Notes under the pieces: model-generated
Told to the model about the DNA's origin: nothing
The model's input: only the letters and a program-made list of their open reading frames with translations
Database searches by the model: none
Translations under genes and position numbers: made by a program
Part shown: positions 1 through 64,000 of the stretch, piece by piece
Layout: the number at the start of each line of letters is the position of its first letter
Numbering within the stretch: the first letter of the stretch is position 1
From: Chthoniobacteraceae bacterium
Lineage (GTDB): Bacteria > Verrucomicrobiota > Verrucomicrobiia > Chthoniobacterales > Chthoniobacteraceae
Assembly (NCBI GenBank): GCA_947471505.1
Contig: CANIWM010000010.1
Span: 1 to 64,000, forward strand
Direction: 5' to 3'
Length of the DNA stretch: 64,000 bases

Positions 1-129
1 TAAACTCCGCGCAGCAATGAAGGCACCCTTGCGAAGGTTTTGGGATGGCCCCGCGAGCGTTTTGCGCCTCATCGGTCGCTCGTGGTTACAGGTTCAACTA
101 AACGCTTCGCTCAGAATCAATGTGTCACG

Positions 130-1530
130 TTAATTTAGAAATATGGTATCAAACGTTCCATCGGTCGTTACTCGGAACACCGATCCAAAACCGGTCGCTC
201 CGCCATCAAACGTCGTGCCGTAGAGGGTGCCATCTGGCCCCGCCGCCAGCGAAGCACGCGGGTTGGAACCTTCCGTGGAAAGAAAGCTCGCCGCACCTCG
301 TAAGGCAACGCTGGTGGTGATGCGGAAAATGCCGCCCGTCCCTCCCGTTCCACCTTGCTCCGCCGTGCCGTACGCCAAACCATCATTCCCGAAGATCAAG
401 CCGCTCAGCGGCGTCTTTCCGTCCGCATCGTTGCAGCTCGCCACGTTACCCGGATTGATCGTTGCGCCGTTGCCGTTGCGAATCACTTTGAATACTGTGC
501 CAGCACCATTGGTACCGCCTGCCGAGCAAGTACCGTAGAGGAAATCATCCGGTACCGGGGGCTCCACGACACTCGCCTGAGGGCGCGAGCCTTTTGCACT
601 CTCCATGCTCGCGACGATGGCAAAACCGGCCCCAGCCGAGTTGATACGGAAGACCGTGCCCGCATCCTCCGTCCCGCCCGCATACGTCGTCCCGTAGAAA
701 AAGCCATCTGCTTTTGATTTCCAGAGTCCCGCCCGAGGGTTCGCCCCATCCGTCGCACCGCCAGCAAATATCCGCATCAATTGAATCACGCCTTCACTCG
801 CGCCGCTCGTCCCCACTTTAAAGACGCAGCCCTTGTCCGCCGCGCTTCCTCCGAATTCCGTCGTGCCAAGCAGCGAGCCGTTGCCCACATCCACCAGCGT
901 GCCCCACGGCGTCTTGCCGTTCGCCGTGCCTGTAAATGGTGCAAACGCACCCAAGTCCCAGTTCGTCGAGCCGGCAACGGGTGTCACCTTGAATACCGTG
1001 CCGCAATTGGATTCGCCTCCTTCACTCGCAACTCCATAAAATCGGCTGCCGACTTTTACTAACCCTCCGAGAGGGAACTTGCCGGAGTTCGCTCCGTCAA
1101 ACTGCGCTAACTTCGTCAACGTTCCATCGCTAATTTTTACACGGAAAATCGTACCAAGCCCTTCTCTTTCATCCGCAGCCGTGTTCGGGTCATCCGTAGG
1201 CAAAATCGCCCCGCCCTGTTTCGCTGTTCCATAAAGGAAGCCATCCGCACCGTCCAAAAGCTCCCCTTCGGGAAATCGCCCGACCGTAGAGCCAAAGCTC
1301 GCCACCGTAGCGATCGAGCCCGTCGTCGCATCAAAACGGTAAACGCAACCGAACCCATTCGTTCCACCATTTTTCGTCGTGCCGTAATATTTGCCATCCG
1401 TTGCGAGGACCAGCTTTCCTCCTGGGTTCTCTCCCCGGCGCGCAAGATTTTTCACAAGCTCGACTCGATCAGCCGAAAATGCGGTCCAAGCCAAAGAAGA
1501 GAGTGCTAGAGTAAACAGCAGTTGTTTCAT
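130..1530 (-). CDS. GloVer-repeat secreted protein
   Basis: A 466-residue protein with a clear Sec signal peptide (about residues 1-19, ending TAFSA). The rest is about eight tandem copies of a motif like YGTTxxGGxxxxGTVFRV, spaced roughly 40-60 residues apart. This is the signature of the choice-of-anchor GloVer repeat, known from Verrucomicrobia and expected to fold as a beta-propeller or related all-beta structure. No C-terminal anchor or membrane helix is visible, so it is probably released or periplasmic. The start is the ATG that opens the signal peptide. The substrate or partner is unknown. The family call is firm, the function is not. Confidence 0.85.
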   Translation of the reverse strand: MKQLLFTLALSSLAWTAFSADRVELVKNLARRGENPGGKLVLATDGKYYGTTKNGGTNGFGCVYRFDATTGSIATVASFGSTVGRFPEGELLDGADGFLYGTAKQGGAILPTDDPNTAADEREGLGTIFRVKISDGTLTKLAQFDGANSGKFPLGGLVKVGSRFYGVASEGGESNCGTVFKVTPVAGSTNWDLGAFAPFTGTANGKTPWGTLVDVGNGSLLGTTEFGGSAADKGCVFKVGTSGASEGVIQLMRIFAGGATDGANPRAGLWKSKADGFFYGTTYAGGTEDAGTVFRINSAGAGFAIVASMESAKGSRPQASVVEPPVPDDFLYGTCSAGGTNGAGTVFKVIRNGNGATINPGNVASCNDADGKTPLSGLIFGNDGLAYGTAEQGGTGGTGGIFRITTSVALRGAASFLSTEGSNPRASLAAGPDGTLYGTTFDGGATGFGSVFRVTTDGTFDTIFLN

Positions 1531-1762
1531 AAATGCGAAATGTTGTTATTGTTGCAATGGGAATTATGGCAGTTATATTGCTTTCTTTCCAAATGGAAAC
1601 AAGAATCGTAATCGAAATCGACAAATTCGCAACCGCAATATCCGAGCCGACTCCTTTCAAAGAAAAGCCGACGAGCAATATTCCTGAAAAATCTCATCAC
1701 GGCAAAAGCAGGCCAAGCCAGATGCATTGCCAAAGAGAACGGGATTTTCACGGAAAACCCCG

Positions 1763-1791
1763 TTGACACCCTCTTCATACGCTGAGATACA
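1763..1791 (+). promoter_or_regulatory. Possible sigma-70-type promoter
   Basis: A perfect TTGACA at 1763-1768 is followed after 17 bases by GATACA (1786-1791), a partial match to TATAAT. It lies about 27 bases before the start of the proline-rich protein gene, so the leader would be short. The -10 box is weak and the call rests on pattern and position only. Confidence 0.35.
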
Positions 1792-1817
1792 CCAAACTCC
1801 ACCACGAACTCTATTTT

Positions 1818-2600
1818 ATGGCCGATTCACCAAATACGCAAGACGACGATTCCACAAAAAAGGAAACCATCCGGATTACCCTGCCACCAAAGGCGGACCA
1901 ACCATCCGTAAAACGCGAAACCGTGCGCATCAATGTGCCCGGAACTTCTGCACCGCCACCAGTCGGCCAGGTCCCGAAAAAAGAAACCTCGAAGATCCCG
2001 ATGTCCTCAATCTCACCAGCCCCGGCGCCCGCCGCTCCTCCGATCTCGGCTCCAGTTGCTCCCAGCGGAGTAACCACAAAGCCGCTCAGCGGACCTCCGG
2101 CCCCGCCGAAACTCGGTTCCGCACCGGTCACGAAACCTCTCAGCAGCGTTACGCCACCCAAGCCACCGCCGCTCACCGGCAAACCGACGATTCCCTTAAG
2201 GCCCGCTCCGCCTGCTGGCTCTGGCGCGATGCCGCCACCACCACCATCGGGCGTACGCCCACCAGCTCCCCCGGCTCCCGGCCAATCCGGCATCACAGCA
2301 CCGGGTGTGAGGCCTGCTTCGCCGAAGAAAGAGACGGCGCGCATCACCCTGCCAAGCGATATGCCGAAAGGCGCGCCCGCGCTCCCAAAAGCGACCGTCA
2401 AGATGCAGCAGACTCAGCCGCTCACCAAATCTCCTGCGCCGGCCATCAGCCAAGCCATGAGCACGATGAGCGTGGACAGCTCACCAGCCAAATCCGACAC
2501 GGCTTCCACGGTGCTCAGCATCCTAGGATTCCTCGCGACAGTTGCGGCCCTGTACTTCTCATACGTGGTCTATACCGAAGCATTGCCAAGAACTTTTTAG
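1818..2600 (+). CDS. Proline-rich protein with repeated ETxRI motifs and a C-terminal membrane helix
   Basis: A 260-residue protein of low complexity, rich in Pro, Ala and Gly, with one predicted membrane helix near the C-terminus (about residues 235-255) and no signal peptide. This suggests a tail-anchored protein with a long disordered cytoplasmic part. Four short motifs of the type (K/R)ET-x-(R/K)I-x-x-P recur at about residues 15, 33, 55 and 170, separated by proline-rich spacers. I do not recognise a domain and assign no function. The repeats look like docking or modification sites (inference). The thioredoxin gene follows after 33 bases in the same direction, so the two are probably co-transcribed. 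Confidence 0.7.
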   Translation: MADSPNTQDDDSTKKETIRITLPPKADQPSVKRETVRINVPGTSAPPPVGQVPKKETSKIPMSSISPAPAPAAPPISAPVAPSGVTTKPLSGPPAPPKLGSAPVTKPLSSVTPPKPPPLTGKPTIPLRPAPPAGSGAMPPPPPSGVRPPAPPAPGQSGITAPGVRPASPKKETARITLPSDMPKGAPALPKATVKMQQTQPLTKSPAPAISQAMSTMSVDSSPAKSDTASTVLSILGFLATVAALYFSYVVYTEALPRTF

Positions 2601-2633
2601 GAATAAAACCCCCTCCCGGAACTCTCCATCTAT

Positions 2634-2963
2634 ATGGCAAGTCCAAACGTTGTAACGCTCACTGATTCTAACTTCCAAGCCGAAGTGCTCAATTCACCCG
2701 TCCCCGTGCTGGTAGACTTCTGGGCACCTTGGTGTGGCCCGTGCATCCAGCTTTCGCCCGTCATAGACGAGATTGCGAACGAGCGCGCCGGCAAAGCAAA
2801 AGTCGGCAAAGTGAACGTCGATGAGGCACAGGCACTCGCGGCCCAATTTCGAATCACCGGAATTCCCGCGCTGCTCTTCTTCAAAGGAGGCCAGCCCGTC
2901 GGCCAGCTCGTCGGTCGCCAGCCAAAATCGGAGATTCTGAGCAAGCTCGACGCACTCGCTTAA
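2634..2963 (+). CDS. trxA: Thioredoxin
   Basis: A 109-residue cytoplasmic thiol-disulfide oxidoreductase of normal family length. The catalytic WCGPC motif sits at about residues 32-36 after the FWAPW strand, and the cis-proline loop GIPALLFF is present at about residues 77-84. It has no signal peptide. It would reduce protein disulfides using electrons from thioredoxin reductase, which is not in this window. It follows the proline-rich membrane protein closely and ends just before a strong hairpin terminator, so the transcription unit probably stops here. Confidence 0.95.
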   Translation: MASPNVVTLTDSNFQAEVLNSPVPVLVDFWAPWCGPCIQLSPVIDEIANERAGKAKVGKVNVDEAQALAAQFRITGIPALLFFKGGQPVGQLVGRQPKSEILSKLDALA

Positions 2964-2984
2964 ACAGCCACGCATCCCAACTTC

Positions 2985-3025
2985 AAAAACCGCCGCTTTC
3001 CAGAAACGGAAAGCGGCGGTTTTTT
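2985..3025 (+). terminator. Rho-independent terminator after trxA
   Basis: A perfect 17-base inverted repeat: left arm 2985-3001 (core CCGCCGCTTTCC), a six-base loop, right arm 3008-3024, then a T-run. The A-run on the left arm means it could also work on the opposite strand. It begins 21 bases after the thioredoxin stop codon. Confidence 0.92.
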
Positions 3026-3038
3026 GTACTGCGGGAGA

Positions 3039-4103
3039 ATGCGCATTGATTTCCCTACCACAAAACACAGACTCACCCGCGTGAACCCACGCCTTTTGCT
3101 TCTTTCAGCGTTCGCCCTCATTTCCATTCCCGCCGCGTCCGCGCAAAACGCCGCTTCGCTCGTAGGGAAGCACACTGCCAACCTCGTGTTTGTCTCCGAT
3201 GCGGGTAGCGGCGGCGCAGGCAGCGGCTTCGTGTGTGAGTTTCGCGGAAAGCCCGCACTGTTCACCAACATCCACGTCGCCGCCGGGATGCAAACACCCC
3301 GCTTTACCCGGCTCGATAAAACCGCCGTCCAGACCGTCGGTGCGCCGTCTCTCGCTGTCGGGCACGACATCTTGCACTACGCGCTCCCACCCGATGCGCC
3401 CATGCCCACGCTCGTCGCAGCCACCAATATCGAAAACGTGGCGGCAATCGGCGACGAAGTTTTCGTCCTCGGCAACAGCGAAGGCGCGCGTGTCATCGCC
3501 CCACTGTCCGGGACCATCGCGGGTCTTGGCCCCGACCTCATCGAAGTCACCGCTGAGTTCGTCCCCGGCAATAGCGGCAGCCCGATCATTCACGCCAAAA
3601 CCGGATTGGTCCTCGGCATCGCCACCTACCTCACCGTGCGCGACCAGCAGTGGCTCTCCGGCGATTCCAAAGCGCCGAAAGTGCGCCGCTTCGGATACCG
3701 CCTCGATAGCGTAAAAAATTGGCAACCCGTGGACTGGCCTACCTTCGCGAAAGACCGCGCCGAAGTCGAAAAAGTGCAGAAGCTCACCGCCGATCTCACC
3801 TTTCTCCTCAAAGACCTCCGAGACGGCTCCATCAACTTTGCTCAACACACGAACCCCGCCATCGCCCCTCACGTAAAAGCCTTTGCCGAAAAAGTCGCGT
3901 CCTCTGCCCGAATCAGCGCCAGCGACCATGCCGCAGCCGTCACCACATTCCTGCGATTTATGCGCAGCGCCAGCCAGCAAGACATCGCCGATGCTGGCAG
4001 GCGCATTCGCTACGACTATTACCAGCGCGCACTCGCCGACGAAAAAAACGTCCGCACCCAGATTACCGAGATATTCGACACGCTCGTAAAAAAGCTCCAC
4101 TGA
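3039..4103 (+). CDS. Trypsin-like serine protease, secreted
   Basis: A chymotrypsin-fold (S1C-like) protease with a signal peptide ending PAASA. The triad can be read in order: His in LFTNIHVAAG, Asp in VGHDILHY and the nucleophile Ser in PGNSGSPI. No PDZ domain follows. The C-terminal 150 residues are probably helical and unassigned. The reading frame is open from a TTG at 3024. I chose the ATG at 3039, and a GTG at 3081 would also give a good signal peptide. The stop overlaps the next start (TGATG), so translation is probably coupled to the membrane protein downstream. The substrate is unknown. Confidence 0.8.
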   Translation: MRIDFPTTKHRLTRVNPRLLLLSAFALISIPAASAQNAASLVGKHTANLVFVSDAGSGGAGSGFVCEFRGKPALFTNIHVAAGMQTPRFTRLDKTAVQTVGAPSLAVGHDILHYALPPDAPMPTLVAATNIENVAAIGDEVFVLGNSEGARVIAPLSGTIAGLGPDLIEVTAEFVPGNSGSPIIHAKTGLVLGIATYLTVRDQQWLSGDSKAPKVRRFGYRLDSVKNWQPVDWPTFAKDRAEVEKVQKLTADLTFLLKDLRDGSINFAQHTNPAIAPHVKAFAEKVASSARISASDHAAAVTTFLRFMRSASQQDIADAGRRIRYDYYQRALADEKNVRTQITEIFDTLVKKLH

Positions 4104-5017
4104 TGCCCCGGCACCCGCTCGCCGCCACACTCGCCCGTCTCGCCATCACCGCGCTCCTTCTCGCGTGGGTCCTCTCTCGCCCCGATGTGCGCGATGGCCT
4201 ACGCACGGCAGAGTTTCACCGCCCTTGGTGGCTCCTCGGTGCATTCCTGTGCGGTGGCGGCGCTGCGCTCCTCAGCGCGTGGCGCTGGCACGCCTGCCTC
4301 CGCGTCTGCGATTGCGCGTTGCCTTTTACCACCGTCCTCCGCATCTCCCTCGCGGGGAACGCCGCCGGGCTCCTCTCCGTCGGCGCGCTCGGAGAAGATG
4401 CCGTCCGCGTCGCACTCGGCACGCGCCAACTCCCCGAGCGCAAAGGCGCTTTTCTCGCCTCCATCGCACTCGACCACATGAGCGCCGCGCCCGTCATGAT
4501 CCTCCTCGTCTCACTCATCATCGGCACCATCGGCCTCTCCGCCAAGATGACCCACGCCACGGCCACCACGATCGGCGTTTCCTTCGCAATCTTCATGAGC
4601 ATCGGACTTTCGATTCGCTACTTCCGGCGCGACCTCCACGACCACCTCCTCGGATACGTGAAAAAGTGCCTTTTCGCCCCCGGCACAGCCACAGCGATGC
4701 TCATTTCCGTACCGCTTCTCGTGCTCCACCACGGAATCTTTTGGTGTGCGGCGTCCGCCCTCCCCATCGCCGCAAATCCCTTTGGCATCTTCGGCGCATT
4801 CGTCGTCGCGGACAGCGTCGCCGCCCTCCCCATCAGCGTCGCCGGACTCGGCGTCCGCGAAAAATCCATCGAGTTCCTTCTTCACAAATGGTACGGCGTT
4901 GCTCCATCTCTCGCAGTGAAAGCCTCCCTCACGGGCCTCTCGATCCTCGCGCTCTGGGCCGTCATCGGCGTCGCCAGCCTCCCGCTCCGCAGCCAGAAAA
5001 AAACACCTACGCCGTGA
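4103..5017 (+). CDS. Lysylphosphatidylglycerol synthase TM-region / flippase-like membrane protein
   Basis: A 304-residue polytopic membrane protein with about seven or eight helices. It carries the two conserved loops of the UPF0104/LPG-synthase transmembrane family: GALGEDAVRVAL (usual form GGDAVR) and PISVAGLGVREKSIEFLL. The soluble aminoacyl-transfer domain of MprF is absent, so this is the stand-alone membrane module often linked to lipid or glycolipid translocation (family knowledge, not shown here). The start overlaps the upstream protease stop and its own stop overlaps the methyltransferase start, giving a tight three-gene operon. Confidence 0.82.
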   Translation: MPRHPLAATLARLAITALLLAWVLSRPDVRDGLRTAEFHRPWWLLGAFLCGGGAALLSAWRWHACLRVCDCALPFTTVLRISLAGNAAGLLSVGALGEDAVRVALGTRQLPERKGAFLASIALDHMSAAPVMILLVSLIIGTIGLSAKMTHATATTIGVSFAIFMSIGLSIRYFRRDLHDHLLGYVKKCLFAPGTATAMLISVPLLVLHHGIFWCAASALPIAANPFGIFGAFVVADSVAALPISVAGLGVREKSIEFLLHKWYGVAPSLAVKASLTGLSILALWAVIGVASLPLRSQKKTPTP

Positions 5018-5670
5018 GCGACACACCACTCGACATTCGCCGCCTCGCCGCCCGCTTTCCCGGCAACCACGCCCGCTATTACGCATGGTGCAAATTTGCC
5101 ACCGACCCGCTCTACGCCGCCGTTTTCACCGCCCTCGCGGATACCACCGCGCCGCTCCTCGACATCGGCTGCGGCATGGGGCTGTGCTCATTTTACCTCC
5201 GGGAACGCGGCTGCAAATTCCCCATGCGCGGTCTAGATTTCGATGCGGAAAAAATCGCCATCGCCCAAAAAGCCGCCGCCACCCACGCGCCTGATCTCGT
5301 CTTCGAAACGAGCGACGCCCGCACCGGCCTTCCCGCACATTCCGGCAGCGTCACCATCCTCGACATCCTCCAATACCTCGACCCCGCCGCCCAGAAGGCT
5401 CTCCTGCGCGAAGCCGCCGCTCGCATCGCTCCCGGCGGCAAACTCGTCATCCGCACCGGCATCGAAGACCCCGGCTGGCGCTTCGCGCTCACCAAGCTCA
5501 CGGACTGGTTCGCCGTCCTCTGCTTCTGGATGAAAAGCAAACCCATCTCCTACCCGCGCCCCGAAACACTTACCGCTACGCTCGAAGCCTGCGGCCTGCG
5601 CGGCACCATCCGTCCCATGTGGGGCCGCACTCCTTTCAATAACTGGCTCGCCGTCTTCGAGCGCGCGTAG
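5014..5670 (+). CDS. Class I SAM-dependent methyltransferase
   Basis: A 218-residue methyltransferase with motif I LLDIGCGMGL at about residue 45, a following acidic GLDFD strand and a post-motif region VTILDILQYLDP. The GTG start at 5014 overlaps the stop of the flippase-like gene (GTGA), which sets the start. Family methyltransferases act on small molecules or lipids. The link to a membrane lipid-type protein suggests a lipid or glycolipid substrate, but that is inference. It converges on the beta-propeller gene, with no bases between the two stops. Confidence 0.82.
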   Translation: MSDTPLDIRRLAARFPGNHARYYAWCKFATDPLYAAVFTALADTTAPLLDIGCGMGLCSFYLRERGCKFPMRGLDFDAEKIAIAQKAAATHAPDLVFETSDARTGLPAHSGSVTILDILQYLDPAAQKALLREAAARIAPGGKLVIRTGIEDPGWRFALTKLTDWFAVLCFWMKSKPISYPRPETLTATLEACGLRGTIRPMWGRTPFNNWLAVFERA

Positions 5671-6744
5671 TCAATCCCGACGCCCGATCCCGAACTCGCT
5701 CCCCACACGCACCACTTTCCCAGCGCGAAACTGCACCTCGATGAGCTTGGAGCTCCCGAACGGCTTCCCGGTTTCATCCCGCAACGTCGCAATCTGCTTC
5801 TTCGTCTTCGCATCGAAAACGTCTGGCGTGTGGCACCAAGCGAACGCGCCATCGAGGCTGAAGTTCACCCAACCGTGCCCGCCCATACTCAGCTCCACCG
5901 AGCCCTTTGGCACTGGCGGCATCTTCGCCGCGTCGAAAATGAACAGTTTCTTCCCCACCTGATCGCTGATCCACAGCTCGCTCTCGTCTGGCGTCAGGGC
6001 GACCCCATGCGTGCGGTGCGCGATGGGCGCATCGCCAGCCATCACGCGATGAATCGGCTTGCCCGCCACGAGGTCCACCACGTCAAAGCCCACATGCTTC
6101 CCAAGACACACAAACGCCAGCGAAAGTTTGCTGTTCACCGTAAATGGAAACACGCCCGACTCGCCCACGTCCGGGATCGACATCAGCACGCGTTCACTCT
6201 TCGGCTCGAAGACCGTCAGCGTCGTCGTCGAGCCCACAAACAGCCGCGAACCATCCGGCGACATGATGCTATTATGCGCGCCCGGCCCCACGCTGATCTT
6301 GCGCAACTCCGCGCCCGTCACGCCATCAATCACTACAAACCCGCCTCCATCGCTCGGCCCCCACCAGCCCGTCGGCGCGAACACTTTACTCCCATCCGAC
6401 ATCGCCGAAGAACGATCACAGCCGCCCGTGAACGCCTTTTCCCAAACGACCTTGTCTGTCTCCAAATCAAGCCGCCCCATCCGACGGTCCGTTGTTCCGT
6501 AGAAAAGCGCTTTGGCCTCCGTCGTCCCCGTCATCCCGCGCGTCCCGCCCTTCAGCATCGGCCCTTCGATACGCCGGACAAACTTAAACCCATCATCGAT
6601 ATCGAAAACCAAAATTCCCATCCCCGAAGCACTCTCCACCTGCGCTCCATCAGGCGTCGCCGCGTAAAGAAAGCGATGCAGCTTTTCCTCCGCGTGAGCC
6701 ACGCACGTGAAAACGAGAGCGAAGAGAAAGGTGAGACGATGCAT
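5671..6744 (-). CDS. Secreted YncE-like beta-propeller protein
   Basis: About 357 residues with a signal peptide (MHRLTFLFALVFTCVAHA) when started at the ATG at 6744. The frame stays open 12 bases further upstream. The body holds repeated propeller blades with motifs such as MSPDGSRLFVGST, LTPDESELWISDQ and FSLDGAFAWCH. These match the YVTN/YncE-type propeller fold also seen in amine dehydrogenase heavy chains. No catalytic quinone site can be recognised. A periplasmic binding or scaffolding role is likely but not shown. The PDZ/heme protein gene lies upstream on the same strand, 43 bases away. Confidence 0.75.
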   Translation of the reverse strand: MHRLTFLFALVFTCVAHAEEKLHRFLYAATPDGAQVESASGMGILVFDIDDGFKFVRRIEGPMLKGGTRGMTGTTEAKALFYGTTDRRMGRLDLETDKVVWEKAFTGGCDRSSAMSDGSKVFAPTGWWGPSDGGGFVVIDGVTGAELRKISVGPGAHNSIMSPDGSRLFVGSTTTLTVFEPKSERVLMSIPDVGESGVFPFTVNSKLSLAFVCLGKHVGFDVVDLVAGKPIHRVMAGDAPIAHRTHGVALTPDESELWISDQVGKKLFIFDAAKMPPVPKGSVELSMGGHGWVNFSLDGAFAWCHTPDVFDAKTKKQIATLRDETGKPFGSSKLIEVQFRAGKVVRVGSEFGIGRRD

Positions 6745-6787
6745 CCCTTCATCCAAGCAGCCCCACGCGGCATTGCATCACAAAATC

Positions 6788-8113
6788 CTACTGCATCGGC
6801 AGAATCAGCTCCACCGGTGCCGTGCCGCGCAACACGATCACCTTCACTTTTTCTCCTGCGCGATGGCGCTCCAGCAGCCAGCCGAGAAGCTCGCCTTCCG
6901 TCCTGCGCGTCTCGTCGCCGTCGATGGAGACGACGACGTCGTCTTTCTGAAATCCGGCGTTTTTTGCTGCTGCGTGTTTCCCGAAATTGCCGACGCCTTT
7001 TACGAGCAAGGCGATCTTCTTCACGTCGAGATTTCGCGGCGTGCGCGCGGCGTCGGGAAGGTCCTCAAGCGTCAACCCACCCGCAGCCATCGCGCGCAAC
7101 GGCCATGTGCCGACGCGGCGCGAGATGTCGCTCTTTTGCCGCCAGCCTGCGGGCAGCGCGAGAGTTGCGGAAATGACTTTGCCCTCCCGCCGGATGCCCG
7201 CTTCGAGCGGCCCGGATTCCGGCGCACGGTGCAGCGCCCAGCTCGCATCGGCGGTGGAGACGAGCGCCTGCCCGCCTAGCGCGAGAAGGTCATCGCCCAC
7301 CCGCAGCCCGGCTTTCGCCGCAGGAGAATCGGCGGTGATGCCCGTGACTCGCGCGGCGTGATCTGGCGAGAGCGTGAAGCCGACCGTCTCCGGCGCAGGC
7401 ATCGGGTAGATCAGCTCTTGCGGAATCGCCTTTCCAGCATCGCGGTAGTAAGTGCGGAAGGCGTCGCCGACTTGATGGCAATGCACGCAGCTCTGCACGA
7501 CCTTGCCTTCCCAATCCAGCCCGCTGCGATACTTCCCCGACAGCGCGGGAAATTCCACGGGGGTCTTAAAGGGCGTGGGCCCGCCTTGCTTCCCCGCCAG
7601 CCCGGCCTTGTTGCCGGGGAACCCACGATGCAGCGCGACCGCAGCCTCCAGCGTGCTGCGCAGCCCGGCGGTCGTCGTATCCTGCGTATCCTTCTGGTGC
7701 TTCCACGAACCAAAGCGCCCGAGCACCGTGCCATCGCTATGAAACATCATCGCAGAAAACGAAAGGTCGTAGTCGAACTGGAATTTCTGCAAATCGAGAG
7801 CGTTCGCATTGATCAAACGGACGCACACAAACCGGTCGAGCACCGGTGTGAGTGAAGAGTCGGTGAGCACGCTCGCATCCAGCCCCACGCAAGCGAGACA
7901 AGGCACGCAGCGCAGCACGACGAGCAGCGGCTTGCCAGACTTTGCCGCCTCCGCGAAACCGCGCTCCACGTCGTTGTAAATCCACCGCGCATCATTCTCC
8001 ATCGTCGCCTTGTCCTTGCGCACCGCTCCTTCGCGGTCCTTCACCGTCTCGGCAAAAAGTGACGCGCAACCAAGCGCGAAGATCACGGGCAGGATGTTCA
8101 TGGGTGTTTTCAT
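6788..8113 (-). CDS. Periplasmic thioredoxin-like / heme c / double-PDZ protein
   Basis: About 441 residues. After a signal peptide (residues 1-21) comes a thioredoxin-like domain (about 45-165) in which the redox site is replaced by RCVPCLAC. Then there is a single CxxCH heme-c motif (CVHCH, about 209-213) and two PDZ domains (about 245-320 and 375-441), with GLRVGDDLLALGG and NAGFQKDDVVVSIDGD as ligand loops. The ATG at 8113 opens the signal peptide and is preferred over an upstream start at 8200. Thioredoxin, heme and PDZ parts together suggest an envelope redox or protein-binding role. No protease domain is present, and the function is unknown. Confidence 0.75.
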   Translation of the reverse strand: MKTPMNILPVIFALGCASLFAETVKDREGAVRKDKATMENDARWIYNDVERGFAEAAKSGKPLLVVLRCVPCLACVGLDASVLTDSSLTPVLDRFVCVRLINANALDLQKFQFDYDLSFSAMMFHSDGTVLGRFGSWKHQKDTQDTTTAGLRSTLEAAVALHRGFPGNKAGLAGKQGGPTPFKTPVEFPALSGKYRSGLDWEGKVVQSCVHCHQVGDAFRTYYRDAGKAIPQELIYPMPAPETVGFTLSPDHAARVTGITADSPAAKAGLRVGDDLLALGGQALVSTADASWALHRAPESGPLEAGIRREGKVISATLALPAGWRQKSDISRRVGTWPLRAMAAGGLTLEDLPDAARTPRNLDVKKIALLVKGVGNFGKHAAAKNAGFQKDDVVVSIDGDETRRTEGELLGWLLERHRAGEKVKVIVLRGTAPVELILPMQ

Positions 8114-8290
8114 ACGAGCGTTTATGGCCCTATTGACCAGGCGGGCGCAAGGCTCGCCTGTGCCGCAGTGCGGCTGCACTTCGCCCCAAACGCAAAGCAA
8201 TGGCTCTGGCGGCGGACGGAATTGCCCATCATTACACGAGTCGCGCGGCTGGTTTTCTCTCCATGGAGTTCACTGCGGATAGGCGAGGAG

Positions 8291-10387
8291 TCAGGCAGGC
8301 ACTGCTGCGACGACTTCTGGCTCGAGCGCGTTGCGGATGATCGTGGTAAGCTTGTTCGAGAGATACGGTTTGGGGAGGTAGTTCACGCCTTCGAGAAGCT
8401 TCACATTGCTGCCGAAAAGCTCGCTGCTGTAGCCGCTGGTGTAGATGACTTTTAGGTCGGGTTTGTTGCCGAGACAGTGGCGGGCGACGTCGAGGCCATT
8501 GGCGATGCCGGGCATGACCATGTCGGTGAGCAAGAGGTCCACCTCATCGCGCAGGCCAGACCACATGGCGATGGCGCTATCGCCGTTTTCGGCTTCGATG
8601 ACGTTGTAATTAAAGCTCTGCAAAACTTCGACGACGAGCGAGCGGACGGCGGCGTCGTCTTCCACGACAAAGATCGTGTGGTTGCCGTCGTCGGAGGCTG
8701 GGGCGAAGGATGGCGCTTCTTCGATGACCAGCGGCTTATCCGTCACGGGGATATAGACGCGGAACACCGTGCCTTCGCCGATGGCGGTATCCACGTCGAT
8801 CCATCCCTCGTGTTGCTTCACGATGCCATAAACGGTGGCCAAGCCCATACCGGTGCCTTTGTTGAGACTCTTGGTGGTGAAGAATGGCTCGAAGATACGG
8901 CTGCACGTCTCTTCGCTCATTCCGGTGCCGGTATCGGCGACCGTCATGCAGACGTATTCGCCGGGGCGGGCGTCGGGGTTTTTAAATGGACCGTCGTCGG
9001 TGAAGGTAACGGCAGTCGTGGAGATGGTGATCGTTCCGCCCTCCGCCATCGCGTCGCGTGCGTTGAGAGTAAGATTCATGAGCACTTGCTCCATGCTGGT
9101 GCCGTCGGCGTAGATCCGAGGGAGCATCGGCTTCAAATTGAAATTGAGCTGTAGTTTTTCGCCGAGAAGTCGGCGGAGCATCCGCCCGATGTTGTGGATG
9201 TCATCGTTGAGATCGAGCACCTTGGGCCGCACCATTCCACGCCGGGAGAAAGTGAGGAGCTTCTTCGTGAGGTCAGCAGCGCGTTCTCCGGCACCGTTGA
9301 TCTGGTGGAGCGAGGCGTTCACCGAGGCTTCGAGCGCGGGGTCGTCGAGGTGCATACTGGCGTGGCCTTGGATGATGGTGAGAAGGTTATTAAAATCGTG
9401 CGCGATGCCTGCTGCGAGTTGGCCGACGGCTTCCATCTTCTGCGCTTGGCGGAGCTGGTTTTCGAGCTGATGCCGCTCGGTCAAATCTTGCGCCATGATC
9501 AGGACGTGCTTCTCTCCAGCGAGGTCGAAGGGCTCAATGGAGAGCAGTGCGCTCCGCAGTTCACCGCTGCGAGTGCTGATCTGCGCTTCTGTGTCGCGGA
9601 CGATCTTGCCATCGCGTGCGGCGGCGAGGAAGCGGCTCTCGTAGTCCAGGCAGAGGCGGAGATCGAGCGGGGTGCGCCCTACGACTTCCTCGCGGGTGAA
9701 GCCGGTCATTTTGAGAAATGCAGCGTTCACATCCACGAAACGCTGGGCGTGCAAAGTCTGGATGGCCTGCGGGATGGGGGAGGTCTGGAAGGCTTGGGAG
9801 AAGCGCGCCTCGCTTTGGCGGAGTTCGCCGTTCGTGTGCTCCAGCTCTCTCGTCCGGGCCTTCACCATGTCGGCGAGTTCCTCCACTTTGAGCTGGGCCT
9901 GGCGGGTGACGAGCCACTTCTTCGTAAGAGCGTGGGCGAGTTGGAGGACTTCGATATTGTCGAAGGGTTTTTTGAGGATGACGACGTTATCGCTGACGCC
10001 AATTTTGGCGGTCATTTTATCCCACGAATAGTCGGAGTACGCGGTGCAAACGACGATTTGAAGGCCGGGGTCCACTTTCCACAGATGGGAGATCGTCTCG
10101 ATGCCGTCCCAGCCGGGGGGCATACGGACATCCACAAACGCCATCGCGTATGGCTCGCCTTCAGCAATCGCCTGCTTCACGCGCTCCAAGGCTTCCTGGC
10201 CTTGAAAAGCGGACTCGACGATGAATTCGTGGGCCGCAGTTTTGTCGTGCGCGGACTCATCGAAAAGGATCGCCTCAGCGGCATCAAGGGCGTCGTTGCG
10301 CGCCTGACTACCGAGTAGGATTTTGCGAAAGTCGTCGTGGATACTTGGATTATCATCCACGAGTAGGATTCTGTGATTGGGCTGCAT
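8291..10387 (-). CDS. Hybrid sensor histidine kinase (REC-PAS-HK-REC)
   Basis: A 698-residue cytoplasmic signalling protein. Domains in order: N-terminal receiver (phospho-acceptor D86 in FVDVRMP), a coiled linker, PAS (about 190-310), HisKA with H330 in [10 protein letters not shown], HATPase with N442 and G boxes DTGTGM and GTGMGLAT, and a C-terminal receiver with D622 in LLTDMVMPG. All catalytic residues are present. No membrane segment is seen, so input probably comes through the N-terminal receiver from the membrane kinase encoded just upstream, whose stop lies two bases before this start. No DNA-binding output domain is present. Confidence 0.93.
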
Positions 10388-10389
10388 AG

Positions 10390-12006
10390 TTACGCTGTGG
10401 TGACCTCCTGATTTACAGGCGGAAGTCGAAGGATAAAGCTGGCCCCGTGCCCAGGACCATCGCTAGTTGCGGAAAGACTGCCACCCATCTGTTGAGCTGC
10501 CAGCGCAGAGCTGTGCAGGCCAAAGCCATGTCCGTCTTTCCGTGTAGTAAATCCGTGGGAGAAAATCTTTGTGAGGTTCGCGGCAGGGATGCCACAGCCG
10601 GTGTCTATGACGGTGATCGCGACACCTCCCAATTCGTCGCCAGCCACGTGAACCGTAATGCGACGGATGTCGGAGGCGAGGTTCTCCATGGCGTGCTTTG
10701 CGTTGCGCAGGAGGTTGACTAGAATCTGCAGGACTTTGTGGCGATCCACATCCACGGGCCGCGAACTTTCCACCACGCGGACGAGCTCGATTTGATGACG
10801 GCGGAGGCTGACCATCACCATGCGGATGGCGTCGTCCACGAGCAACTCGGGCTTGATGCGTTCGACGAGCCCAAAGACGCGCGCGTGGCTCTGCTGCATG
10901 GAGACGATTTCTTTGATGTGCTCAATGTTTCGCGCGAGCGACTCCAGCTCGGTCAACGCTTCGTTGCGTTCGGAAATCAAGTGCTTACCGAGGTTCACAA
11001 GATAGGACGGGATGAGCTTTCCCTTCGGATCATTCGCGATGAAGTCGGCGAGGTTACCGTTCCGATCGATCATCATGGAGGCCGTTTTCTGAAGCTTCTC
11101 AAGACGGTCGCCGTTGAGTTTTTCGGAGATCAACGCGGCCGAGACATTCACGCTGTTGAGCACGTTACCCACGTTGTGCAAGACGCCCGTGGCGACTTCT
11201 GCCATGCCTGCTTGATGTGAGGCTTGCACAAGCTGCGCCTGCGCTTCTTGGAGCTCGCGCTCCGCGCGATGGCGCTCATCAATTTCATGCCGCAAGGCCG
11301 CGTCGCGAAACTCAACCTGATCGAGCATGAAGTTGAACGTCTTCGTGAACTCGCCGACTTCATCATCAGCGAGTTGCTCGGCGCGGAGGTGGTAGTCGTC
11401 CTTCGCCGCGATAGCGCGGGCGGTCTCCGCGAGCTTCTGGATCGGGGTGCTAATCAGTCGGCCCATGCGGATGGAGATGACCCATGCGACCAGGACGGAG
11501 ATGCCGAGCACCATGCAGAAAATGCCGATGTAGAGACTCACCAGGCGCCCCGATTGCTCCCGATAGTCCGCCTTGATGTAGAGCGTCCCGATGTGCTCTT
11601 GATCGCGGATAACTGGGTGCTCGAAGTAAAGGTCGCCACCTTCCCACCACTGCTGGGGGGCGGCGCTCCGGCTCCGTCCAGTGAGCCGCGCATCCATGCG
11701 CCCAAACGTCGCAAGCTCCCCTCCAGTCTTCAAAAACAACGCGGCACCGGTAATCCCCACCTTAGCCGATAGGGTGCCGATAATCTCCGCGCCCACGGTC
11801 CGGCTTTCAAAATCGACCGCGCCAATGCTCTGCGCGGCGATCATTTCCGCCGTGGATTTCATGTCTTGGATGAAAGTCTTCCGGAAAAAATAAAACTGCA
11901 CCGCAAATAGTGTGGCGCAGGCGACCAATAGCGAGACGATGCAGGTCGAGAGGATGATGAAGCGAAGCTTGCTCCGAATCGGCGCATGGCGAAAAAAACC
12001 ACTCAT
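10390..12006 (-). CDS. Membrane sensor histidine kinase with CHASE8-type sensor and HAMP
   Basis: A 538-residue protein: TM1 (about 17-38), a periplasmic CHASE8-like domain (about 45-150), TM2 (about 158-178), HAMP (about 180-235), a coiled coil, then a kinase core. The likely phospho-acceptor is H277 in [12 protein letters not shown], and the ATPase part has DTGCGI and a GHGFGLH lid. CHASE8 is the sensor of the diguanylate cyclase YfiN, which is held off by periplasmic YfiR. Here the same sensor drives a histidine kinase and a YfiR-like gene sits directly upstream (four-base overlap). This suggests YfiR-type control of kinase activity. Confidence 0.88.
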
Positions 12007-12584
12007 CCGCCGACGCCTCCTTCTCCGAAGTTCACGAGCCGAGGGCTGATCTTGAGGTCGGAGCGTCGCGCATTTTTCTCGTTGATCTCCATGTTCACTT
12101 CGCTGCCGAGCGTGCGAAGATTGATGATGCCCCCCTCTTTCAAAAACGAATCACACTCTCCCACCGTGAAAACGGGCTCGCCCCGCACTTTGCGGAGAAT
12201 GGCGGAAAGTCGCCCCTCTTCTGAGCGGGATATAAACAAAATGTGGCAACCAGCCGCCTCCTGAATGGTCGAACACGTCTTCACGACTACCTCACGTCCG
12301 TTAATGGGTTTTCTTCCCACGACTTCCCGGATTTGATCCGACGCAAAGTCCGTCCCGAAGACGCCGATGACGAGTGGAATCCCTGTCCCCATCTTATCTT
12401 TTGGCCATTCGACATAGCGAGCGAGTTTGCCGATATGGACGGCCTTTTTCTGATATTCGTTCCCGCTATCTTGCCCGAAGACGAACCCCGCTAGACAAAA
12501 ATACATCATCGTCCATACGAGGAAAGCGCGCCAATTGCGCCCCGCTGTAACGCGGCTCCCGGAAATAGACGGATGGATGAGCAT
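12003..12584 (-). CDS. YfiR-family periplasmic regulator
   Basis: About 193 residues matching the YfiR (DUF4154) family: an exported N-terminus, then KAVHIGKLARYVEWP, VIGVFGTDF, the Cys-containing stretch TCSTIQEAAGCHILFIS, and GECDSFLKEGGIINL near the end. YfiR proteins bind and inhibit CHASE8 sensor domains in the periplasm and respond to redox or envelope stress. The paired cysteines fit that. The stop overlaps the start of the CHASE8 kinase gene by four bases. The frame is open to 12668. I chose the ATG at 12584 because the hydrophobic export segment still lies within it, but the start is uncertain. Confidence 0.8.
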   Translation of the reverse strand: MLIHPSISGSRVTAGRNWRAFLVWTMMYFCLAGFVFGQDSGNEYQKKAVHIGKLARYVEWPKDKMGTGIPLVIGVFGTDFASDQIREVVGRKPINGREVVVKTCSTIQEAAGCHILFISRSEEGRLSAILRKVRGEPVFTVGECDSFLKEGGIINLRTLGSEVNMEINEKNARRSDLKISPRLVNFGEGGVGG

Positions 12585-12794
12585 GGACTGTGATGATTCA
12601 GCAAGGGCTATGCCTTTAGAGGCAATGACGCGAGACGAACACCGCGATTTGTACCCTGATAGCGGCATTCGGGATAAAAAACCGACTGATGCGGAAGGAA
12701 CGAGGCCAAATCATTTACCCTAGAATCCAGCCCATACATTCCGGGCCTTCTCCCGGAAGGGACCACCTTTAAAATACCGGGAAAAACTGCGCGC

Positions 12795-13943
12795 CTATCT
12801 TTTGGGTATTCCAGACTCATGGACTTGGATGGCGGTGACGAAATCAATCGCCCGCTGGAGGACGATGTCGCGCGGGGTGGTTTTCGGAGCCTGCCCGGCG
12901 TCTTTGAGTTTTTGGCGCTCCTGCGCGGCGTCCATCTCAGGGTTCGTCCCGGCAACAAGTGCTGCTTCGTTCAAGCGCGGGCGCTCTATATCAGTCGCGA
13001 AAGCGATGATTTCCTTTTCCGACTGCGCAGCAAACAGAATCTCGTCCGTAGTCGCTTGCGGGACGTCCACGAGCAAATCGGGGTGCAGCCCGCCGGGGAA
13101 AACGGGCGTCGCATCGGGCAACGTCACTTCGCCAACCGCGACTTTGAGCACGCGCCCTTTTTCCAAGGTCACCTCCTCAAATTGCGCAGCCTCGCCCTTC
13201 GTCTGCTGCCCGATCACATACGCTCCGGCGTGCGTGCGGAGGACGGCAGCGATGACTTCGGCAGAGCCTGCTGTGTCGCTATCCACGAGTGCGATGAGTG
13301 CACCGCGCCAACTCGGGTTCATGCGGGAGGTCAGGATTTCTTCGTCGTTTGCGCGTGTCCGTTTGATGGTGAAAAGGATGCGTCCTTTCGGGCAGAATCG
13401 GCGGCACACCTCCGCAGCTTGCTCGAACTCCGCGTGCGGCGGCGTGGCGCGCAAATCGAGGATCATTGCAGGCGGCGGCGTCTTGTAGGCTGCGAGCGTG
13501 GCATCGAGTGCTGCGATGGATTCCGCGCTCAAGGTGCCCAGCCGGACGTAGCCGATATTTTGGGGCAAAATCTCCGCCCGATACGGCTGGTGCTCGGTCG
13601 CTCCCGAGGATGCACCAGCGAGCACGCGGACGCCGTTGCCGAGTCGCTCCAGCAGCCCTTGGAGGCGCGCTCGATCGAGGGCGGGTTCTTCGAGTTCGCC
13701 CGGCCTCACGTAGGTCGCGCGGAGGGTTTCGATGATGCTCTTTAGCTCCCCGTCGCCGAGTGCATCTGCCGCCTCGCGAGCGGGAAGCACGGCTGGACCC
13801 GCGGGCTTTGGCGGAGGCAAAGGGACGGGCGGCGTGGCCTTGAGCACCGGCTCTGGCTTGCTCTCGACCATCTTTGGCTCGGGGAGATTCTGCTGGGCGA
13901 CGAGCGAAGCAGTGAGCGCGAGAAAAGCTGCAGTTTTGATCAT
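12795..13943 (-). CDS. S41 peptidase-fold protein, probably catalytically inactive
   Basis: A 382-residue protein with a signal peptide (about 1-17), a proline-rich linker (20-50) and an S41/C-terminal-processing-protease core without a PDZ domain. The fold markers are IGYVRLGTL, AMILDLRATP, LIALVDSDTAGSAEV and AYVIGQQTKGEA. Aligned by eye to CtpA-type enzymes (LVNxxSASASEI and IGxxTFGKG), the nucleophile Ser falls on G226 and the general-base Lys on E251. Ser227 and Lys249 lie one and two residues away. It may be a pseudo-protease with a binding role. The fold call is solid, the inactivity is inference. Confidence 0.75.
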   Translation of the reverse strand: MIKTAAFLALTASLVAQQNLPEPKMVESKPEPVLKATPPVPLPPPKPAGPAVLPAREAADALGDGELKSIIETLRATYVRPGELEEPALDRARLQGLLERLGNGVRVLAGASSGATEHQPYRAEILPQNIGYVRLGTLSAESIAALDATLAAYKTPPPAMILDLRATPPHAEFEQAAEVCRRFCPKGRILFTIKRTRANDEEILTSRMNPSWRGALIALVDSDTAGSAEVIAAVLRTHAGAYVIGQQTKGEAAQFEEVTLEKGRVLKVAVGEVTLPDATPVFPGGLHPDLLVDVPQATTDEILFAAQSEKEIIAFATDIERPRLNEAALVAGTNPEMDAAQERQKLKDAGQAPKTTPRDIVLQRAIDFVTAIQVHESGIPKR

Positions 13944-14085
13944 GACTGCGCCACCCTATCGGCTCACCTCGCGATTGCCAAGCGAGCGCGGGCAAAAACT
14001 TACCTCCGCTTTACAATTTTCCCTACCCGTCCCGATGAAACCTTTACAACTGGGTGCGATGCTCCGGCTCAAGAACTCAGTGCCT

Positions 14086-14298
14086 ATGAAAAACATCCTG
14101 TCCATCATCATCGCCAGCGCCACCGCCGCCACCGCCGAGCCAGTGGAATCCTCGCTCCAGCCCGCGAAACTCCAACCTGCGTCGGGCCTCGACATGGCCA
14201 GTGGTCTCGGTGGGCGTGGTTCCATCCGCGTCTCCCCAGACAGTGCGGAAGCGTGGAAGCTGCGTTTCCCAAAACAACCCAACGGTCGCCCACGTTAA
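14086..14298 (+). CDS. Small putative secreted protein
   Basis: A possible 70-residue protein starting with a short signal-like segment (MKNILSIIIASATAATA) and followed by a polar Pro/Gly/Ser-rich tail with no recognised domain. It ends 12 bases before the sigma-factor start on the same strand, so the two may share a transcript. The frame remains open far upstream without a convincing start, and the small size makes it a tentative gene. No function is assigned. Confidence 0.4.
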   Translation: MKNILSIIIASATAATAEPVESSLQPAKLQPASGLDMASGLGGRGSIRVSPDSAEAWKLRFPKQPNGRPR

Positions 14299-14310
14299 AT
14301 TCCGCCATTT

Positions 14311-14901
14311 ATGATTTCCGTTCTCACATTTGATTCCGTTTCTCAGGCGACCTTCGGCTATACCGATGTCAGCGCGATCCAAGGCTGGCTGGAGCACGGC
14401 GACGAAGCTGCCGCCAGTTGGCTCTTTGAAAAATACCTACCGCTCGTCCGCCACATCTGCTCCCGCCGACTGCCACGCCCTTGGATGGTCGAGGACTGCG
14501 CGCAAGATACGATGTCCCGCGCATTTCAGTCGCTCCATCGGTTCGATACGAGTCGGTGTTTCTCCTCATGGCTTACGTCCATCGCTGCGAATGTCTGCGT
14601 GGATAAATTGCGCCGCCTTTACCGCAACAGCACCGTCTTAGTAGAGGAAGTGGACACTTACGTGCGAGCGCTGCTCGATGCTCCCGAAGAGGGAGCCAAT
14701 GAGCGCATCTATGCCGCGCGCGAGCTGGTCGAATCGCTCCAGCCGGACTTCCGGCAAGTGGTGGAGCTTCATTATTTCGACGGCCTCACAGCACGTGAAG
14801 TCGCCGTGCGCACCGGGCTCACGCAGGCCAACGTCGCCATCCGCTTGATGCGTGCCCGGCAATTTCTCGCGGCCCGCGCGACGGTGCTCGGGCTCTTTTA
14901 A
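14311..14901 (+). CDS. ECF-type RNA polymerase sigma factor
   Basis: A 196-residue sigma-70-family protein of ECF size. Region 2 spans about residues 38-100 with the helix VEDCAQDTMSRAFQSLHRFD and the WLTSIAANVCVDKLRR segment. Region 4 spans about 130-190 with LQPDFRQVVELHYFDGLTAREVAVRTGL, a typical -35-binding helix-turn-helix. It would direct RNA polymerase to a special promoter class. No anti-sigma factor gene follows, because the next gene is convergent, so how it is controlled is not visible here. The small exported protein upstream is the only possible partner. Confidence 0.9.
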   Translation: MISVLTFDSVSQATFGYTDVSAIQGWLEHGDEAAASWLFEKYLPLVRHICSRRLPRPWMVEDCAQDTMSRAFQSLHRFDTSRCFSSWLTSIAANVCVDKLRRLYRNSTVLVEEVDTYVRALLDAPEEGANERIYAARELVESLQPDFRQVVELHYFDGLTAREVAVRTGLTQANVAIRLMRARQFLAARATVLGLF

Positions 14902-15070
14902 ACCGAGCATCCCCCACAAAAAGAATCCGCAGGGAAGAACACCGTTAATTAAGCCCAACCAACCGGTGCCCCGCCCTGCGGGAGGGGTGCGAATGCACGC
15001 CCAAAAGTATTCACGGAGTAGGCGGGCATCAGCAGCCCAACCAAAACCCACCCGCTCCGCGAAATTGTGT

Positions 15071-15478
15071 TCAACTCACGTTCACGCGCTCCTCGGTGAG
15101 TTTGATGACGCGCCCTTCTGGGTCGCGGAAATTGTTATATTGGCCTACGGAAGTGACGATGATTCCGCGGCGGCGAAGCTCGCCGAGCACGGAGTCCTGA
15201 TGCTTCAGCGCGAGGTGCATGTGAAAGTAGCTCACGAGTTCACCGTGCTCACAGGCCCGCAAACAGAGCGGCACTCCGCCGAGATCCAGCTCGCAGATGC
15301 GGTCCGGCTTTTCGTTGGTGATCCGTGCGTTCAGAATATCGACGTAGAAATCGCGGACTTCGCGATATTGCTGAGTGAAGATGGCGACTGCGAAACACTT
15401 CGGATTAGCGACCACTGCGCTTGCGAGGGCCGTGTCGTGGTCGTTTTCCAATTCGTTTATTCGCGTTAGGGTTATCAT
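15071..15478 (-). CDS. VOC-superfamily (glyoxalase-like) protein
   Basis: About 135 residues with the single-domain vicinal-oxygen-chelate fold: VAIFTQQYREVRDFYVDIL at the start, CELDLGGVPLCLRACEHGE in the middle and YNNFRDPEGRVIKLTEE at the end. The last is the typical NxxRDPEGxxIxL strand of glyoxalase and bleomycin-resistance relatives. Metal ligands cannot be assigned with certainty. The frame runs upstream to 15508, and the ATG at 15478 gives a more usual N-terminus. The substrate is unknown. Confidence 0.72.
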   Translation of the reverse strand: MITLTRINELENDHDTALASAVVANPKCFAVAIFTQQYREVRDFYVDILNARITNEKPDRICELDLGGVPLCLRACEHGELVSYFHMHLALKHQDSVLGELRRRGIIVTSVGQYNNFRDPEGRVIKLTEERVNVS

Positions 15479-15556
15479 GGAAAACCATAAAAGCCGTAAC
15501 CGTGCCACGGCGATCGGGGTTTTATAATTTCTATAATCTCTTCCCCGCTTTTCGAA

Positions 15557-17073
15557 CTACAGGCCAGTGATGTCCACGAGCTTAAGCCCCGGTTGAAGGT
15601 AGGTCACTTGCCCAAGCTCTGAGGACCAAACGACGCGACCTTTTTTCAGCAGCGTATCGTAGAAAACCCGCTCTGGCGTTTGATTCGAGCCGTTTTTGTC
15701 TGTTTTGTTCTCGTCGAGGTAGCGCAAGTAAGTGCGACCGCAAATTGCCACATGCGTCACGCCTTGTGCGCGCAAATCCGCGATGCTCCCAAGGTCGGCA
15801 GACTCTTTTTTCCCCGCAATGATTCGTTGCGGGAGCAGAGGTGAATTCGACCGCTCGATCCGTGTAACATCGGGGAGATACACGGCCTGATCCTGCGCCA
15901 GCACAGCATCCGCAGGGAGATTCGCACGGACCCACTCAATGAGGCGTGCGCGATCATCCAAAGTCAGCCCCTCATCGATAGCCTGAAGCGAACGCACTTG
16001 GAAAAGGACACCCGCGGCCACAAGCGCCGCGCCCGCTGCGAGCCCACCGCGCCAGAGCCACACTCGCTCACGAACGCCCGCCAGCACACGTGCGAGCCCG
16101 GCAACCGCGAGGAATCCAAACGCCAACGAGATCGGCAAATGATAGCGCGAAGCCGTCTTCGGGACGAAGCTGTAGAGCACAAATTGCGAAACCGCAGTGC
16201 CGGCGAGAAGCCACTCTGCCGCTGTGATCTTTTTCGGCGTGCGAATCGCCGCCCCCAGCCACAGGAGCGAAATCACCGGCAGCGTCCACCCTCCGTACAT
16301 TCGCTGCACGATCAGGTAGAACCCGTGAGGCACGTTCCGAGACACGCCATCCGTCAGCCCTGCGAGCTTGGTGCTCTCTTCGTGCAGACTCGCGAAAAGA
16401 AGGCTCGGGGAACGCAAGAACGGCAGATTGAACAGCAGCCACACCGCCGCAAACGTCCCGAGAAATGGCAGCAGTCGCCCCTTCCTCTCGCCGGGAGCGG
16501 ACCTTTTCCACACAAGCCACAGGCCGACCGGCAGTAGGAGAAAACCGATATATTTCCCCGCAGCCGCCATCGCACACGCTGCCGCTAGAAGATGCAGCCA
16601 GCGCCGCGTGGGAGTCTCGCTAAAGGCGTTCAGCGCAAGGCAGACACAAGCGATCCCCGCCATCATCCACGGGTCTTCCTTAAAATAATGAGCCAGCTCA
16701 AAAAGCAGCGGATTCGTGACTGCGAGCAGCCCAAACGCCCAGCCCGCCGCCGCGCCAAACGTGCGAAAAGCCAACACGGCCAGTGCCGCCGCCGCCAGCG
16801 CAGACACGGCCGCTGTAGCCCATCTGCCGACCATCACGACCTTTTGCGGATCCTTTTGCGCGTCTCCCCGCAGGACGACATAGCGCGCGATGTCCACCGT
16901 TGAGAGCATCATCATCGGATGATGAAAGTTCCGCTTGTGCCGGATGATTTGCGCCACCTTCCCGGCTCATCTGGGTGGTAGTAAAATGAGAACGCATTGT
17001 GCCGCCCAAACACCGCAAGCCCAGCCGCCAAGACGGTGAAAAAAAGGAGAATGGCGTGGCGGCGTTTTGACAT
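15557..17073 (-). pseudogene. GT39/ArnT-like membrane glycosyltransferase, frameshifted near its N-terminus
   Basis: The 15557-16957 frame encodes about 465 residues of a multi-spanning glycosyltransferase of the dolichyl-phosphate-mannose type (GT39/GT83-like), with many helices and a C-terminal periplasmic domain. It lacks the normal N-terminus. That part lies in another frame: ATG at 17073, MSKRRHAILLFFTVLAAG, then FSFYYHPDEPG, which contains the catalytic Asp-Glu. The frames would join as HPDEPGKVAQIIRHKR if one base (a T on the + strand) were restored in the CCTTCCC run near 16957-16963. This is either a true inactivating deletion or a sequencing error. Such enzymes move sugars from a lipid carrier to lipid or protein outside the membrane. 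Confidence 0.8.
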
Positions 17074-17105
17074 AAGAAGGAGGTTGGTAACAGGGAACCA
17101 TCGCA

Positions 17106-17131
17106 AAAAACAACGTTCTCTTTCCTCGCCA
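17106..17131 (-). repeat. 26-bp intergenic repeat, copy 1
   Basis: A 26-base stretch identical to 18223-18248 (core AACAACGTTCTCTTTCCTC on the + strand). It starts 33 bases before the start of the frameshifted glycosyltransferase gene on the minus strand. The rest of the 17074-17243 gap shows no gene. Confidence 0.8.
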
Positions 17132-17243
17132 ATTCCCCCGTTCCGATTCGCTCTCCCGTGTAAAGTCTTCCTCGATTCCGATGTGGTGATGGACCATCTC
17201 GCCGACCGCCAGCCCTTCGCAGTCGCGCCGCGACTCCCAGTTC

Positions 17244-17987
17244 CTAAAGTTTTTGCAGCGTAGCGCGCATGAAAACCACTTCTGTGAGGTCTATGTCTTT
17301 GGATAGACGACGATCGGGCTCCGTGGTGCCCAGCAATATTACTCCGCCGCTTTTCACGACGGCATTTGTCGTAACTTTTTTCGTGTAGAATTCCGGCTGT
17401 TCGATTTCACCGTTATTCTCGGTTTTGAATACTTTTGTGCCGCTGAGCGCCGTATTTTGCACAGCAATCGAGAGGGTGATTAGGGAATTTTGCGTATCGA
17501 TAGTTGGCTCGATTTGCAGAGTAGTTCCCGTGTTTTTAACCTCAAATGTTGTCGGTGTGCTGGGTGTTCGAGGGAAGGAAGTTGTCTCCTGCGTAACCGT
17601 CGTGGTCTTGGTAGTTTTTGTTACCATACTGCCAACAGTTTGCGGAATCTGCGGTGCCTCAAATTCAGTCGGATAGCGGTATTCAAAGATGGATTCGATG
17701 ACTGCCTGATTACCGCTGACAGCAGAAACAGTGGGGCTTGCAACGAGTTTTGCCTGTTTGCTTGCGACCAGTGCCTGCACATTCTTGAGAATCGCGTCCC
17801 CACTCGTGCCGATAGGTTGGTTCAACAAAGTCTGCGCAGCCAGTTCACGCGACATGCTGAAAATCTGCACCTCAATCAAGACGCCTTCAGGCTTTGGCAC
17901 CGCGGCCTGTGGGGCGGGTTTATCTTTACACCCACTCACACAAAAAATTGCGAGAAGCGCGGAGAAAATGGGACGGCGTAATTTCAT
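17244..17987 (-). CDS. Secretin-domain-like lipoprotein
   Basis: About 247 residues. The N-terminus is a lipoprotein signal (lipobox around FCVSGC, Cys20). Downstream segments resemble the beta-domain of type II/III secretins: LVASPTVSAVSGNQAVIES, TGTTLQIEPTID, LITLSIAVQNTAL and VKSGGVILLGTTEPDRR. The large N-domains and the ring-forming length of a true secretin are absent, so it is a short relative rather than a complete GspD or PilQ. The ATG at 17987 gives the lipoprotein signal and is preferred over the open frame to 18230. It would be membrane-attached in the periplasm. The role is unknown. Confidence 0.7.
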   Translation of the reverse strand: MKLRRPIFSALLAIFCVSGCKDKPAPQAAVPKPEGVLIEVQIFSMSRELAAQTLLNQPIGTSGDAILKNVQALVASKQAKLVASPTVSAVSGNQAVIESIFEYRYPTEFEAPQIPQTVGSMVTKTTKTTTVTQETTSFPRTPSTPTTFEVKNTGTTLQIEPTIDTQNSLITLSIAVQNTALSGTKVFKTENNGEIEQPEFYTKKVTTNAVVKSGGVILLGTTEPDRRLSKDIDLTEVVFMRATLQKL

Positions 17988-18222
17988 ATTGATGGTTGGA
18001 TTGAGGATGTAGCGGGTTGGAAAACTTAGGAATTTGGTCTTGCGACATGAGGGCCAATAAACAGAGCGTTTGCGATAAAAATACGGCGTCGAATAAAACG
18101 AAGCGAGGGAATGGTTGTCTGCGTGCGAAAAATTGACGCGCCCCATCTCTGAATCTTCCGCCCCCTCGACTTTGGTAAGGCGTCGTCCGCTGAGCTTCTC
18201 GGGGCAGCAGCGGTTCTTTGGG

Positions 18223-18248
18223 AAAAACAACGTTCTCTTTCCTCGCCA
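18223..18248 (-). repeat. 26-bp intergenic repeat, copy 2
   Basis: The second identical copy of the 17106-17131 repeat, in the same orientation, inside the 298-base gap between the secretin-like lipoprotein gene (minus) and glf (plus). It lies 38 bases before the glf start. The rest of the gap (17988-18285) holds no gene I can support and probably carries divergent promoters. Confidence 0.8.
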
Positions 18249-18285
18249 CCCGCCGCCCGCCCGCCTACACCGCCGCGCGACAAGA

Positions 18286-19398
18286 ATGACTTGGGACTAC
18301 CTCATCGTCGGAGCCGGATTTGCCGGCAGCGTGCTCGCCGAGCGCCTCGCCAGCCAGCGAGGCGCGCGCTGCCTCGTCCTCGATCGCCGCGACCACATCG
18401 GCGGCAACGCCTACGATAAACTCGATACCGCCGGAGTCCTCATTCATCCCTACGGCCCCCACTACTTCCGCACCAACAGCGACCGCGTCATCGCCTACCT
18501 CTCGCAGTTCACCGAATGGCACCGCGTGGACTACCGCGTCCTTTCCTGGACGAACGGGCAGCACTGGCAATTCCCCATCAACCTCAACACCTTCGAGCAA
18601 TTCATCGGCCACCCCAGCACGCCCGAAGCAATGGCCGCAACCCTAGCAAAATCGCGCGTCCCCATCGAATCGCCGCGCAACAGCGAAGAGGTCATCATCA
18701 GCCAGGTCGGCCGTCCGCTTTACGAACTCTTCTTCAAAAACTATACCCGCAAACAATGGCGGCGCGACCCCAGCGAACTCGACCCCAGCGTCTGCGGCAG
18801 AATCCCAATCCGCACCAACCGCGACGACCGCTTTTGCGACGAGAAATTCCAAGCCCTCCCCCGCGACGGCTACGCGGCCATGTTTGCGAAAATGCTCGCG
18901 CATCCGAACATCGAAGTCCGCCTAAAAACCGACTACCGCGAAGCCCGGCAACACCTCGCATTTAAGCACCTCATCTACACCGGCCCCATCGACGAATACT
19001 TCGACCGCTGCTACGGCGCACTCCCCTACCGCTCCCTGCGATTCGAGCCCGAGACGCTCCCCGTCGAATACCACCAACCCGCCATGCAAGTGAACTACCC
19101 CAACGACCACGCCTACACCCGAGTCGTAGAACTCAAACACGCCACCGGCCAAAAACTCCCCCACACCACCATCATCCGCGAATACCCGCAAGACTACGCC
19201 CCCGGCCTAGAGCCCTACTACCCCATCCCCGCCCCCGACGCCCGCGCCCAATACAGCCGCTACGCCGAGCGCGCCGCCGTAGAACGCGGCGTCACGTTCG
19301 TAGGGCGACTGGCGACGTATCGGTACTACAATATGGACCAAGTCGTCGCCTCCGCGCTGACTGAGGCGGATAAACTGCCGATTTTGAGCGGAGATTGA
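18286..19398 (+). CDS. glf: UDP-galactopyranose mutase
   Basis: A 370-residue flavoenzyme that converts UDP-galactopyranose to UDP-galactofuranose for surface polysaccharides. The FAD-binding motif is at residues 7-13 (VGAGFAG), followed by the family signatures HIGGNAYD, GPHYFRTN, the YTRKQWRRDPSELD helix and the C-terminal RYYNMDQVV. Length and motif order are normal. The frame extends upstream, but the ATG at 18286 is set by the FAD motif. It opens the polysaccharide cluster, so the glycan probably contains galactofuranose. Confidence 0.93.
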   Translation: MTWDYLIVGAGFAGSVLAERLASQRGARCLVLDRRDHIGGNAYDKLDTAGVLIHPYGPHYFRTNSDRVIAYLSQFTEWHRVDYRVLSWTNGQHWQFPINLNTFEQFIGHPSTPEAMAATLAKSRVPIESPRNSEEVIISQVGRPLYELFFKNYTRKQWRRDPSELDPSVCGRIPIRTNRDDRFCDEKFQALPRDGYAAMFAKMLAHPNIEVRLKTDYREARQHLAFKHLIYTGPIDEYFDRCYGALPYRSLRFEPETLPVEYHQPAMQVNYPNDHAYTRVVELKHATGQKLPHTTIIREYPQDYAPGLEPYYPIPAPDARAQYSRYAERAAVERGVTFVGRLATYRYYNMDQVVASALTEADKLPILSGD

Positions 19399-19463
19399 AC
19401 GGATATATCCAAGGTTGCGTCTGAGGCTTCCTTGCGCTTTTGTTCCGCCCCTTTTCACAAAAC

Positions 19464-21077
19464 ATGCAACTAGACTCAAGATTCCAAGAACGTATCGCCG
19501 TAATCGTCACGGTCGTCGTCGGCATTCTGAGCGCGATCTATCTTGGGAAGATGACGGCGCAAGGACAAGTCGGGATCATTTCGATGATTGTCCTTGGGGC
19601 TGCGGGAATAGCGAGTTTACTTCACTTTCGAGAGAGAGTATGGGTGATCATTCCAGTTCTTTGGCCCTTTTATGGGGCCGTTTTGATTCTCCCGCTTCCG
19701 TTTGCCTTAAAAGACATCGGGGTCATGGTTGGTTTCGCCTCAATCATTGTTTGTATTGCTCTTAAAATAGTGCGGATGCGGCCCAAATTCACCTATCTTG
19801 ATGCTTTTCTCTATTTGAATGCCCTCTGGTTGCTAGTAGCGTTTATTCGTAATCCTGTCGGATTCTTCGAGGCAGATAGTGAGCGAGTTGGGGGGCGTCC
19901 GTACGTCTCAGCAGTATTCGCTTTGCTTGCTTACTGGTCGCTGTGTCGCCTGACGACACCCGTTGAGACTATGAGAAGATTGCCGATGTACGTATTGGGC
20001 GGAGTTGCGCTAGTCTTTCTCGTAAACGTGCTCATGATCCTCGCCCCGGCGATAGCACCTTACGCGGCGGCATTCTACTCGGGCTTAGATTTATACTTTG
20101 TCGATGGAGTTTCCTCCACGATTTCGGGACCAAGCGCAAGTGAATCAGCGATTGATGCCGGAACTGTCCGAATTGAGGTTTTTCGCGATATTGGCCGGTA
20201 TATGGTGATCTTTCTCTGTGCTTACTTCTTCCCTCCCAGCATGTTGAATCCATTGAACTGGAAGCGCTGGTTGTTTTTTACGCTCGCGATGGTCGGCCTA
20301 TTGTTGTCCGGATTTAGGGGTTTCATTGTCTACGCGGCTGCAATTTTCGTTATCGGGACCTATTTTCGGAAGGGTTGGATCTCGGTCCTTCGGTCATCGG
20401 GCGGTGGCGCGTTGGTAGTATTGCTTATTATGCTCGGACATGGGACCTTGTATCAGCTCCCATTTGCTGCGCAGCGGGCTTTGGCAGTGATTCCCAGCGC
20501 ACTAAGACCGACAGAGTTTGAAGAAACCGCTGTTCTTGCTGGCGAATCCTCCACGGATTGGCGAGTAGAGATGTGGATTCAGGCGCTCACAACCAACCGC
20601 TATATCTCGGACAAAGTGATGGGTGACGGATTCGGGATGAACCGAGCGCAAATTGCAGCCTATCAGCGAGCAGCTACTCACGGAGCAATCTCGAATGAAG
20701 ACTCCCAAGAACACATGGCGATCTCCGGCGACTTCCACAGCGGGCCAATTTCAACCATTCGCGTCGTCGGTTATGTGGGATTATGTTTCGCCTACATGAT
20801 GATGATCGCGATGGCTCTACACTCCATAAAGCTCATCCGTCGTGCGAAAGGGACGCCGCTTTTTGAGCCGACATTGTTTTTTTTGATGCCCGTAGTCTTC
20901 GAGCCAATGTGGTTTTCATTCGTGTTTGGAGCCTATTCGATGTGGTTTCCTTTTGTAGCATTCAGTCTTGGGATGATGAAAGTTCTTGAGAATTCGCTGC
21001 TCTCGTTAGAGCACCCGAAACCGGTAACAGCCCCTGTTGCTGACTATCAGGAACCCGTTACGAGAGTGCTGGTATGA
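19464..21077 (+). CDS. Wzy/O-antigen-ligase-like polytopic membrane protein
   Basis: A 537-residue integral membrane protein with about 12 hydrophobic segments and one large extracytoplasmic loop in the C-terminal half (about residues 360-430, around GDGFGMNRAQIAAYQRA). This is the layout of O-antigen polymerases and ligases. These families vary strongly in sequence, so the call rests on topology and position between glf and a Wzx-like flippase. Its codons are visibly more A/T-rich than those of glf, as often seen in horizontally acquired antigen genes. The ATG at 19464 is chosen over a TTG at 19440. The stop overlaps the next start (ATGA). Confidence 0.7.
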   Translation: MQLDSRFQERIAVIVTVVVGILSAIYLGKMTAQGQVGIISMIVLGAAGIASLLHFRERVWVIIPVLWPFYGAVLILPLPFALKDIGVMVGFASIIVCIALKIVRMRPKFTYLDAFLYLNALWLLVAFIRNPVGFFEADSERVGGRPYVSAVFALLAYWSLCRLTTPVETMRRLPMYVLGGVALVFLVNVLMILAPAIAPYAAAFYSGLDLYFVDGVSSTISGPSASESAIDAGTVRIEVFRDIGRYMVIFLCAYFFPPSMLNPLNWKRWLFFTLAMVGLLLSGFRGFIVYAAAIFVIGTYFRKGWISVLRSSGGGALVVLLIMLGHGTLYQLPFAAQRALAVIPSALRPTEFEETAVLAGESSTDWRVEMWIQALTTNRYISDKVMGDGFGMNRAQIAAYQRAATHGAISNEDSQEHMAISGDFHSGPISTIRVVGYVGLCFAYMMMIAMALHSIKLIRRAKGTPLFEPTLFFLMPVVFEPMWFSFVFGAYSMWFPFVAFSLGMMKVLENSLLSLEHPKPVTAPVADYQEPVTRVLV

Positions 21078-22585
21078 GCGCGAGTGTCCGCTTTATGCGG
21101 GGCGTTTCCAGTAGTTGGGCGTCGATTGTCATTATTGCGGTCACTCAGATTTATCAGGTTCGGATTGCTCGTAGGGAGTTGAGTGAGGCGGAGTTTGCGC
21201 TGTTTGGGGTGTTGTCGAATTTGATTGCGGCGTTTTTGATCGCGGAGGTTGGGGTGCGGGCGTCGTTCTCGCGGCTGTTGCTGGATGCTCGCAATGAGGG
21301 TGGGGAGGCTTATCGCCGGTTTTGGGCTTCGGCGGCGATGGTGTTTCGGGTGCAGGGTCTTGCGATTGGGCTGCTCGCGCTGGCTTGCACGCCGTTTCTT
21401 GGCGACTGGTTTCATGTGGCGGACACTCAGTTGGCTACTGCACGGGCTGTTTTTTTGCTGCTCGGGGGGATTTCGGCGTTGGGGTATGCGTTTGGGCATC
21501 ACTCGGTTTCTCTGCTGGCAACTCAGCACTTCGTGGTGCCCAATTTTGTGTCCATCCTTGCTGGTGTGGCGGGGTTCGGGGCGTTCGTGCTTGGCATCCG
21601 AAACGGCTATGGCCTTTACTCTTACGTGTTCTCGGTGGTGCCGGGACTTTTCGCCGCGTGCGTGGTTTTTCCGCTCCTTACGAAGCGTCTCAAAATTGCT
21701 CCAACGGCGGGGATTCGCGATGTTTCTAAGGTGGAAATTCGGCGTATTTTTGTGCTCGGGTTCGATCTGTTTTGGGTGGCGCTCTACAACCTTATTTTGG
21801 GGCATACGCTGCTGCTATACGGAGGATTCCTTCTATCGGTGGCGGAACTCGCGATTCTCACGGTGAACCTGAAGTTTGTGCAGTTTGGGCTGCAAGTCGC
21901 GCAGCGGATTCCAGGGACGGCGGAGCCGGTGTTGGCTCAGATGGTGACGGTACAGGATTTTGTGCGCTTTCGCCCGAATTGGCTTCTTGCTGCGAAAGGT
22001 GCGCTGGGTTGCACGATTTTGGGGACGGGAATCTTGTATCTTTGGGCGGGTTTTGCGGTGGGGCACTGGACTTCACCTGCGGACCAAATGAGCCATTGGC
22101 CGCTGCTGATGGTCTGCCTTTTGCCACTGCGCTACATCGTGCATACGGTGTGCGTGCTCGCTTGCACGCTGTTCAAAGCGGCGAATCAGCTCCGCGTTGC
22201 GCTGGCTTGGGAGCTGGTGCTTTACACGGCGCTGGCGTTTCCGCTCGGGCGGGCTTTTGGCGTCGGCGGGCTGCTGGCGGCGAGTGTTTTCAGCCTGTTG
22301 GGCGGGTCACTGATTCCGGGGCTGCGGTTGGTGCGGCGGTTGGGGCAGTTTCCACCGGGAGTGGTGCCGGGGGCGATTGCTCGCACGCTTCTGCCGGGGT
22401 TTGCGCTGCTTTTCTTCGTCGCGGGGCTGGTGCCGCATCCTGAATCCATTGCGCTTTTAAATCGGTGCATCCTCACGCTCGGCTGGGCTGGTGCGGCTGT
22501 CGGGCTGGTTTGGTTTGCTGGACTGGACGGCGCGGAGCGGGTCGCGATTCGTGGAAAAATCGCGCTATTTCGGGGGCCCGCGTAA
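21074..22585 (+). CDS. Wzx-like oligosaccharide flippase
   Basis: A 503-residue membrane protein with about 12-14 helices, in the size and layout of the MOP/PST exporter superfamily (Wzx). It begins MSASVRFMRGVSSSWASIV, as such flippases often do, and follows the Wzy-like gene with a four-base overlap. It would move lipid-linked repeat units across the inner membrane. Codon use (many GTG, TTG and GGG) differs from the C-rich neighbours on both sides, which suggests a different origin. The specific substrate cannot be read from sequence. Confidence 0.75.
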   Translation: MSASVRFMRGVSSSWASIVIIAVTQIYQVRIARRELSEAEFALFGVLSNLIAAFLIAEVGVRASFSRLLLDARNEGGEAYRRFWASAAMVFRVQGLAIGLLALACTPFLGDWFHVADTQLATARAVFLLLGGISALGYAFGHHSVSLLATQHFVVPNFVSILAGVAGFGAFVLGIRNGYGLYSYVFSVVPGLFAACVVFPLLTKRLKIAPTAGIRDVSKVEIRRIFVLGFDLFWVALYNLILGHTLLLYGGFLLSVAELAILTVNLKFVQFGLQVAQRIPGTAEPVLAQMVTVQDFVRFRPNWLLAAKGALGCTILGTGILYLWAGFAVGHWTSPADQMSHWPLLMVCLLPLRYIVHTVCVLACTLFKAANQLRVALAWELVLYTALAFPLGRAFGVGGLLAASVFSLLGGSLIPGLRLVRRLGQFPPGVVPGAIARTLLPGFALLFFVAGLVPHPESIALLNRCILTLGWAGAAVGLVWFAGLDGAERVAIRGKIALFRGPA

Positions 22586-22632
22586 ATTGGTCCTTGTTCC
22601 TAAAGCATTCTATTGAAAACTCACCCGTCACC

Positions 22633-23616
22633 ATGAATCAAAACACCAAAGTCCTCATCACCGGAGCCGGCGGCTTCATCGGTTCGCACCTCGTCGAGCG
22701 ATGCGTGGAGGCTGGCTTCAAGGTACGTGCATTCGTCCACTACAACTCGCGGAATTTTCACGGCTGGCTGGAAAGCTCGCCGGTTTACAAAGAGCTGGAA
22801 GTCGTCGCAGGCGATATTCGCGACTACGATTCGGTGCTGGCAGCCTCCGAGGGTTGCGAGACGGTTTTCCACCTCGCGGCGCTCATCGGCATCCCGTATT
22901 CGTACGTCTCGCCGCAGGCGTATATCCGCACAAATGTGGACGGGACTTACAACGTCCTCCAAGCGTGCCGGACGCTCCAGACGCCGAACGTCCTCGTCAC
23001 TTCCACGAGCGAAACTTACGGCTCGGCGCAATACGTCCCGATTGATGAAAAGCACCCCGCCGTCGGCCAGTCGCCGTATTCTGCGACGAAGATCGCCGCC
23101 GACCAACTCGCGATCAGCTACCACCGCTCGTTCGGGCTGCCGGTGAAAATCGTGCGTCCTTTTAATACCTACGGCCCCCGCCAAAGCGCACGGGCAATCA
23201 TCCCGACGGTCATCACACAAATCCTCGCAGGCAAACGCGAACTCTCGCTCGGCAATCTCGCCCCGACTCGCGATCTCACTTTTGCCCGCGACACCGCCGC
23301 CGGATTCCTCGCTATCGCGAGGTACGACGGACTGCACGGCGACCCGGTGAATATCGGCATGGGCTGGGAAATCTCCATCGGCGATCTCGTCCAAAAAATC
23401 GCCTCGCTCATGGGCGTGGAAGTCTCAACCGCATCCGCCGCCGAACGCCAGCGCGTGGCTGCCAGCGAAGTCGAACGACTGCTCGCCGATGCCTCCAAAC
23501 TCCGCAACGCAACCGGCTGGGCTCCCGATTACGATCTCGAGCGCGGCTTGCGCGAAACTATCGCTTGGCTCGAAAAACACCACCACGCCTACAAAGCCGA
23601 CCTTTACAACGTATGA
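22633..23616 (+). CDS. NAD-dependent nucleotide-sugar 4,6-dehydratase/epimerase (LegB-like SDR)
   Basis: A 327-residue extended SDR. The Rossmann glycine motif TGAGGFIG is at residues 9-16. The active site is complete, with STSETYGSA and YSATK (Tyr-x-x-x-Lys). The segment IRPFNTYGPRQSARAIIPT, here with a V, is typical of the GDP-mannose/UDP-GlcNAc 4,6-dehydratase group that includes LegB. It would make a 4-keto-6-deoxy nucleotide sugar, the substrate for the aminotransferase three genes downstream. The stop overlaps the nucleotidyltransferase start (ATGA). Confidence 0.85.
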   Translation: MNQNTKVLITGAGGFIGSHLVERCVEAGFKVRAFVHYNSRNFHGWLESSPVYKELEVVAGDIRDYDSVLAASEGCETVFHLAALIGIPYSYVSPQAYIRTNVDGTYNVLQACRTLQTPNVLVTSTSETYGSAQYVPIDEKHPAVGQSPYSATKIAADQLAISYHRSFGLPVKIVRPFNTYGPRQSARAIIPTVITQILAGKRELSLGNLAPTRDLTFARDTAAGFLAIARYDGLHGDPVNIGMGWEISIGDLVQKIASLMGVEVSTASAAERQRVAASEVERLLADASKLRNATGWAPDYDLERGLRETIAWLEKHHHAYKADLYNV

Positions 23617-24317
23617 AAGCAGTCATCCTCGCCGGGGGCCTCGGCACCCGGCTCAAGCCCTTCACCCAAGTCATCCCGAAACCGCTCCTGCCTGTTGGCG
23701 AGAGCAGCGTGTTGGAAATCCAACTGCTCTCGCTCAAAAAAGCGGGCGTTGAGGAGGTGTTCATCGCCACAAATTACCTCTCCGATTTCGTCACCGCCTA
23801 CATCGGCGACGGCTCGAAGTTCGGGCTGAAAGTGACGTTTAGCAAAGAGGACAAACCGCTCGGCACTTGCGGCCCCGTCAGCCTGCTACGCGAGCATCTG
23901 AGCGAGCCGTTCTTTTTGATGAATGGCGACGTGCTTACCACGCTCGACTTCCGCAAAGCATACGACCACGCCGTCGGTCTCGACTCAGATTTCGTGGTCT
24001 GCACGAAGGAGATCGTCACGCCGTTTGAGTTTGGGAAAGTGACGACCGAAGACGGCTACATCGTCGGCATCGAGGAGAAGCCGAACTTCCGCATCGAAAT
24101 CCTCGCCGGTATTTACATCTTAAAGCCGCCGATTTTTGACCTCATCCCTCACAACGAAGCGATGGGCGTGGATGGCCTCATCAAAAGTATGCTGGCGAGC
24201 GGACGGCGCGTGGGCAAATACCTCATGACGGAATACTGGCTCGATATTGGCCAAGCCCACCACTACCAGGCCGCGCAAGAGGCGTACAAGGATCACTTCG
24301 CAGGGCTGAAATCGTGA
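23613..24317 (+). CDS. Sugar-phosphate nucleotidyltransferase
   Basis: A 234-residue NTP_transferase-family enzyme that joins a sugar phosphate to a nucleotide. The signature LAGGLGTRLKPFTQVIPKPL is at residues 6-25, followed by MNGDVLT with the metal-binding Asp. It is shorter than RmlA or GalU and has no left-handed helix tail, like the RfbA/HddC-type enzymes of sugar clusters. It is translationally coupled to genes on both sides. The base and sugar are not determinable by eye. Confidence 0.87.
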   Translation: MKAVILAGGLGTRLKPFTQVIPKPLLPVGESSVLEIQLLSLKKAGVEEVFIATNYLSDFVTAYIGDGSKFGLKVTFSKEDKPLGTCGPVSLLREHLSEPFFLMNGDVLTTLDFRKAYDHAVGLDSDFVVCTKEIVTPFEFGKVTTEDGYIVGIEEKPNFRIEILAGIYILKPPIFDLIPHNEAMGVDGLIKSMLASGRRVGKYLMTEYWLDIGQAHHYQAAQEAYKDHFAGLKS

Positions 24318-25249
24318 AAGTTCTCGTTCTCGGCGGAGCAGGGTTCATCGGCAGTCGCGTGGCGAAAGCGTTCCTCGAAACGGGCGCGGAAGTCACGATT
24401 TTGGACGGCCTTTTTTCAAAGACCGGCGCACGAAAAGAGCACGCCGACGCTCTGCCAGTCGCACGCTTCATCGAGCAGAGCATTGAGGACTTCGACGACC
24501 TCCCGGCGCTCATCGCCAGCGTGGACCTGATCGTGGATGCAATGGCGTGGACCTGCCATCGCAGTGCGCTGGCAGACCCGATTTACGACCTCTCGCTCAA
24601 CCTCCTCTCGCACCTTACTTTGATTGCCAGAATCCCCGCCGCGTGGCCGGGGCGGGTCATCTTCCTCGGCTCGCGTGGGCAGTATGGCAGCCCGCAAGTC
24701 GCCGAGATTACCGAGGACACGCCGCAAGCCCCCGAAGATATTCAGGGAATCCATAAAACAGCCGCCGAGTCGCATTTTCGCCTTTTTTCCCGGCTCAAAA
24801 AAATCCCCGTCGCCAGCCTGCGGATGCCTGCCGTCGTGGGGCCAAATCAACCCACCACGGGCGACGACATCGGGCTCTTCGGCAGCTTCATTCGCGACCT
24901 CGGGGCCGGGCGCACCGTCGAGCTGTATGGCGAGGATCGCCGCCGCGCCGTCATCCATGTGGATGATGTCGCCGAAACCATCGTCCGCCTTTCCAGCGCA
25001 GCGTGGACCGGCTTCACCGCGTTCAACCTCGCGGGCCATAACGTCAGCCTCGCCGACGCCCTCCGCAGCCTCGTCGCGGAGATCGGTTCCGGCTCCGTCG
25101 CCGTCCTGCCCGCACCACCCGAAATCGCCGCCATAGACATCGGCGGGCTGCCCGTCAGCGAGGCACGCCTCACCGCATTATTGGGCCCCTTGCCCAGACG
25201 CACCTTGCAGGCCACGCTCAACTCTGCGATTCAAACTTTCCGACAATGA
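24314..25249 (+). CDS. Extended SDR, NAD-dependent epimerase/dehydratase family, lacking the catalytic Tyr
   Basis: A 311-residue SDR with the dinucleotide motif GGAGFIGS (residues 7-14) and the loop FLGSRGQYGS. The active-site stretch reads DIQGIHKTAAES, where the family normally has PYGIHK. The Lys is kept but the Tyr four residues before it is Gln (codon CAG at 24743-24745). The enzyme may be inactive, use another acid/base, or act in a complex. It is coupled by four-base overlaps to the nucleotidyltransferase and the aminotransferase, so it belongs to the same sugar pathway. Confidence 0.8.
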   Translation: MKVLVLGGAGFIGSRVAKAFLETGAEVTILDGLFSKTGARKEHADALPVARFIEQSIEDFDDLPALIASVDLIVDAMAWTCHRSALADPIYDLSLNLLSHLTLIARIPAAWPGRVIFLGSRGQYGSPQVAEITEDTPQAPEDIQGIHKTAAESHFRLFSRLKKIPVASLRMPAVVGPNQPTTGDDIGLFGSFIRDLGAGRTVELYGEDRRRAVIHVDDVAETIVRLSSAAWTGFTAFNLAGHNVSLADALRSLVAEIGSGSVAVLPAPPEIAAIDIGGLPVSEARLTALLGPLPRRTLQATLNSAIQTFRQ

Positions 25250-26340
25250 TCTGGCGCTGCGACCTCGTCCCACAAACCGAAGCCTACAAGGCAGAAATCC
25301 TCCAAGCCATCGAACGGGTGCTCCCCACCGGGCGCTACATCCTCGCGAACGAATGCGCCGCTTTTGAAAAAGAGTTCGCCGCGTATCTCGGCTGCAATCA
25401 CTGCGTCGGCGTCGCCAATGCGACCGACGGCCTCACGCTCGCCCTCCGCGCTTTTGGCATCGGCGAAGGCGACGAAGTCATCACCTCGCCCTACACCGCC
25501 ATCCCCACCGGCTCCGCCATCGTGGATGCGGGCGCGACGCCCGTTTTCGTGGACATCGAAGCGGATACTTTCCTCATCAGCATCGAGCGCATCCTCGCCG
25601 CCGTGACGCCCAAAACCAAGGCCGTTATGCCCGTCCACATCTTCGGCAACGTCGTGGATATTCCCAAGCTCCGCGCCGCGCTCCCCGCGCACATCCGCAT
25701 CATCGAAGACTCCGCCCAAAGCCACGGCAGCACCCTGCGCGGAGTGCAAAGCGGCACCATGGCCGACGCCGGAGTGTTTAGCTTTTACCCCACGAAAAAC
25801 CTTGGAGCCATCGGCGACGGCGGCGCAGTCGTCACCAACGACCCCGAAGCCGACAAGCGCCTCCGCCTCCTCCGCATGTATGGGATGCTCGATAAAGACA
25901 CCATCATCACCGACGGCATCAACAGCCGCCTCGACGAAATCCAAGCCGCCATCCTCCGAGCCAAACTCCCCCACCTCGACGCCATGAACGCCGCCCGCCG
26001 CCGCATCGCCGCCCGCTACGCCGCCGAGCTGCCGCCCGCCTTCACGCTCCAACACATCCCCGAAAGCGTCGTCACCAACTGGCACGTCTTCGTCGCCCGG
26101 TACCACGGCGACCGAGCCGCCTTCACCGCCCACATGGACGCCCTCAAAGTCCAGACCAACATCTACTACGTCACCCCGCTCCACCTGCAACGCGCCCACG
26201 CCCGCCTCGGCTACAAACCCGGCGACCTCCCCATCGTCGAGCAACTCTGCCAAGAAGCCATCGCCCTCCCATTTTACCCCGAGATGACCGACGCCACGCA
26301 CGACGAAGTGATGCGCGCCATTCACGCCTTCCGCGCATGA
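25246..26340 (+). CDS. DegT/DnrJ/EryC1/StrS-family sugar aminotransferase
   Basis: A 364-residue PLP enzyme that aminates a keto-sugar nucleotide. Substrate and PLP sites are visible: ANATDGLTLALRA, VMPVHIFGNVVD, IIEDSAQSHG and the Schiff-base Lys in FYPTKNLGAIGDGG. The length is normal. It precedes an acetyltransferase with a four-base overlap, the usual order for making an N-acetylated amino-deoxysugar. The amination position (C3 or C4) cannot be decided here. Confidence 0.92.
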   Translation: MIWRCDLVPQTEAYKAEILQAIERVLPTGRYILANECAAFEKEFAAYLGCNHCVGVANATDGLTLALRAFGIGEGDEVITSPYTAIPTGSAIVDAGATPVFVDIEADTFLISIERILAAVTPKTKAVMPVHIFGNVVDIPKLRAALPAHIRIIEDSAQSHGSTLRGVQSGTMADAGVFSFYPTKNLGAIGDGGAVVTNDPEADKRLRLLRMYGMLDKDTIITDGINSRLDEIQAAILRAKLPHLDAMNAARRRIAARYAAELPPAFTLQHIPESVVTNWHVFVARYHGDRAAFTAHMDALKVQTNIYYVTPLHLQRAHARLGYKPGDLPIVEQLCQEAIALPFYPEMTDATHDEVMRAIHAFRA

Positions 26341-26831
26341 TCGACCCCGACGTAAAGCTCGGAGCCCGGGTGAAAATCTACAACCCCGAGCAAGTGAACA
26401 TCTTCGGCTGCACCATCGGCGACGACTCCTTCATCGGTCCCTTCGTAGAAATCACACGCGGCGTTGAAATCGGAGCCCGCTGCAAAATCGAAAGCCACTC
26501 CTTCCTCTGCACCGGCGTCATCATCGAAGACGACGTATTCATCGGCCATGGCGTCATGTTCACCAACGACAGCTACCCCCGAACCGACCGCCAAGTCGTC
26601 CACCCAAAAACCCGCGTCAAAAAATTCGCCAGCCTCGGCACCCACGCGACCATCCTCGGCGGCATCACCATCGGCGAGCACGCCGTCATCGGCGCAGGCG
26701 CAGTCGTCACCAAAGACATCCCCGACCTCGCCATCGCCATCGGCAACCCGGCGCGAATCGTTCGCCGCTTTGACTCACTCGCGGAGTTCAAAACATACAT
26801 TCAGGATCGGCAGAAATCGGCAACGCAATGA
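26337..26831 (+). CDS. Left-handed beta-helix acetyltransferase
   Basis: A 164-residue hexapeptide-repeat protein. Repeats such as IGDDSFIGPFVEI, VIIEDDVFIGHGVMF and GGITIGEHAVIGAGAVVTKDI form a left-handed beta-helix. It resembles the WbpD/FdtC-type N-acetyltransferases that acetylate the amino group set by the DegT enzyme encoded immediately upstream. It is coupled by four-base overlaps on both sides. The exact sugar is unknown. Confidence 0.88.
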   Translation: MIDPDVKLGARVKIYNPEQVNIFGCTIGDDSFIGPFVEITRGVEIGARCKIESHSFLCTGVIIEDDVFIGHGVMFTNDSYPRTDRQVVHPKTRVKKFASLGTHATILGGITIGEHAVIGAGAVVTKDIPDLAIAIGNPARIVRRFDSLAEFKTYIQDRQKSATQ

Positions 26832-28015
26832 TCCTGCTCGCTCGACTGCGAAATATCCTACAACGCGCGAAATTTCGGCGGCACACCTCAGTCGCGCAAA
26901 AAGCCGGTCCCGTGCGAGTGCTCGATTTTGCAGACGCACTTATAGGGCCGCCAAAAGGGCGAGCCCTAGTCATCTACTCCCCCGAGTCGCTGCAACGCTT
27001 CCGGGAGCACGGAAACTACCACTTTTTCAACCCCGACGGCGCGATGGTGGAGATATGCAAAGCATTGAATGAGAGCGGCTTCATTGTGGATGCCATCGGG
27101 ATTCGGGATGTCGAGTTTCACCTTGCCCACGACTACGATATCCTCGTCGCCCATGCAGGCCCCGCTTACTGCCACTTTGGAGAACTCGTCCGACCAGACT
27201 GCAAAGTCCTCGACTACAGTACCGGCTGTCATTGGCGGGAATTCAACCGGCAGACGGAGACGCGCTATGCCAACTTCGCGCACCGCCACGCGCTAGGCGA
27301 TTTGCCCCCGCCAATGCGACCGCTCGTCGTTGAGCATGAGGACTACGCCGCTGCCCGCTCAGACCTCATCGTCTGCCTCGGTGCCCCGACCGCGCGCACC
27401 TTTGAGCCATTCGCAAAGTGCGTTGTATCCGTGAACAATTCAGCCGTAGTTTCCGCAGCGCCGCCACCTCCGGTCTCGGAATTACGTCGCCGGTCGTTTC
27501 TCTACACTGGCGGCACTGGCAACGTGCAAAAGGGACTTGACCTCGTCATCGAAGCCTTCGCTTCCGAGCCAGATCTGCACCTGCACATTGACGCACCGCT
27601 GGAGCCAGAAGTCTTAGCTGCCTGCCGCCGCGAGCTTCGCGCACCCAACATCCACTATGTCGAGTGGAAGCGAAAAATCCTGGGCGGATCAAACCGGATC
27701 GCGCGCCGCTGCGCGTTTACAATTTACGCGGGACTAAACTCCGGCCAGTCCACCGCCGTCGTCGCTAGTCTCGCCTACGGACTTGTACCGGTCATGACTC
27801 GTGAATCCAGCCTCGGCCTTGGAGAACTCGAAGTGCCGATTGAAACAGCCTGTATAACAGATATTCGCGCCGCTATCCGAGGCGCCTCCGCACTTCCTAC
27901 CGAGGAAATTGCCCGTCGCGCTCCGCTCGTCGCAGCGGCATTTTGTGCGAGGTTTTCACCAGCCAATTTCCGCGGAGAGTTCCGCACTGCTATTGATTCG
28001 CTATCACCGCAATAG
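26828..28015 (+). CDS. GT4-like glycosyltransferase
   Basis: A 395-residue predicted GT-B glycosyltransferase. The N-terminal half carries FNPDGAMVEICKALNESGF and DILVAHAGP. The C-terminal half has the donor-binding stretch FLYTGGTGNVQKGLDLVIEA and LNSGQSTAVVASLAYGLVPVMT, in place of the usual EGFGLxxxEAMAxGxPV. A truncated relative of this C-terminal half is encoded at 28860-29438. It is the last gene of the tightly overlapping block that starts at 22633. The acceptor and donor are unknown. Confidence 0.75.
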   Translation: MILLARLRNILQRAKFRRHTSVAQKAGPVRVLDFADALIGPPKGRALVIYSPESLQRFREHGNYHFFNPDGAMVEICKALNESGFIVDAIGIRDVEFHLAHDYDILVAHAGPAYCHFGELVRPDCKVLDYSTGCHWREFNRQTETRYANFAHRHALGDLPPPMRPLVVEHEDYAAARSDLIVCLGAPTARTFEPFAKCVVSVNNSAVVSAAPPPPVSELRRRSFLYTGGTGNVQKGLDLVIEAFASEPDLHLHIDAPLEPEVLAACRRELRAPNIHYVEWKRKILGGSNRIARRCAFTIYAGLNSGQSTAVVASLAYGLVPVMTRESSLGLGELEVPIETACITDIRAAIRGASALPTEEIARRAPLVAAAFCARFSPANFRGEFRTAIDSLSPQ

Positions 28016-28117
28016 CATCAAAAATTTCCGGATTGCAGGATTCCAAAACCTGTGGGATGCCTGTTACCGGCGCTGAAGCCACGACAGGTCAAATTTCGCT
28101 CCTCGCCGTATAACACA

Positions 28118-28867
28118 ATGAATCGCCCGCTTAAAGTTGCCTTTGGATTGAACGCCGCATCGCTTTTCCACCTGCTCAGACTAAAGCCTATGCAGTTCGC
28201 ACGAGCCAGTGTGCGGAGTTTTGAGGCTGCAATCGGGGTGCAGGAAATTCCCGAGATTGGCCTCAGTGAGATTTTGGGTGACAGAAAACCGTGCATTAAA
28301 CTGACCGTCATGCGCTATGAGGACGGAATGCTTCCCTCTGATCAAGCGATGGCGCTGCTGGCGATTCTAGTTGCCGAACAGCCATTATCAGTGCTCGAGA
28401 TCGGAACTTTTATGGGCCACACAACTCGGCAGATGGCTGAGAATCTTGAGCACTCAGAAATTCACACAGTCGATCTTCCCCCGAATTTCTCAAGCACCGC
28501 GCAACCTCCCGGAGCGATTCCCAAAGATGATTTTCACCTCATCGAAAAACGGGTTGTTGGGAGAGAGTATAAAGACCGCCCTTGTAGTGCGCGAATCACC
28601 CAACATTTTGCAGACACAGCTTCATGGGATTTTCAAGGAATCGGCATTCCGGCATTTTTCTTCATCGATGGTTCGCACACCTACGAGTATTGCAAGAATG
28701 ACTCTGATAAGTGTTTCGAATTAGCAAAGGGCAAGGGCGTTTTTTTGTGGCATGACTGTGACTCCCGCCACCCAGGCGTAGTAAAATGTATTTCCGAATG
28801 GAGACTTAAAGGCAGGGACGTCCGCAGAATTTACGGGACGCCGCTCGCTTACTGGAAGGGTGAATAA
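28118..28867 (+). CDS. Class I SAM-dependent methyltransferase (Methyltransf_24-like)
   Basis: A 249-residue protein with motif I VLEIGTFMGHTTRQMAE, then IHTVDLPP, and FFFIDGSHTYEYCKNDSD. The IDGSH motif is typical of the class I methyltransferases found in polysaccharide and cephalosporin-hydroxylase-like families. The DNA is less GC-rich than the cluster core. Its stop overlaps the GTG start of the truncated glycosyltransferase by eight bases. It sits between two related glycosyltransferase genes and may modify the same sugar. Confidence 0.8.
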   Translation: MNRPLKVAFGLNAASLFHLLRLKPMQFARASVRSFEAAIGVQEIPEIGLSEILGDRKPCIKLTVMRYEDGMLPSDQAMALLAILVAEQPLSVLEIGTFMGHTTRQMAENLEHSEIHTVDLPPNFSSTAQPPGAIPKDDFHLIEKRVVGREYKDRPCSARITQHFADTASWDFQGIGIPAFFFIDGSHTYEYCKNDSDKCFELAKGKGVFLWHDCDSRHPGVVKCISEWRLKGRDVRRIYGTPLAYWKGE

Positions 28868-29438
28868 GCGGGAAACGTATCCCCACGCCCCAATCTTTCT
28901 CGATTTCATGACTGGCAAGCTGATCCTTTACCAAGGTGGGAGAGGAAACATCCAAAAGGGCCTCGATTTACTGATAGAGGCATTTGCGGCGGAGCCTGTC
29001 GTCCATCTTTATATCGACTCCCCGATTGAGTTTGAGGCACTGAGCAATTACAAGACACAATTAAGTTTATCTAATATCCATTACTATGAATGGCAATCAA
29101 GGTTTCCCGGAGGAATGAGATCTATCTTAGAAAAATGCGCATTTGTGCTGCACGCAGGGATGAACTCTGGGCAATCTACGGCGCTGCTTGGCGCGCTGTA
29201 TCATGGTCTGGTTCCGGTCGTCACTCGGGATGCAAACCTGAACTTGGGTGCGCTTGAAGTTCCCATGGAGGAGGCCACCAGCTCCGCAATCCTTGCAGCA
29301 ATCCGTTCCGCCGCCGCTCTATCCCTTCCAGAGATCGCGAATCGCGCTCTACTCGTTGCCGCAGCATTCCGCGAACGCTTTTCCCCTGATGCCTACCGCA
29401 ACGGCTTCCGACGTGCCATCGCGAGTCTGGTTCTATGA
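28860..29438 (+). CDS. Truncated glycosyltransferase paralogue (C-terminal GT-B domain only)
   Basis: 192 residues that align along nearly their whole length with the C-terminal half of the 26828-28015 protein. Shared segments include GN(V/I)QKGLDL(V/L)IEAFA, NIHY-x-EW, LNSGQSTA versus MNSGQSTA, YHGLVPV, LEVP and LLVAAAF. The acceptor-binding N-terminal domain is missing. Start choices are a GTG at 28860 or an ATG at 28908. It may be a remnant of a duplicated gene, or a half-enzyme working with another protein. Its stop overlaps the GT9 gene by four bases, so it is probably still translated. Confidence 0.75.
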   Translation: MNKRETYPHAPIFLDFMTGKLILYQGGRGNIQKGLDLLIEAFAAEPVVHLYIDSPIEFEALSNYKTQLSLSNIHYYEWQSRFPGGMRSILEKCAFVLHAGMNSGQSTALLGALYHGLVPVVTRDANLNLGALEVPMEEATSSAILAAIRSAAALSLPEIANRALLVAAAFRERFSPDAYRNGFRRAIASLVL

Positions 29439-30613
29439 GCGCGTTGCCGCTGAAACGTCGCATCGCACTCTGGCTTGCGCGCCGCGTGGCGAGTCTTCGC
29501 ATCGGTCGGGCAGCCGCGCTTCCCTCCCAGCGGCAACTCCGACGGGTTACGGTCCTGAAATTGGACCGAATCGGCGACTTCATCCTAGCGACTGCATTCC
29601 TGCGACCACTGGCAGAGACCACGATTTCCGTCACGCTCATCGTGCGAAAACCTAACGGCGACGTCGCGAGGCAACAGTTCCCTAACTGGGATATTATTGA
29701 ACTACCCGGACGAGAAACGGCATCGCGAAATATCTTCTGCCACCGTGGAGTCCGCGCCCTCGTCTCCGCCCTAGAGAAAGCCGATCTCCTCGTCGATCTT
29801 CGCGCCTACCGCGACTACAGTGACGCGGTCATCGCCAGTTGGGTTCCTGCCACATGTAAGCTCGCGATTGTGAACGCCTTCCCCGTCGCGCTGACCTCCG
29901 TCACGTTTCCGCGTGAGGACCAAATCTACGACATCCTCCTCCCAAGCAGTCCCCCGCTCCTTGGCGAAGTGCGCGACCTTACGAATCACCGCACGCTTCG
30001 CAATGCGCTACTCGGCGAATCCAGTATGCCTGCAATGCCAAGTATTTTCGTCCCACCGGAAGACGCACTTACCACAAAAAATCTCCTTGAAGCCCAATGT
30101 GGGATCGCACCTGACGAAGCCTATGTCGTCGTATGCCCTGGCGCATCGAGCGCGGTCAGGGAATACCCTGCGGCGCATCTGGCCGCTGCATTAAAGGCCG
30201 GGCTTATCGGCGGAGATTTTCGAGTAGTCATTGCTGGCAGTGCTGGCGACAAACCTGCGGTGGCGCGGCTCATCTCCTCACTTTCTGGAGCCGTACCCTA
30301 CGTGGATGCCACCAATAAGCTCACACTGAGGCAGCACATTGCGCTGCTCGCCGGTGCGCGAGCGGTCATTTGCATGGAAACCAGTCACGTTCATATCGTC
30401 GGTGCTCTCGGAGTTCCATGCGTGTGCGTCATGGGCGGGGGCCACTTCGGGGAATTTGGGCCATGGGGGGAATCCCATCGCTTCCGCTGGGTGTATGAAC
30501 GCATGGCATGTTACAATTGCGAATGGCAGTGCATCCACTCTCGTCCGCTCTGCGTAGAGGAAATATCGCCCGAACGAATCGCCTCCGCTATCAGAGAAGT
30601 GCTGCATGCGTAA
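29435..30613 (+). CDS. GT9 heptosyltransferase-family glycosyltransferase
   Basis: A 392-residue GT-B enzyme of the ADP-heptose:LPS heptosyltransferase family. The N-terminal motif KLDRIGDFILATAFLRPL is at about residues 42-59. The C-terminal nucleotide-binding region has CPGASSAVREYPAAHLAAAL and ETSHVHIVGALGVPCV. A Cys-rich tail (ACYNCEWQC) is frequent in this family. It would transfer heptose or a related sugar to a core or glycan. It overlaps the truncated glycosyltransferase gene upstream. Confidence 0.87.
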   Translation: MSALPLKRRIALWLARRVASLRIGRAAALPSQRQLRRVTVLKLDRIGDFILATAFLRPLAETTISVTLIVRKPNGDVARQQFPNWDIIELPGRETASRNIFCHRGVRALVSALEKADLLVDLRAYRDYSDAVIASWVPATCKLAIVNAFPVALTSVTFPREDQIYDILLPSSPPLLGEVRDLTNHRTLRNALLGESSMPAMPSIFVPPEDALTTKNLLEAQCGIAPDEAYVVVCPGASSAVREYPAAHLAAALKAGLIGGDFRVVIAGSAGDKPAVARLISSLSGAVPYVDATNKLTLRQHIALLAGARAVICMETSHVHIVGALGVPCVCVMGGGHFGEFGPWGESHRFRWVYERMACYNCEWQCIHSRPLCVEEISPERIASAIREVLHA

Positions 30614-30629
30614 TAGGGCGTCGCTCAGT

Positions 30630-30681
30630 CGCCGATGGGTGCAGTTCTTTTTTGTAGGAGCAATCTACAGAACCATCGGCG
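30630..30681 (+). repeat. Nested inverted repeat before the GT2 gene
   Basis: Outer arms CGCCGATGG (30630-30638) and CCATCGGCG (30673-30681) enclose an inner hairpin TGTAG/CTACA (30653-30657 and 30665-30669). A T-run lies in the left internal loop. It lies in the 149-base gap between the GT9 and GT2 genes and could act as an attenuator or RNA-stability hairpin. No canonical terminator tail follows the outer stem. Confidence 0.45.
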
Positions 30682-30762
30682 GCAATGCGTTGACGCACAT
30701 GTGAATGGTCTATCAGGAACTTTTTTCTGGTTGTAGTCCTAAGCCGATTTACCCTCCGCCCG

Positions 30763-31560
30763 ATGCCGAAAATCTCTGTCGTTACTGCCTGCTGGAACTT
30801 TGGGTCATTCATCGGTAAAGCCCTTGAAAGTGTGGCAAGCCAGGGATGGGAGGACTACGAGCACATCGTTATTGATAATTGCTCGACGGACAACACCGCC
30901 GAGATCGTCAAAAAATACCCCAAAGTGCGCTTCATCTCGGAGCCTGACCGTGGCCAAAGTGACGCTATCAATAAGGGCTTTCGGCTGGCGACAGGCGATG
31001 TCATCGCGTGGCTCAATGCCGATGAATACTACCTCCCCGATACCTTCAAAACAGTGATGTCCACCTTCGCACAATCGCCCGATCTCGACGTGCTTTACGG
31101 AGATGCGGTCCTTTTACACGCAGACGGAAAGCCGTGGCGGCGGAAGTGCGCGTTTGATTTCCGCGAGTATCTTCTGAAGTACTACGGCTGCTTTTTACTC
31201 ACCTGCACGACCTTCTTACGGCGGCGATTTGTGGATGAGAACATCCTTCTGGATGAAAGCCTGCACTTTCACATGGACCACGATTTTTTCCTCCGGCTGA
31301 TGAAGGCCGACTTCCGCTTCCGCAGGCTCCGGCGCTTCCTCGGATGCTTTTGCGTGCACGATGTAAGTAAAACCAGCAACCCCGCTACATTCGGCAAACG
31401 GATGGCCGAGCGGGAACTCATCCAGGCCAACTATTGCCCCAGATTTTCACCCGACGCCGCGACCAATCGTCTCGTTTACCTCGCCATCACGTACGTCCTG
31501 AAAGCCGTTACATTTCCCTCGCGGGCGTTGAATCGTGTGCTCCCTCCGCCCCGAGTTTAG
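30763..31560 (+). CDS. GT2 glycosyltransferase
   Basis: A 265-residue GT-A-fold enzyme. It begins PKISVVTACWNFGSFIGKALES, then IDNCSTDNTAEIV and SEPDRGQSDAINKGF, and the metal-binding acidic motif WLNADEYY. A single domain of normal length with no membrane helix. It would add one sugar during repeat-unit assembly. It ends the plus-strand run and overlaps the convergent deacetylase stop by three bases. Confidence 0.88.
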   Translation: MPKISVVTACWNFGSFIGKALESVASQGWEDYEHIVIDNCSTDNTAEIVKKYPKVRFISEPDRGQSDAINKGFRLATGDVIAWLNADEYYLPDTFKTVMSTFAQSPDLDVLYGDAVLLHADGKPWRRKCAFDFREYLLKYYGCFLLTCTTFLRRRFVDENILLDESLHFHMDHDFFLRLMKADFRFRRLRRFLGCFCVHDVSKTSNPATFGKRMAERELIQANYCPRFSPDAATNRLVYLAITYVLKAVTFPSRALNRVLPPPRV

Positions 31561-32294
31561 CGCATCACACGATGCGCGATCTTGCCGGCCAAGTCGCGGG
31601 TGGAGAGCGGGAAGATGCGGGGGAGTAGGTGGCGCGGGCTGGAGGGCGTGGAGACTCCGAATTGGGTCGTGCAGGCGGTTTCGTAGCCGGCTTCGGCGAC
31701 GAGTTCGGCGACTCGGGGAGTCCAGCGTCCGTGGGGGTAGCAGAAGTGGCGGACTTTTATCTGGAAGGTGTCTTCGAGCAGTTTCTTGCTGGCGAAGATT
31801 TGTTCGCGGGCTTCGGGTTCGGTGCGGTTCGCGAGGTTTCGGTGGGTGAGCGTGTGGGAGCCGATTTCGTGTCCGGCGGCGAGCCAGTCGCGGAGTTCGG
31901 CGGCGTCCATGAGCGGCTCGGGGGCTTCCCCGTGTTTCACGTCCCAGTCGTTTTTTCCGCCGATGAGCCCGGCGACGATGAACTGGATGGCCTTCATGCC
32001 GTGGCGGGCGAGCGGTTCGAGGCCGTGGCGGAGGACGTTGCGGCAGCCGTCGTCGAACGTGAGGACGGCGGTGTTGGGCTTTGGCTCGGCGGAGAGCGTG
32101 GCGCTTTGGAAACCGTGTTCTTTTAATAGAGCGAGCTGGCGATCAAAGTCGGCGGCGCTGACGTAGAGGAACGGGTCGCGGGCTCCGGCGGGCGGCGGGC
32201 CGAGGCTGTGCCAGCAGTAGATGGGCACGCCGCGCCGGGCGGCACGGCGTTGGGCGGACCCCATGAAAATCTGCGGCAGAAAGTGGCTGAACAT
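31557..32294 (-). CDS. Polysaccharide deacetylase (CE4 family)
   Basis: 245 residues with a NodB-like domain. The catalytic and metal-binding motifs are intact: LTFDDG (about residues 77-82), the zinc-binding SHTLTH, and FCYPHGRW. No signal peptide is evident, so it may act in the cytoplasm or the start may be misplaced. It removes N-acetyl groups from sugars, fitting the surrounding polysaccharide genes. It is convergent with the GT2 gene, and the gap to the next plus-strand gene is 76 bases. Confidence 0.87.
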   Translation of the reverse strand: MFSHFLPQIFMGSAQRRAARRGVPIYCWHSLGPPPAGARDPFLYVSAADFDRQLALLKEHGFQSATLSAEPKPNTAVLTFDDGCRNVLRHGLEPLARHGMKAIQFIVAGLIGGKNDWDVKHGEAPEPLMDAAELRDWLAAGHEIGSHTLTHRNLANRTEPEAREQIFASKKLLEDTFQIKVRHFCYPHGRWTPRVAELVAEAGYETACTTQFGVSTPSSPRHLLPRIFPLSTRDLAGKIAHRVMR

Positions 32295-32370
32295 CGGCTT
32301 TGTGTAACTTCACCCGCCCGGCCCTTGCAACTGCGGGGCGCTTTCTCTTTATTACGCGGTCATTGACCTG

Positions 32371-34668
32371 ATGCCCGTTTCACCGCCTGAATTTTTCCAG
32401 CTTTTCTTCTCGGAACTCGAGAAGCGCGGCATCCCAGCGGTGATCCTTCACGGCTACGAGGAGCTGCCAGAGGTGATGTCGAGTGATGTGGATTACGCGG
32501 TGCGCGAATGCGACCGGGCGAAGATGCGGGCGCTGCAATACGAGCTGGCGGAGCGGCACGGGTGGCTGGTTGCGCAGGAATTGCGGCATCAGGTTTTTGC
32601 CAGTTACACGGTGCTGGTGGATGCGGCGGACCCTGCAAATTTCCTGAAGCTCGACGTGTGTTCGCACTATGTGAAAGACCGCTGCTTCCTCGTGCCGGAC
32701 GAGATTCTGCTGGCAGGGCGGCGTCCGCTGCGCGGCTTTTTTGTGCCCGCTCCGGCGGCGGAGTTCATCTATGTGCTGGCGAAGGTTTTTGGGAAAAATA
32801 AGGACCCGCAGCCGTTCGTGGCGCGTCTCCGTGAGCTTTGGGAACTGGACCGGTCGGGCGCGGAGTCGCAGTTTGCGAGGCTCCTGGGCGACGACTTGGG
32901 CAGCGCGGAATCGTGGCTCGCTCGCCCGACTTCCGAGTGGGCTCAACTCGATGCGCGGATGCGTTCGCGCAACCGCTACAGCGCGGCGGTGATGCTGCGC
33001 GAGGTGGGGCGGATGGCGCGGCGCGTGGTGAATCACACGGGCTTGTGCATCGCGATTCTTGGCGTGGATGGCGCGGGGAAATCGACGCAGATCGAGCGAC
33101 TGCGGGTGCGCGAGTGCTTTCGCAATGTGAAGTATTTTCACTTCCGCCCGATGGTCTTCGAGCGTCGCAACGGCCAGACTGCACCAGTGACGAATCCGCA
33201 CGGGCAAGAGCCGCGCAGCCCGCTGGCGAGCATCGCGAAAGTCGCCTACTACGCGGCGGATCAGTTCGCCGGCTGGTGGCTGCGCGTGGCTCCCGCGATT
33301 GCTCGCAGCTCGCTCGTGGTTTTTGATCGGTGGTTCGACGACATCCTCGTGGACCAGCGCCGATACCGGCTCTCAGCCGGCGCTGGCTTTGCAAAATTGC
33401 TGCGCCGATTTCTGCCGAAGCCGCATCTCACCATCGCGCTCGACGCGCCGCCGGAAGTCGCACGAGCCCGGACGCCAGAGCTGGAGCCCGCGGAGATCGA
33501 GAGGCAGCGCGGCGTCTTCCGCCAGCTCGCTGCGGAGAACGCAAACTGGCACATCGTATCGAGCGTGCCCGCGCCGGATGATGTCGCACGGGAGGTCGGC
33601 GGGCGGATCGCAGCGTTCCTCGCGACGCGGGAAAGGCGGCGCTCGGGCATCGGCGCGTGGGCGGCATTGTTTCGCTCGGGCGGCGGGGTGGAGCTGAAAA
33701 TGCGGACGGTTTATCGCGGCGGCGAGCCGTGGCTGGCGCTGCCGCGAGATACTGCGCTGGCTCGCGCTGCGCTGGCGCTTTATCCCGCACAGACACGCAA
33801 AGCCCGCGTGCTCCGCGACATGCTCGGCTTTGCGTTGAGCGTTGGCTGGCCGGGCGCGACGATGTTTCGCATCGCGATGGATGATCCATTTCTCGCCTTC
33901 ATCGAGCGATGCGGCGGCAGCGCGGAACGGTTCGCTGTTTTGCCCGGCAATCCGCGAGCGGCGGGGCGACGGCATACGGTTCTCGTTTTCAATAAGGCAG
34001 GTGCGCCGGTCGCCGTGATCAAAGCTGGGCTAGGTGCGCGTGCGTGCGAGTTGATTCACCGCGAGCGCGAGTTTCTCGCTGCCGCTCCGCGCGATGCCGC
34101 TGGGCTCGTCGCTTCTTGGGACGGCGAGCACGCGGCGGCGTTTGCGACCACCTTTGCCGCTGGGCGAACGCCGGAGCCAGCGGACGATGCGGCGCTTTCG
34201 GAAATCCTCACTCGGTGGGTGAGCAGCGACTCCGTGGAAGCATCCGCGATTAAACCACTTGCCGATGTGATGGCGGCGGTGCCCGCGAGTCGCGACCTGT
34301 TCGCGGGAACGTTCCGCGAGTCGCTCTGGCACGGCGATTTTGCCTCCTGGAACATCCGCATCGCAGGCGACGGGCGCTGGCAAGTGCTCGACTGGGAACG
34401 CGCCGAACGCTGCGGCCCGCCGGGCTGGGATTGGTTCCATTTTATCATCCAACGCGCCGTGCTCGTGGAGCGCCGCAGCGTGCCGGAACTCACCGCGCTG
34501 GCCGACGCGCTGCTTGCCAGCCCGCCGTTCCGCAGCTACGCCGAACGGTCTGGCATCTCGGGGACCGCCCCCGCGCTTTTTGCCGCATACCTTATGCACT
34601 GTATCCATGTCGTTCGTCAGGCAGACGGGCGCACCGCGCTCGAAGGACTTCTCGCCGCCCGCGTATGA
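32371..34668 (+). CDS. Three-domain fusion: nucleotidyltransferase-like, thymidylate-kinase-like and APH-kinase-like
   Basis: A 765-residue protein. Residues 1-200 resemble a minimal nucleotidyltransferase fold (VILHGYEELPEVMSSDVDYAV with the D-x-D). Residues about 225-415 form a P-loop kinase of thymidylate-kinase type, with Walker A GVDGAGKST at 231-239 and the DR motif VVFDRWFDDILVD. Residues about 430-765 look like an aminoglycoside-phosphotransferase/choline-kinase fold, with HGDFASWN at 654-661 and the metal-binding DWE at 674-676. All three active sites look intact. The stop overlaps the start of the GT4-sensor gene. Phosphorylation of a sugar or lipid-sugar is plausible, but the substrate is unknown. 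Confidence 0.8.
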   Translation: MPVSPPEFFQLFFSELEKRGIPAVILHGYEELPEVMSSDVDYAVRECDRAKMRALQYELAERHGWLVAQELRHQVFASYTVLVDAADPANFLKLDVCSHYVKDRCFLVPDEILLAGRRPLRGFFVPAPAAEFIYVLAKVFGKNKDPQPFVARLRELWELDRSGAESQFARLLGDDLGSAESWLARPTSEWAQLDARMRSRNRYSAAVMLREVGRMARRVVNHTGLCIAILGVDGAGKSTQIERLRVRECFRNVKYFHFRPMVFERRNGQTAPVTNPHGQEPRSPLASIAKVAYYAADQFAGWWLRVAPAIARSSLVVFDRWFDDILVDQRRYRLSAGAGFAKLLRRFLPKPHLTIALDAPPEVARARTPELEPAEIERQRGVFRQLAAENANWHIVSSVPAPDDVAREVGGRIAAFLATRERRRSGIGAWAALFRSGGGVELKMRTVYRGGEPWLALPRDTALARAALALYPAQTRKARVLRDMLGFALSVGWPGATMFRIAMDDPFLAFIERCGGSAERFAVLPGNPRAAGRRHTVLVFNKAGAPVAVIKAGLGARACELIHREREFLAAAPRDAAGLVASWDGEHAAAFATTFAAGRTPEPADDAALSEILTRWVSSDSVEASAIKPLADVMAAVPASRDLFAGTFRESLWHGDFASWNIRIAGDGRWQVLDWERAERCGPPGWDWFHFIIQRAVLVERRSVPELTALADALLASPPFRSYAERSGISGTAPALFAAYLMHCIHVVRQADGRTALEGLLAARV

Positions 34669-36521
34669 AAGTCCTCGTCTCTGCATACGCCTGCGAGCCG
34701 GACCGTGGCTCCGAGCCGGAAGTCGGCTGGCAGACAGCTACACACCTCGCGCAGATTCACGAAGTCACCGTGCTCACGCGGGCGAACAACCGCCCCATCA
34801 TCGAAAACAGGCTCGCGACGCTGGAAGGGAAATATCCCTCTTTCATCTACTACGATCTGCCGCGCTGGCTCATTTGGCTGAAAAAACGCGGCATGAGCGT
34901 GGCGATCTACTATTTCCTGTGGCAGCTCGGCGCACGGCTGCACATGCGCGGCAAGCTGGAGCCGTTCGACGTCATCCACCACTGCACGTTCAACTCGTTC
35001 CGACAGCCGGGCTTTTGGTGGCTCACTAAAAGGGCTGTGGTCATCGGCCCACTTGGCGGTGGGCAGGTGTGCCCGTGGAATTTTTTGCCGTGGTTTCGCA
35101 AGCAGTTGCTCTACGAGGTTTTCCGATCGCTCACCGTATTGTGCGGCTATGTGCTGCCGCAGATCCTCACGAGTATGCTCTCGGCTCGCCGAATACTTGT
35201 GGCCAATTCGGACACGCTCAAGTGCATCCCGTGGTTCTTCCGCGCGAAGTCCGTACAGATGCTCGAAACCGCTGTCACACCCGACCAGATCGTTGAGCGT
35301 ACGGAACAGAACCACTCAGGCCCCCCGCGTTTTCTCTGGATCAGCCGACTCGATAAACTGAAAGGCTGCGAGTTGGCCATTCGGGCATACGCTTTGGCTC
35401 TCGCTGAAAATCCAGACATTCGGCTGACGATAGGCGGAGCTGGGCCGGAAGAGAAGCCGCTCCGCTCTCTCATTGCCCGCCTCGGCATCAAGCACGCGGT
35501 GGATTGGCGCGGGCGCATACCGAAAGAAGAAGTCACATCCGTGATGGCAGCACACGATGCCTTCCTTTTCACCAGCCTACGCGACACCTCGGGCAACGTG
35601 ATGCTCGAAGCGATGGCCGTCGGGATGCCGGTAATCACCTTCGCGCATCATGGAGCCGTCGAGATTTCCACCGAGGAGACGGCGCTGCGCGTGCCCGTCA
35701 CCACTTCCAAAGAAACCATCGCGGGGATGAAGACCGCCATGCTGCGTCTAGCCGCCGATCCGGCTCTCTCGCGGCGACTCGGCGTCGCGGGCCAGCAGAG
35801 GGTAAAAGATATGTTCACATGGAAAGCACAGGCTGCGCGATTGAGCCACGTTTTCCATGCGGCGGTGGAAGAGCAAAAAGTGCTCGATACGCTGCAAAAA
35901 CGCACGTTCGAGGCGCTCTTTTCCATTCGTGGCGTCTTCTTCGCACTGGTCTTTGCGATGGCCATCGCCGTCTTGGAGTTCGGCGTCGTACGCACCCTGC
36001 AATCGCGGACCGAGAGCGTCGTGGCGCACACGCTACCGCGCCTCAGCCGCATAGCCGACGCCAATGCAATGCTCACAGAATCGTTCACCAACACGGTCAT
36101 CGCGGTGAACTCGCCGGATGCCGCCGAACAGGCGCGCTGCATCGCCAAAGTAGAAATCTTGAGCCCAAAGACCACCGAAGCTCTCGAGGCCTACGAGCGA
36201 CTGCGCGAGCCGGGAACCGACGACCCGATTTTCCAAATCCTGCTCGCACACCGGAAAGAATACCTCGCCCGACGAGGTGACGTCTTCAGCCTCCTTCGCG
36301 CTGGAAAAAGCGCGGAAGCAATGGCGATCTACAAGGCCACCGTCATGCCCTCCTACGACGCCTACCAGCGTGCGGGGGATGTGTTGCTCCAAACCAACAT
36401 CCAAGAGGGCAGCGACAAAGGCGCGTCGCTCTTGTGGATTTGCCGAATCACCGAAATCGCGCTCGTTTTAACTGCTGTGATCATCTTCGTCTTTGGATTC
36501 ACCGTCGGTTTCTCACGTTAG
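34665..36521 (+). CDS. GT4 glycosyltransferase fused to a membrane four-helix-bundle sensor domain
   Basis: A 618-residue protein. Residues 1-405 are a GT4 enzyme: MKVLVSAYACEPDRGSEPEVGW, FLWISRLDKLKGCELAIRA and LRDTSGNVMLEAMAVGMPVI. After a short linker comes TM1 (about 422-445), then about 140 residues of helical extracytoplasmic sequence like the 4HB_MCP sensor of chemoreceptors (SRIADANAMLTESF, EYLARRGDVFSLLRAGKSAEA, YDAYQRAGD), and TM2 (about 588-616). The protein ends right after TM2, so no HAMP or signalling output follows. The glycosyltransferase sits where the output would be, on the N-terminal cytoplasmic side. It overlaps the trifunctional gene by four bases. Confidence 0.82.
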   Translation: MKVLVSAYACEPDRGSEPEVGWQTATHLAQIHEVTVLTRANNRPIIENRLATLEGKYPSFIYYDLPRWLIWLKKRGMSVAIYYFLWQLGARLHMRGKLEPFDVIHHCTFNSFRQPGFWWLTKRAVVIGPLGGGQVCPWNFLPWFRKQLLYEVFRSLTVLCGYVLPQILTSMLSARRILVANSDTLKCIPWFFRAKSVQMLETAVTPDQIVERTEQNHSGPPRFLWISRLDKLKGCELAIRAYALALAENPDIRLTIGGAGPEEKPLRSLIARLGIKHAVDWRGRIPKEEVTSVMAAHDAFLFTSLRDTSGNVMLEAMAVGMPVITFAHHGAVEISTEETALRVPVTTSKETIAGMKTAMLRLAADPALSRRLGVAGQQRVKDMFTWKAQAARLSHVFHAAVEEQKVLDTLQKRTFEALFSIRGVFFALVFAMAIAVLEFGVVRTLQSRTESVVAHTLPRLSRIADANAMLTESFTNTVIAVNSPDAAEQARCIAKVEILSPKTTEALEAYERLREPGTDDPIFQILLAHRKEYLARRGDVFSLLRAGKSAEAMAIYKATVMPSYDAYQRAGDVLLQTNIQEGSDKGASLLWICRITEIALVLTAVIIFVFGFTVGFSR

Positions 36522-36523
36522 CC

Positions 36524-37501
36524 ATGCAACGCACCACACTCGCCCGCTCTGGCATCGAAATTTCCCGCGCCGCTTTTGGCTGCGCACGACTCGGCGGCAC
36601 CGTGGAACGCTTCGACAAGCGCGAGGCGATTGCTGTGCTCAATCGCGCCTTCGACGCCGGGATCAACCTCTTCGACACAGCGGACATCTACGCGCAGGGA
36701 AACAGCGAGAAGCTGCTCGGCGAGACGTTTCGCGGGCGGCGCGACCAAGTCGTGCTCGCGACGAAGGGCGGCTACGTTTTCTCCACCGCAGCGTCCTTTC
36801 TCTCGAAGCTCAAGCCGCTAATCCGCAAGCTCATGAAGCTCCGCCCCGGCCTCGCGAAGATGGCGAAAAAGGCGCGCGGCTCACAGATACGGCAGGACTT
36901 TTCACGCGAGCATTTGGCCAAGGCGCTCGACGCCAGTTTGAAGCGGCTCGGCACCGACTACGTGGACCTTTATCAGCTCCACAGCCCGTCTGCCGAAGTG
37001 CTCACGGACGGCGCGGTATTCGCCACGCTAGAGTCGTTTCGAGCGGCGGGAAAGATTCGCGCTTTTGGCGTTTCCATCCTCCAGCAAGAGCACGGGTTCG
37101 ATTGTCTCGGCGCGGATGCTTTGCAGGTCGAAGCACACTTTTTGAAGCCCGCGGCTATCCGGGGAATCGTCCCCGCCGCCGCCGCGAAAGGAGTCGCCAC
37201 GCTCGCTCGGCAGCCTTTCGGTTCCGGCCTGCTCGCGCGCTCGCCGGAGCTATGGGCAGCGGATGATTTCGGCGGCGACGCCACGTTGCTCGCTGGTGCT
37301 CGGGAGCGGATGAAGCGCATCGCCGCACTTGGCGAGCCGACCGAACTCGCGCTGCGCTACCTGCTGCATCACTCCGGTTTTTCCGCCGTGCTTTTCGCCA
37401 CGACGCGCCTCGAAAACCTCGCGAAAAACTTGAAGACGCTTGCCTCGCCCGCCCTCGCCGAGAGCGACGTGAAGCAGCTCGAAAACATCCTTTTTCCATG
37501 A
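36524..37501 (+). CDS. Aldo/keto reductase
   Basis: 325 residues with a TIM-barrel aldo/keto reductase layout: FGCARLGG, GINLFDTADIYAQGNSEKLLGE (catalytic Asp and Tyr), LATKGGY (Lys), YVDLYQLHSPSAEV (His) and a C-terminal LFATTRLENLAKNLK cofactor-binding region. The full catalytic tetrad appears present. It would reduce or oxidise a sugar or carbonyl compound with NADP(H). The start follows the GT4-sensor stop by two bases and its stop overlaps the GMC gene (ATGA), so the three or four genes form one operon. Confidence 0.88.
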   Translation: MQRTTLARSGIEISRAAFGCARLGGTVERFDKREAIAVLNRAFDAGINLFDTADIYAQGNSEKLLGETFRGRRDQVVLATKGGYVFSTAASFLSKLKPLIRKLMKLRPGLAKMAKKARGSQIRQDFSREHLAKALDASLKRLGTDYVDLYQLHSPSAEVLTDGAVFATLESFRAAGKIRAFGVSILQQEHGFDCLGADALQVEAHFLKPAAIRGIVPAAAAKGVATLARQPFGSGLLARSPELWAADDFGGDATLLAGARERMKRIAALGEPTELALRYLLHHSGFSAVLFATTRLENLAKNLKTLASPALAESDVKQLENILFP

Positions 37502-39153
37502 TCGAAGACGCCCGCCACATCCCCGCTGGAACTGAACTCGAATGCGATGTCGTCGTCGTCGGATCGGGTGCTGCTGGTGCAACGCTGGCGTGCGAACTCA
37601 TCGACAGCGGGCTGAGCGTCATCGTGCTTGAAGGCGGCGGATTTGCCTTCGACCCGAAGGCACAGGAACTCTATCGCGGCGAGGTGGACGACAAAGGTCG
37701 GCACGGCGAACTCACGCGCTACCGCCGCCGGATGTTTGGCGGCACGACGACGGTGTGGGGCGGGCGGTGTGCGCCGTTTGACGCGATTGATTTTGAGGCA
37801 CGTCCGTGGGTTCCGCATAGCGGCTGGCCGGTCACACGCTCGGAACTGGACCCGTTTTACCAACGCGCCCACGCCTACGCTCACGCGGGCAACTACACCT
37901 ACGAATCTTCGTCGCTGCCCGACGGAGCGAAGCCGCTCGTCCCCGGCCTCGATTCCGAGGTCGTGCTGCAAGACCGGATGTGGCGTTTCAGCCTGCCGAC
38001 AGACTTCGGGAAAACGAACCGCGCTCGCTTGGAGAAAGCCGCCAACGTGCGTCTGCTGATGCACGCCAACGCGCTCCAAGTGAAGACCGACGCGACCGGC
38101 AAACACGCCGAACGGCTCCGCGTCGCCACGCTGGAAGGGAAGGAGTTTTCCGTGAAGGCACGCTTCATCGCGCTCGCGGCAGGCGGCATCGAAGTCACAC
38201 GGCTGCTGCTGCTTTCCAACGACACAAACCCCGACGGACTCGGCAACGAGCACGGCCTTCTCGGGCGCTTCTACGGCTCGCACGTCTCCGGCGACCTCGG
38301 CGAAGTCGCGCTCACCGACAAAGCTCGCGATGCCATCTGGACTTACGAGCAAGGGCGCGACGGCGTGTATTGCAAACGGCACCTCCGCATCGCCGAAGAA
38401 ACGCAGCGGCGGCTCGGCCTGCTCAACTACCGCTGCACGCTCACGCACCCACCTTTCGGCGACCCGTCGCACCGCAGCGCCGTGCTCTCCGCCGCGTATC
38501 TCGTGAAGCGATTTCTCACGCACCAAATCCCGCCGGAGTTTTCCAAAGACATGGCGAGCCGCGAATACCACCACGTCCGCGAACACATCCGCAACGTCGT
38601 GCTCGGCTCGCCGGGGCTCGTAGGCTTTGGGCTGCACTGGTTTTTCAAACGGACCATCGCCACGCGCAAATACCCGTCCGTCTCGCTGCGCAGTAAAGCA
38701 AACCGCTACACGCTCCACTTCGACGCCGAACAAGCGCCAAACCCCGACAGCCGAATCGTGCTCGGCGACCAACTGGACCAGTTCGGCCTCCGCCGCGTAC
38801 GCGTGCTGTGGAAAACCTCCGAACTCGACAGCCACAGCGTCGGCGAATGTCACCGCGTCCTGACCGAAGAATTCGCCCGCACCGGCGCTGGAAAAGTCGA
38901 ACTCCCGCACACCGAAGCTGCCCGAATCATTCGCGATGAAAGCGGCGTCGGCAGCCACCATATCGGCTCCACGCGCATGGCTGACGACCCGAAACAGGGC
39001 GTCGTGGACCGCAACGCCCGCGTGCATTCCGTGGACAATCTCTTCATCGCCGCGCCGTCCATTTTCTGCACCGCGAGCTTCGCCAATCCCGTGCTCACCA
39101 CTGCGGCCTTCGCTGTCCGCCTCGGCGATCACATCAAGGCGGTAGCGCGTTAG
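37498..39153 (+). CDS. GMC-family FAD oxidoreductase
   Basis: A 551-residue flavoprotein of the glucose-methanol-choline family. The FAD motif VVVGSGAAGATLA is at residues 19-31, with FGGTTTVWGGRCAP for flavin binding and the C-terminal catalytic region VGSHHIGSTRMADDP plus NLFIAAPSIFCTASFANP. No signal peptide is present. In polysaccharide loci such enzymes oxidise sugar hydroxyls (inference). It is coupled to the aldo/keto reductase, which suggests an oxidation-reduction pair acting on one sugar. Confidence 0.85.
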   Translation: MIEDARHIPAGTELECDVVVVGSGAAGATLACELIDSGLSVIVLEGGGFAFDPKAQELYRGEVDDKGRHGELTRYRRRMFGGTTTVWGGRCAPFDAIDFEARPWVPHSGWPVTRSELDPFYQRAHAYAHAGNYTYESSSLPDGAKPLVPGLDSEVVLQDRMWRFSLPTDFGKTNRARLEKAANVRLLMHANALQVKTDATGKHAERLRVATLEGKEFSVKARFIALAAGGIEVTRLLLLSNDTNPDGLGNEHGLLGRFYGSHVSGDLGEVALTDKARDAIWTYEQGRDGVYCKRHLRIAEETQRRLGLLNYRCTLTHPPFGDPSHRSAVLSAAYLVKRFLTHQIPPEFSKDMASREYHHVREHIRNVVLGSPGLVGFGLHWFFKRTIATRKYPSVSLRSKANRYTLHFDAEQAPNPDSRIVLGDQLDQFGLRRVRVLWKTSELDSHSVGECHRVLTEEFARTGAGKVELPHTEAARIIRDESGVGSHHIGSTRMADDPKQGVVDRNARVHSVDNLFIAAPSIFCTASFANPVLTTAAFAVRLGDHIKAVAR

Positions 39154-39168
39154 CCCGTGTAAGTGGAT

Positions 39169-39252
39169 CGTAGCTGCGACGCCTCGCCGCTTGCGCCGCG
39201 AATGCGACGGGGCGTCGCAGGCACCTTCTGCGACGAGGGCGTCGCAGCTACG
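39169..39252. repeat. Palindromic intergenic element (REP-like)
   Basis: A perfect 15-base inverted repeat, CGTAGCTGCGACGCC (39169-39183) with its complement at 39238-39252. It encloses a second hairpin CGTCGCAG/CTGCGACG (39213-39220 and 39228-39235). It fills the gap between the convergent GMC and FkbM genes. There is no T-run, so it looks more like a REP-type element or a factor-dependent bidirectional terminator. Confidence 0.75.
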
Positions 39253-39257
39253 GCGCG

Positions 39258-40046
39258 CTAGCGGCGCGAAGATGGGCCGAATTTTAGGATGAGCTTTTTC
39301 AGCGCATCCTTCAGCCACGTATTCTTCCAGACGAAGACGATGGCGCGGTTTTTGAGCCAGCGTTTCAGCCCCGAGCCGCGCTTCTCAAAGTGCCAGTGGC
39401 GGTGGGTCCGCTGGAAGTCATAGCCGTATTCCGCGAAGAGATTAAACAAGTCGGCAGGCATCTTGTGGATCACCTCATCGCCCCACGGATGCACTTCCAC
39501 GAGAAAGCGAGTCTTGCCCCGTTTCAAAAGCCCGAGCGCACCTTGGATGACGCGATACTCCGCGCCTTCGACATCAATTTTCACCACGCCGGGATCGTCG
39601 TTGGGGAAAAGCTGATCGAGCGTGACGACATCCACTTCCGTCTTCGACCAGTTCAGGCTGTTGCGCTGCTTTTCATCGGGAACGTGATGCTGCCAGAGCG
39701 CACCGCTGAGCGCTTGGTCGGTAACGAAAAAATCCATCCGCCCCGGCTTGTCCGCCGCTGCAGCGTGGATGACTTCGTAGCGGTTGCCGTCCGAGTCGCG
39801 CTGCCATGTTTCGGCGAGTTCTTTGAGCCGTGCGTACCGCAGCGGGTCGGCTTCGATGGCGACGATGCGCCCGCCCTTGATGAGCTTGCCGGCGAAGTGC
39901 GCGTATTGGCCGAGGCTGGCACCTACATCCACGAACACAGTGGAGTCGCGCAGGAGCGTGGGGAGGAGGTCGATTTCGTCGCGCTCGTCCATCTGCGGAC
40001 CGAAATACTGCGCCTCAAGTGTTCTGTAGAGTTCGTTGGTTTCCAT
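39258..40046 (-). CDS. FkbM-family methyltransferase
   Basis: 262 residues with the FkbM domain: VFVDVGASLGQYAHFAGK (SAM motif I), VAIEADPLRYARL, and VVKIDVEGAEYRVIQGA, the family hallmark. FkbM proteins usually O-methylate sugars or polyketides. A basic, partly hydrophobic C-terminal tail (about 225-262) may touch the membrane. It is followed downstream by the REP-like element and belongs to the minus-strand block that closes the polysaccharide region. Confidence 0.88.
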   Translation of the reverse strand: METNELYRTLEAQYFGPQMDERDEIDLLPTLLRDSTVFVDVGASLGQYAHFAGKLIKGGRIVAIEADPLRYARLKELAETWQRDSDGNRYEVIHAAAADKPGRMDFFVTDQALSGALWQHHVPDEKQRNSLNWSKTEVDVVTLDQLFPNDDPGVVKIDVEGAEYRVIQGALGLLKRGKTRFLVEVHPWGDEVIHKMPADLFNLFAEYGYDFQRTHRHWHFEKRGSGLKRWLKNRAIVFVWKNTWLKDALKKLILKFGPSSRR

Positions 40047-40082
40047 GAAAGGCGGGAGAGTTACTCGCGATTGCGCGGGGAA

Positions 40083-40997
40083 TCAATCGGCAGTTGCCTC
40101 GATCCAAGTGCTGAAGATGCGCAGTTCTTCGGGATCGTAGCTGGCAAAGCGCGGAGCGAGCTTCATCGCGGACAAATCCGTGAGATCTCGGAGGCTGTTT
40201 TCCTCATGCCGAATCGCGAGCCCTCCCTCGCGGAAAACCTCGCGATAGTCCGGCATACAAAGTCGCGTCTGGCGATTGATCGCGCTGTCCAGCCAGCCCC
40301 ACGCCTTTTCGCCGTAGGCGTAAAAGTGGAGCGGGCTGAGCGTGCGGTCGAAGTATGCAAACTCGCTACCGGGATGGATGTGATGGCTGTGAACAATTCC
40401 TCGCCGCGCGATGCGCTGAAACTCGCGGAGCATCTCAGCGAGCATTTCTTTCGGGATGTATTGGAAGACGGAGTGCGAGAATACGAAGTCCACGGAGTCG
40501 GCGGGCAGCTCAGTCTTCCGTGCATCGCGGACGAGATACTCGATGCCCAGCCGCCGCAGAGTCTCCGCAGGCTCGCCGTTCGTCGGGCCATCGAGCAGCG
40601 CCAGCTTCTCCGGGAGCAGCGCGGGCAAGAGTTTCGCCAAGCGCCCATCGGCAGCAAACGCCCGAAAATAGCCGAGCATCGTCGCGATCCGCTCCCGGTC
40701 GAGCAGCGGGCTGATGTCGAACGTCCAAACCGTCTTCGCCCCACACAAAACCGCCGCAACCGGGGCGGCAGGAAACCAGCCCGTCCCAATTTCGAGCGCG
40801 TTAAACTCCCCATTTCCCGCGAGCCGGAAGCGCACGTCGAGATGCCTAGCCGCGTGCCGCACCAAACCCGCGAAATAGTCGTCGTTCATTCGGAGCGAGC
40901 GAGTGACGTAGGTTTGAAAAAGTTCGTTCCACTTATGCGTGGCGGGCATCCAGGAAATAGCGCGGTGGATAGCAGACTTGAGCAACCAGTGAGGCAT
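40083..40997 (-). CDS. Class I SAM-dependent methyltransferase
   Basis: 304 residues with motif I ALEIGTGWFPAAPVA at about residue 68, then VWTFDISPLL, and motif IV-like VDFVFSHSVFQYIPKEML. The mid-region GIVHSHHIHPGSEFAYFD may shape the substrate site. It lies between the FkbM and GT4 genes on the same strand, with gaps of 13 and 36 bases. Probably a glycan or small-molecule methyltransferase. The substrate is unknown. Confidence 0.78.
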   Translation of the reverse strand: MPHWLLKSAIHRAISWMPATHKWNELFQTYVTRSLRMNDDYFAGLVRHAARHLDVRFRLAGNGEFNALEIGTGWFPAAPVAAVLCGAKTVWTFDISPLLDRERIATMLGYFRAFAADGRLAKLLPALLPEKLALLDGPTNGEPAETLRRLGIEYLVRDARKTELPADSVDFVFSHSVFQYIPKEMLAEMLREFQRIARRGIVHSHHIHPGSEFAYFDRTLSPLHFYAYGEKAWGWLDSAINRQTRLCMPDYREVFREGGLAIRHEENSLRDLTDLSAMKLAPRFASYDPEELRIFSTWIEATAD

Positions 40998-41010
40998 TGA
41001 TGATCTTCTT

Positions 41011-42213
41011 TTAGGTGTTGAGTGCGTCGGTTCCGTTCAGTGCCTTGCCGAGCATCTCGACATGCCGCTCGATAGTGAAGCGACTGAGGAATGCGTCGCG
41101 CAGCGTTTCCACATCCTGAACGATCGCTGCTTGCAGCGCCTCGGCGACTGCGGCGGGGGATTTTGCGGGGACGTAGCCGGGGTAATCGGGCGGGAGAAGC
41201 TCAGGGATGGCTCGCCAGCGCGTGGTGACTACGGCCATTCCGGCGGCCATTGCTTCTACGACGACGAGGCCGAAACTCTCGGCGTGGTAATATGTGGGGA
41301 AGCAGAGGCAGTCGCAGTCTCGGAGTAGGGCGGTCTTTTTTTCGCCGCCGACAAAGCCTGCGTATTCTACGGCTCCGGCGAGGTCGGGTTGGGTGAGGCG
41401 GGTTTGAAATTCGCGCTCTTCGCCGGGGTGGATGAATGCTCCGGCGACGGTGAGGTGGATGGAAATGGGGGAGCCTTTCTCTCGCAGCGCGGCGTTGGCT
41501 ATAGCGACGCCGTCGAGTGTGTCGAAGATGCCTTTTTCGCGGATGCAGTGGGCGATGTAGAGGACGCGGAAAACTTTTGTTTCAGCGTCGGCGGGCTGGC
41601 CTGCGAGCACTGCGCGTCTCGCGGCGAGGCGAGCGCGTCGTTGCGGCAGGACGCTCGTTTCAAAATCGGGAAATGGGTCGGGGATTCCGTTGGGGACGAT
41701 CTCCACTTTGTCGCTCAGCGTCCACAGTGCGTCGCGCATACTGGGGATGGCGAGGGCGATGCCGAGGGTGGGATTTCCCATGAGCAATCGGGTGATGATT
41801 CGCTCGAACCAGCGCCCCTCTTTCCGCAGCCAATCGCCGACTCCGACGGCGTGCCAGTGGTGGATGAACTTTCGGAAAAAGGGACGGCACAGCAGCATGA
41901 CGATCCAATCGCGGTAGAGCGCGGCGCGTTTGCCCGGCGCGGGGACGTAGTAGAATGAGCGGACGCCAAATCGGATGCGGCACCAGATGGCTTCAAGGCA
42001 GTAGCGCAGGAGCGTGAGCAGCTTGCCGATGCGGAATGTGCCGATGTCTTCCATGTTGTCGGAGACCTGCGCGTTGACGTGGTAGCATTGCACGGGGCCG
42101 CTGTGGCCTCCGTTGTTGCGGCAGTCGCCGCCGAGTCCGTCCAGCATGAGCTTCACCATGTAGCTCTGGCCATGGTGTGGCGGCGGGATGTGTGCGAAGA
42201 CGAGAAGTTTCAT
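41011..42213 (-). CDS. GT4 glycosyltransferase
   Basis: 400 residues of GT-B type. It begins KLLVFAHIPPPHHGQSYMV (acceptor-side glycine-rich loop). The C-terminal half has FRVLYIAHCIREKGIFDTLDG and FPTYYHAESFGLVVVEAMAAGMAVV, the donor-binding EX7E-type motif. I started at the ATG at 42213 because the conserved N-terminus begins there, although the frame is open to 42549. It heads the minus-strand block (GT4, methyltransferase, FkbM). Confidence 0.85.
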   Translation of the reverse strand: MKLLVFAHIPPPHHGQSYMVKLMLDGLGGDCRNNGGHSGPVQCYHVNAQVSDNMEDIGTFRIGKLLTLLRYCLEAIWCRIRFGVRSFYYVPAPGKRAALYRDWIVMLLCRPFFRKFIHHWHAVGVGDWLRKEGRWFERIITRLLMGNPTLGIALAIPSMRDALWTLSDKVEIVPNGIPDPFPDFETSVLPQRRARLAARRAVLAGQPADAETKVFRVLYIAHCIREKGIFDTLDGVAIANAALREKGSPISIHLTVAGAFIHPGEEREFQTRLTQPDLAGAVEYAGFVGGEKKTALLRDCDCLCFPTYYHAESFGLVVVEAMAAGMAVVTTRWRAIPELLPPDYPGYVPAKSPAAVAEALQAAIVQDVETLRDAFLSRFTIERHVEMLGKALNGTDALNT

Positions 42214-42317
42214 CGGCTGGGCAGGAACGTTCCCGATTTGCGGGCTGGCGTCCAATCCACATTTCTCGGGCATCGTCACGGCTAAGCTCGGAGGCGTTCC
42301 GTCGGTTATCCCGCCGA

Positions 42318-44564
42318 ATGAAACTGACTGTATCCATCTTGCTCGCTGCCGTGCTGCTTTTGCGCGCGGAGGATGGCGCTGCGATTTATACGCGGCTGTG
42401 TGCGGATTGCCACGGGGCAAAGGGTGAGGGCGTGGCGAAGAAGTATGATGAGCCGCTTTTCGGCGAGCGCTCGGTGGCGTCGCTGGCGAAGTATATTGAT
42501 AAGGCGATGCCCGACGGCGAACCGGAGAAGAGCAACGCGGAAGAGTCACTCGCTGTAGCGCAGTATATACACGGTGCGTTTTATTCGCCGGAGGCGCGGG
42601 CGCGGAATCACCCGCCGAAGCACGAGCTGGCGCGGCTGACGAATCGGCAGTTTCGCGAGTCGGTGGCGGATCTCATCGGGAGCTTCCGCCCGGCGCAGAA
42701 GGTGGGCGCGGGGACTGGGCTGAAGGCGGAGTATTTTCAGTCGGATGGGATGAACAAAAAATCCAAGCGCGTGCTGGAGCGCGAGGACAAGGTGCTGGAC
42801 TTCGACTTCGCCGAAGGGAGCCCGGCGGAGGGAATGAAGGCGGACCAATTTTCCATCGCTTGGAATGGCTCGCTGATCGCGCCGGAGACGGGGTTTTATG
42901 AGTTCAAAGTGCGCACGCCCAACGGCGCGCGACTGTACGTGAACTCGGACTTCAAAGACGGTGACAGCAACGCCCGCGACGACTCGGGGGCTAAGCGTGA
43001 GGCGACGCTGATTGATGCGTGGGTGAGCAGCGGCGAGGAGGTGCGCGAGGAGGCGGCGAAGATTTTCCTGCTCGGTGGGCGGAGCTATCCGTTCCGATTC
43101 GATTACTTCAAATACAAGGACAAGCGGGGCTCCGTGCGGCTGGATTGGAAGCCGCCTCAAGGCGCGTGGGCTGTGCTCTCCGCGCCGCATCTGTCGCCGG
43201 TGCAATCGCAGCGCGTGGCGGTGATCTCCACCGTCTTTCCAGCAGACGACGGGAGCCTCGGATTTGAGCGCGGCACGAGTATTTCCAAAGAGTGGCACGA
43301 CGCGACGACGAGGGCGGCTGTCGAAGCGGCAAACGAAGTCGTCACCCGGCTGCCGCGCCTTGGTGCAGAGCCGCAAAAGCTGATGGAATGGGCGGAGTCC
43401 TTTGCGCATCGCGCTTTCCGTCGCCCGCTCACACCAGAGCTGCGAGCGCTGTATGTGGACCGTGCATTTGCTGCCGACCTCGCGCCGGAAGTCGCCGTGA
43501 AACGCAGCGTGATCGCCGTGCTGAAGTCACCTCGTTTTCTTTACCCCGAACTGACCGAGGGCGACGACTTCGCCACCGCGGCCCGGTTGGCGCTTGGCAT
43601 GTGGGATTCGCTCCCCGACCTCGCGCTGCTGGAAGCGGTCGGCAAAGGCGAAGTCCACACGCCCGAGCAAGTCCGAGCACAAGCCGCCCGCATGATGGAC
43701 GACCCACGCGCCAAGGCGAAACTCGCCGACTTTTTCCAGCACTGGCTGGGCGTCGGCGAGTCCGAGTCACTGGCGAAAGACGCGAAAGCATTCCCCGAGT
43801 TCGACGCGCCGCTCATCGCCGACTTGCGCGAATCGCTGGAGCGATTCGTCGAGCGCGTCGTGTGGAGCGAGAAGTCCGACTACCGCGAACTCCTGCTCGC
43901 CGACTACGTGCTGATGAACGCCCGCATCGCCAAGTTCTACGGCGCGCAACCGCCACCCGACGGCGAGTTCTTGCCTGTGAAATTCGACCCCGCACTGCGA
44001 GCGGGAATCTTCACCCATCCCTTCCTGCTCAGCCTGCATTCCTACACGAAAACCACGTCGCCCATTCATCGCGGCGTCTTCCTCACCCGCAGCGTCATGG
44101 GCCGGATGCTCAAGCCGCCGCCGCAGGCCGTCGAGTTCAAGGATGAGCACTTCAACCCCTCGCTCACCATGCGCGAAAAAGTCACCGAGCTGACCTCTAA
44201 AGCAAGCTGCATGGGCTGCCACGCGACGATCAATCCGCTCGGCTTCTCACTCGAAAACTTCGATGCCGTAGGCCGCTTCCGTCTTTCCGAGAACAACAAG
44301 CCGGTGAATACCGCGACCGACTACGTGAGTTCCGAGGGCGACTTGGTAAAACTGCACGGACCCCGCGATCTCGCCATTCACACCGCCAGCAACGACGTCG
44401 CGCGGCGCGGATTCGTGCGCCACCTTTTCCAATACACCGTGAAGCAAGCCCCCGCTCTTTTCGGCCCCGACACGCTGCAAAAGCTCGACGCCCAATTCGC
44501 CACCGCCTTCCACATCCGCAACCTCTATATCGAGTCCAACATCCTCGCTGCTATCCCGCGCTGA
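42318..44564 (+). CDS. DUF1592-family cytochrome with PA14-like domain
   Basis: A 748-residue secreted protein. A signal peptide (about 1-17) precedes a cytochrome c domain with CADCH (about 29-33). Next comes a PA14-like beta-domain (about 128-275: LKAEYFQSDGM and FYEFKVRTPNGARLYVNSD), then DUF1592, DUF1588 and DUF1585 regions with a second heme motif CMGCH. This family is typical of Planctomycetes and Verrucomicrobia and is usually paired with a DUF1552 protein, which is encoded about 0.7 kb downstream. A periplasmic redox or carbohydrate-binding role is likely. The reaction is not known. Confidence 0.85.
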   Translation: MKLTVSILLAAVLLLRAEDGAAIYTRLCADCHGAKGEGVAKKYDEPLFGERSVASLAKYIDKAMPDGEPEKSNAEESLAVAQYIHGAFYSPEARARNHPPKHELARLTNRQFRESVADLIGSFRPAQKVGAGTGLKAEYFQSDGMNKKSKRVLEREDKVLDFDFAEGSPAEGMKADQFSIAWNGSLIAPETGFYEFKVRTPNGARLYVNSDFKDGDSNARDDSGAKREATLIDAWVSSGEEVREEAAKIFLLGGRSYPFRFDYFKYKDKRGSVRLDWKPPQGAWAVLSAPHLSPVQSQRVAVISTVFPADDGSLGFERGTSISKEWHDATTRAAVEAANEVVTRLPRLGAEPQKLMEWAESFAHRAFRRPLTPELRALYVDRAFAADLAPEVAVKRSVIAVLKSPRFLYPELTEGDDFATAARLALGMWDSLPDLALLEAVGKGEVHTPEQVRAQAARMMDDPRAKAKLADFFQHWLGVGESESLAKDAKAFPEFDAPLIADLRESLERFVERVVWSEKSDYRELLLADYVLMNARIAKFYGAQPPPDGEFLPVKFDPALRAGIFTHPFLLSLHSYTKTTSPIHRGVFLTRSVMGRMLKPPPQAVEFKDEHFNPSLTMREKVTELTSKASCMGCHATINPLGFSLENFDAVGRFRLSENNKPVNTATDYVSSEGDLVKLHGPRDLAIHTASNDVARRGFVRHLFQYTVKQAPALFGPDTLQKLDAQFATAFHIRNLYIESNILAAIPR

Positions 44565-45134
44565 CTACGCCGGAAAAAAATCTCGTAAGGCGAACTGCAC
44601 GCTGGGGAGCGTTGTGGGCTGCAATTCTTCGTCTGCGGAGACGCGGCGCACGTTCGTCCAGTGTCCGTCTTTGGCTCCGGTGTGGACTTCGACGATGCGC
44701 TCGTTGGCGAGGATGAGCCAGTATTCGCCGACTCCCGCTTCGGCGTAGATGGATGCCTTTTCCCGGTCGAGGTCTTCGCTGGTGACGGCGACTTCGATGA
44801 CGAGGTGGGCTGTGGTGGGGTGGGCATGTGAGTAGTCCTCTGGGCTGCCGGCCACGACCGCGATGTCGGGCTCGGGCTCGGAATCGGCGAGGGTCAAAGG
44901 AGCGCCTTGTCTCACATACCAAGGCTCCGCACCGAGGGAGCGAAAAAGCTCGCGGTGGAGAATAGACGTTACGGCGGCGTGTAGCGGTGACGTGCGTTCT
45001 TTTCCGAAAATGACTCCACGAATCAACTCGGCACGTTTCGGAACAAATCCCTTCTCAAATAGAAGATGATACCCGGCAACGCTCACAGGGAGGGCGTGCT
45101 TGCGGATTTCTGGATTGTCTAAAACAGAGAGCAT
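44565..45134 (-). CDS. Uma2-family (DUF820) PD-(D/E)xK protein
   Basis: 189 residues of the Uma2 family: ELIRGVIFGKERTSPLHAAV at the N-terminal side, SEPEPDIAVVAG (catalytic Asp), then VIEVAVTSEDLDREKASIYAEAGVGEYWLI (Glu and Lys). It has the putative restriction-endonuclease-like core, with all core residues present. Such genes are often multi-copy in cyanobacteria and the PVC group, and their role is obscure. It sits on the opposite strand between the DUF1592 and DUF1552 genes and ends one base after the former, so it looks inserted into that gene pair. Confidence 0.87.
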   Translation of the reverse strand: MLSVLDNPEIRKHALPVSVAGYHLLFEKGFVPKRAELIRGVIFGKERTSPLHAAVTSILHRELFRSLGAEPWYVRQGAPLTLADSEPEPDIAVVAGSPEDYSHAHPTTAHLVIEVAVTSEDLDREKASIYAEAGVGEYWLILANERIVEVHTGAKDGHWTNVRRVSADEELQPTTLPSVQFALRDFFPA

Positions 45135-45236
45135 GGGTGAGACGTTACCCGAGAAGGCAGGCGCTTCAATGCGCAAAACGCTGCAAACCTCTCCAAGCGT
45201 AGGCACGTTCGCGGGTAGTCCCAGCACATTCGATCT

Positions 45237-46538
45237 ATGATTATTACACGTCGTCACTTTCTCCGCAGCATCGGTGCTTCCGCTGCGGTGTTGCCGTTTT
45301 TGCCTTCTATGCCGTCGCTCGGGGCGGTGGGGGCGAAGGCGCAGCGGGTCATCTTTATGTTCACGCCGAACGGGGTCGTTCAGCCGGATTTTTGGCCGGA
45401 TGAGGTGGGGGAGAACTTCACACTCAAGCGCATCCTTGCGCCGCTGGAGCCGTTCAAAAGTCGCACGCTGACGCTGAAGGGTATCTCGAATAAAATTCGC
45501 GGGGATGGGGATGGGCACATGCGCGGGATGAGCTGCTTGTTGACGGCCATCGAGCTTTTCCCCGGCAATATCCAGGGCGGGAGCGATAAGCCTGCGGGCT
45601 GGGCGCGGGGGATTTCGATTGATCAAGAGCTGCGCAATTTCCTGCAAAAGAATCCGGCGACGGCGACGCGATTTGGCTCGCTGGAGATCGGTGTGAATGT
45701 GCCGCACCGCGCAGACCCGTGGACGCGCTGGGCCTACGCGGGGCCGAATCAACCGGTCGCGCCGGTGAGCGATCCGTATGAGCTTTTCGAGAAGCTGTAT
45801 GGGCAGATGAAAGACGGTGAAAACTTAGGCAGCGTGCTGGATGAAGTGCGCGACGATCTGCGCACCGTCGCGGCGAAGCTCTCCGCCGACGAGCGCGCCG
45901 GGCTGGAGAAGCACACGACGTTCATCCGCGAGATGGAAAAGGAACTGCAAGGCGGCAAGGGGCGCGATTTGCGTTTTCCACCGCCGGTGCTGGAGCAGGG
46001 CGTATCCACAGATAACGACGGGATGCCGAAGATCAGCGCCATGCAGATTGACTTGCTGGTGAACGCATTCGCAAACGACCTCGCTCGCGTGGCGACGTTC
46101 GATTTCACGAACTCCGTGGGGCAGGCGAAGATGCGTTGGCTGGGTATCGACGACAATCACCACGGCCTCTCGCACGAGCCCGATAGCAACGCCGCCGCGC
46201 AGGAAAAGCTGGTGAAAATCAACGTCTGGTTTTGCGAGCAACTCGCCTCGCTGGCGGCAAAGCTCGACGCGATCCCGGAGCCCGGCGGCACGGGCACGAT
46301 GCTGGACAATACGACCATCATTTGGACGAACGAGCTAGGAAAAGGAAACAGCCACTCGCACGACAACATCCCCTTCATCTGCGTCGGGGGCGGTCTCGGT
46401 CTGCAAATGGGCCATGCATTAAAATACGAGAACGTCCCACACAACCGACTGTGGATGCGGCTGGCGCAATCGTTCGGCCACGATTTGCCGAGCTTCGGCA
46501 GCAAGGACTACTGCGCGGATGGGGCGCTGGTGATTTAA
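45237..46538 (+). CDS. DUF1552 Tat-exported protein
   Basis: 433 residues. The N-terminus is a twin-arginine signal (TRRHFLRSIGASAAVLPFL), so the protein is exported folded. The DUF1552 body has FTPNGVVQPDFWPD, GHMRGMSCLLTAIE and IWTNELGKGNSHSHDNIPF. It is of normal family length. These proteins are related to sulfatase/alkaline-phosphatase-like folds and accompany DUF1592 cytochromes. The pair probably acts together in the periplasm on an unknown substrate. Confidence 0.87.
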   Translation: MIITRRHFLRSIGASAAVLPFLPSMPSLGAVGAKAQRVIFMFTPNGVVQPDFWPDEVGENFTLKRILAPLEPFKSRTLTLKGISNKIRGDGDGHMRGMSCLLTAIELFPGNIQGGSDKPAGWARGISIDQELRNFLQKNPATATRFGSLEIGVNVPHRADPWTRWAYAGPNQPVAPVSDPYELFEKLYGQMKDGENLGSVLDEVRDDLRTVAAKLSADERAGLEKHTTFIREMEKELQGGKGRDLRFPPPVLEQGVSTDNDGMPKISAMQIDLLVNAFANDLARVATFDFTNSVGQAKMRWLGIDDNHHGLSHEPDSNAAAQEKLVKINVWFCEQLASLAAKLDAIPEPGGTGTMLDNTTIIWTNELGKGNSHSHDNIPFICVGGGLGLQMGHALKYENVPHNRLWMRLAQSFGHDLPSFGSKDYCADGALVI

Positions 46539-46539
46539 C

Positions 46540-47649
46540 TCAAAAGCTCCACTGGCCAGGGACGATCTCGCGGAAGCTGCCTTGGTTTTGCTTCGCGAGG
46601 TCTTCCATAAACTTCAAGCCGTTGTCAGGAAGGTAGGCTACAACGTTGATGATTGCAGGCTTTGGGAGCTGCTTTTGCTTTTCCGCGACTTCGCTCAGCA
46701 GGAGTTTGTCCACCTTGTCAGTCGGTACTCCGTCGCTGACAAAAAGGATGGCGTCTGGGGACATCGCGAAGGCCAAATCCAGCGCCGCGCCTGCGCGAGT
46801 CCCGGCGTGGTTAAACGTGGGGTTTGCAGCAGGGCCGCTCGGCTTGAAGCCTGCCGCTTCTCGCTCCGATGCGCGGGCTGCGGCGATGAGCTTGGTGGCG
46901 GGGCTGTGCTCGCGGACAAATTGAATGGCCCGGTTTTTCTCCGCGTCGTTCACTGCGGTGAGCGTTGCCTTATAGGGCTTCACGTCGCCCGCAAAGCACA
47001 CGACGCTGAACTGCATCGTATTATCGAGGCTCTGGATGAGTCGCGTCACTTCGCGCTCAAGTCCCGCGTAGGTCTTGTCGCTCTTTTTGACTTTTCCATT
47101 GAGCGACACGCCATCAATCATCGAATCCGAGACATCCACGACGAGGACGATATTGCGGGCGCGGGTGCGCAGGCCGAAAAAGTTGATGCCACTGCCGCCG
47201 CCACCGCTGCCGCCGCCGGGCGTGCCGGTCGCGCCGAATGCACTGCCTGCGCCGCCCATGCCGATAGCGCGGTTTGCGAAGACCTCCGTCGTCGCGGAGG
47301 GGAGTTCGGGCATTTCTGGCAGCGCGACTTTGGCGAGCGCGGAGTTCGTGGTCACGCGCTTGGCCTGCTCGGGCGCGCTCATGGTGCTCTGCTTCCGGCC
47401 TAGTGAAACTTTGTGCTCTGCGCCTGCGCGGGCTTGCTCTGCGCTGCCAGGCGGGGGCATGAACTTCTTCCGCCCGACAGTCTGCTTTGTGATAATGAAG
47501 TAGCCTGCGGCGACAAAAAATACGACGTGCAGGAGTAGGGAGATGAAGAGGAACTTCCTCGTCATCAGCTTTTGCAAGAACGACGGCCCTTGCGGCCCAC
47601 TCGGGACGGCTCTTGGTTTGACTGCTTTTGGTTTTGCGGTGACGGCCAT
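46540..47649 (-). CDS. Membrane-anchored vWA-domain protein
   Basis: 369 residues: a short cytoplasmic N-terminus, one membrane helix (about 31-53, FLFISLLLHVVFFVAAGYFII), a long linker ending in a glycine-rich stretch, then a von Willebrand A domain (about 165-365). The metal site begins DVSDSM, followed by a Thr/Gly loop and FVSDGVPTD. vWA domains bind proteins through Mg2+. It follows the TPR-like gene on the same strand with a three-base gap, so the two are co-translated. The partner is unknown. Confidence 0.83.
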   Translation of the reverse strand: MAVTAKPKAVKPRAVPSGPQGPSFLQKLMTRKFLFISLLLHVVFFVAAGYFIITKQTVGRKKFMPPPGSAEQARAGAEHKVSLGRKQSTMSAPEQAKRVTTNSALAKVALPEMPELPSATTEVFANRAIGMGGAGSAFGATGTPGGGSGGGGSGINFFGLRTRARNIVLVVDVSDSMIDGVSLNGKVKKSDKTYAGLEREVTRLIQSLDNTMQFSVVCFAGDVKPYKATLTAVNDAEKNRAIQFVREHSPATKLIAAARASEREAAGFKPSGPAANPTFNHAGTRAGAALDLAFAMSPDAILFVSDGVPTDKVDKLLLSEVAEKQKQLPKPAIINVVAYLPDNGLKFMEDLAKQNQGSFREIVPGQWSF

Positions 47650-47652
47650 GGT

Positions 47653-48630
47653 TTACTCCTTTTTTGCTGCGGTTGCGGGTTCGTTGGCAGGGGCGAGGAT
47701 TTTCTCCCGCTTCTCGACTTTCACTAGTAGTTCATCGGTGGCCGCTGCTTCTGGCGTGCTGGCGAAGTCGGCCTTCAGCTCTTTGATGGCGAGCTTCGCG
47801 CGCTCAAAATCATCGAGCCCGAAGTGCGCCTTCGCTGCGCCTAATGTCGCCTGCGGCAAATAGCCCCGCTGGCTCGGATAGAGCGCGGCGATCCGCGTGT
47901 AATTCAGCAACGCCTGCTCGTAGAAAACGATCGCCTCGGGGCCTTTGTTCTCGGCTTTGAGCCCCTCGGCGATCGCGAGGTAGCTGTCGCCGCGATTCAC
48001 GGAGATCATCCCGAGAATGTCGTGCCGCCGGACGGACTTCACCGCTTCCTCGTAAAGAGAGAGTGCCGCTTTATGCTCGCCCTTCCGCGTCTTCGCTACA
48101 CCGGCGAAAGCCTTCGTCAGCTGCTGATTCTCAGGGTTGGATGCCTGCCGGGAAAAAGTATCCGCAACATCCTGCGCTTCCTTGTCTTTCTTCAGCGAAA
48201 GCAGCGCCTGGATCTGCATCGGCACGAGGTCCACCCACCAGCTCCCCGGTGCATCCCGGAAGCCGGCAAACCGGTCCACGTCGGCCTGCATCGCTTTCAG
48301 AAGAGCCTCGGCTTTTCCCTCGGCGAGAGCCTTTGGCGCGGCGTCGATGATGGGCGGTTTCACGAAATCGAGCTTCGCGATTTCCGCCAGCTTGATGCCC
48401 ACCGTCATTTCTGCGCCGGGAATGTTCACCACGGTGCCGTCCGCGTTTTTCTGCTGGCGGGGGAAGGTCGCCATGATGTCTTCGCCGGAGCGGTTCATGG
48501 AGGTGGGAGTCAGGATGCGGCCGTCCTTCATAAATATGCGGCCCGGATCGGGAGCCTGCGCGAAACCCGCCTGCACAAAAGTAAGCAGGAAGCTGGCGGC
48601 TAAAGAAAGCACTGGAAGGCGGCGAGACAT
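47653..48630 (-). CDS. Secreted TPR-like helical repeat protein
   Basis: 325 residues with a signal peptide (about 1-25), a small N-terminal beta part (RIFMKDGRILTPTSMNRSGED) and a helical body. The body has TPR-like pairs such as AALSLYEEAVKSVRRHD, GPEAIVFYEQALLNYTRIAALYP and LPQATLGAAKAHFGLDDFERAKLAI. It is probably a periplasmic scaffold. It comes directly before the vWA gene in the same operon, so it may bind the vWA domain. No enzymatic motif is seen. Confidence 0.72.
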   Translation of the reverse strand: MSRRLPVLSLAASFLLTFVQAGFAQAPDPGRIFMKDGRILTPTSMNRSGEDIMATFPRQQKNADGTVVNIPGAEMTVGIKLAEIAKLDFVKPPIIDAAPKALAEGKAEALLKAMQADVDRFAGFRDAPGSWWVDLVPMQIQALLSLKKDKEAQDVADTFSRQASNPENQQLTKAFAGVAKTRKGEHKAALSLYEEAVKSVRRHDILGMISVNRGDSYLAIAEGLKAENKGPEAIVFYEQALLNYTRIAALYPSQRGYLPQATLGAAKAHFGLDDFERAKLAIKELKADFASTPEAAATDELLVKVEKREKILAPANEPATAAKKE

Positions 48631-48759
48631 ACGGTTCGAGTTTTGTGGGAAATGGCCCTATCGAAGGCAAAATGTCCAGCCGGACGTTGCGGGAGCGGCA
48701 AAAATATATGCCACACACTTGCCAAGCGCGCCTTCGTCGCCTCTTGTCCGCGGCACTTT

Positions 48760-50265
48760 ATGAAATCTGTTTTCGTCCTCAGCGTCGCATTCGCCACCAT
48801 CCTCCACGCGCAGACTGTGCTGGTAAAACCGTACGTGCAGCCCGGCGACGGGCCAAAGCTCGATGGCCCCGACGTGAAGGTGCTGACGTGGCTCACCGAC
48901 GCGAAACCCGGGCAATTCACCGTCGAATACACCGTCAAAGGCCAGACCATGAAGACCGTCCAAGCGGAGGTGACGCCGCTCGATTTTGCCCTCGCGGCAC
49001 CAAAACTCCGCCTCCCCACGCCCCAGCCCTCGACGACCCTCGATGACGTGAAACAGGCCGTCGTCGAGTCCTTCGCTCCCATCAAAGAGCACGAGCAGCA
49101 CTACCTCCGCTACCGCGCCGTCCTCCCCAATTTGCCGATGGATAGCGAAGTGGATTGGCGCGTCCGGCTCGGCACCACCGTCGTCCGCACGGCGACGGTA
49201 AAGACGCGCGCCACGGCCACCAAGACCGTCCGCTTTATCGCCGTCGGCGACATGGCCAGCAACAAGCCCGAGGAGTTCGCCGTCGCGCACCAGATGAGCC
49301 TCGCCAAGCCCGACTTCATCCTCGCCCTCGGCGACATCGTCTATCCCGGCGGGCGCGCATTGCAGTATCTGAATCACTTCTTCCCCTGCTACAACGACGT
49401 CGCCCTCGCCAGCCCCAAGACCGGCGCGCCGCTCATGGCCACCGTCCCCATTTACCCCATCGTCGGCAACCACGACGCCGACATGCAAAAGTTCCCAGAC
49501 TACCCCGACGCCTACAGTTGCTTCTACTGGTTCTCCGTTCCAAAAAATGGCCCCGGCCCCGGCCTGTGGAACGTCCCCCTCGGCAAAGACGAGAAACTCG
49601 CCACCGCCTTCAAAACAAGCGCCGGAGCCGAATACCCGGCGATGAGCAACTATTCCTTCGACTACGGCGCAGGCCACTTCCTCGTCCTCGACGCCAACAG
49701 CTACGCCATGAAAGAGAACGACAAGATCTTCCCGTGGATCGAGAAAGACCTCACCGAGTCCAAACAAAAATGGAAGTTCGTCTGCTTCCACCAGCCGGCC
49801 TTCCACACCTCCCGCGAGCACTACACCGAGCAGAAAATGCGAATACTCGCGCCACTCTTCGAGCGCGCCGGAGTGGATGTCGTCTTCGCCGGGCACGTCC
49901 ACAATTACCAGCGCAGTATGCCGCTCAAATTCGTCCCCGGCCCCGGAGGCCGCGACAACCGTGGGCGCGTCAACGGCACGCTCACGCTCGATAAAACATT
50001 CGACGGCATCACCGATACCACGCCCGAAGGCGTCATCCACATCGTCAGCGGCGGCGGCGGCGCGCGACTCTACTCTGTCGATTTGGAGAAGACCGTCGCT
50101 TACCTAGAAAAAGAGCACCCCGGAAACTACCAGCCTCTCACCGCCAAATACGTCGCCGAGCATAGCTTCACCAGCATCGAACTTTCCCCCACGACCTTCA
50201 CTCTCCGGCAGATCAACACAGCGGGAAAGGAATTGGATCACATCAAAATCACGAAAGGGAAGTAG
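48760..50265 (+). CDS. Purple-acid-phosphatase-like metallophosphoesterase
   Basis: 501 residues: signal peptide (about 1-17), an N-terminal Fn3-like domain, then a calcineurin-type phosphoesterase. Dimetal motifs in order are AVGDMASN (GD), LALGDIVYPG, VGNHDAD (GNHD), FVCFHQPAFH and FAGHVHNYQR (GHxH). It would hydrolyse phosphate esters in the periplasm. The ATG at 48760 opens the signal peptide, although the frame is open further upstream. mutS follows after 51 bases. Confidence 0.87.
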   Translation: MKSVFVLSVAFATILHAQTVLVKPYVQPGDGPKLDGPDVKVLTWLTDAKPGQFTVEYTVKGQTMKTVQAEVTPLDFALAAPKLRLPTPQPSTTLDDVKQAVVESFAPIKEHEQHYLRYRAVLPNLPMDSEVDWRVRLGTTVVRTATVKTRATATKTVRFIAVGDMASNKPEEFAVAHQMSLAKPDFILALGDIVYPGGRALQYLNHFFPCYNDVALASPKTGAPLMATVPIYPIVGNHDADMQKFPDYPDAYSCFYWFSVPKNGPGPGLWNVPLGKDEKLATAFKTSAGAEYPAMSNYSFDYGAGHFLVLDANSYAMKENDKIFPWIEKDLTESKQKWKFVCFHQPAFHTSREHYTEQKMRILAPLFERAGVDVVFAGHVHNYQRSMPLKFVPGPGGRDNRGRVNGTLTLDKTFDGITDTTPEGVIHIVSGGGGARLYSVDLEKTVAYLEKEHPGNYQPLTAKYVAEHSFTSIELSPTTFTLRQINTAGKELDHIKITKGK

Positions 50266-50316
50266 GGATCACGCGCTGCTTGCCGTGCGTGCGTGAGCCG
50301 TTAGCCTCCGCCGACG

Positions 50317-52878
50317 ATGACTGAAACGCTCACTCCGATGATGCAGCAATACCACGGCATCCGGCGCACATTACCGCCGGATACGCTGCTGCTTTTTCGG
50401 CTGGGCGACTTCTACGAGATGTTCGCCGATGACGCGAAAGACGCCGCTGGGATCCTCAATATCGCGTTGACTAAACGCAACGGCACGCCGATGGCCGGAG
50501 TGCCGCACCACGCGCTCGATGGCTATGTCCGGCGGCTCATCAAGGCGGGGAAGCGCGTCGCCATTTGCGACCAAGTCAGCGAGCCGCGCCCCGGCCAAAT
50601 CGTCCAGCGTGAGGTGACGCACATCGTCAGCCCCGGCACCGTCGGCGATGTAAACATGCTCGATGCAAAGCGGAATAACTTCCTCGCCGCCCTGCACCCC
50701 GGCGCGAAAGGCGGGCACGGTTTCGCTTTTCTCGACCTCACGACCGGGGATTTCCGCCTCACCGAACTCACCGACGACCAAGCGCTCGACGATGAACTCG
50801 CCCGCGTGCAACCCGCCGAGCTTCTCGTCGCTGAGGAAAGCGTGGAGCGCTACCGTGACCTCGCGCGCAAGGTGCCTCGCGACGGCTACACATTCCTGCC
50901 AGAGCAAGCGTTCTTCATCCTCCGCGAGCATTTCAAAGTGCAGAGCCTCGATGGGTTCGGATGTGCGGAAATGCCCTCCGCCATAGCCGCTGCCGGGGCC
51001 ATCTTGCAGTATCTCAAAGAGCTGCGCCGCTCGCTCGCTCACGTCTCCCGGCTATCGGTCTATCGCAACAGCCAGTTCATGGTCATCGACGCCGCGACTC
51101 AGTCCAATCTCGAACTCGTCACCGCACGCGGCGGCGGGCGCGACACCTCGCTGCTCGGCTGTCTCGACCGCACCCTCACGCCGATGGGCGCACGCAAATT
51201 GCGCGACTGGATTCTTCACCCCATCTGCGACCTCGCCACGCTCCGCGAACGGCAAAACCTCATCGGCGATTTCCTCGCCGAGCCGTTCCTCCTCGGCAAC
51301 ATCCGCGAGACGCTGAAAGGCATCCGCGACCTCGAACGCACCGTGGGCCGCCTCACCCAAATCGCCGGAAACGCCCGCGACCTCCAAGTCCTCCGCACCT
51401 CGCTAGAACAAGTCCCTCAGCTCCGCGAAGACCTCACAGCCTTGCTGCGCAAAGACAGCAACAACCCGCTGCTGCCGCCCGACTCGTCATTCGTCATTCG
51501 CCATTCGTCATTGGCCGCGTTGCTTCTGCCCCAGCTCCACCCACTCCCTCACATCGTTGAACTGCTCACCCGCGCACTCGTGGATGAACCGCCCGCCTTC
51601 ACCAAAGAAGGCGGCATCTTCCGCGAAGGCTACCACACCGCACTCGACGAGCTGCGCAACGCTTCGACGGCGGGCAAAGAGTGGATCGCCCAGCTCCAAG
51701 AAAAGGCCATCGCCGAGACCGGAATCAAGAACCTCAAAGTCCGCTACACCGGCGTCTTCGGCTACTTCTTCGAGGTCACAAAATCCAACATCCATCTCGT
51801 CCCGCCGACGTGGCATCGCAAGCAAACCGTCGCCACCGGCGAGCGCTACATCACCCCCGAACTGAAGGAAGTGGAGAACAAAATCCTCGGCGCAGACGAG
51901 CGTTCGCAAGCGCTCGAATACGAGCTTTTCATCCAGCTCCGCGACGAAGTCCTGCGCGAACTTTCCCCGCTCCAAGAAACCGCCGCCGCCGTCGCCACAA
52001 TCGATGTCCTCGCCGGCCTCGCAGAAACCGCCCGCCTTTTCGGCTACTGCAAACCCGCCCTCGCCGACGACCTCCGCATCCGCGTCACCGACGGACGCCA
52101 CCCCGTCCTCGACCAATCGCTCGTCGAAGAAAAATTCGTCCCCAACGACATCGCCCTCGATGACACCACCAACCGTATCGTCATCATCACCGGCCCCAAC
52201 ATGGCGGGAAAAAGCACCTACATCCGCCAAGTCGCGCTGCTCGTGCTCATGGCGCAAATCGGCAGTTGGGTGCCCGCCAAAGAAGCCGAGATCGGCCTCG
52301 CAGACCGCATCTTCACCCGCGTCGGAGCCAGCGACGACCTTTCGCGCGGCCAAAGCACCTTCATGGTCGAAATGAACGAAACCGCCAACATCTGCAACAA
52401 CGCCACCCCCCGCAGCCTCGTCATCCTCGACGAAATTGGCCGTGGCACCTCCACATTCGACGGCCTCAGCATCGCCTGGAGCGTCGCCGAATACCTCCAC
52501 GACGACCCCAAATGCCGCACGCTCTTCGCCACCCACTACCACGAGCTGACCGAACTCGCCATCACCCGAGGCGGCGTTAAAAACTTCCACGTCGCCGTCC
52601 GCGAATGGAACGACCAAATCATCTTCCTGCGCAAAATCATCCCCGGCGGCGCGGACAAAAGCTACGGCATCCAAGTCGCCCGCCTCGCCGGGCTGCCTGC
52701 AAAAGTCATCGCCCGAGCCAAAGACATCCTCAGTAATTTGGAGCGCCACGAACTCACCGCCGACGGCCAGCCCACATTAGCCGAAGCCCCTGCCGCCCCA
52801 AAATTCGGCAAACCCCGAGGCAAAAAAGCCGCAGCCAAAGCAATGGCCGCCATGCCCGAGCAGCCGACACTTTTATGA
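50317..52878 (+). CDS. mutS: DNA mismatch repair protein MutS
   Basis: 853 residues, the normal length for MutS1, with all domains. The mismatch-reading FYE motif (LFRLGDFYEMF) is near residue 32, followed by the connector, core, clamp (YIQI-equivalent FGYFFEVTKS) and an ATPase with Walker A GPNMAGKST at about 626. Then come DEIGRGTSTFDG and THYHELTEL. It binds base mismatches and starts repair with MutL. One oddity is an insertion at about residues 389-400 (DSSFVIRHSSLA) encoded by a 7-bp tandem repeat in the core/lever region. Confidence 0.97.
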   Translation: MTETLTPMMQQYHGIRRTLPPDTLLLFRLGDFYEMFADDAKDAAGILNIALTKRNGTPMAGVPHHALDGYVRRLIKAGKRVAICDQVSEPRPGQIVQREVTHIVSPGTVGDVNMLDAKRNNFLAALHPGAKGGHGFAFLDLTTGDFRLTELTDDQALDDELARVQPAELLVAEESVERYRDLARKVPRDGYTFLPEQAFFILREHFKVQSLDGFGCAEMPSAIAAAGAILQYLKELRRSLAHVSRLSVYRNSQFMVIDAATQSNLELVTARGGGRDTSLLGCLDRTLTPMGARKLRDWILHPICDLATLRERQNLIGDFLAEPFLLGNIRETLKGIRDLERTVGRLTQIAGNARDLQVLRTSLEQVPQLREDLTALLRKDSNNPLLPPDSSFVIRHSSLAALLLPQLHPLPHIVELLTRALVDEPPAFTKEGGIFREGYHTALDELRNASTAGKEWIAQLQEKAIAETGIKNLKVRYTGVFGYFFEVTKSNIHLVPPTWHRKQTVATGERYITPELKEVENKILGADERSQALEYELFIQLRDEVLRELSPLQETAAAVATIDVLAGLAETARLFGYCKPALADDLRIRVTDGRHPVLDQSLVEEKFVPNDIALDDTTNRIVIITGPNMAGKSTYIRQVALLVLMAQIGSWVPAKEAEIGLADRIFTRVGASDDLSRGQSTFMVEMNETANICNNATPRSLVILDEIGRGTSTFDGLSIAWSVAEYLHDDPKCRTLFATHYHELTELAITRGGVKNFHVAVREWNDQIIFLRKIIPGGADKSYGIQVARLAGLPAKVIARAKDILSNLERHELTADGQPTLAEAPAAPKFGKPRGKKAAAKAMAAMPEQPTLL
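51481..51515 (+). repeat. 7-bp tandem repeat inside mutS
   Basis: Five heptamers in a row: GACTCGT, CATTCGT, CATTCGC, CATTCGT, CATTGGC. They lie within the coding frame at codons 389-400. Gain or loss of one unit would shift the mutS reading frame, while three units would keep it. Confidence 0.75.
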
Positions 52879-52989
52879 AATCGGCAAAATCCGCGTGCGT
52901 AGGTTGAGCCTGCTCGCGGCCTCAATGATAAATCATCGGGGGCTGAAGAAGAGGCGAGATGTCATGGGCGCAGGGGAGGGCGTTTTCAA

Positions 52990-53829
52990 TTATCGCATCC
53001 CATTTTTCTTCAGCCACTCCAGCGCGTGGTCGGGCCATGCTTTCGCTTCGCGCTCACAGCGGAGGGCGTAGCCGTGGCCGCCGGTCGTGTAGAGTTTGAA
53101 CTCGTGCGGGACTTTCGCGGCTTCGAGCGCGGCGTGGTAGAGCTTGCTGCCGGGGACGTAGGTTTTGTCGTCCTCGCTGTGGATGATGAGCGTGGGCGGG
53201 ATGTTTGCGGCAAGGTTTAGGTCGGGGGAGACGTGCCCGGCTTTGTCGTCGAGGTAAGCGGGATAAACGAGCACGGCGAAATCCGGGCGACAGCTCTGCT
53301 GGTCCACATCGTCGAGCGCGGGATACGCGGGCGGCTCGAAAAGGCTGCTCGCTTTCGCCGCAAGATTCCCGCCTGCGGAAAAGCCGATGGCTCCGAGCCG
53401 CTTCGGGTCCACATTCCACTCGGCGGCGTGTGCGCGGGCGAGGCGGAGCGACCGCTGCAAATCCTGAAGCGCACCCGTGCGATTGTTGGGAGTGCGGTAT
53501 TTCAGCACGAGGGCGGTGATGCCGTGCTGGTTCAGCCAAGCGGCGATTTCCGTGCCCTCTTTATCATAGACGACGTAGCTGTAGCCGCCGCCGGGGCAGA
53601 CGATCATCGCGGGCGCTGGGGCGTTCGTTTTCGGCGCGGGGAAAATGGTGAGTGTGGGGCGGCTAATGTTCGTGATGCGCTGCACGCCATCGCCTTTCGG
53701 GGGCAAATCACTCTCAGGTTCTTTCGCGCCTTTGTCGGGCATTTTTCCCTCGGGCCAAATGGCGACGGGCTCGGCAAACGCGGTGTGTGCGAGGAAGAGA
53801 ACAAACAGATGGATGAGGCGGAGATTCAT
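52990..53829 (-). CDS. Secreted alpha/beta-hydrolase esterase (acetylxylan-esterase/BD-FAE-like)
   Basis: 279 residues with a signal peptide (about 1-19). It has a hydrolase core: oxyanion loop VCPGGGYSYVVYD, nucleophile elbow IGFSAGGNLA, acid in IIHSEDDKTYVP and His in TTGGHGYALR. It resembles carbohydrate esterases that remove acetyl or other acyl groups from plant polysaccharides. It is the last gene of the pectin operon and overlaps the GH28 stop by four bases, so it may deacetylate pectin fragments (inference). I chose the ATG at 53829 over a longer frame. Confidence 0.83.
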   Translation of the reverse strand: MNLRLIHLFVLFLAHTAFAEPVAIWPEGKMPDKGAKEPESDLPPKGDGVQRITNISRPTLTIFPAPKTNAPAPAMIVCPGGGYSYVVYDKEGTEIAAWLNQHGITALVLKYRTPNNRTGALQDLQRSLRLARAHAAEWNVDPKRLGAIGFSAGGNLAAKASSLFEPPAYPALDDVDQQSCRPDFAVLVYPAYLDDKAGHVSPDLNLAANIPPTLIIHSEDDKTYVPGSKLYHAALEAAKVPHEFKLYTTGGHGYALRCEREAKAWPDHALEWLKKNGMR

Positions 53830-55199
53830 AGCTTTAGCAATGCGGCGACTTTGATATTCGTTTCGCGGATGTTTTCCGCGTTTTCGTAGTGTCCCTTTTC
53901 GGTGGGCGCTTGGCCGATGGTGATGGTGTCGAGCATCACGTCTTTTACCGGCTCGCGCTTGTCGCCGAGGATGCGGAAGGGCTCGCTGCCCGTCTCGGCG
54001 ACCTTCACGTTTTTCAAATGGACGCCGCTGATTTTCGTGAGGCGTTCCTCGTAAGTGGGGACGAGCGTTTTCCACTGATACATCACGTCCGTCTCGATGC
54101 CGAGGACGCTGAACCGCACGGGGCCAGCCTCGATATTTTCCATGTGGATGTTTTCGACGAACCCACCGCGACGGATGTTCGTTTTGATGAAGAGGACATT
54201 CTGCAGTCGATACTTTGGGTTCTCGAATCGGCAGTCGTGGATATAGACGTTGCGAATGCCCGCGGAGAGTTCGCTGCCGATGGCGACGAGCTGGTGGCCT
54301 TCGACGACAGTGCAGTGGCGGATAACGACGTTTTCCGTCGGCACACCGAGCCGCCAGCCGTCGTGGTTGCTGCCGGACTTGATGGCGATGGCGTCGTCGC
54401 CTTGGTCGAAGCGGCAATTTTCCACGAGCAAATTGCGCGTGTTTTCGGGGTCAATGCCGTCGTTATTGTGGCCGTGTGCGAAGACGTCCAGACCGCGCAC
54501 GACGACCGATTCCGAGAGCAGCAAGTGGACAGTCCAGAACGGGCTGTTGCGGATTTTCACGCCCTCGATGAGCACGTTCTTGCAGCGGTTAAACTGGATG
54601 AATTGCGGGCGCAGATGGTTCTCGCCCTCGGCCATCTGCCGCTCCGCGACCGGAACGTTGGTCGAGGTCATCGTGTAGAGTTTTTTCAGCGCCTCCAAAT
54701 GTGCGGGCGGGCGGGAAAACCACATCTTCCAAACGCTCATGTCCGCTTCGAGCGTGCCCTCGCCAGTGAGCGCGACGTTTTCGCACTCGAAGCCTTCCCA
54801 GCTCGATTGCACGGCGGGCAAGTAGTCGGGGGGATTCCCGCTGAACGTAAGTTTTGCGCCCCCCGCGACGTGGAGATTCACGTTGCTGTTGAAATGAATC
54901 TTCCCCGTTTTCCAATCACCCGCCGGAACGACAACGCGCCCGCCGCCCGCATCATGACAAGCCGCGATAGCCTTGCGAATCGCCTCGCTGCAATCCGCGC
55001 CTTTCACCGCGCCGAAGTCGGCGATCGAAAAGTCGCGCTTTGGAAACACCGGCACCTTGATAGCCGGCATCGCGAACGGTGCTTCGACGACGACTTCCTC
55101 GAAGCGCATCGCACCGCTCTGAGCGTGGAGCTGGCTGAGAGCGGCGAGGATGGCGAGCGCACAACGGAGGAGCCGGTTTTTCAAAGGCGAATGGTTCAT
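53826..55199 (-). CDS. GH28 family glycosidase (polygalacturonase-like)
   Basis: 457 residues: signal peptide (about 1-26), a pectate-lyase-superfamily N-terminal segment (FSIADFGAVKGADCSEAIRK) and a right-handed beta-helix with GH28 active-site motifs NNDGIDPE, QGDDAIAIKSG and VLFIKTN. The usual GHG motif reads GHQ in VVEGHQLVAIGSE. GH28 enzymes hydrolyse galacturonan or rhamnogalacturonan with two or three catalytic Asp, which are present here. It overlaps both neighbours by four bases within the pectin operon. Confidence 0.88.
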   Translation of the reverse strand: MNHSPLKNRLLRCALAILAALSQLHAQSGAMRFEEVVVEAPFAMPAIKVPVFPKRDFSIADFGAVKGADCSEAIRKAIAACHDAGGGRVVVPAGDWKTGKIHFNSNVNLHVAGGAKLTFSGNPPDYLPAVQSSWEGFECENVALTGEGTLEADMSVWKMWFSRPPAHLEALKKLYTMTSTNVPVAERQMAEGENHLRPQFIQFNRCKNVLIEGVKIRNSPFWTVHLLLSESVVVRGLDVFAHGHNNDGIDPENTRNLLVENCRFDQGDDAIAIKSGSNHDGWRLGVPTENVVIRHCTVVEGHQLVAIGSELSAGIRNVYIHDCRFENPKYRLQNVLFIKTNIRRGGFVENIHMENIEAGPVRFSVLGIETDVMYQWKTLVPTYEERLTKISGVHLKNVKVAETGSEPFRILGDKREPVKDVMLDTITIGQAPTEKGHYENAENIRETNIKVAALLKL

Positions 55200-56509
55200 T
55201 TTTCCGGCGTCACTCCTTGCGGGGTGTAGGGTTTTTCCTCGGTCTGCTTGGCCGGGGTCGCGGGGGTGATTTCTTTGCCGTTGATAGTGAAGTTTTTGAT
55301 GATGAGTCCCTTGAGGTCATCGCGGTTCCAGCGGGCATCTTTGGCTTCGATGCTCACGTTTTCAATGCGGAAGTTTTCCAGCGTGTCGCCGGGGTTGCCG
55401 GAGATCGCGCCGGGCGTGGTGAGGCCGGTGGCGGTGATGTTGCGGAGGGTGATGTTGCGGACGATGGCGTTTTGCGTCTCCTGCGCTTTGGGGTCGTAGA
55501 ATTGTTTCCACGGGCGGATGTCGAAAAGTTCGCCGCCTGCGCCCTGCACGACGATGTTTTCGTAGGTGATGTTTTCGTAGAGCTGCTTCGTGTCGGGGCG
55601 GAGTTTGAAGCGCACGAGGCGGTTGTCGCCCGCGACTTTGCAGTTGCGAAAAACTACGTTGCGCACCGTGGTCGCCTCGCTGCCGAGCGTGAGCACGCCG
55701 TGGCCGTAGCCGAATTCGCAGTTCTCCACGAGGATGTTTTCGACGGGGCGATTTTCGAGGTGCGCGTTCGCGCCTTTCCCGCACTTGATGGCGATGCAGT
55801 CGTCGTCCACGGCGAGGTAGCAGCCGCGCACGGTGACGTTGCGGCACGAATCAATATCAATGCCATCGGTGCTCGGCGCGCGAACGGGTTCGTGTGGGTT
55901 GACGATGCGGATGCGTTCCACGAGCACGCCGTCGCATTGGAAAAGATGCAGCGTCCAAAAGCCCGAGTCGCGCATCTGGATGCCGCTGACGCGCACATCT
56001 TTCGAGTCGCGGATGTGCATCAGGCGCGGGCGGACGACTTCGAGGTTCGTGCATTTCGGGTTCTCCTTCCGGCGCTGCCAGAATGCCTCCCAGAACTTCA
56101 GCCCGCTGCCGTCAATCGTCCCTGCACCGGAAATCCGCAGCCCATCCGTGCCCGTTGCGTTCACGAGCGCGACGGCCCAATCGTTGATGCGGCCTTCGAT
56201 GCGCGTGGGCTGAATCGGGTAGTCCGCGATGTCGTCCGAGCCCTTCAGCACCGCGCCTTTATCGAGCTGAAGATGCACGCCGGGTTTCAAAAAAATCGCG
56301 CCGCTCCGAAAGGTGCCGCGTGGGATGACGACGGTGCCACCGCCCGCTGCGGCAGCGACTTCGATAGTTTTCTGAATCGCCGCCGTCTGGACCTTCTCCC
56401 CCTCGGCGACCGCGCCGTTCACGGTGATGAGGAACTGCTTGGTCGATTCGTCGGCAAACAGGGGAAGACTAAAAGTGAAAAGGAAGGCGAGGCTGCGAAG
56501 TTTGTTCAT
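55196..56509 (-). CDS. GH28 family glycosidase (polygalacturonase-like)
   Basis: 437 residues: signal peptide (about 1-19), a beta-helix, and complete GH28 motifs STDGIDIDSC, VDDDCIAIKCG, the His loop FGYGHGVLTLGSE and VRFKLRPD. This copy keeps the canonical GHG, unlike its downstream neighbour, so the two probably cleave different linkages or act exo and endo. The stop overlaps the next GH28 start. The transporter gene lies three bases upstream, so the importer and the enzymes are made together. Confidence 0.9.
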   Translation of the reverse strand: MNKLRSLAFLFTFSLPLFADESTKQFLITVNGAVAEGEKVQTAAIQKTIEVAAAAGGGTVVIPRGTFRSGAIFLKPGVHLQLDKGAVLKGSDDIADYPIQPTRIEGRINDWAVALVNATGTDGLRISGAGTIDGSGLKFWEAFWQRRKENPKCTNLEVVRPRLMHIRDSKDVRVSGIQMRDSGFWTLHLFQCDGVLVERIRIVNPHEPVRAPSTDGIDIDSCRNVTVRGCYLAVDDDCIAIKCGKGANAHLENRPVENILVENCEFGYGHGVLTLGSEATTVRNVVFRNCKVAGDNRLVRFKLRPDTKQLYENITYENIVVQGAGGELFDIRPWKQFYDPKAQETQNAIVRNITLRNITATGLTTPGAISGNPGDTLENFRIENVSIEAKDARWNRDDLKGLIIKNFTINGKEITPATPAKQTEEKPYTPQGVTPEK

Positions 56510-56512
56510 GGG

Positions 56513-57781
56513 CTAGAGTTTCGCAGGCGCGAGGCGAGGCGCGAGCGTATGCAGTATGGCGAGCGCGATGAGGTAAGCGGAGCCAGCGATAAGGAAGAGC
56601 ATCGTATAGTCGCCGGTGCGGGCGAGGATGTAGCCAGTGAGCTTCAAAATACCCATCGCTCCGAACGCCCCCGCCATGCCGCCGAGGCCGACCATCGAGG
56701 CGACGGCTCGCTTTGGAAACATGTCCGAGGCGGTGGTGAAAAGGTTCGCGGACCAGCCTTGATGCGCCGCCGCGGCGAGGCCCACGAGCCACACGGCCAC
56801 CCACATATTTTGCACCTTAGTGACGAATACCACAGGCACCACGCACAGCGCACAAAGGAGCATCGCCGTCTTGCGCCCGGCGTTCACGGACCAGCCGCGC
56901 GCGATGAGGCGGGAAGAGAGCCAGCCGCCGCCGATGCTGCCCACGTCCGCGAGGCAATAGATGAGCACGAACGGCGGGCCGAAGCTCTTAATATCCAGCT
57001 TAAACTGGGAGCTGAAAAACAGCGGGAGCAAGTAAAGATACCAGCGCCAGATCGAGTCGGTGAGAAACTTCGCGATTACAAACGCCCACGTCTGCCGATG
57101 TGGTAGCAGGCTGAGCCACGGCACCTTCTCCACCGTCTCCTCCGGGTCGCTTCGGATGTAGGCCAGCTCGGCGGGGGAGAGGCGCGGATGCTCCTCCGGC
57201 GAGCGGAAAATGCGGAGCCAAAAGATGAGCCAGATAAACCCAATGACGCCCGTGGCGATGAACGCCCACTGCCAGCCCCAGTTTATAAATATCCACGGCA
57301 CGGCGAGCGGCGCAGCGATGGCTCCGACATTTGACCCGGCGTTGAAAATCCCCGTTGCCAGGGCGCGCTCTTTTTTGGGGAACCACTCCGCGACCGTCTT
57401 GATGGAAGCGGGGAAATTCCCCGACTCCCCGAGCCCGAGAAGGAACCGCGCAACACTAAACCCGAGGATGCTCGCCATGCCCGCGTGTAGCATGGATGCG
57501 AGACTCCAGAAGACCATCGCTACCGCCAGCCCGATGCGCGTGCCGATCGCATCCAGCACCCGCCCAAACGTGAGCAGCCCGACTGCGTAAGACACCTCAA
57601 ACCAAAATACGATGTCCGTGTAATCCGTGTCGCTCCAGCTAAAGAGCTTCTTCATCTCCGGCGCGAGGATGCCGAACACTTGGCGGTCAATGTAGTTGAT
57701 CGTCGTCGCGAAAAACAGCAGCGCGCAGATGGCCCAGCGATAGCGACCGACGCGCGGGACTGAGGTGGTGATTGGATTCAT
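56513..57781 (-). CDS. MFS transporter, hexuronate-type (ACS family)
   Basis: 422 residues with 12 membrane helices. It carries anion:cation symporter features: ALLFFATTINYIDRQVFGILAP in the first helix region and ARFLLGLGESGNFPASIKTVAEWFPKKERALATG, which matches ExuT-like hexuronate importers. It opens the pectin operon, followed by two GH28 enzymes and an esterase. Import of galacturonate is the likely role (context plus family). The ATG at 57781 gives the first helix and is preferred over the longer frame. Confidence 0.88.
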   Translation of the reverse strand: MNPITTSVPRVGRYRWAICALLFFATTINYIDRQVFGILAPEMKKLFSWSDTDYTDIVFWFEVSYAVGLLTFGRVLDAIGTRIGLAVAMVFWSLASMLHAGMASILGFSVARFLLGLGESGNFPASIKTVAEWFPKKERALATGIFNAGSNVGAIAAPLAVPWIFINWGWQWAFIATGVIGFIWLIFWLRIFRSPEEHPRLSPAELAYIRSDPEETVEKVPWLSLLPHRQTWAFVIAKFLTDSIWRWYLYLLPLFFSSQFKLDIKSFGPPFVLIYCLADVGSIGGGWLSSRLIARGWSVNAGRKTAMLLCALCVVPVVFVTKVQNMWVAVWLVGLAAAAHQGWSANLFTTASDMFPKRAVASMVGLGGMAGAFGAMGILKLTGYILARTGDYTMLFLIAGSAYLIALAILHTLAPRLAPAKL

Positions 57782-57827
57782 TGCTTCGGCTTTTTGACGG
57801 ATAAAGCTACGCGAGGAACACCAAGGC

Positions 57828-58145
57828 CTATTCCTCCACGGGCTCAACCTTGGCGCGGTAGAAGACGGCGACGTTGCCGACTTGCATGATGATGGTGCTG
57901 GCGGTCTTTTCGGCGATTTGTGGGGCGAGTTCGTGCTTCTGTTCTTTGAAGTCGGTGAACTTCATTTTCACGAGCTGGTGGCGCGTGAGGGCGTCGTTGA
58001 GGCTTTGGATAAAGGCGTCGGTCACCCCGGCGTGGCCGAGTTTTACCACGGGCTCGAGATGTTGGGCTTTGGCTTTGAGTACGCGCTTCTCGGCGTTGGT
58101 CAGCAGTGTGTTCACTCGGGCACCATCGGGTTTTCCCGGCGGCAT
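57828..58145 (-). CDS. yhbY: YhbY-family RNA-binding (CRM domain) protein
   Basis: About 105 residues with a single CRM domain: LTNAEKRVLKAKAQHLEPVV, the loop KLGHAGVTDAFIQSL (GxxG-like RNA-contact motif), VKMKFTDFKEQK and an end GNVAVFYR. It binds pre-ribosomal RNA and helps large-subunit assembly. The ATG at 58145 starts shortly before the CRM domain. It is the last gene of the minus-strand run from the Ton/Tol-like operon. Confidence 0.87.
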   Translation of the reverse strand: MPPGKPDGARVNTLLTNAEKRVLKAKAQHLEPVVKLGHAGVTDAFIQSLNDALTRHQLVKMKFTDFKEQKHELAPQIAEKTASTIIMQVGNVAVFYRAKVEPVEE

Positions 58146-58165
58146 TCCGAACAAAATCTTTCGCC

Positions 58166-58525
58166 CTACCGGATTCCCTTCGCGATGCGCTCGAATCCAT
58201 CGCGGTAGCCGGTGATGAATCCGCGTTGCCATTTGGCCCCGCGATCGGGGTTCGCGCCTGCGGCTTCGAGCGCGAGCACTTCGAGGTCGGCCTCGGTCGG
58301 GGTCTTGGGCGGCTTGCGGGCGACGCGGATGTGTCCGGCTTTTTCCCCCGCTGTGGCGCCCGTGGCGAAGCCGTCTTCAAAAGGCTGCGTCTCTACGGGG
58401 GGCGGGACGTTCTCCGGCGGCTTGAGGTCGGCGGCGCTGATGAGTTCGGGGGCTTTGGGCGCGGGCTTTTTCTCGCCACATGCGGCGAGGAGAACTGCGG
58501 CTGCAAATAGGGTGAGTTTTTTCAT
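58166..58525 (-). CDS. Small lipoprotein
   Basis: 119 residues with a lipobox (LLAACG, Cys16), a proline-rich segment (22-48) and a C-terminal part with WQRGFITGYRDGFERI. No known domain. The start overlaps the stop of the GYF_2 membrane protein by four bases, so translation is coupled. It may be an outer- or inner-membrane partner of the Ton/Tol-like operon (inference). The annotated start is the ATG that opens the lipoprotein signal. Confidence 0.72.
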   Translation of the reverse strand: MKKLTLFAAAVLLAACGEKKPAPKAPELISAADLKPPENVPPPVETQPFEDGFATGATAGEKAGHIRVARKPPKTPTEADLEVLALEAAGANPDRGAKWQRGFITGYRDGFERIAKGIR

Positions 58526-59058
58526 CGTGCGGGCGGCGCGGGATACCATTGCTGTTGTTCGGCGACGTGGAGCAGCCGCACGCGCCACGCTGCGGCGTGG
58601 GTGCCGCTGGAATCGCGGACGGTTCCCTTCAAAACGACGGATGCTCCGGCGGGCGGCTGGAGGAGGACTTTGGCCTGCTCGATGGGCTCGAAGGTGACAG
58701 TGGCGGACTTCCCAAGCGACTGCCGGATCATCGCTCGCGAGCGCCAGTAGGCGTCGTGCTCGGTGAAGCCGCCGCTGGTGAGCTCGCGCCAAGCGTCGGC
58801 GGTCACGGGGCCGAAAAATGAGACAAGGACGGCGATGCCCGTGAGGACGGCGATGGTCAGCGTCCAGCCGAGAAGGCGGCGGCGTTTGCGGCGGCGAAGG
58901 ACGATCTGGGTGACGGGAGCCCACTGCTCCATTCCCTCGCGCCAGTAGAGTGTGTCGTCGTCTATGAACTCACATTTGTGCAGGTGGTTCACCTGCCGGA
59001 CCGTGTAGGGCCCGCGCTGTTCGCCGAGATGGTAGAGATAGAAAGCTTCAGCCTGCAT
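58522..59058 (-). CDS. GYF_2 (DUF4339) membrane protein
   Basis: 178 residues: an N-terminal GYF_2 domain (about 5-50, YLYHLGEQRGPYTVRQVNHL and LYWREGMEQWAPV), a basic linker, one membrane helix (about 62-84), then about 90 residues probably outside the cytoplasm. The outer part has a cytochrome-oxidase-assembly-like (DUF1413-type) strand pattern with TVTFEPIEQAKVLLQ. GYF_2 domains bind peptides. It lies 54 bases after the zinc-ribbon gene in the same run, and the partner is unknown. Confidence 0.78.
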   Translation of the reverse strand: MQAEAFYLYHLGEQRGPYTVRQVNHLHKCEFIDDDTLYWREGMEQWAPVTQIVLRRRKRRRLLGWTLTIAVLTGIAVLVSFFGPVTADAWRELTSGGFTEHDAYWRSRAMIRQSLGKSATVTFEPIEQAKVLLQPPAGASVVLKGTVRDSSGTHAAAWRVRLLHVAEQQQWYPAPPAR

Positions 59059-59112
59059 AAAACGCGGGACGGTGCGGAATATCGGGAATCGTCCCGGAAG
59101 AAACGATCATTT

Positions 59113-59352
59113 TCAGAGCCGCGAGAGGAGCTTGCGCTCGACGAGCCCGTGGCACGATGGGCAGCGAGGAAGCGGGATGTCTGTCTCGTCGCGAAACTCG
59201 TGGGCGCAAAATCCGCAGCGGACGACATTTTTGAGCGCCCGCCGCTCGCGGCTGCTGCGAATGATGCTGTGGAGCCACCACGCGACGAAGATCGCGATGA
59301 TGAACACCGCGACGTAGGCAAAGAGGAGTTCGTGGAGCTTAAATCGGATCAT
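59113..59352 (-). CDS. Small membrane protein with C-terminal zinc ribbon
   Basis: 79 residues: one membrane helix (about 8-30) and a zinc-binding ribbon with two Cys pairs, CGFC and CPSC. The start overlaps the stop of the TonB-like gene by four bases, so it is made with the Ton/Tol-like proteins. Such small ribbons often serve as assembly or docking parts. No function is assigned. The start is the ATG at 59352, since a longer frame adds no recognisable sequence. Confidence 0.7.
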   Translation of the reverse strand: MIRFKLHELLFAYVAVFIIAIFVAWWLHSIIRSSRERRALKNVVRCGFCAHEFRDETDIPLPRCPSCHGLVERKLLSRL

Positions 59353-60092
59353 GGTGCGACGGCGTCGTTCCCCCAACGAATGGAAGCCGTCGCCCAAGTC
59401 ATCGGCTCTGGTGCTGGCGCGAGGCGGATGCTGGAGACGAGCCTCAGCGCCTCGGCGTCCATCTCCGGCGCTCCCGAGCTGGTCTGGACAAAAGCAAAAC
59501 GCACTTCCCCTCCTGCATTCACCCCGACGAGCAGGATCGCGGTGCTGAGTGATAGCGCGGAGCGTGCTTCCAGCGTGACAGCAGTCTCGGCGGGCGCGCG
59601 CGATTTCAGCGCAGCGTGAAAGGCGATCTCCGTCTTCCGCGTGGGAGCTTCTGGCGCGGCGGCGGCGGGCTTTTCATCCGCGCTCATGATGAACTCCAGC
59701 GAGTCCCGCGCGGGCGGATACTGGATGATCGCTGGCTCGGAGGGGATGCTGCGCGGCTGCGTCCGCGAAGTCGCATACGAGGGGCGATACGCCACATCGA
59801 GAATGCCCGCAGGCTCCACATTGGCGATGCGGGCGAAGATGGCTGGATCTTCCGCTTCGAGCCAGCGCAAGACGGCCTCGTTTTCCGGCGAGATCGAGCC
59901 GTCCGGCGCGAACCGCGTGAGGAGCTGAACGGGCTGCGCCGTCTGCGGGATGAGCTGTCGCTCCGAGGTGCTGATGTGGACAAAAAAGAACGCCCCGCCG
60001 TGCAGCACGACGGAGAGGAAGATCAGCAGCGCCAACGTCCACGAGCTGCGATGGCTCCCGGACCAGTCGAACGTCGTCTGGTCGTGGTTCAT
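59349..60092 (-). CDS. TonB-like energy-transducer protein
   Basis: 247 residues: a cytoplasmic N-terminus, one membrane helix (about 18-40), a Pro/Ala-rich periplasmic spacer, and a C-terminal domain with the TonB-type pattern LVGVNAGGEVRFAFVQTSSGAPEMDAEAL. It would span the periplasm and pass energy from the ExbB/ExbD motor to an outer-membrane partner. The start overlaps exbD by four bases. No TonB-dependent receptor is in the window. The call rests on topology plus the C-terminal pattern. Confidence 0.72.
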   Translation of the reverse strand: MNHDQTTFDWSGSHRSSWTLALLIFLSVVLHGGAFFFVHISTSERQLIPQTAQPVQLLTRFAPDGSISPENEAVLRWLEAEDPAIFARIANVEPAGILDVAYRPSYATSRTQPRSIPSEPAIIQYPPARDSLEFIMSADEKPAAAAPEAPTRKTEIAFHAALKSRAPAETAVTLEARSALSLSTAILLVGVNAGGEVRFAFVQTSSGAPEMDAEALRLVSSIRLAPAPEPMTWATASIRWGNDAVAP

Positions 60093-60493
60093 GGCTGCGA
60101 AAAAGCCCCAGCCCAGATCACGGAAAAGCCGCGCCGCTGGGCCTCGTGCATGATGTCGTGCAGCACACCGGAAGGCGCGTCCTTATCCGCCTTCACGATA
60201 ACGGTGCGGTCCGGCTCCCGATTCAGCGCGAACTGCGCAGCCAGTTCGTTGAAGGTCACTTTTCTCTCCCGATGATAAATCGCCGGAACGAGCCCGGAAG
60301 TGACAGTGACAATCTCCGCGTTGCGCTGCGGCCCGAGTGCAAACGAGGTCGCCGGGAGCGTCACTTGCACGCCCGGCTGGAGGATGAACTTCGAGCCCGT
60401 GACCCAAAAGACGAGCACGAGAAACAGCACGTTCAACAGCGGCAGAAAGCCAAAGAGCGCGGGGGAGAAATTAAAGGTGCGCCGAAGCTTCAT
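60089..60493 (-). CDS. ExbD/TolR-family protein with Asn in place of the membrane Asp
   Basis: 134 residues: one membrane helix near the N-terminus and a periplasmic domain (PATSFALGPQRNAEIVTVT and VTFNELAAQFALNREPDRTVIVKADKD), which clearly place it in ExbD/TolR. The helix reads PLLNVLFLVLVFW. The Asp that carries protons in ExbD/TolR (normally PLIDVxF) is Asn here, at codon 60431-60433. The ExbB partner is encoded immediately upstream. Without the Asp, proton-driven rotation is doubtful, or another residue does the job. Confidence 0.82.
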   Translation of the reverse strand: MKLRRTFNFSPALFGFLPLLNVLFLVLVFWVTGSKFILQPGVQVTLPATSFALGPQRNAEIVTVTSGLVPAIYHRERKVTFNELAAQFALNREPDRTVIVKADKDAPSGVLHDIMHEAQRRGFSVIWAGAFSQP

Positions 60494-60516
60494 CGCTGGT
60501 GATTCACGCGCGAGCT

Positions 60517-61179
60517 TTAGCGCTTGGTGGCGGCTTTCCGCGCTTCGTCAAACTCGATGATGTCCGCCGGCGTGCGGCTCTCCATGATGAGCGAAACCAC
60601 CTCGATCCCCGCGCGCTCCATTTCGTGCATCGTGCTGTTCACGCGGGAGCTCACGTAGGCGTAGCAGATGGCAGTCGGGATGGATACCGCGATGCCCGCC
60701 GCTGTCGTGAGAAGTGCTTGGTAGATGCCGTTTGAAATCTCCGCCGAGCTCGCCAGCCCACTCGCCGCGCTCATCATAGAAAATGCCTCGATCAACCCGG
60801 CAATCGTCCCGAGCAGCCCAAGCATCGGCGTGACAAATGCCAGCGTGGAAATCATTCCGAGACGGCGCTCCAGCTTCGGCACTTCGAGCTGCCCAGCCTC
60901 TTGGACAATCTCCTTCAGCTCCTCGCGCGGCGCACTGTGGTGGATGATGGCGGCGTGGACCACCCGCTGCACCGGGCCATTCGTCGCAGCGGCTTCCATT
61001 TGCGCCTCGCCGAAGTTGCGCCCACGGATGAGCACGGCCAGCCCGCGCATGAGCTCGCCCACCCTCACGCTGATGCGGTGAAAGTAGAGCACACGTTCCA
61101 GAAACACGGCGCTGGCCAAGATGCTGCAACCAAGAATCAGCCACATGATCGGCCCGCCCTTTTGCATGAATTCGAGCAT
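60517..61179 (-). CDS. MotA/TolQ/ExbB-family proton-channel protein
   Basis: 220 residues with three membrane helices. The conserved pore regions are intact: LGLLGTIAGLIEAFSMM and GIYQALLTTAAGIAVSIPTAI, with the Thr residues that line the channel. Together with ExbD it should form the inner-membrane motor of a Ton/Tol-like system. It begins a minus-strand run continuing through exbD, the TonB-like gene, the zinc ribbon, GYF_2 and lipoprotein genes to yhbY. Confidence 0.88.
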   Translation of the reverse strand: MLEFMQKGGPIMWLILGCSILASAVFLERVLYFHRISVRVGELMRGLAVLIRGRNFGEAQMEAAATNGPVQRVVHAAIIHHSAPREELKEIVQEAGQLEVPKLERRLGMISTLAFVTPMLGLLGTIAGLIEAFSMMSAASGLASSAEISNGIYQALLTTAAGIAVSIPTAICYAYVSSRVNSTMHEMERAGIEVVSLIMESRTPADIIEFDEARKAATKR

Positions 61180-61306
61180 CCCTATTTTCTACCGCGAACA
61201 CGGATGGCGACGGAAGGATGAATTTCATCCCGGAACGAAAACGCCAGACTTGCACCTTGCGAGGCGGGCGGGAAAGCTGAGCGCTCTTTTCCAAAACCAC
61301 ACTATT

Positions 61307-62284
61307 ATGAAACCATTCGTCTCTACGCTCCTCGCCGCAAGCATCGCCCTACTCGCCGCGTGCGATAAGAAATCCGACAAGCTCGTCATCGGCCTACTCC
61401 CGAAGAGCAAGGGGAACCAGTACTTCGCCACCGTCGAGAAAGGCGCAAACGTCGCCGCTGCGGAGTTGGGCGTCCAAGTGCTCTTCGACGGCCCGACGAA
61501 TACAGACGCGACCAAACAAAACGAGATCGTAGAAAACTGGATCACGCAGGAAGTGAACGTCATCGCCGCCGCCGCCGAGAACCGCGACGGCCTCAGCTCC
61601 GTGCTGAAAAAGGCGCAGGCCAAGGGCATCAAAGTCGTCACCTACGACAGCGACGTGCAGCCCGACGCACGCGACTTTTTCGTGAACCAAGCAACCGCGC
61701 AGGGCATCGGCGAAGTCCTCATGGATACCGCCGCGAAGCTCTGCAGCGAGGAAGGCGAATTTGCGATCATCACGGCCACCACTTCCGCCGCGAACATGAA
61801 CGAATGGCGCAAGCACATCGAAGCGCGCCTCGCAGCCAAATACCCGAAGATGAAGCTCGTGGATACGAAGCCGTGCGACGACCAAAAGGACAAAGCCCAG
61901 CAAGAAACCACGAACCTCATCAGCGCATACCCGAACCTCAAATGCGTCATGGCCATCTGCTCGCCCGCGGTCCCCGGAGCCGCCGAAGCCGTGAAGCAAG
62001 CGGGCAAAGTCGGCGCGATCAAAGTGCTCGGCCTCGGCCTGCCCAGCGAGAACAAGCAGTATGTAAAAGACGGCGTCACCCAGGCCGTCATCCTCTGGAA
62101 AGTCGAAGACCTCGGCTACGCCACCATCCAAGCCGCCGTCGCCGCTGCAAAAGGGACGCTCAAAGCGGGCGACAAAACATTCAAGGCCGGGAAGCTCGGC
62201 GACATGGAGATTCAAGGCACTGACATCCTGCTCGGCAAGCCGTTCGTCTTCACCAAAGAGAACATAGACGGATTCGACTTCTGA
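61307..62284 (+). CDS. Periplasmic sugar-binding lipoprotein (ABC type, RhaS/LsrB-like)
   Basis: 325 residues with a lipoprotein signal (LLAAC, Cys19) and a type-1 periplasmic-binding-protein body: LLPKSKGNQYFATVEKGA, VIAAAAENRDGLSSVL, VVTYDSDVQPDARDFFVNQ and the hinge region KCVMAICSPAVPGAAEAV. It matches binding proteins for sugars such as rhamnose or autoinducer-2. No permease or ATPase gene is nearby, so it would rely on a distant transporter or a receptor. aroD starts two bases after its stop. Confidence 0.85.
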   Translation: MKPFVSTLLAASIALLAACDKKSDKLVIGLLPKSKGNQYFATVEKGANVAAAELGVQVLFDGPTNTDATKQNEIVENWITQEVNVIAAAAENRDGLSSVLKKAQAKGIKVVTYDSDVQPDARDFFVNQATAQGIGEVLMDTAAKLCSEEGEFAIITATTSAANMNEWRKHIEARLAAKYPKMKLVDTKPCDDQKDKAQQETTNLISAYPNLKCVMAICSPAVPGAAEAVKQAGKVGAIKVLGLGLPSENKQYVKDGVTQAVILWKVEDLGYATIQAAVAAAKGTLKAGDKTFKAGKLGDMEIQGTDILLGKPFVFTKENIDGFDF

Positions 62285-62286
62285 GT

Positions 62287-62973
62287 TTGAAAGAAGCCAC
62301 GCAACAACTTCTCGCTGGCGGCCCGCTCGTCGTCGGCACCGTGCATTCCCCCGGTAGCCTGAGCCTCGCCGCGACGCTCAACCCCGGCGATGTGGACGTG
62401 CTGGAGTTCCGCATAGATTCGCTCCTAGAGCAGGTCGATGCCGCCGAGCAGGCGATGCGCGCCACGCGCTTCCCGGTGATCCTCACCGTCCGCCATTCAT
62501 TCGAAGGCGGCGCGGGCGACCTCAGCGCGGACCAGCGCAAGGAACTGTACCGCCGCTTCCTCCCGCACGCCACATTCGTGGACATTGAGCTGCGCTCGCT
62601 CCCCGAGTTTTCCGACCTCGTGGAAGAGGCCCGAGAGATGGGATGCGCCGTCGTCATTTCCAGCCACGACTTTAATAAGACCCCGTCAATCGGCACCATC
62701 ACCGCTCGCCAAAAACGCGCCTTCGCAACAGGCGCAGACATTTTCAAATTCGCCTGCGCCACGCCCACCGCGCACGACCTCGCGAGGCTGCTCGATTTTT
62801 CCCAGCGCCGCTCACACGCCCACTCCATCATGGGCATGGGCCGCTTTGGCAAAGCCTCGCGCATCGCCCTCGCCGAGGCAGGCTCTTGCTTAAACTACGG
62901 CTACCTCGACGCCCCCAACGCCCCCGGCCAGTGGGAGGCGCGCGAGCTGCGGCGGGCGATTTCTCAGACGTAG
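62287..62973 (+). CDS. aroD: Type I 3-dehydroquinate dehydratase
   Basis: 228 residues of the type I shikimate-pathway dehydratase, which removes water from 3-dehydroquinate. Active-site motifs are EFRID (substrate Arg), VVISSHDF (catalytic His) and IFKFACATPT (Schiff-base Lys). SIMGMGRFGKASRIAL is the substrate-phosphate-like loop. A TTG start at 62287 fits, two bases after the upstream stop. The odd placement after a sugar-binding gene may be fortuitous. Confidence 0.92.
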   Translation: MKEATQQLLAGGPLVVGTVHSPGSLSLAATLNPGDVDVLEFRIDSLLEQVDAAEQAMRATRFPVILTVRHSFEGGAGDLSADQRKELYRRFLPHATFVDIELRSLPEFSDLVEEAREMGCAVVISSHDFNKTPSIGTITARQKRAFATGADIFKFACATPTAHDLARLLDFSQRRSHAHSIMGMGRFGKASRIALAEAGSCLNYGYLDAPNAPGQWEARELRRAISQT

Positions 62974-63024
62974 GACCGCTTTGCAGCCTTGCCGCTTGGG
63001 AAATCGCTGATAGACCGCGCGGCC

Positions 63025-63699
63025 ATGTTACAATCGTTGATAGAAACTTGGTTTCACTGGGTCCATGACTGGGGCTATTGGGGCGTCATAATTTTGATGG
63101 CGATGGAGTCTTCCATCTTCCCGGTGCCCAGCGAGCTCGTCGTCCCGCCCGCAGCCATCCTGGCATCGCAGGGCGGCGACATGACGATCCTCGGAGTGAT
63201 CCTCGCGGGCACTTTCGGCTCGTGGCTCGGCTCCGCGATCACCTACTGGATTTCGCTTTGGGTGGGGCGGCCCGTCGTCATGCGATATGGCCGGTATTTC
63301 CTGATGCCGCCGGACAAAGTCGAACGCGCCGAACGCTTCATGCACCGCTACGAAGGCGGCGGCATTTTCTTCGCCCGACTGCTGCCCGTCATCCGCCACC
63401 TGATTTCCATCCCCGCAGGCATCATTCGGATGAGCTTCCTCAAGTTTAGCGCGCTCACCGTCATCGGCTCAGCCATCTGGTGCTCCGTGCTGGCCGTGCT
63501 CGGCGAGAAGGTTGGCAAGAAACTCGACGCCGCCCAACTCGCCGCGCTGAAAGCCGGGCAAGGTGCGGATTTGAAGGAGCTTATCCACGCCGTAAAACAC
63601 GAAGCCCTGTGGATCATCGTCGCCATCGCCCTCGTATGCGTCCTCTATTTCGTGGCGATGCGGCTCACCTCCCGCGACAACGTTACGGCGTCGGAGTAA
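63025..63699 (+). CDS. DedA-family membrane protein
   Basis: 224 residues with the DedA/SNARE-associated fold: GVIILMAMESSIFPVPSELV (helical hairpin with the E-x-x-x-P-x-P signature), LAGTFGSWLGSAITYWIS, and FFARLLPVIRHLISIPAGIIRM (the R-x-x-P-x-x-R signature). DedA proteins move lipids such as undecaprenyl phosphate or phosphatidylethanolamine across the membrane. It follows aroD by 51 bases and converges on the partial gene at the window end, with a 17-base overlap. Confidence 0.9.
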   Translation: MLQSLIETWFHWVHDWGYWGVIILMAMESSIFPVPSELVVPPAAILASQGGDMTILGVILAGTFGSWLGSAITYWISLWVGRPVVMRYGRYFLMPPDKVERAERFMHRYEGGGIFFARLLPVIRHLISIPAGIIRMSFLKFSALTVIGSAIWCSVLAVLGEKVGKKLDAAQLAALKAGQGADLKELIHAVKHEALWIIVAIALVCVLYFVAMRLTSRDNVTASE

Positions 63700-64000
63700 G
63701 GCGCACCCTTCCGCCGGGGATACCGTCGAGGTAGTAGCCGGTGCCGTAGCCTGCTTTGCGAAGGAGTGTGCCGGCGAACTTCACGGCTTTGCCGGTGTTC
63801 GGGGAGATGAATGAGCCGCCGAATTTCCCGGTGGCCGCGGAGGCGGTGGCGGTGAGTTTGTCGGCGGCGACGGTGATGACGGCGACTTTGTTCTTGGTAT
63901 CAACGTTCACGGCTTTGACGCCGAGCGTGGCGTCGGTCAGGTCCACGGCGGCGTTTCCGTCGGTATCGGTGGCGGGCAGGCTGGGGAAAAGCGGCGTGGC
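63683..64000 (-). CDS. C-terminal end of a secreted-type repeat protein (runs off the window)
   Basis: The frame is open to the last base of the window, so only the C-terminal 105 residues are seen. They begin ATPLFPSLPATDTDGNAAVD and end with a beta-rich stretch FGGSFISPNTGKAVKFAGTLLRKAGYG. This tail pattern (GxFxGSF, TGKxVKFxGxLL, YGTGYYLDG) is frequent at the ends of large surface or secreted proteins in Verrucomicrobia. An internal GTG at 63946 is not needed as a start. The function cannot be told from this fragment. Confidence 0.6.
   Translation of the reverse strand, partial: ATPLFPSLPATDTDGNAAVDLTDATLGVKAVNVDTKNKVAVITVAADKLTATASAATGKFGGSFISPNTGKAVKFAGTLLRKAGYGTGYYLDGIPGGRVRLTPTP

What the first reader, a model, noticed from the sequence alone, without database searches (positions are those of the whole stretch)
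32371..34668. Three-domain fusion of nucleotidyltransferase-like, thymidylate-kinase-like and APH-kinase-like domains
Three different nucleotide-using folds are joined in one 765-residue protein, and each keeps its signature residues: the D-x-D after SSDVD, Walker A GVDGAGKST plus DRW, and HGDFASWN plus DWE. I know of no named family with this combination. Inside a polysaccharide locus it could phosphorylate and modify a sugar or lipid intermediate in sequence.
Basis: partly seen in the sequence, partly recalled or inferred. Interest (0 to 1): 0.75.

Follow-up and report, generated by a model that had tools for sequence, protein, structure and literature searches.

The report
Fused three-enzyme sugar-coat modification module
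A bacterial gene for making the sugary cell coat joins three nucleotide-using enzymes in one protein; the same three enzymes sit side by side, or are fused in other combinations, in several unrelated bacterial groups, which points to an undescribed pathway for decorating coat sugars, though its substrate is unknown.

Summary
The 765-residue ORF is real and all three domains are as described: a Pol-beta-type nucleotidyltransferase (NT, residues 1-205), a thymidylate-kinase-fold P-loop kinase (TMK, 222-415) and an APH/choline-kinase-fold kinase (430-765). Each keeps its catalytic residues and is under purifying selection. The fusion is a minor form of something larger. The same three families form a conserved module inside polysaccharide loci of Verrucomicrobiota, Pseudomonadota (Leisingera, Agrobacterium, Legionella) and Bacteroidota (Hymenobacter); a Streptomyces locus shows only TMK and APH. 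Usual forms are separate genes or NT-TMK plus APH. Rearranged fusions exist: TMK-APH, and APH-NT-TMK in Hymenobacter. In 388 phylum genomes NT, TMK and APH hits fall in the same few genomes, within about 5 kb of each other. The TMK domain is not a dTMP kinase: it scores far below that family's cut-off, lacks the thymine-contact motifs, and the genome has a true Tmk elsewhere. No Pfam or NCBIfam family covers the whole protein, and no paper in the library searched describes the trio. Best reading: an enzyme set that activates and attaches a phosphate-type substituent to the repeat unit of a Wzx/Wzy-type polysaccharide. Substrate, order and products are inferred, not shown.

The parts
32371..34668 (+). 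Triple-fusion protein NT-TMK-APH, 765 aa
   Evidence: translate and ORF list; orthologs; dN/dS
32371..32985 (+). NT domain (residues 1-205), Pol-beta nucleotidyltransferase fold
   Evidence: AlphaFold2 model and structure search; alignment A3
32479..32493 (+). SSDVD, metal-binding D-x-D (D39, D41) of NT
   Evidence: D39 in 17 of 18 and D41 in 18 of 18 family members that have letters there
32653..32655 (+). D95 (FLKLD), probable third metal carboxylate of NT
   Evidence: D in 17 of 19 members, read from alignment A3
33034..33615 (+). TMK-fold P-loop kinase domain (residues 222-415)
   Evidence: PF02223; PDB TMK profile match
33061..33087 (+). Walker A GVDGAGKST
   Evidence: sequence; G and K invariant in 22 members
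33325..33333 (+). DRW motif of the TMK domain
   Evidence: R invariant in 22 members
33646..34665 (+). APH/choline-kinase-fold kinase domain with an N-terminal extension of about 80 residues (residues 426-765)
   Evidence: PF01636; model and structure search
34330..34353 (+). HGDFASWN catalytic loop
   Evidence: H, D, N invariant in 22 members
34390..34398 (+). DWE metal-binding motif
   Evidence: D and E invariant in 22 members
34665..36521 (+). GT4 glycosyltransferase with C-terminal 4HB_MCP-like region; its start overlaps the stop of the fusion (ATGA)
   Evidence: sequence; Pfam; GT4 next to the module in most loci
30763..31560 (+). GT2 glycosyltransferase upstream, as the GT2 that precedes the module in many relatives
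   Evidence: Pfam; neighbourhoods
19440..22585 (+). Two multi-spanning membrane proteins (about 10 and 11 predicted segments), polymerase- and flippase-like candidates
   Evidence: hydropathy count only, no Pfam match

Best explanation
The protein is a fused form of a conserved three-enzyme module (NT, TMK-fold kinase, APH-fold kinase) that works in the cytoplasm on the building blocks of a Wzx/Wzy-type exopolysaccharide. Most likely it makes and attaches a phosphate-type substituent. The APH-like kinase puts a phosphate on a hydroxyl of a small alcohol or a sugar. The TMK-fold kinase adds a further phosphate to a phosphorylated, non-thymidine acceptor. The nucleotidyltransferase transfers a nucleotidyl or phospho-alcohol group, in the manner of ANT(2'') or LicD/FKRP. 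The neighbouring GT2 and GT4 enzymes then use or carry the modified unit. Shown: the three folds, intact catalytic residues, purifying selection, co-occurrence, clustering, and alternative fusions. Inferred: that all three act in one pathway. Guessed: the substrate, the order of steps, the product.
For: Three folds and their motifs. Purifying selection on every domain. Co-occurrence over 388 phylum genomes: NT strong in 13, TMK strong in 14, APH in 15; 13 of 13 NT genomes have TMK and 13 of 14 TMK genomes have APH, p about 1e-21 to 1e-23. Four loci found by NT and TMK without use of APH (L104-L107) all hold APH nearby, E 1e-20 to 5e-46 with a profile not trained on them. Alternative fusions: TMK-APH (L052), APH-NT-TMK in Hymenobacter (L062), NT-TMK-sugar transferase PF02397 (L025), APH-GT2 (L049). 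A single clade of the window fusion with the Hymenobacter or the L052 fusion is disfavoured (p-AU 0.02 and 4e-15). Polysaccharide setting in several phyla with flippase, Wzy/O-antigen ligase, Wzz and initiating sugar transferase. TMK domain not a dTMP kinase.
Against: No activity, substrate or product is known for any member. One APH-only locus (L023) and the Streptomyces locus without a detected NT show that the trio is not obligatory. L025 has lost two NT carboxylates and L055 one, so NT catalysis may be dispensable in places. Fold similarity does not give the substrate. Profiles were trained partly on loci picked by APH, which inflates the co-occurrence figures; the four independent loci are the cleaner test. 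The TMK-acceptor argument rests on sequence alignment only.
Confidence: 0.45

Rival explanations
1. LicA/LicD-like route: the APH domain is a kinase for choline, ethanolamine or a polyol, NT is a LicD/FKRP-type transferase that moves phospho-alcohol from a CDP-alcohol to a sugar, and the TMK-fold domain recycles the released nucleoside monophosphate.
For: APH model's best structural match is LicA (Z 13.8, tied with other choline kinases) and best sequence match too (4r77, E 3e-4); FKRP is among the NT matches; LicD-type NTases act in capsule polymers (PMC11666461).
Against: No cytidylyltransferase gene was found as a constant neighbour; NT does not match Pfam LicD; NT is closer to MenT1 and ANT(2'') than to FKRP by structure; choline-kinase Pfam matches only 1 of 22 members.
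Confidence: 0.2
2. Chain-end capping or length control: the kinases and NT cap the non-reducing end of the polysaccharide, as the WbdD kinase-methyltransferase does for E. coli O9a.
For: WbdD appears among weak sequence and structure matches of the APH domain; the genes lie between glycosyltransferases.
Against: No methyltransferase is fused; WbdD caps serve ABC-transporter-dependent polymers (general knowledge), whereas the annotated loci here have Wzx/Wzy components.
Confidence: 0.12
3. Nucleotide supply: the TMK domain is a dTMP kinase that feeds dTDP-sugar synthesis in the locus.
For: TMK fold and Walker A; dTDP-rhamnose genes lie near some copies.
Against: 36 bits against the equivalog cut-off of 83; thymine-contact motifs lost; the genome's own dTMP kinase scores 143 bits elsewhere.
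Confidence: 0.05
4. Toxin-antitoxin-like unit: NT is a MenT/TglT-like tRNA-modifying toxin and the APH-like domain a TakA-like kinase antitoxin.
For: MenT1 and TglT are top structural matches of NT; TglT is neutralised by the kinase TakA in M. tuberculosis (general knowledge).
Against: Constant placement among glycosyltransferases, fusions to a sugar transferase and a GT2, a third kinase in the set, no convincing PADLOC match.
Confidence: 0.04

Closest known systems
LicA/LicC/LicD phosphocholine decoration pathway
   Same: APH/choline-kinase-fold kinase plus an NTase-superfamily enzyme acting in surface polysaccharide synthesis
   Different: No LicC found; a TMK-fold kinase is part of the set; NT does not match the LicD Pfam family; domains fused
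WbdD kinase-methyltransferase (E. coli O9a)
   Same: Protein-kinase-like-fold enzyme fused to another domain in an O-polysaccharide locus
   Different: WbdD pairs a kinase with a methyltransferase and caps chains; here NT and TMK domains, and Wzx/Wzy-type loci
ANT(2'')-Ia and APH(3') aminoglycoside-modifying enzymes
   Same: Folds and catalytic residues of the NT and APH domains; both act on hydroxyls of sugar-like molecules
   Different: Resistance enzymes on single antibiotics, not clustered with polysaccharide genes; low sequence identity (10-18%)
dTMP kinase (Tmk)
   Same: Fold, Walker A, DR motif
   Different: dTMP recognition motifs replaced by conserved HW(R/K)P, PHG(K/Q) and DRY..D...DP.RYR; not the housekeeping copy

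Membership tests
Thymidylate_kin superfamily (PF02223) | Pfam gathering score and P-loop | tested here: met
   40.8 bits vs 27; GVDGAGKST
dTMP kinase (TIGR00041 equivalog) | Equivalog cut-off 83.25 bits | tested here: not met
   36.2 bits; relatives 26-43 bits
dTMP kinase (TIGR00041 equivalog) | Thymine-contact motifs (LLFxAxR, DRYxxSxxAYQ) | tested here: not met
   YYAADQFAG and DRWFDDILVD instead; compared with the genome's own Tmk and PDB TMK alignments
APH superfamily (PF01636) | Pfam gathering score | tested here: met
   27.3 bits vs 23.2 for the domain alone
APH superfamily (PF01636) | Catalytic Lys, Glu, HGDxxxxN and D-x-E | tested here: met
   K126, E140, H229, D231, N236, D249, E251 of the domain invariant in 22 members
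Aminoglycoside 3'-phosphotransferase (NF033068) | Equivalog cut-off 205 bits | tested here: not met
   no hit for the window protein; 19 bits for relative L056
Choline kinase LicA | Phosphorylates choline; licC and licD partners | tested here: inconclusive
   Fold Z 13.8, PF01633 in 1 of 22; no LicC/LicD recognised nearby; activity untested
Pol-beta nucleotidyltransferase superfamily | NTase fold with D-x-D and third carboxylate | tested here: met
   fold; residues
NTP_transf_5 (PF14907) | Pfam gathering score | tested here: inconclusive
   No match for the window domain; one distant relative 27.2 bits vs 31.2
LicD (PF04991) | Pfam match | tested here: inconclusive
   No Pfam LicD match in 19 members; FKRP among structural matches
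WbdD | Kinase fused to methyltransferase | tested here: not met
   No methyltransferase domain in the protein
TglT-TakA / MenT-MenA toxin-antitoxin | tRNA-modifying NTase with neutralising partner | tested here: inconclusive
   Fold similarity only; activity not testable here

The most novel reading that the evidence does not exclude
NT, TMK-fold kinase and APH-fold kinase are the three dedicated enzymes of an undescribed, horizontally spread pathway that installs a new phosphate- or nucleotidyl-based substituent on bacterial exopolysaccharides of several phyla.
Probability: 0.4. Interest if true: 0.72.

Novelty: new variant of a known kind. Interest (0 to 1): 0.55.

Why it matters
Genes labelled 'thymidylate kinase', 'phosphotransferase' or 'hypothetical protein' in polysaccharide loci can be read as one unit, which turns three annotation blanks into one testable pathway. 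If true it would reveal a surface-polysaccharide modification shared by several phyla, and new tools for phosphorylating or nucleotidylating glycans. The fusions give ready-made single proteins for in vitro work.

Tried and rejected
Whole-protein searches of Pfam, NCBIfam, PHROGs and PADLOC gave only the TMK domain convincingly. NT profile against PDB sequences gave nothing significant. A wider scan centred on another phylum was not possible, so the spread outside Verrucomicrobiota rests on plasmid records only. Ten literature searches found no description of the trio; Kuchta et al. 2009, the NTase classification, is not held. Nonomuraea hit H8 is an MFS transporter fused to a TMK scoring 159 bits on PF02223, not this family. 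The dTMP-kinase reading was considered and rejected.

Full report
Observation. The ORF at 32371-34668 is intact and 765 aa long. Its stop overlaps the start of the next gene, a GT4 glycosyltransferase, as ATGA, so the two are likely translated together. The genome (6.07 Mb, 153 contigs) is close to a MAG named Prosthecobacter debontii, which holds a 93%-identical ortholog of the whole fusion. A third, truncated copy (71%) is in G025. dN/dS is 0.05-0.10 for NT and TMK and about 0.2 for APH in both comparisons, so each domain is maintained.

Domains. TMK: Pfam PF02223 over its cut-off; the family profile matches PDB thymidylate kinases at E 7e-15. APH: the isolated domain passes PF01636 (27.3 bits against 23.2) and 20 of 22 relatives match it; the model (pLDDT 93.1, pTM 0.88) aligns best, as tied rows, with LicA and human choline kinases (Z 13.8, rmsd 3.4-3.6, 228-245 residues), amicoumacin kinase and APH(3')-Ia. 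About 80 residues precede the usual kinase N-lobe. NT: no sequence match, but the model (pLDDT 89.5, pTM 0.86) aligns with MenT1 (Z 11.8, rmsd 3.8, 162 residues), ANT(2'')-Ia (Z 10.9, rmsd 4.1, 161 residues) and LnuA (Z 9.2); Foldseek also lists FKRP. Catalytic residues: NT D39 and D41 nearly invariant, D95 in 17 of 19; APH K, E, H, D, N, D, E all invariant in 22 members; TMK P-loop Gly-Lys, the Arg of DR and the later R and E invariant.

The TMK domain is not a dTMP kinase. It scores 36 bits against an equivalog cut-off of 83. The genome has a proper dTMP kinase on contig 31 (143 bits). Aligned with that protein and with Plasmodium TMK, the residues known to contact the thymine base are replaced, and the family carries its own conserved motifs: HW(R/K)P, PHG(K/Q) and DRY..D...DP.RYR. 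The Arg/Lys of HW(R/K)P may stand for the phosphate-binding Arg of TMKs, which would suit a phosphorylated, non-thymidine acceptor; this is inference from alignment and general knowledge of TMK structures, and several members have Ile there.

The fusion is one form of a module. Within the family, residues 1-424 and 427-763 match separate neighbouring genes. With profiles of the three parts, nearly every complete locus contains all three within a few kilobases, in different arrangements: three genes (L031, L049, L051, L053, L055), NT-TMK plus APH (L024, L026-L028, L030, L050, L054, L056, L057, L104-L107), TMK-APH plus NT (L052), and the triple fusion (window, L033, L003). Other fusions tie the module to polysaccharide synthesis: NT-TMK-PF02397 initiating sugar transferase (L025), APH-GT2 (L049), APH with a PMT-like region (L104). 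Plasmid records extend it to Leisingera, Agrobacterium, Legionella and Hymenobacter, and in part to Streptomyces, where TMK and a weakly matching phosphotransferase were seen but no NT. The Hymenobacter protein (823 aa) is a triple fusion in the order APH-NT-TMK. On the TMK tree the window fusions are one clade (100/100); a common clade with the Hymenobacter fusion has p-AU 0.02 and with the L052 fusion 4e-15, so APH was most likely joined more than once; the groups were named after the tree was seen.

Co-occurrence. Among 388 genomes of the phylum NT is strong in 13, TMK in 14 and APH in 15; all 13 NT genomes have TMK and 13 of 14 TMK genomes have APH (the fourteenth, G267, has it by the local search), on the same contigs within about 5 kb (p 2e-23 and 2e-21). 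The profiles were trained partly on APH-selected loci, so the cleaner test is the four loci that NT and TMK found anew: all four carry APH nearby, E 1e-20 to 5e-46 with a profile not trained on them. Exceptions: L023 has APH alone; the APH genes of G413 and G061 lie at contig edges.

Setting. A common order is GT2, NT-TMK, APH, GT4. In annotated plasmid loci the neighbours include flippase, EpsG/O-antigen ligase, Wzz, Wzc and sugar transferase. The window locus has GT2, GT9, GT4, deacetylase, methyltransferase, sugar-nucleotide enzymes and two multi-spanning proteins. The patchy spread fits horizontal transfer of polysaccharide genes.

Mechanism. Fusion, clustering and co-inheritance make it likely that the three enzymes serve one pathway. 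The folds suggest phosphorylation of a hydroxyl (APH), phosphorylation of a phosphorylated acceptor (TMK) and nucleotidyl or phospho-alcohol transfer (NT). I think a phosphate-type substituent on the repeat unit is the most likely product (0.45). The LicA/LicD-like version is the main rival (0.2). No paper in the held library describes the set; this is a limited library, so prior description elsewhere cannot be excluded.

Noticed in passing
window 34665-36521: GT4 glycosyltransferase with a C-terminal stretch matching 4HB_MCP_1 (E 1e-13) and two predicted membrane segments; GT4 genes of similar length lie next to APH in L024 and L028.
   Followed up: partly
L065 474-1205 and 1208-1933 (G000 contig 54): Two further divergent TMK-like genes in tandem in the window's genome (76 and 67 bits, under the dTMP kinase cut-off).
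   Followed up: no
L023 7935-9929: APH-family protein fused to a C-terminal membrane region, with no NT or TMK within the 17 kb held.
   Followed up: no
window 26828-28015 and 28860-29438: Two related ORFs of one BLAST cluster (395 and 192 aa); the shorter looks like a truncated glycosyltransferase (weak GT1 match).
   Followed up: no
window 36434-39153: Aldo-keto reductase and GMC oxidoreductase pair next to the module, also found beside the module in L024.
   Followed up: no
L024 6380-7690 and 12147-13475: Two NT-TMK copies in one locus with a single APH gene.
   Followed up: no
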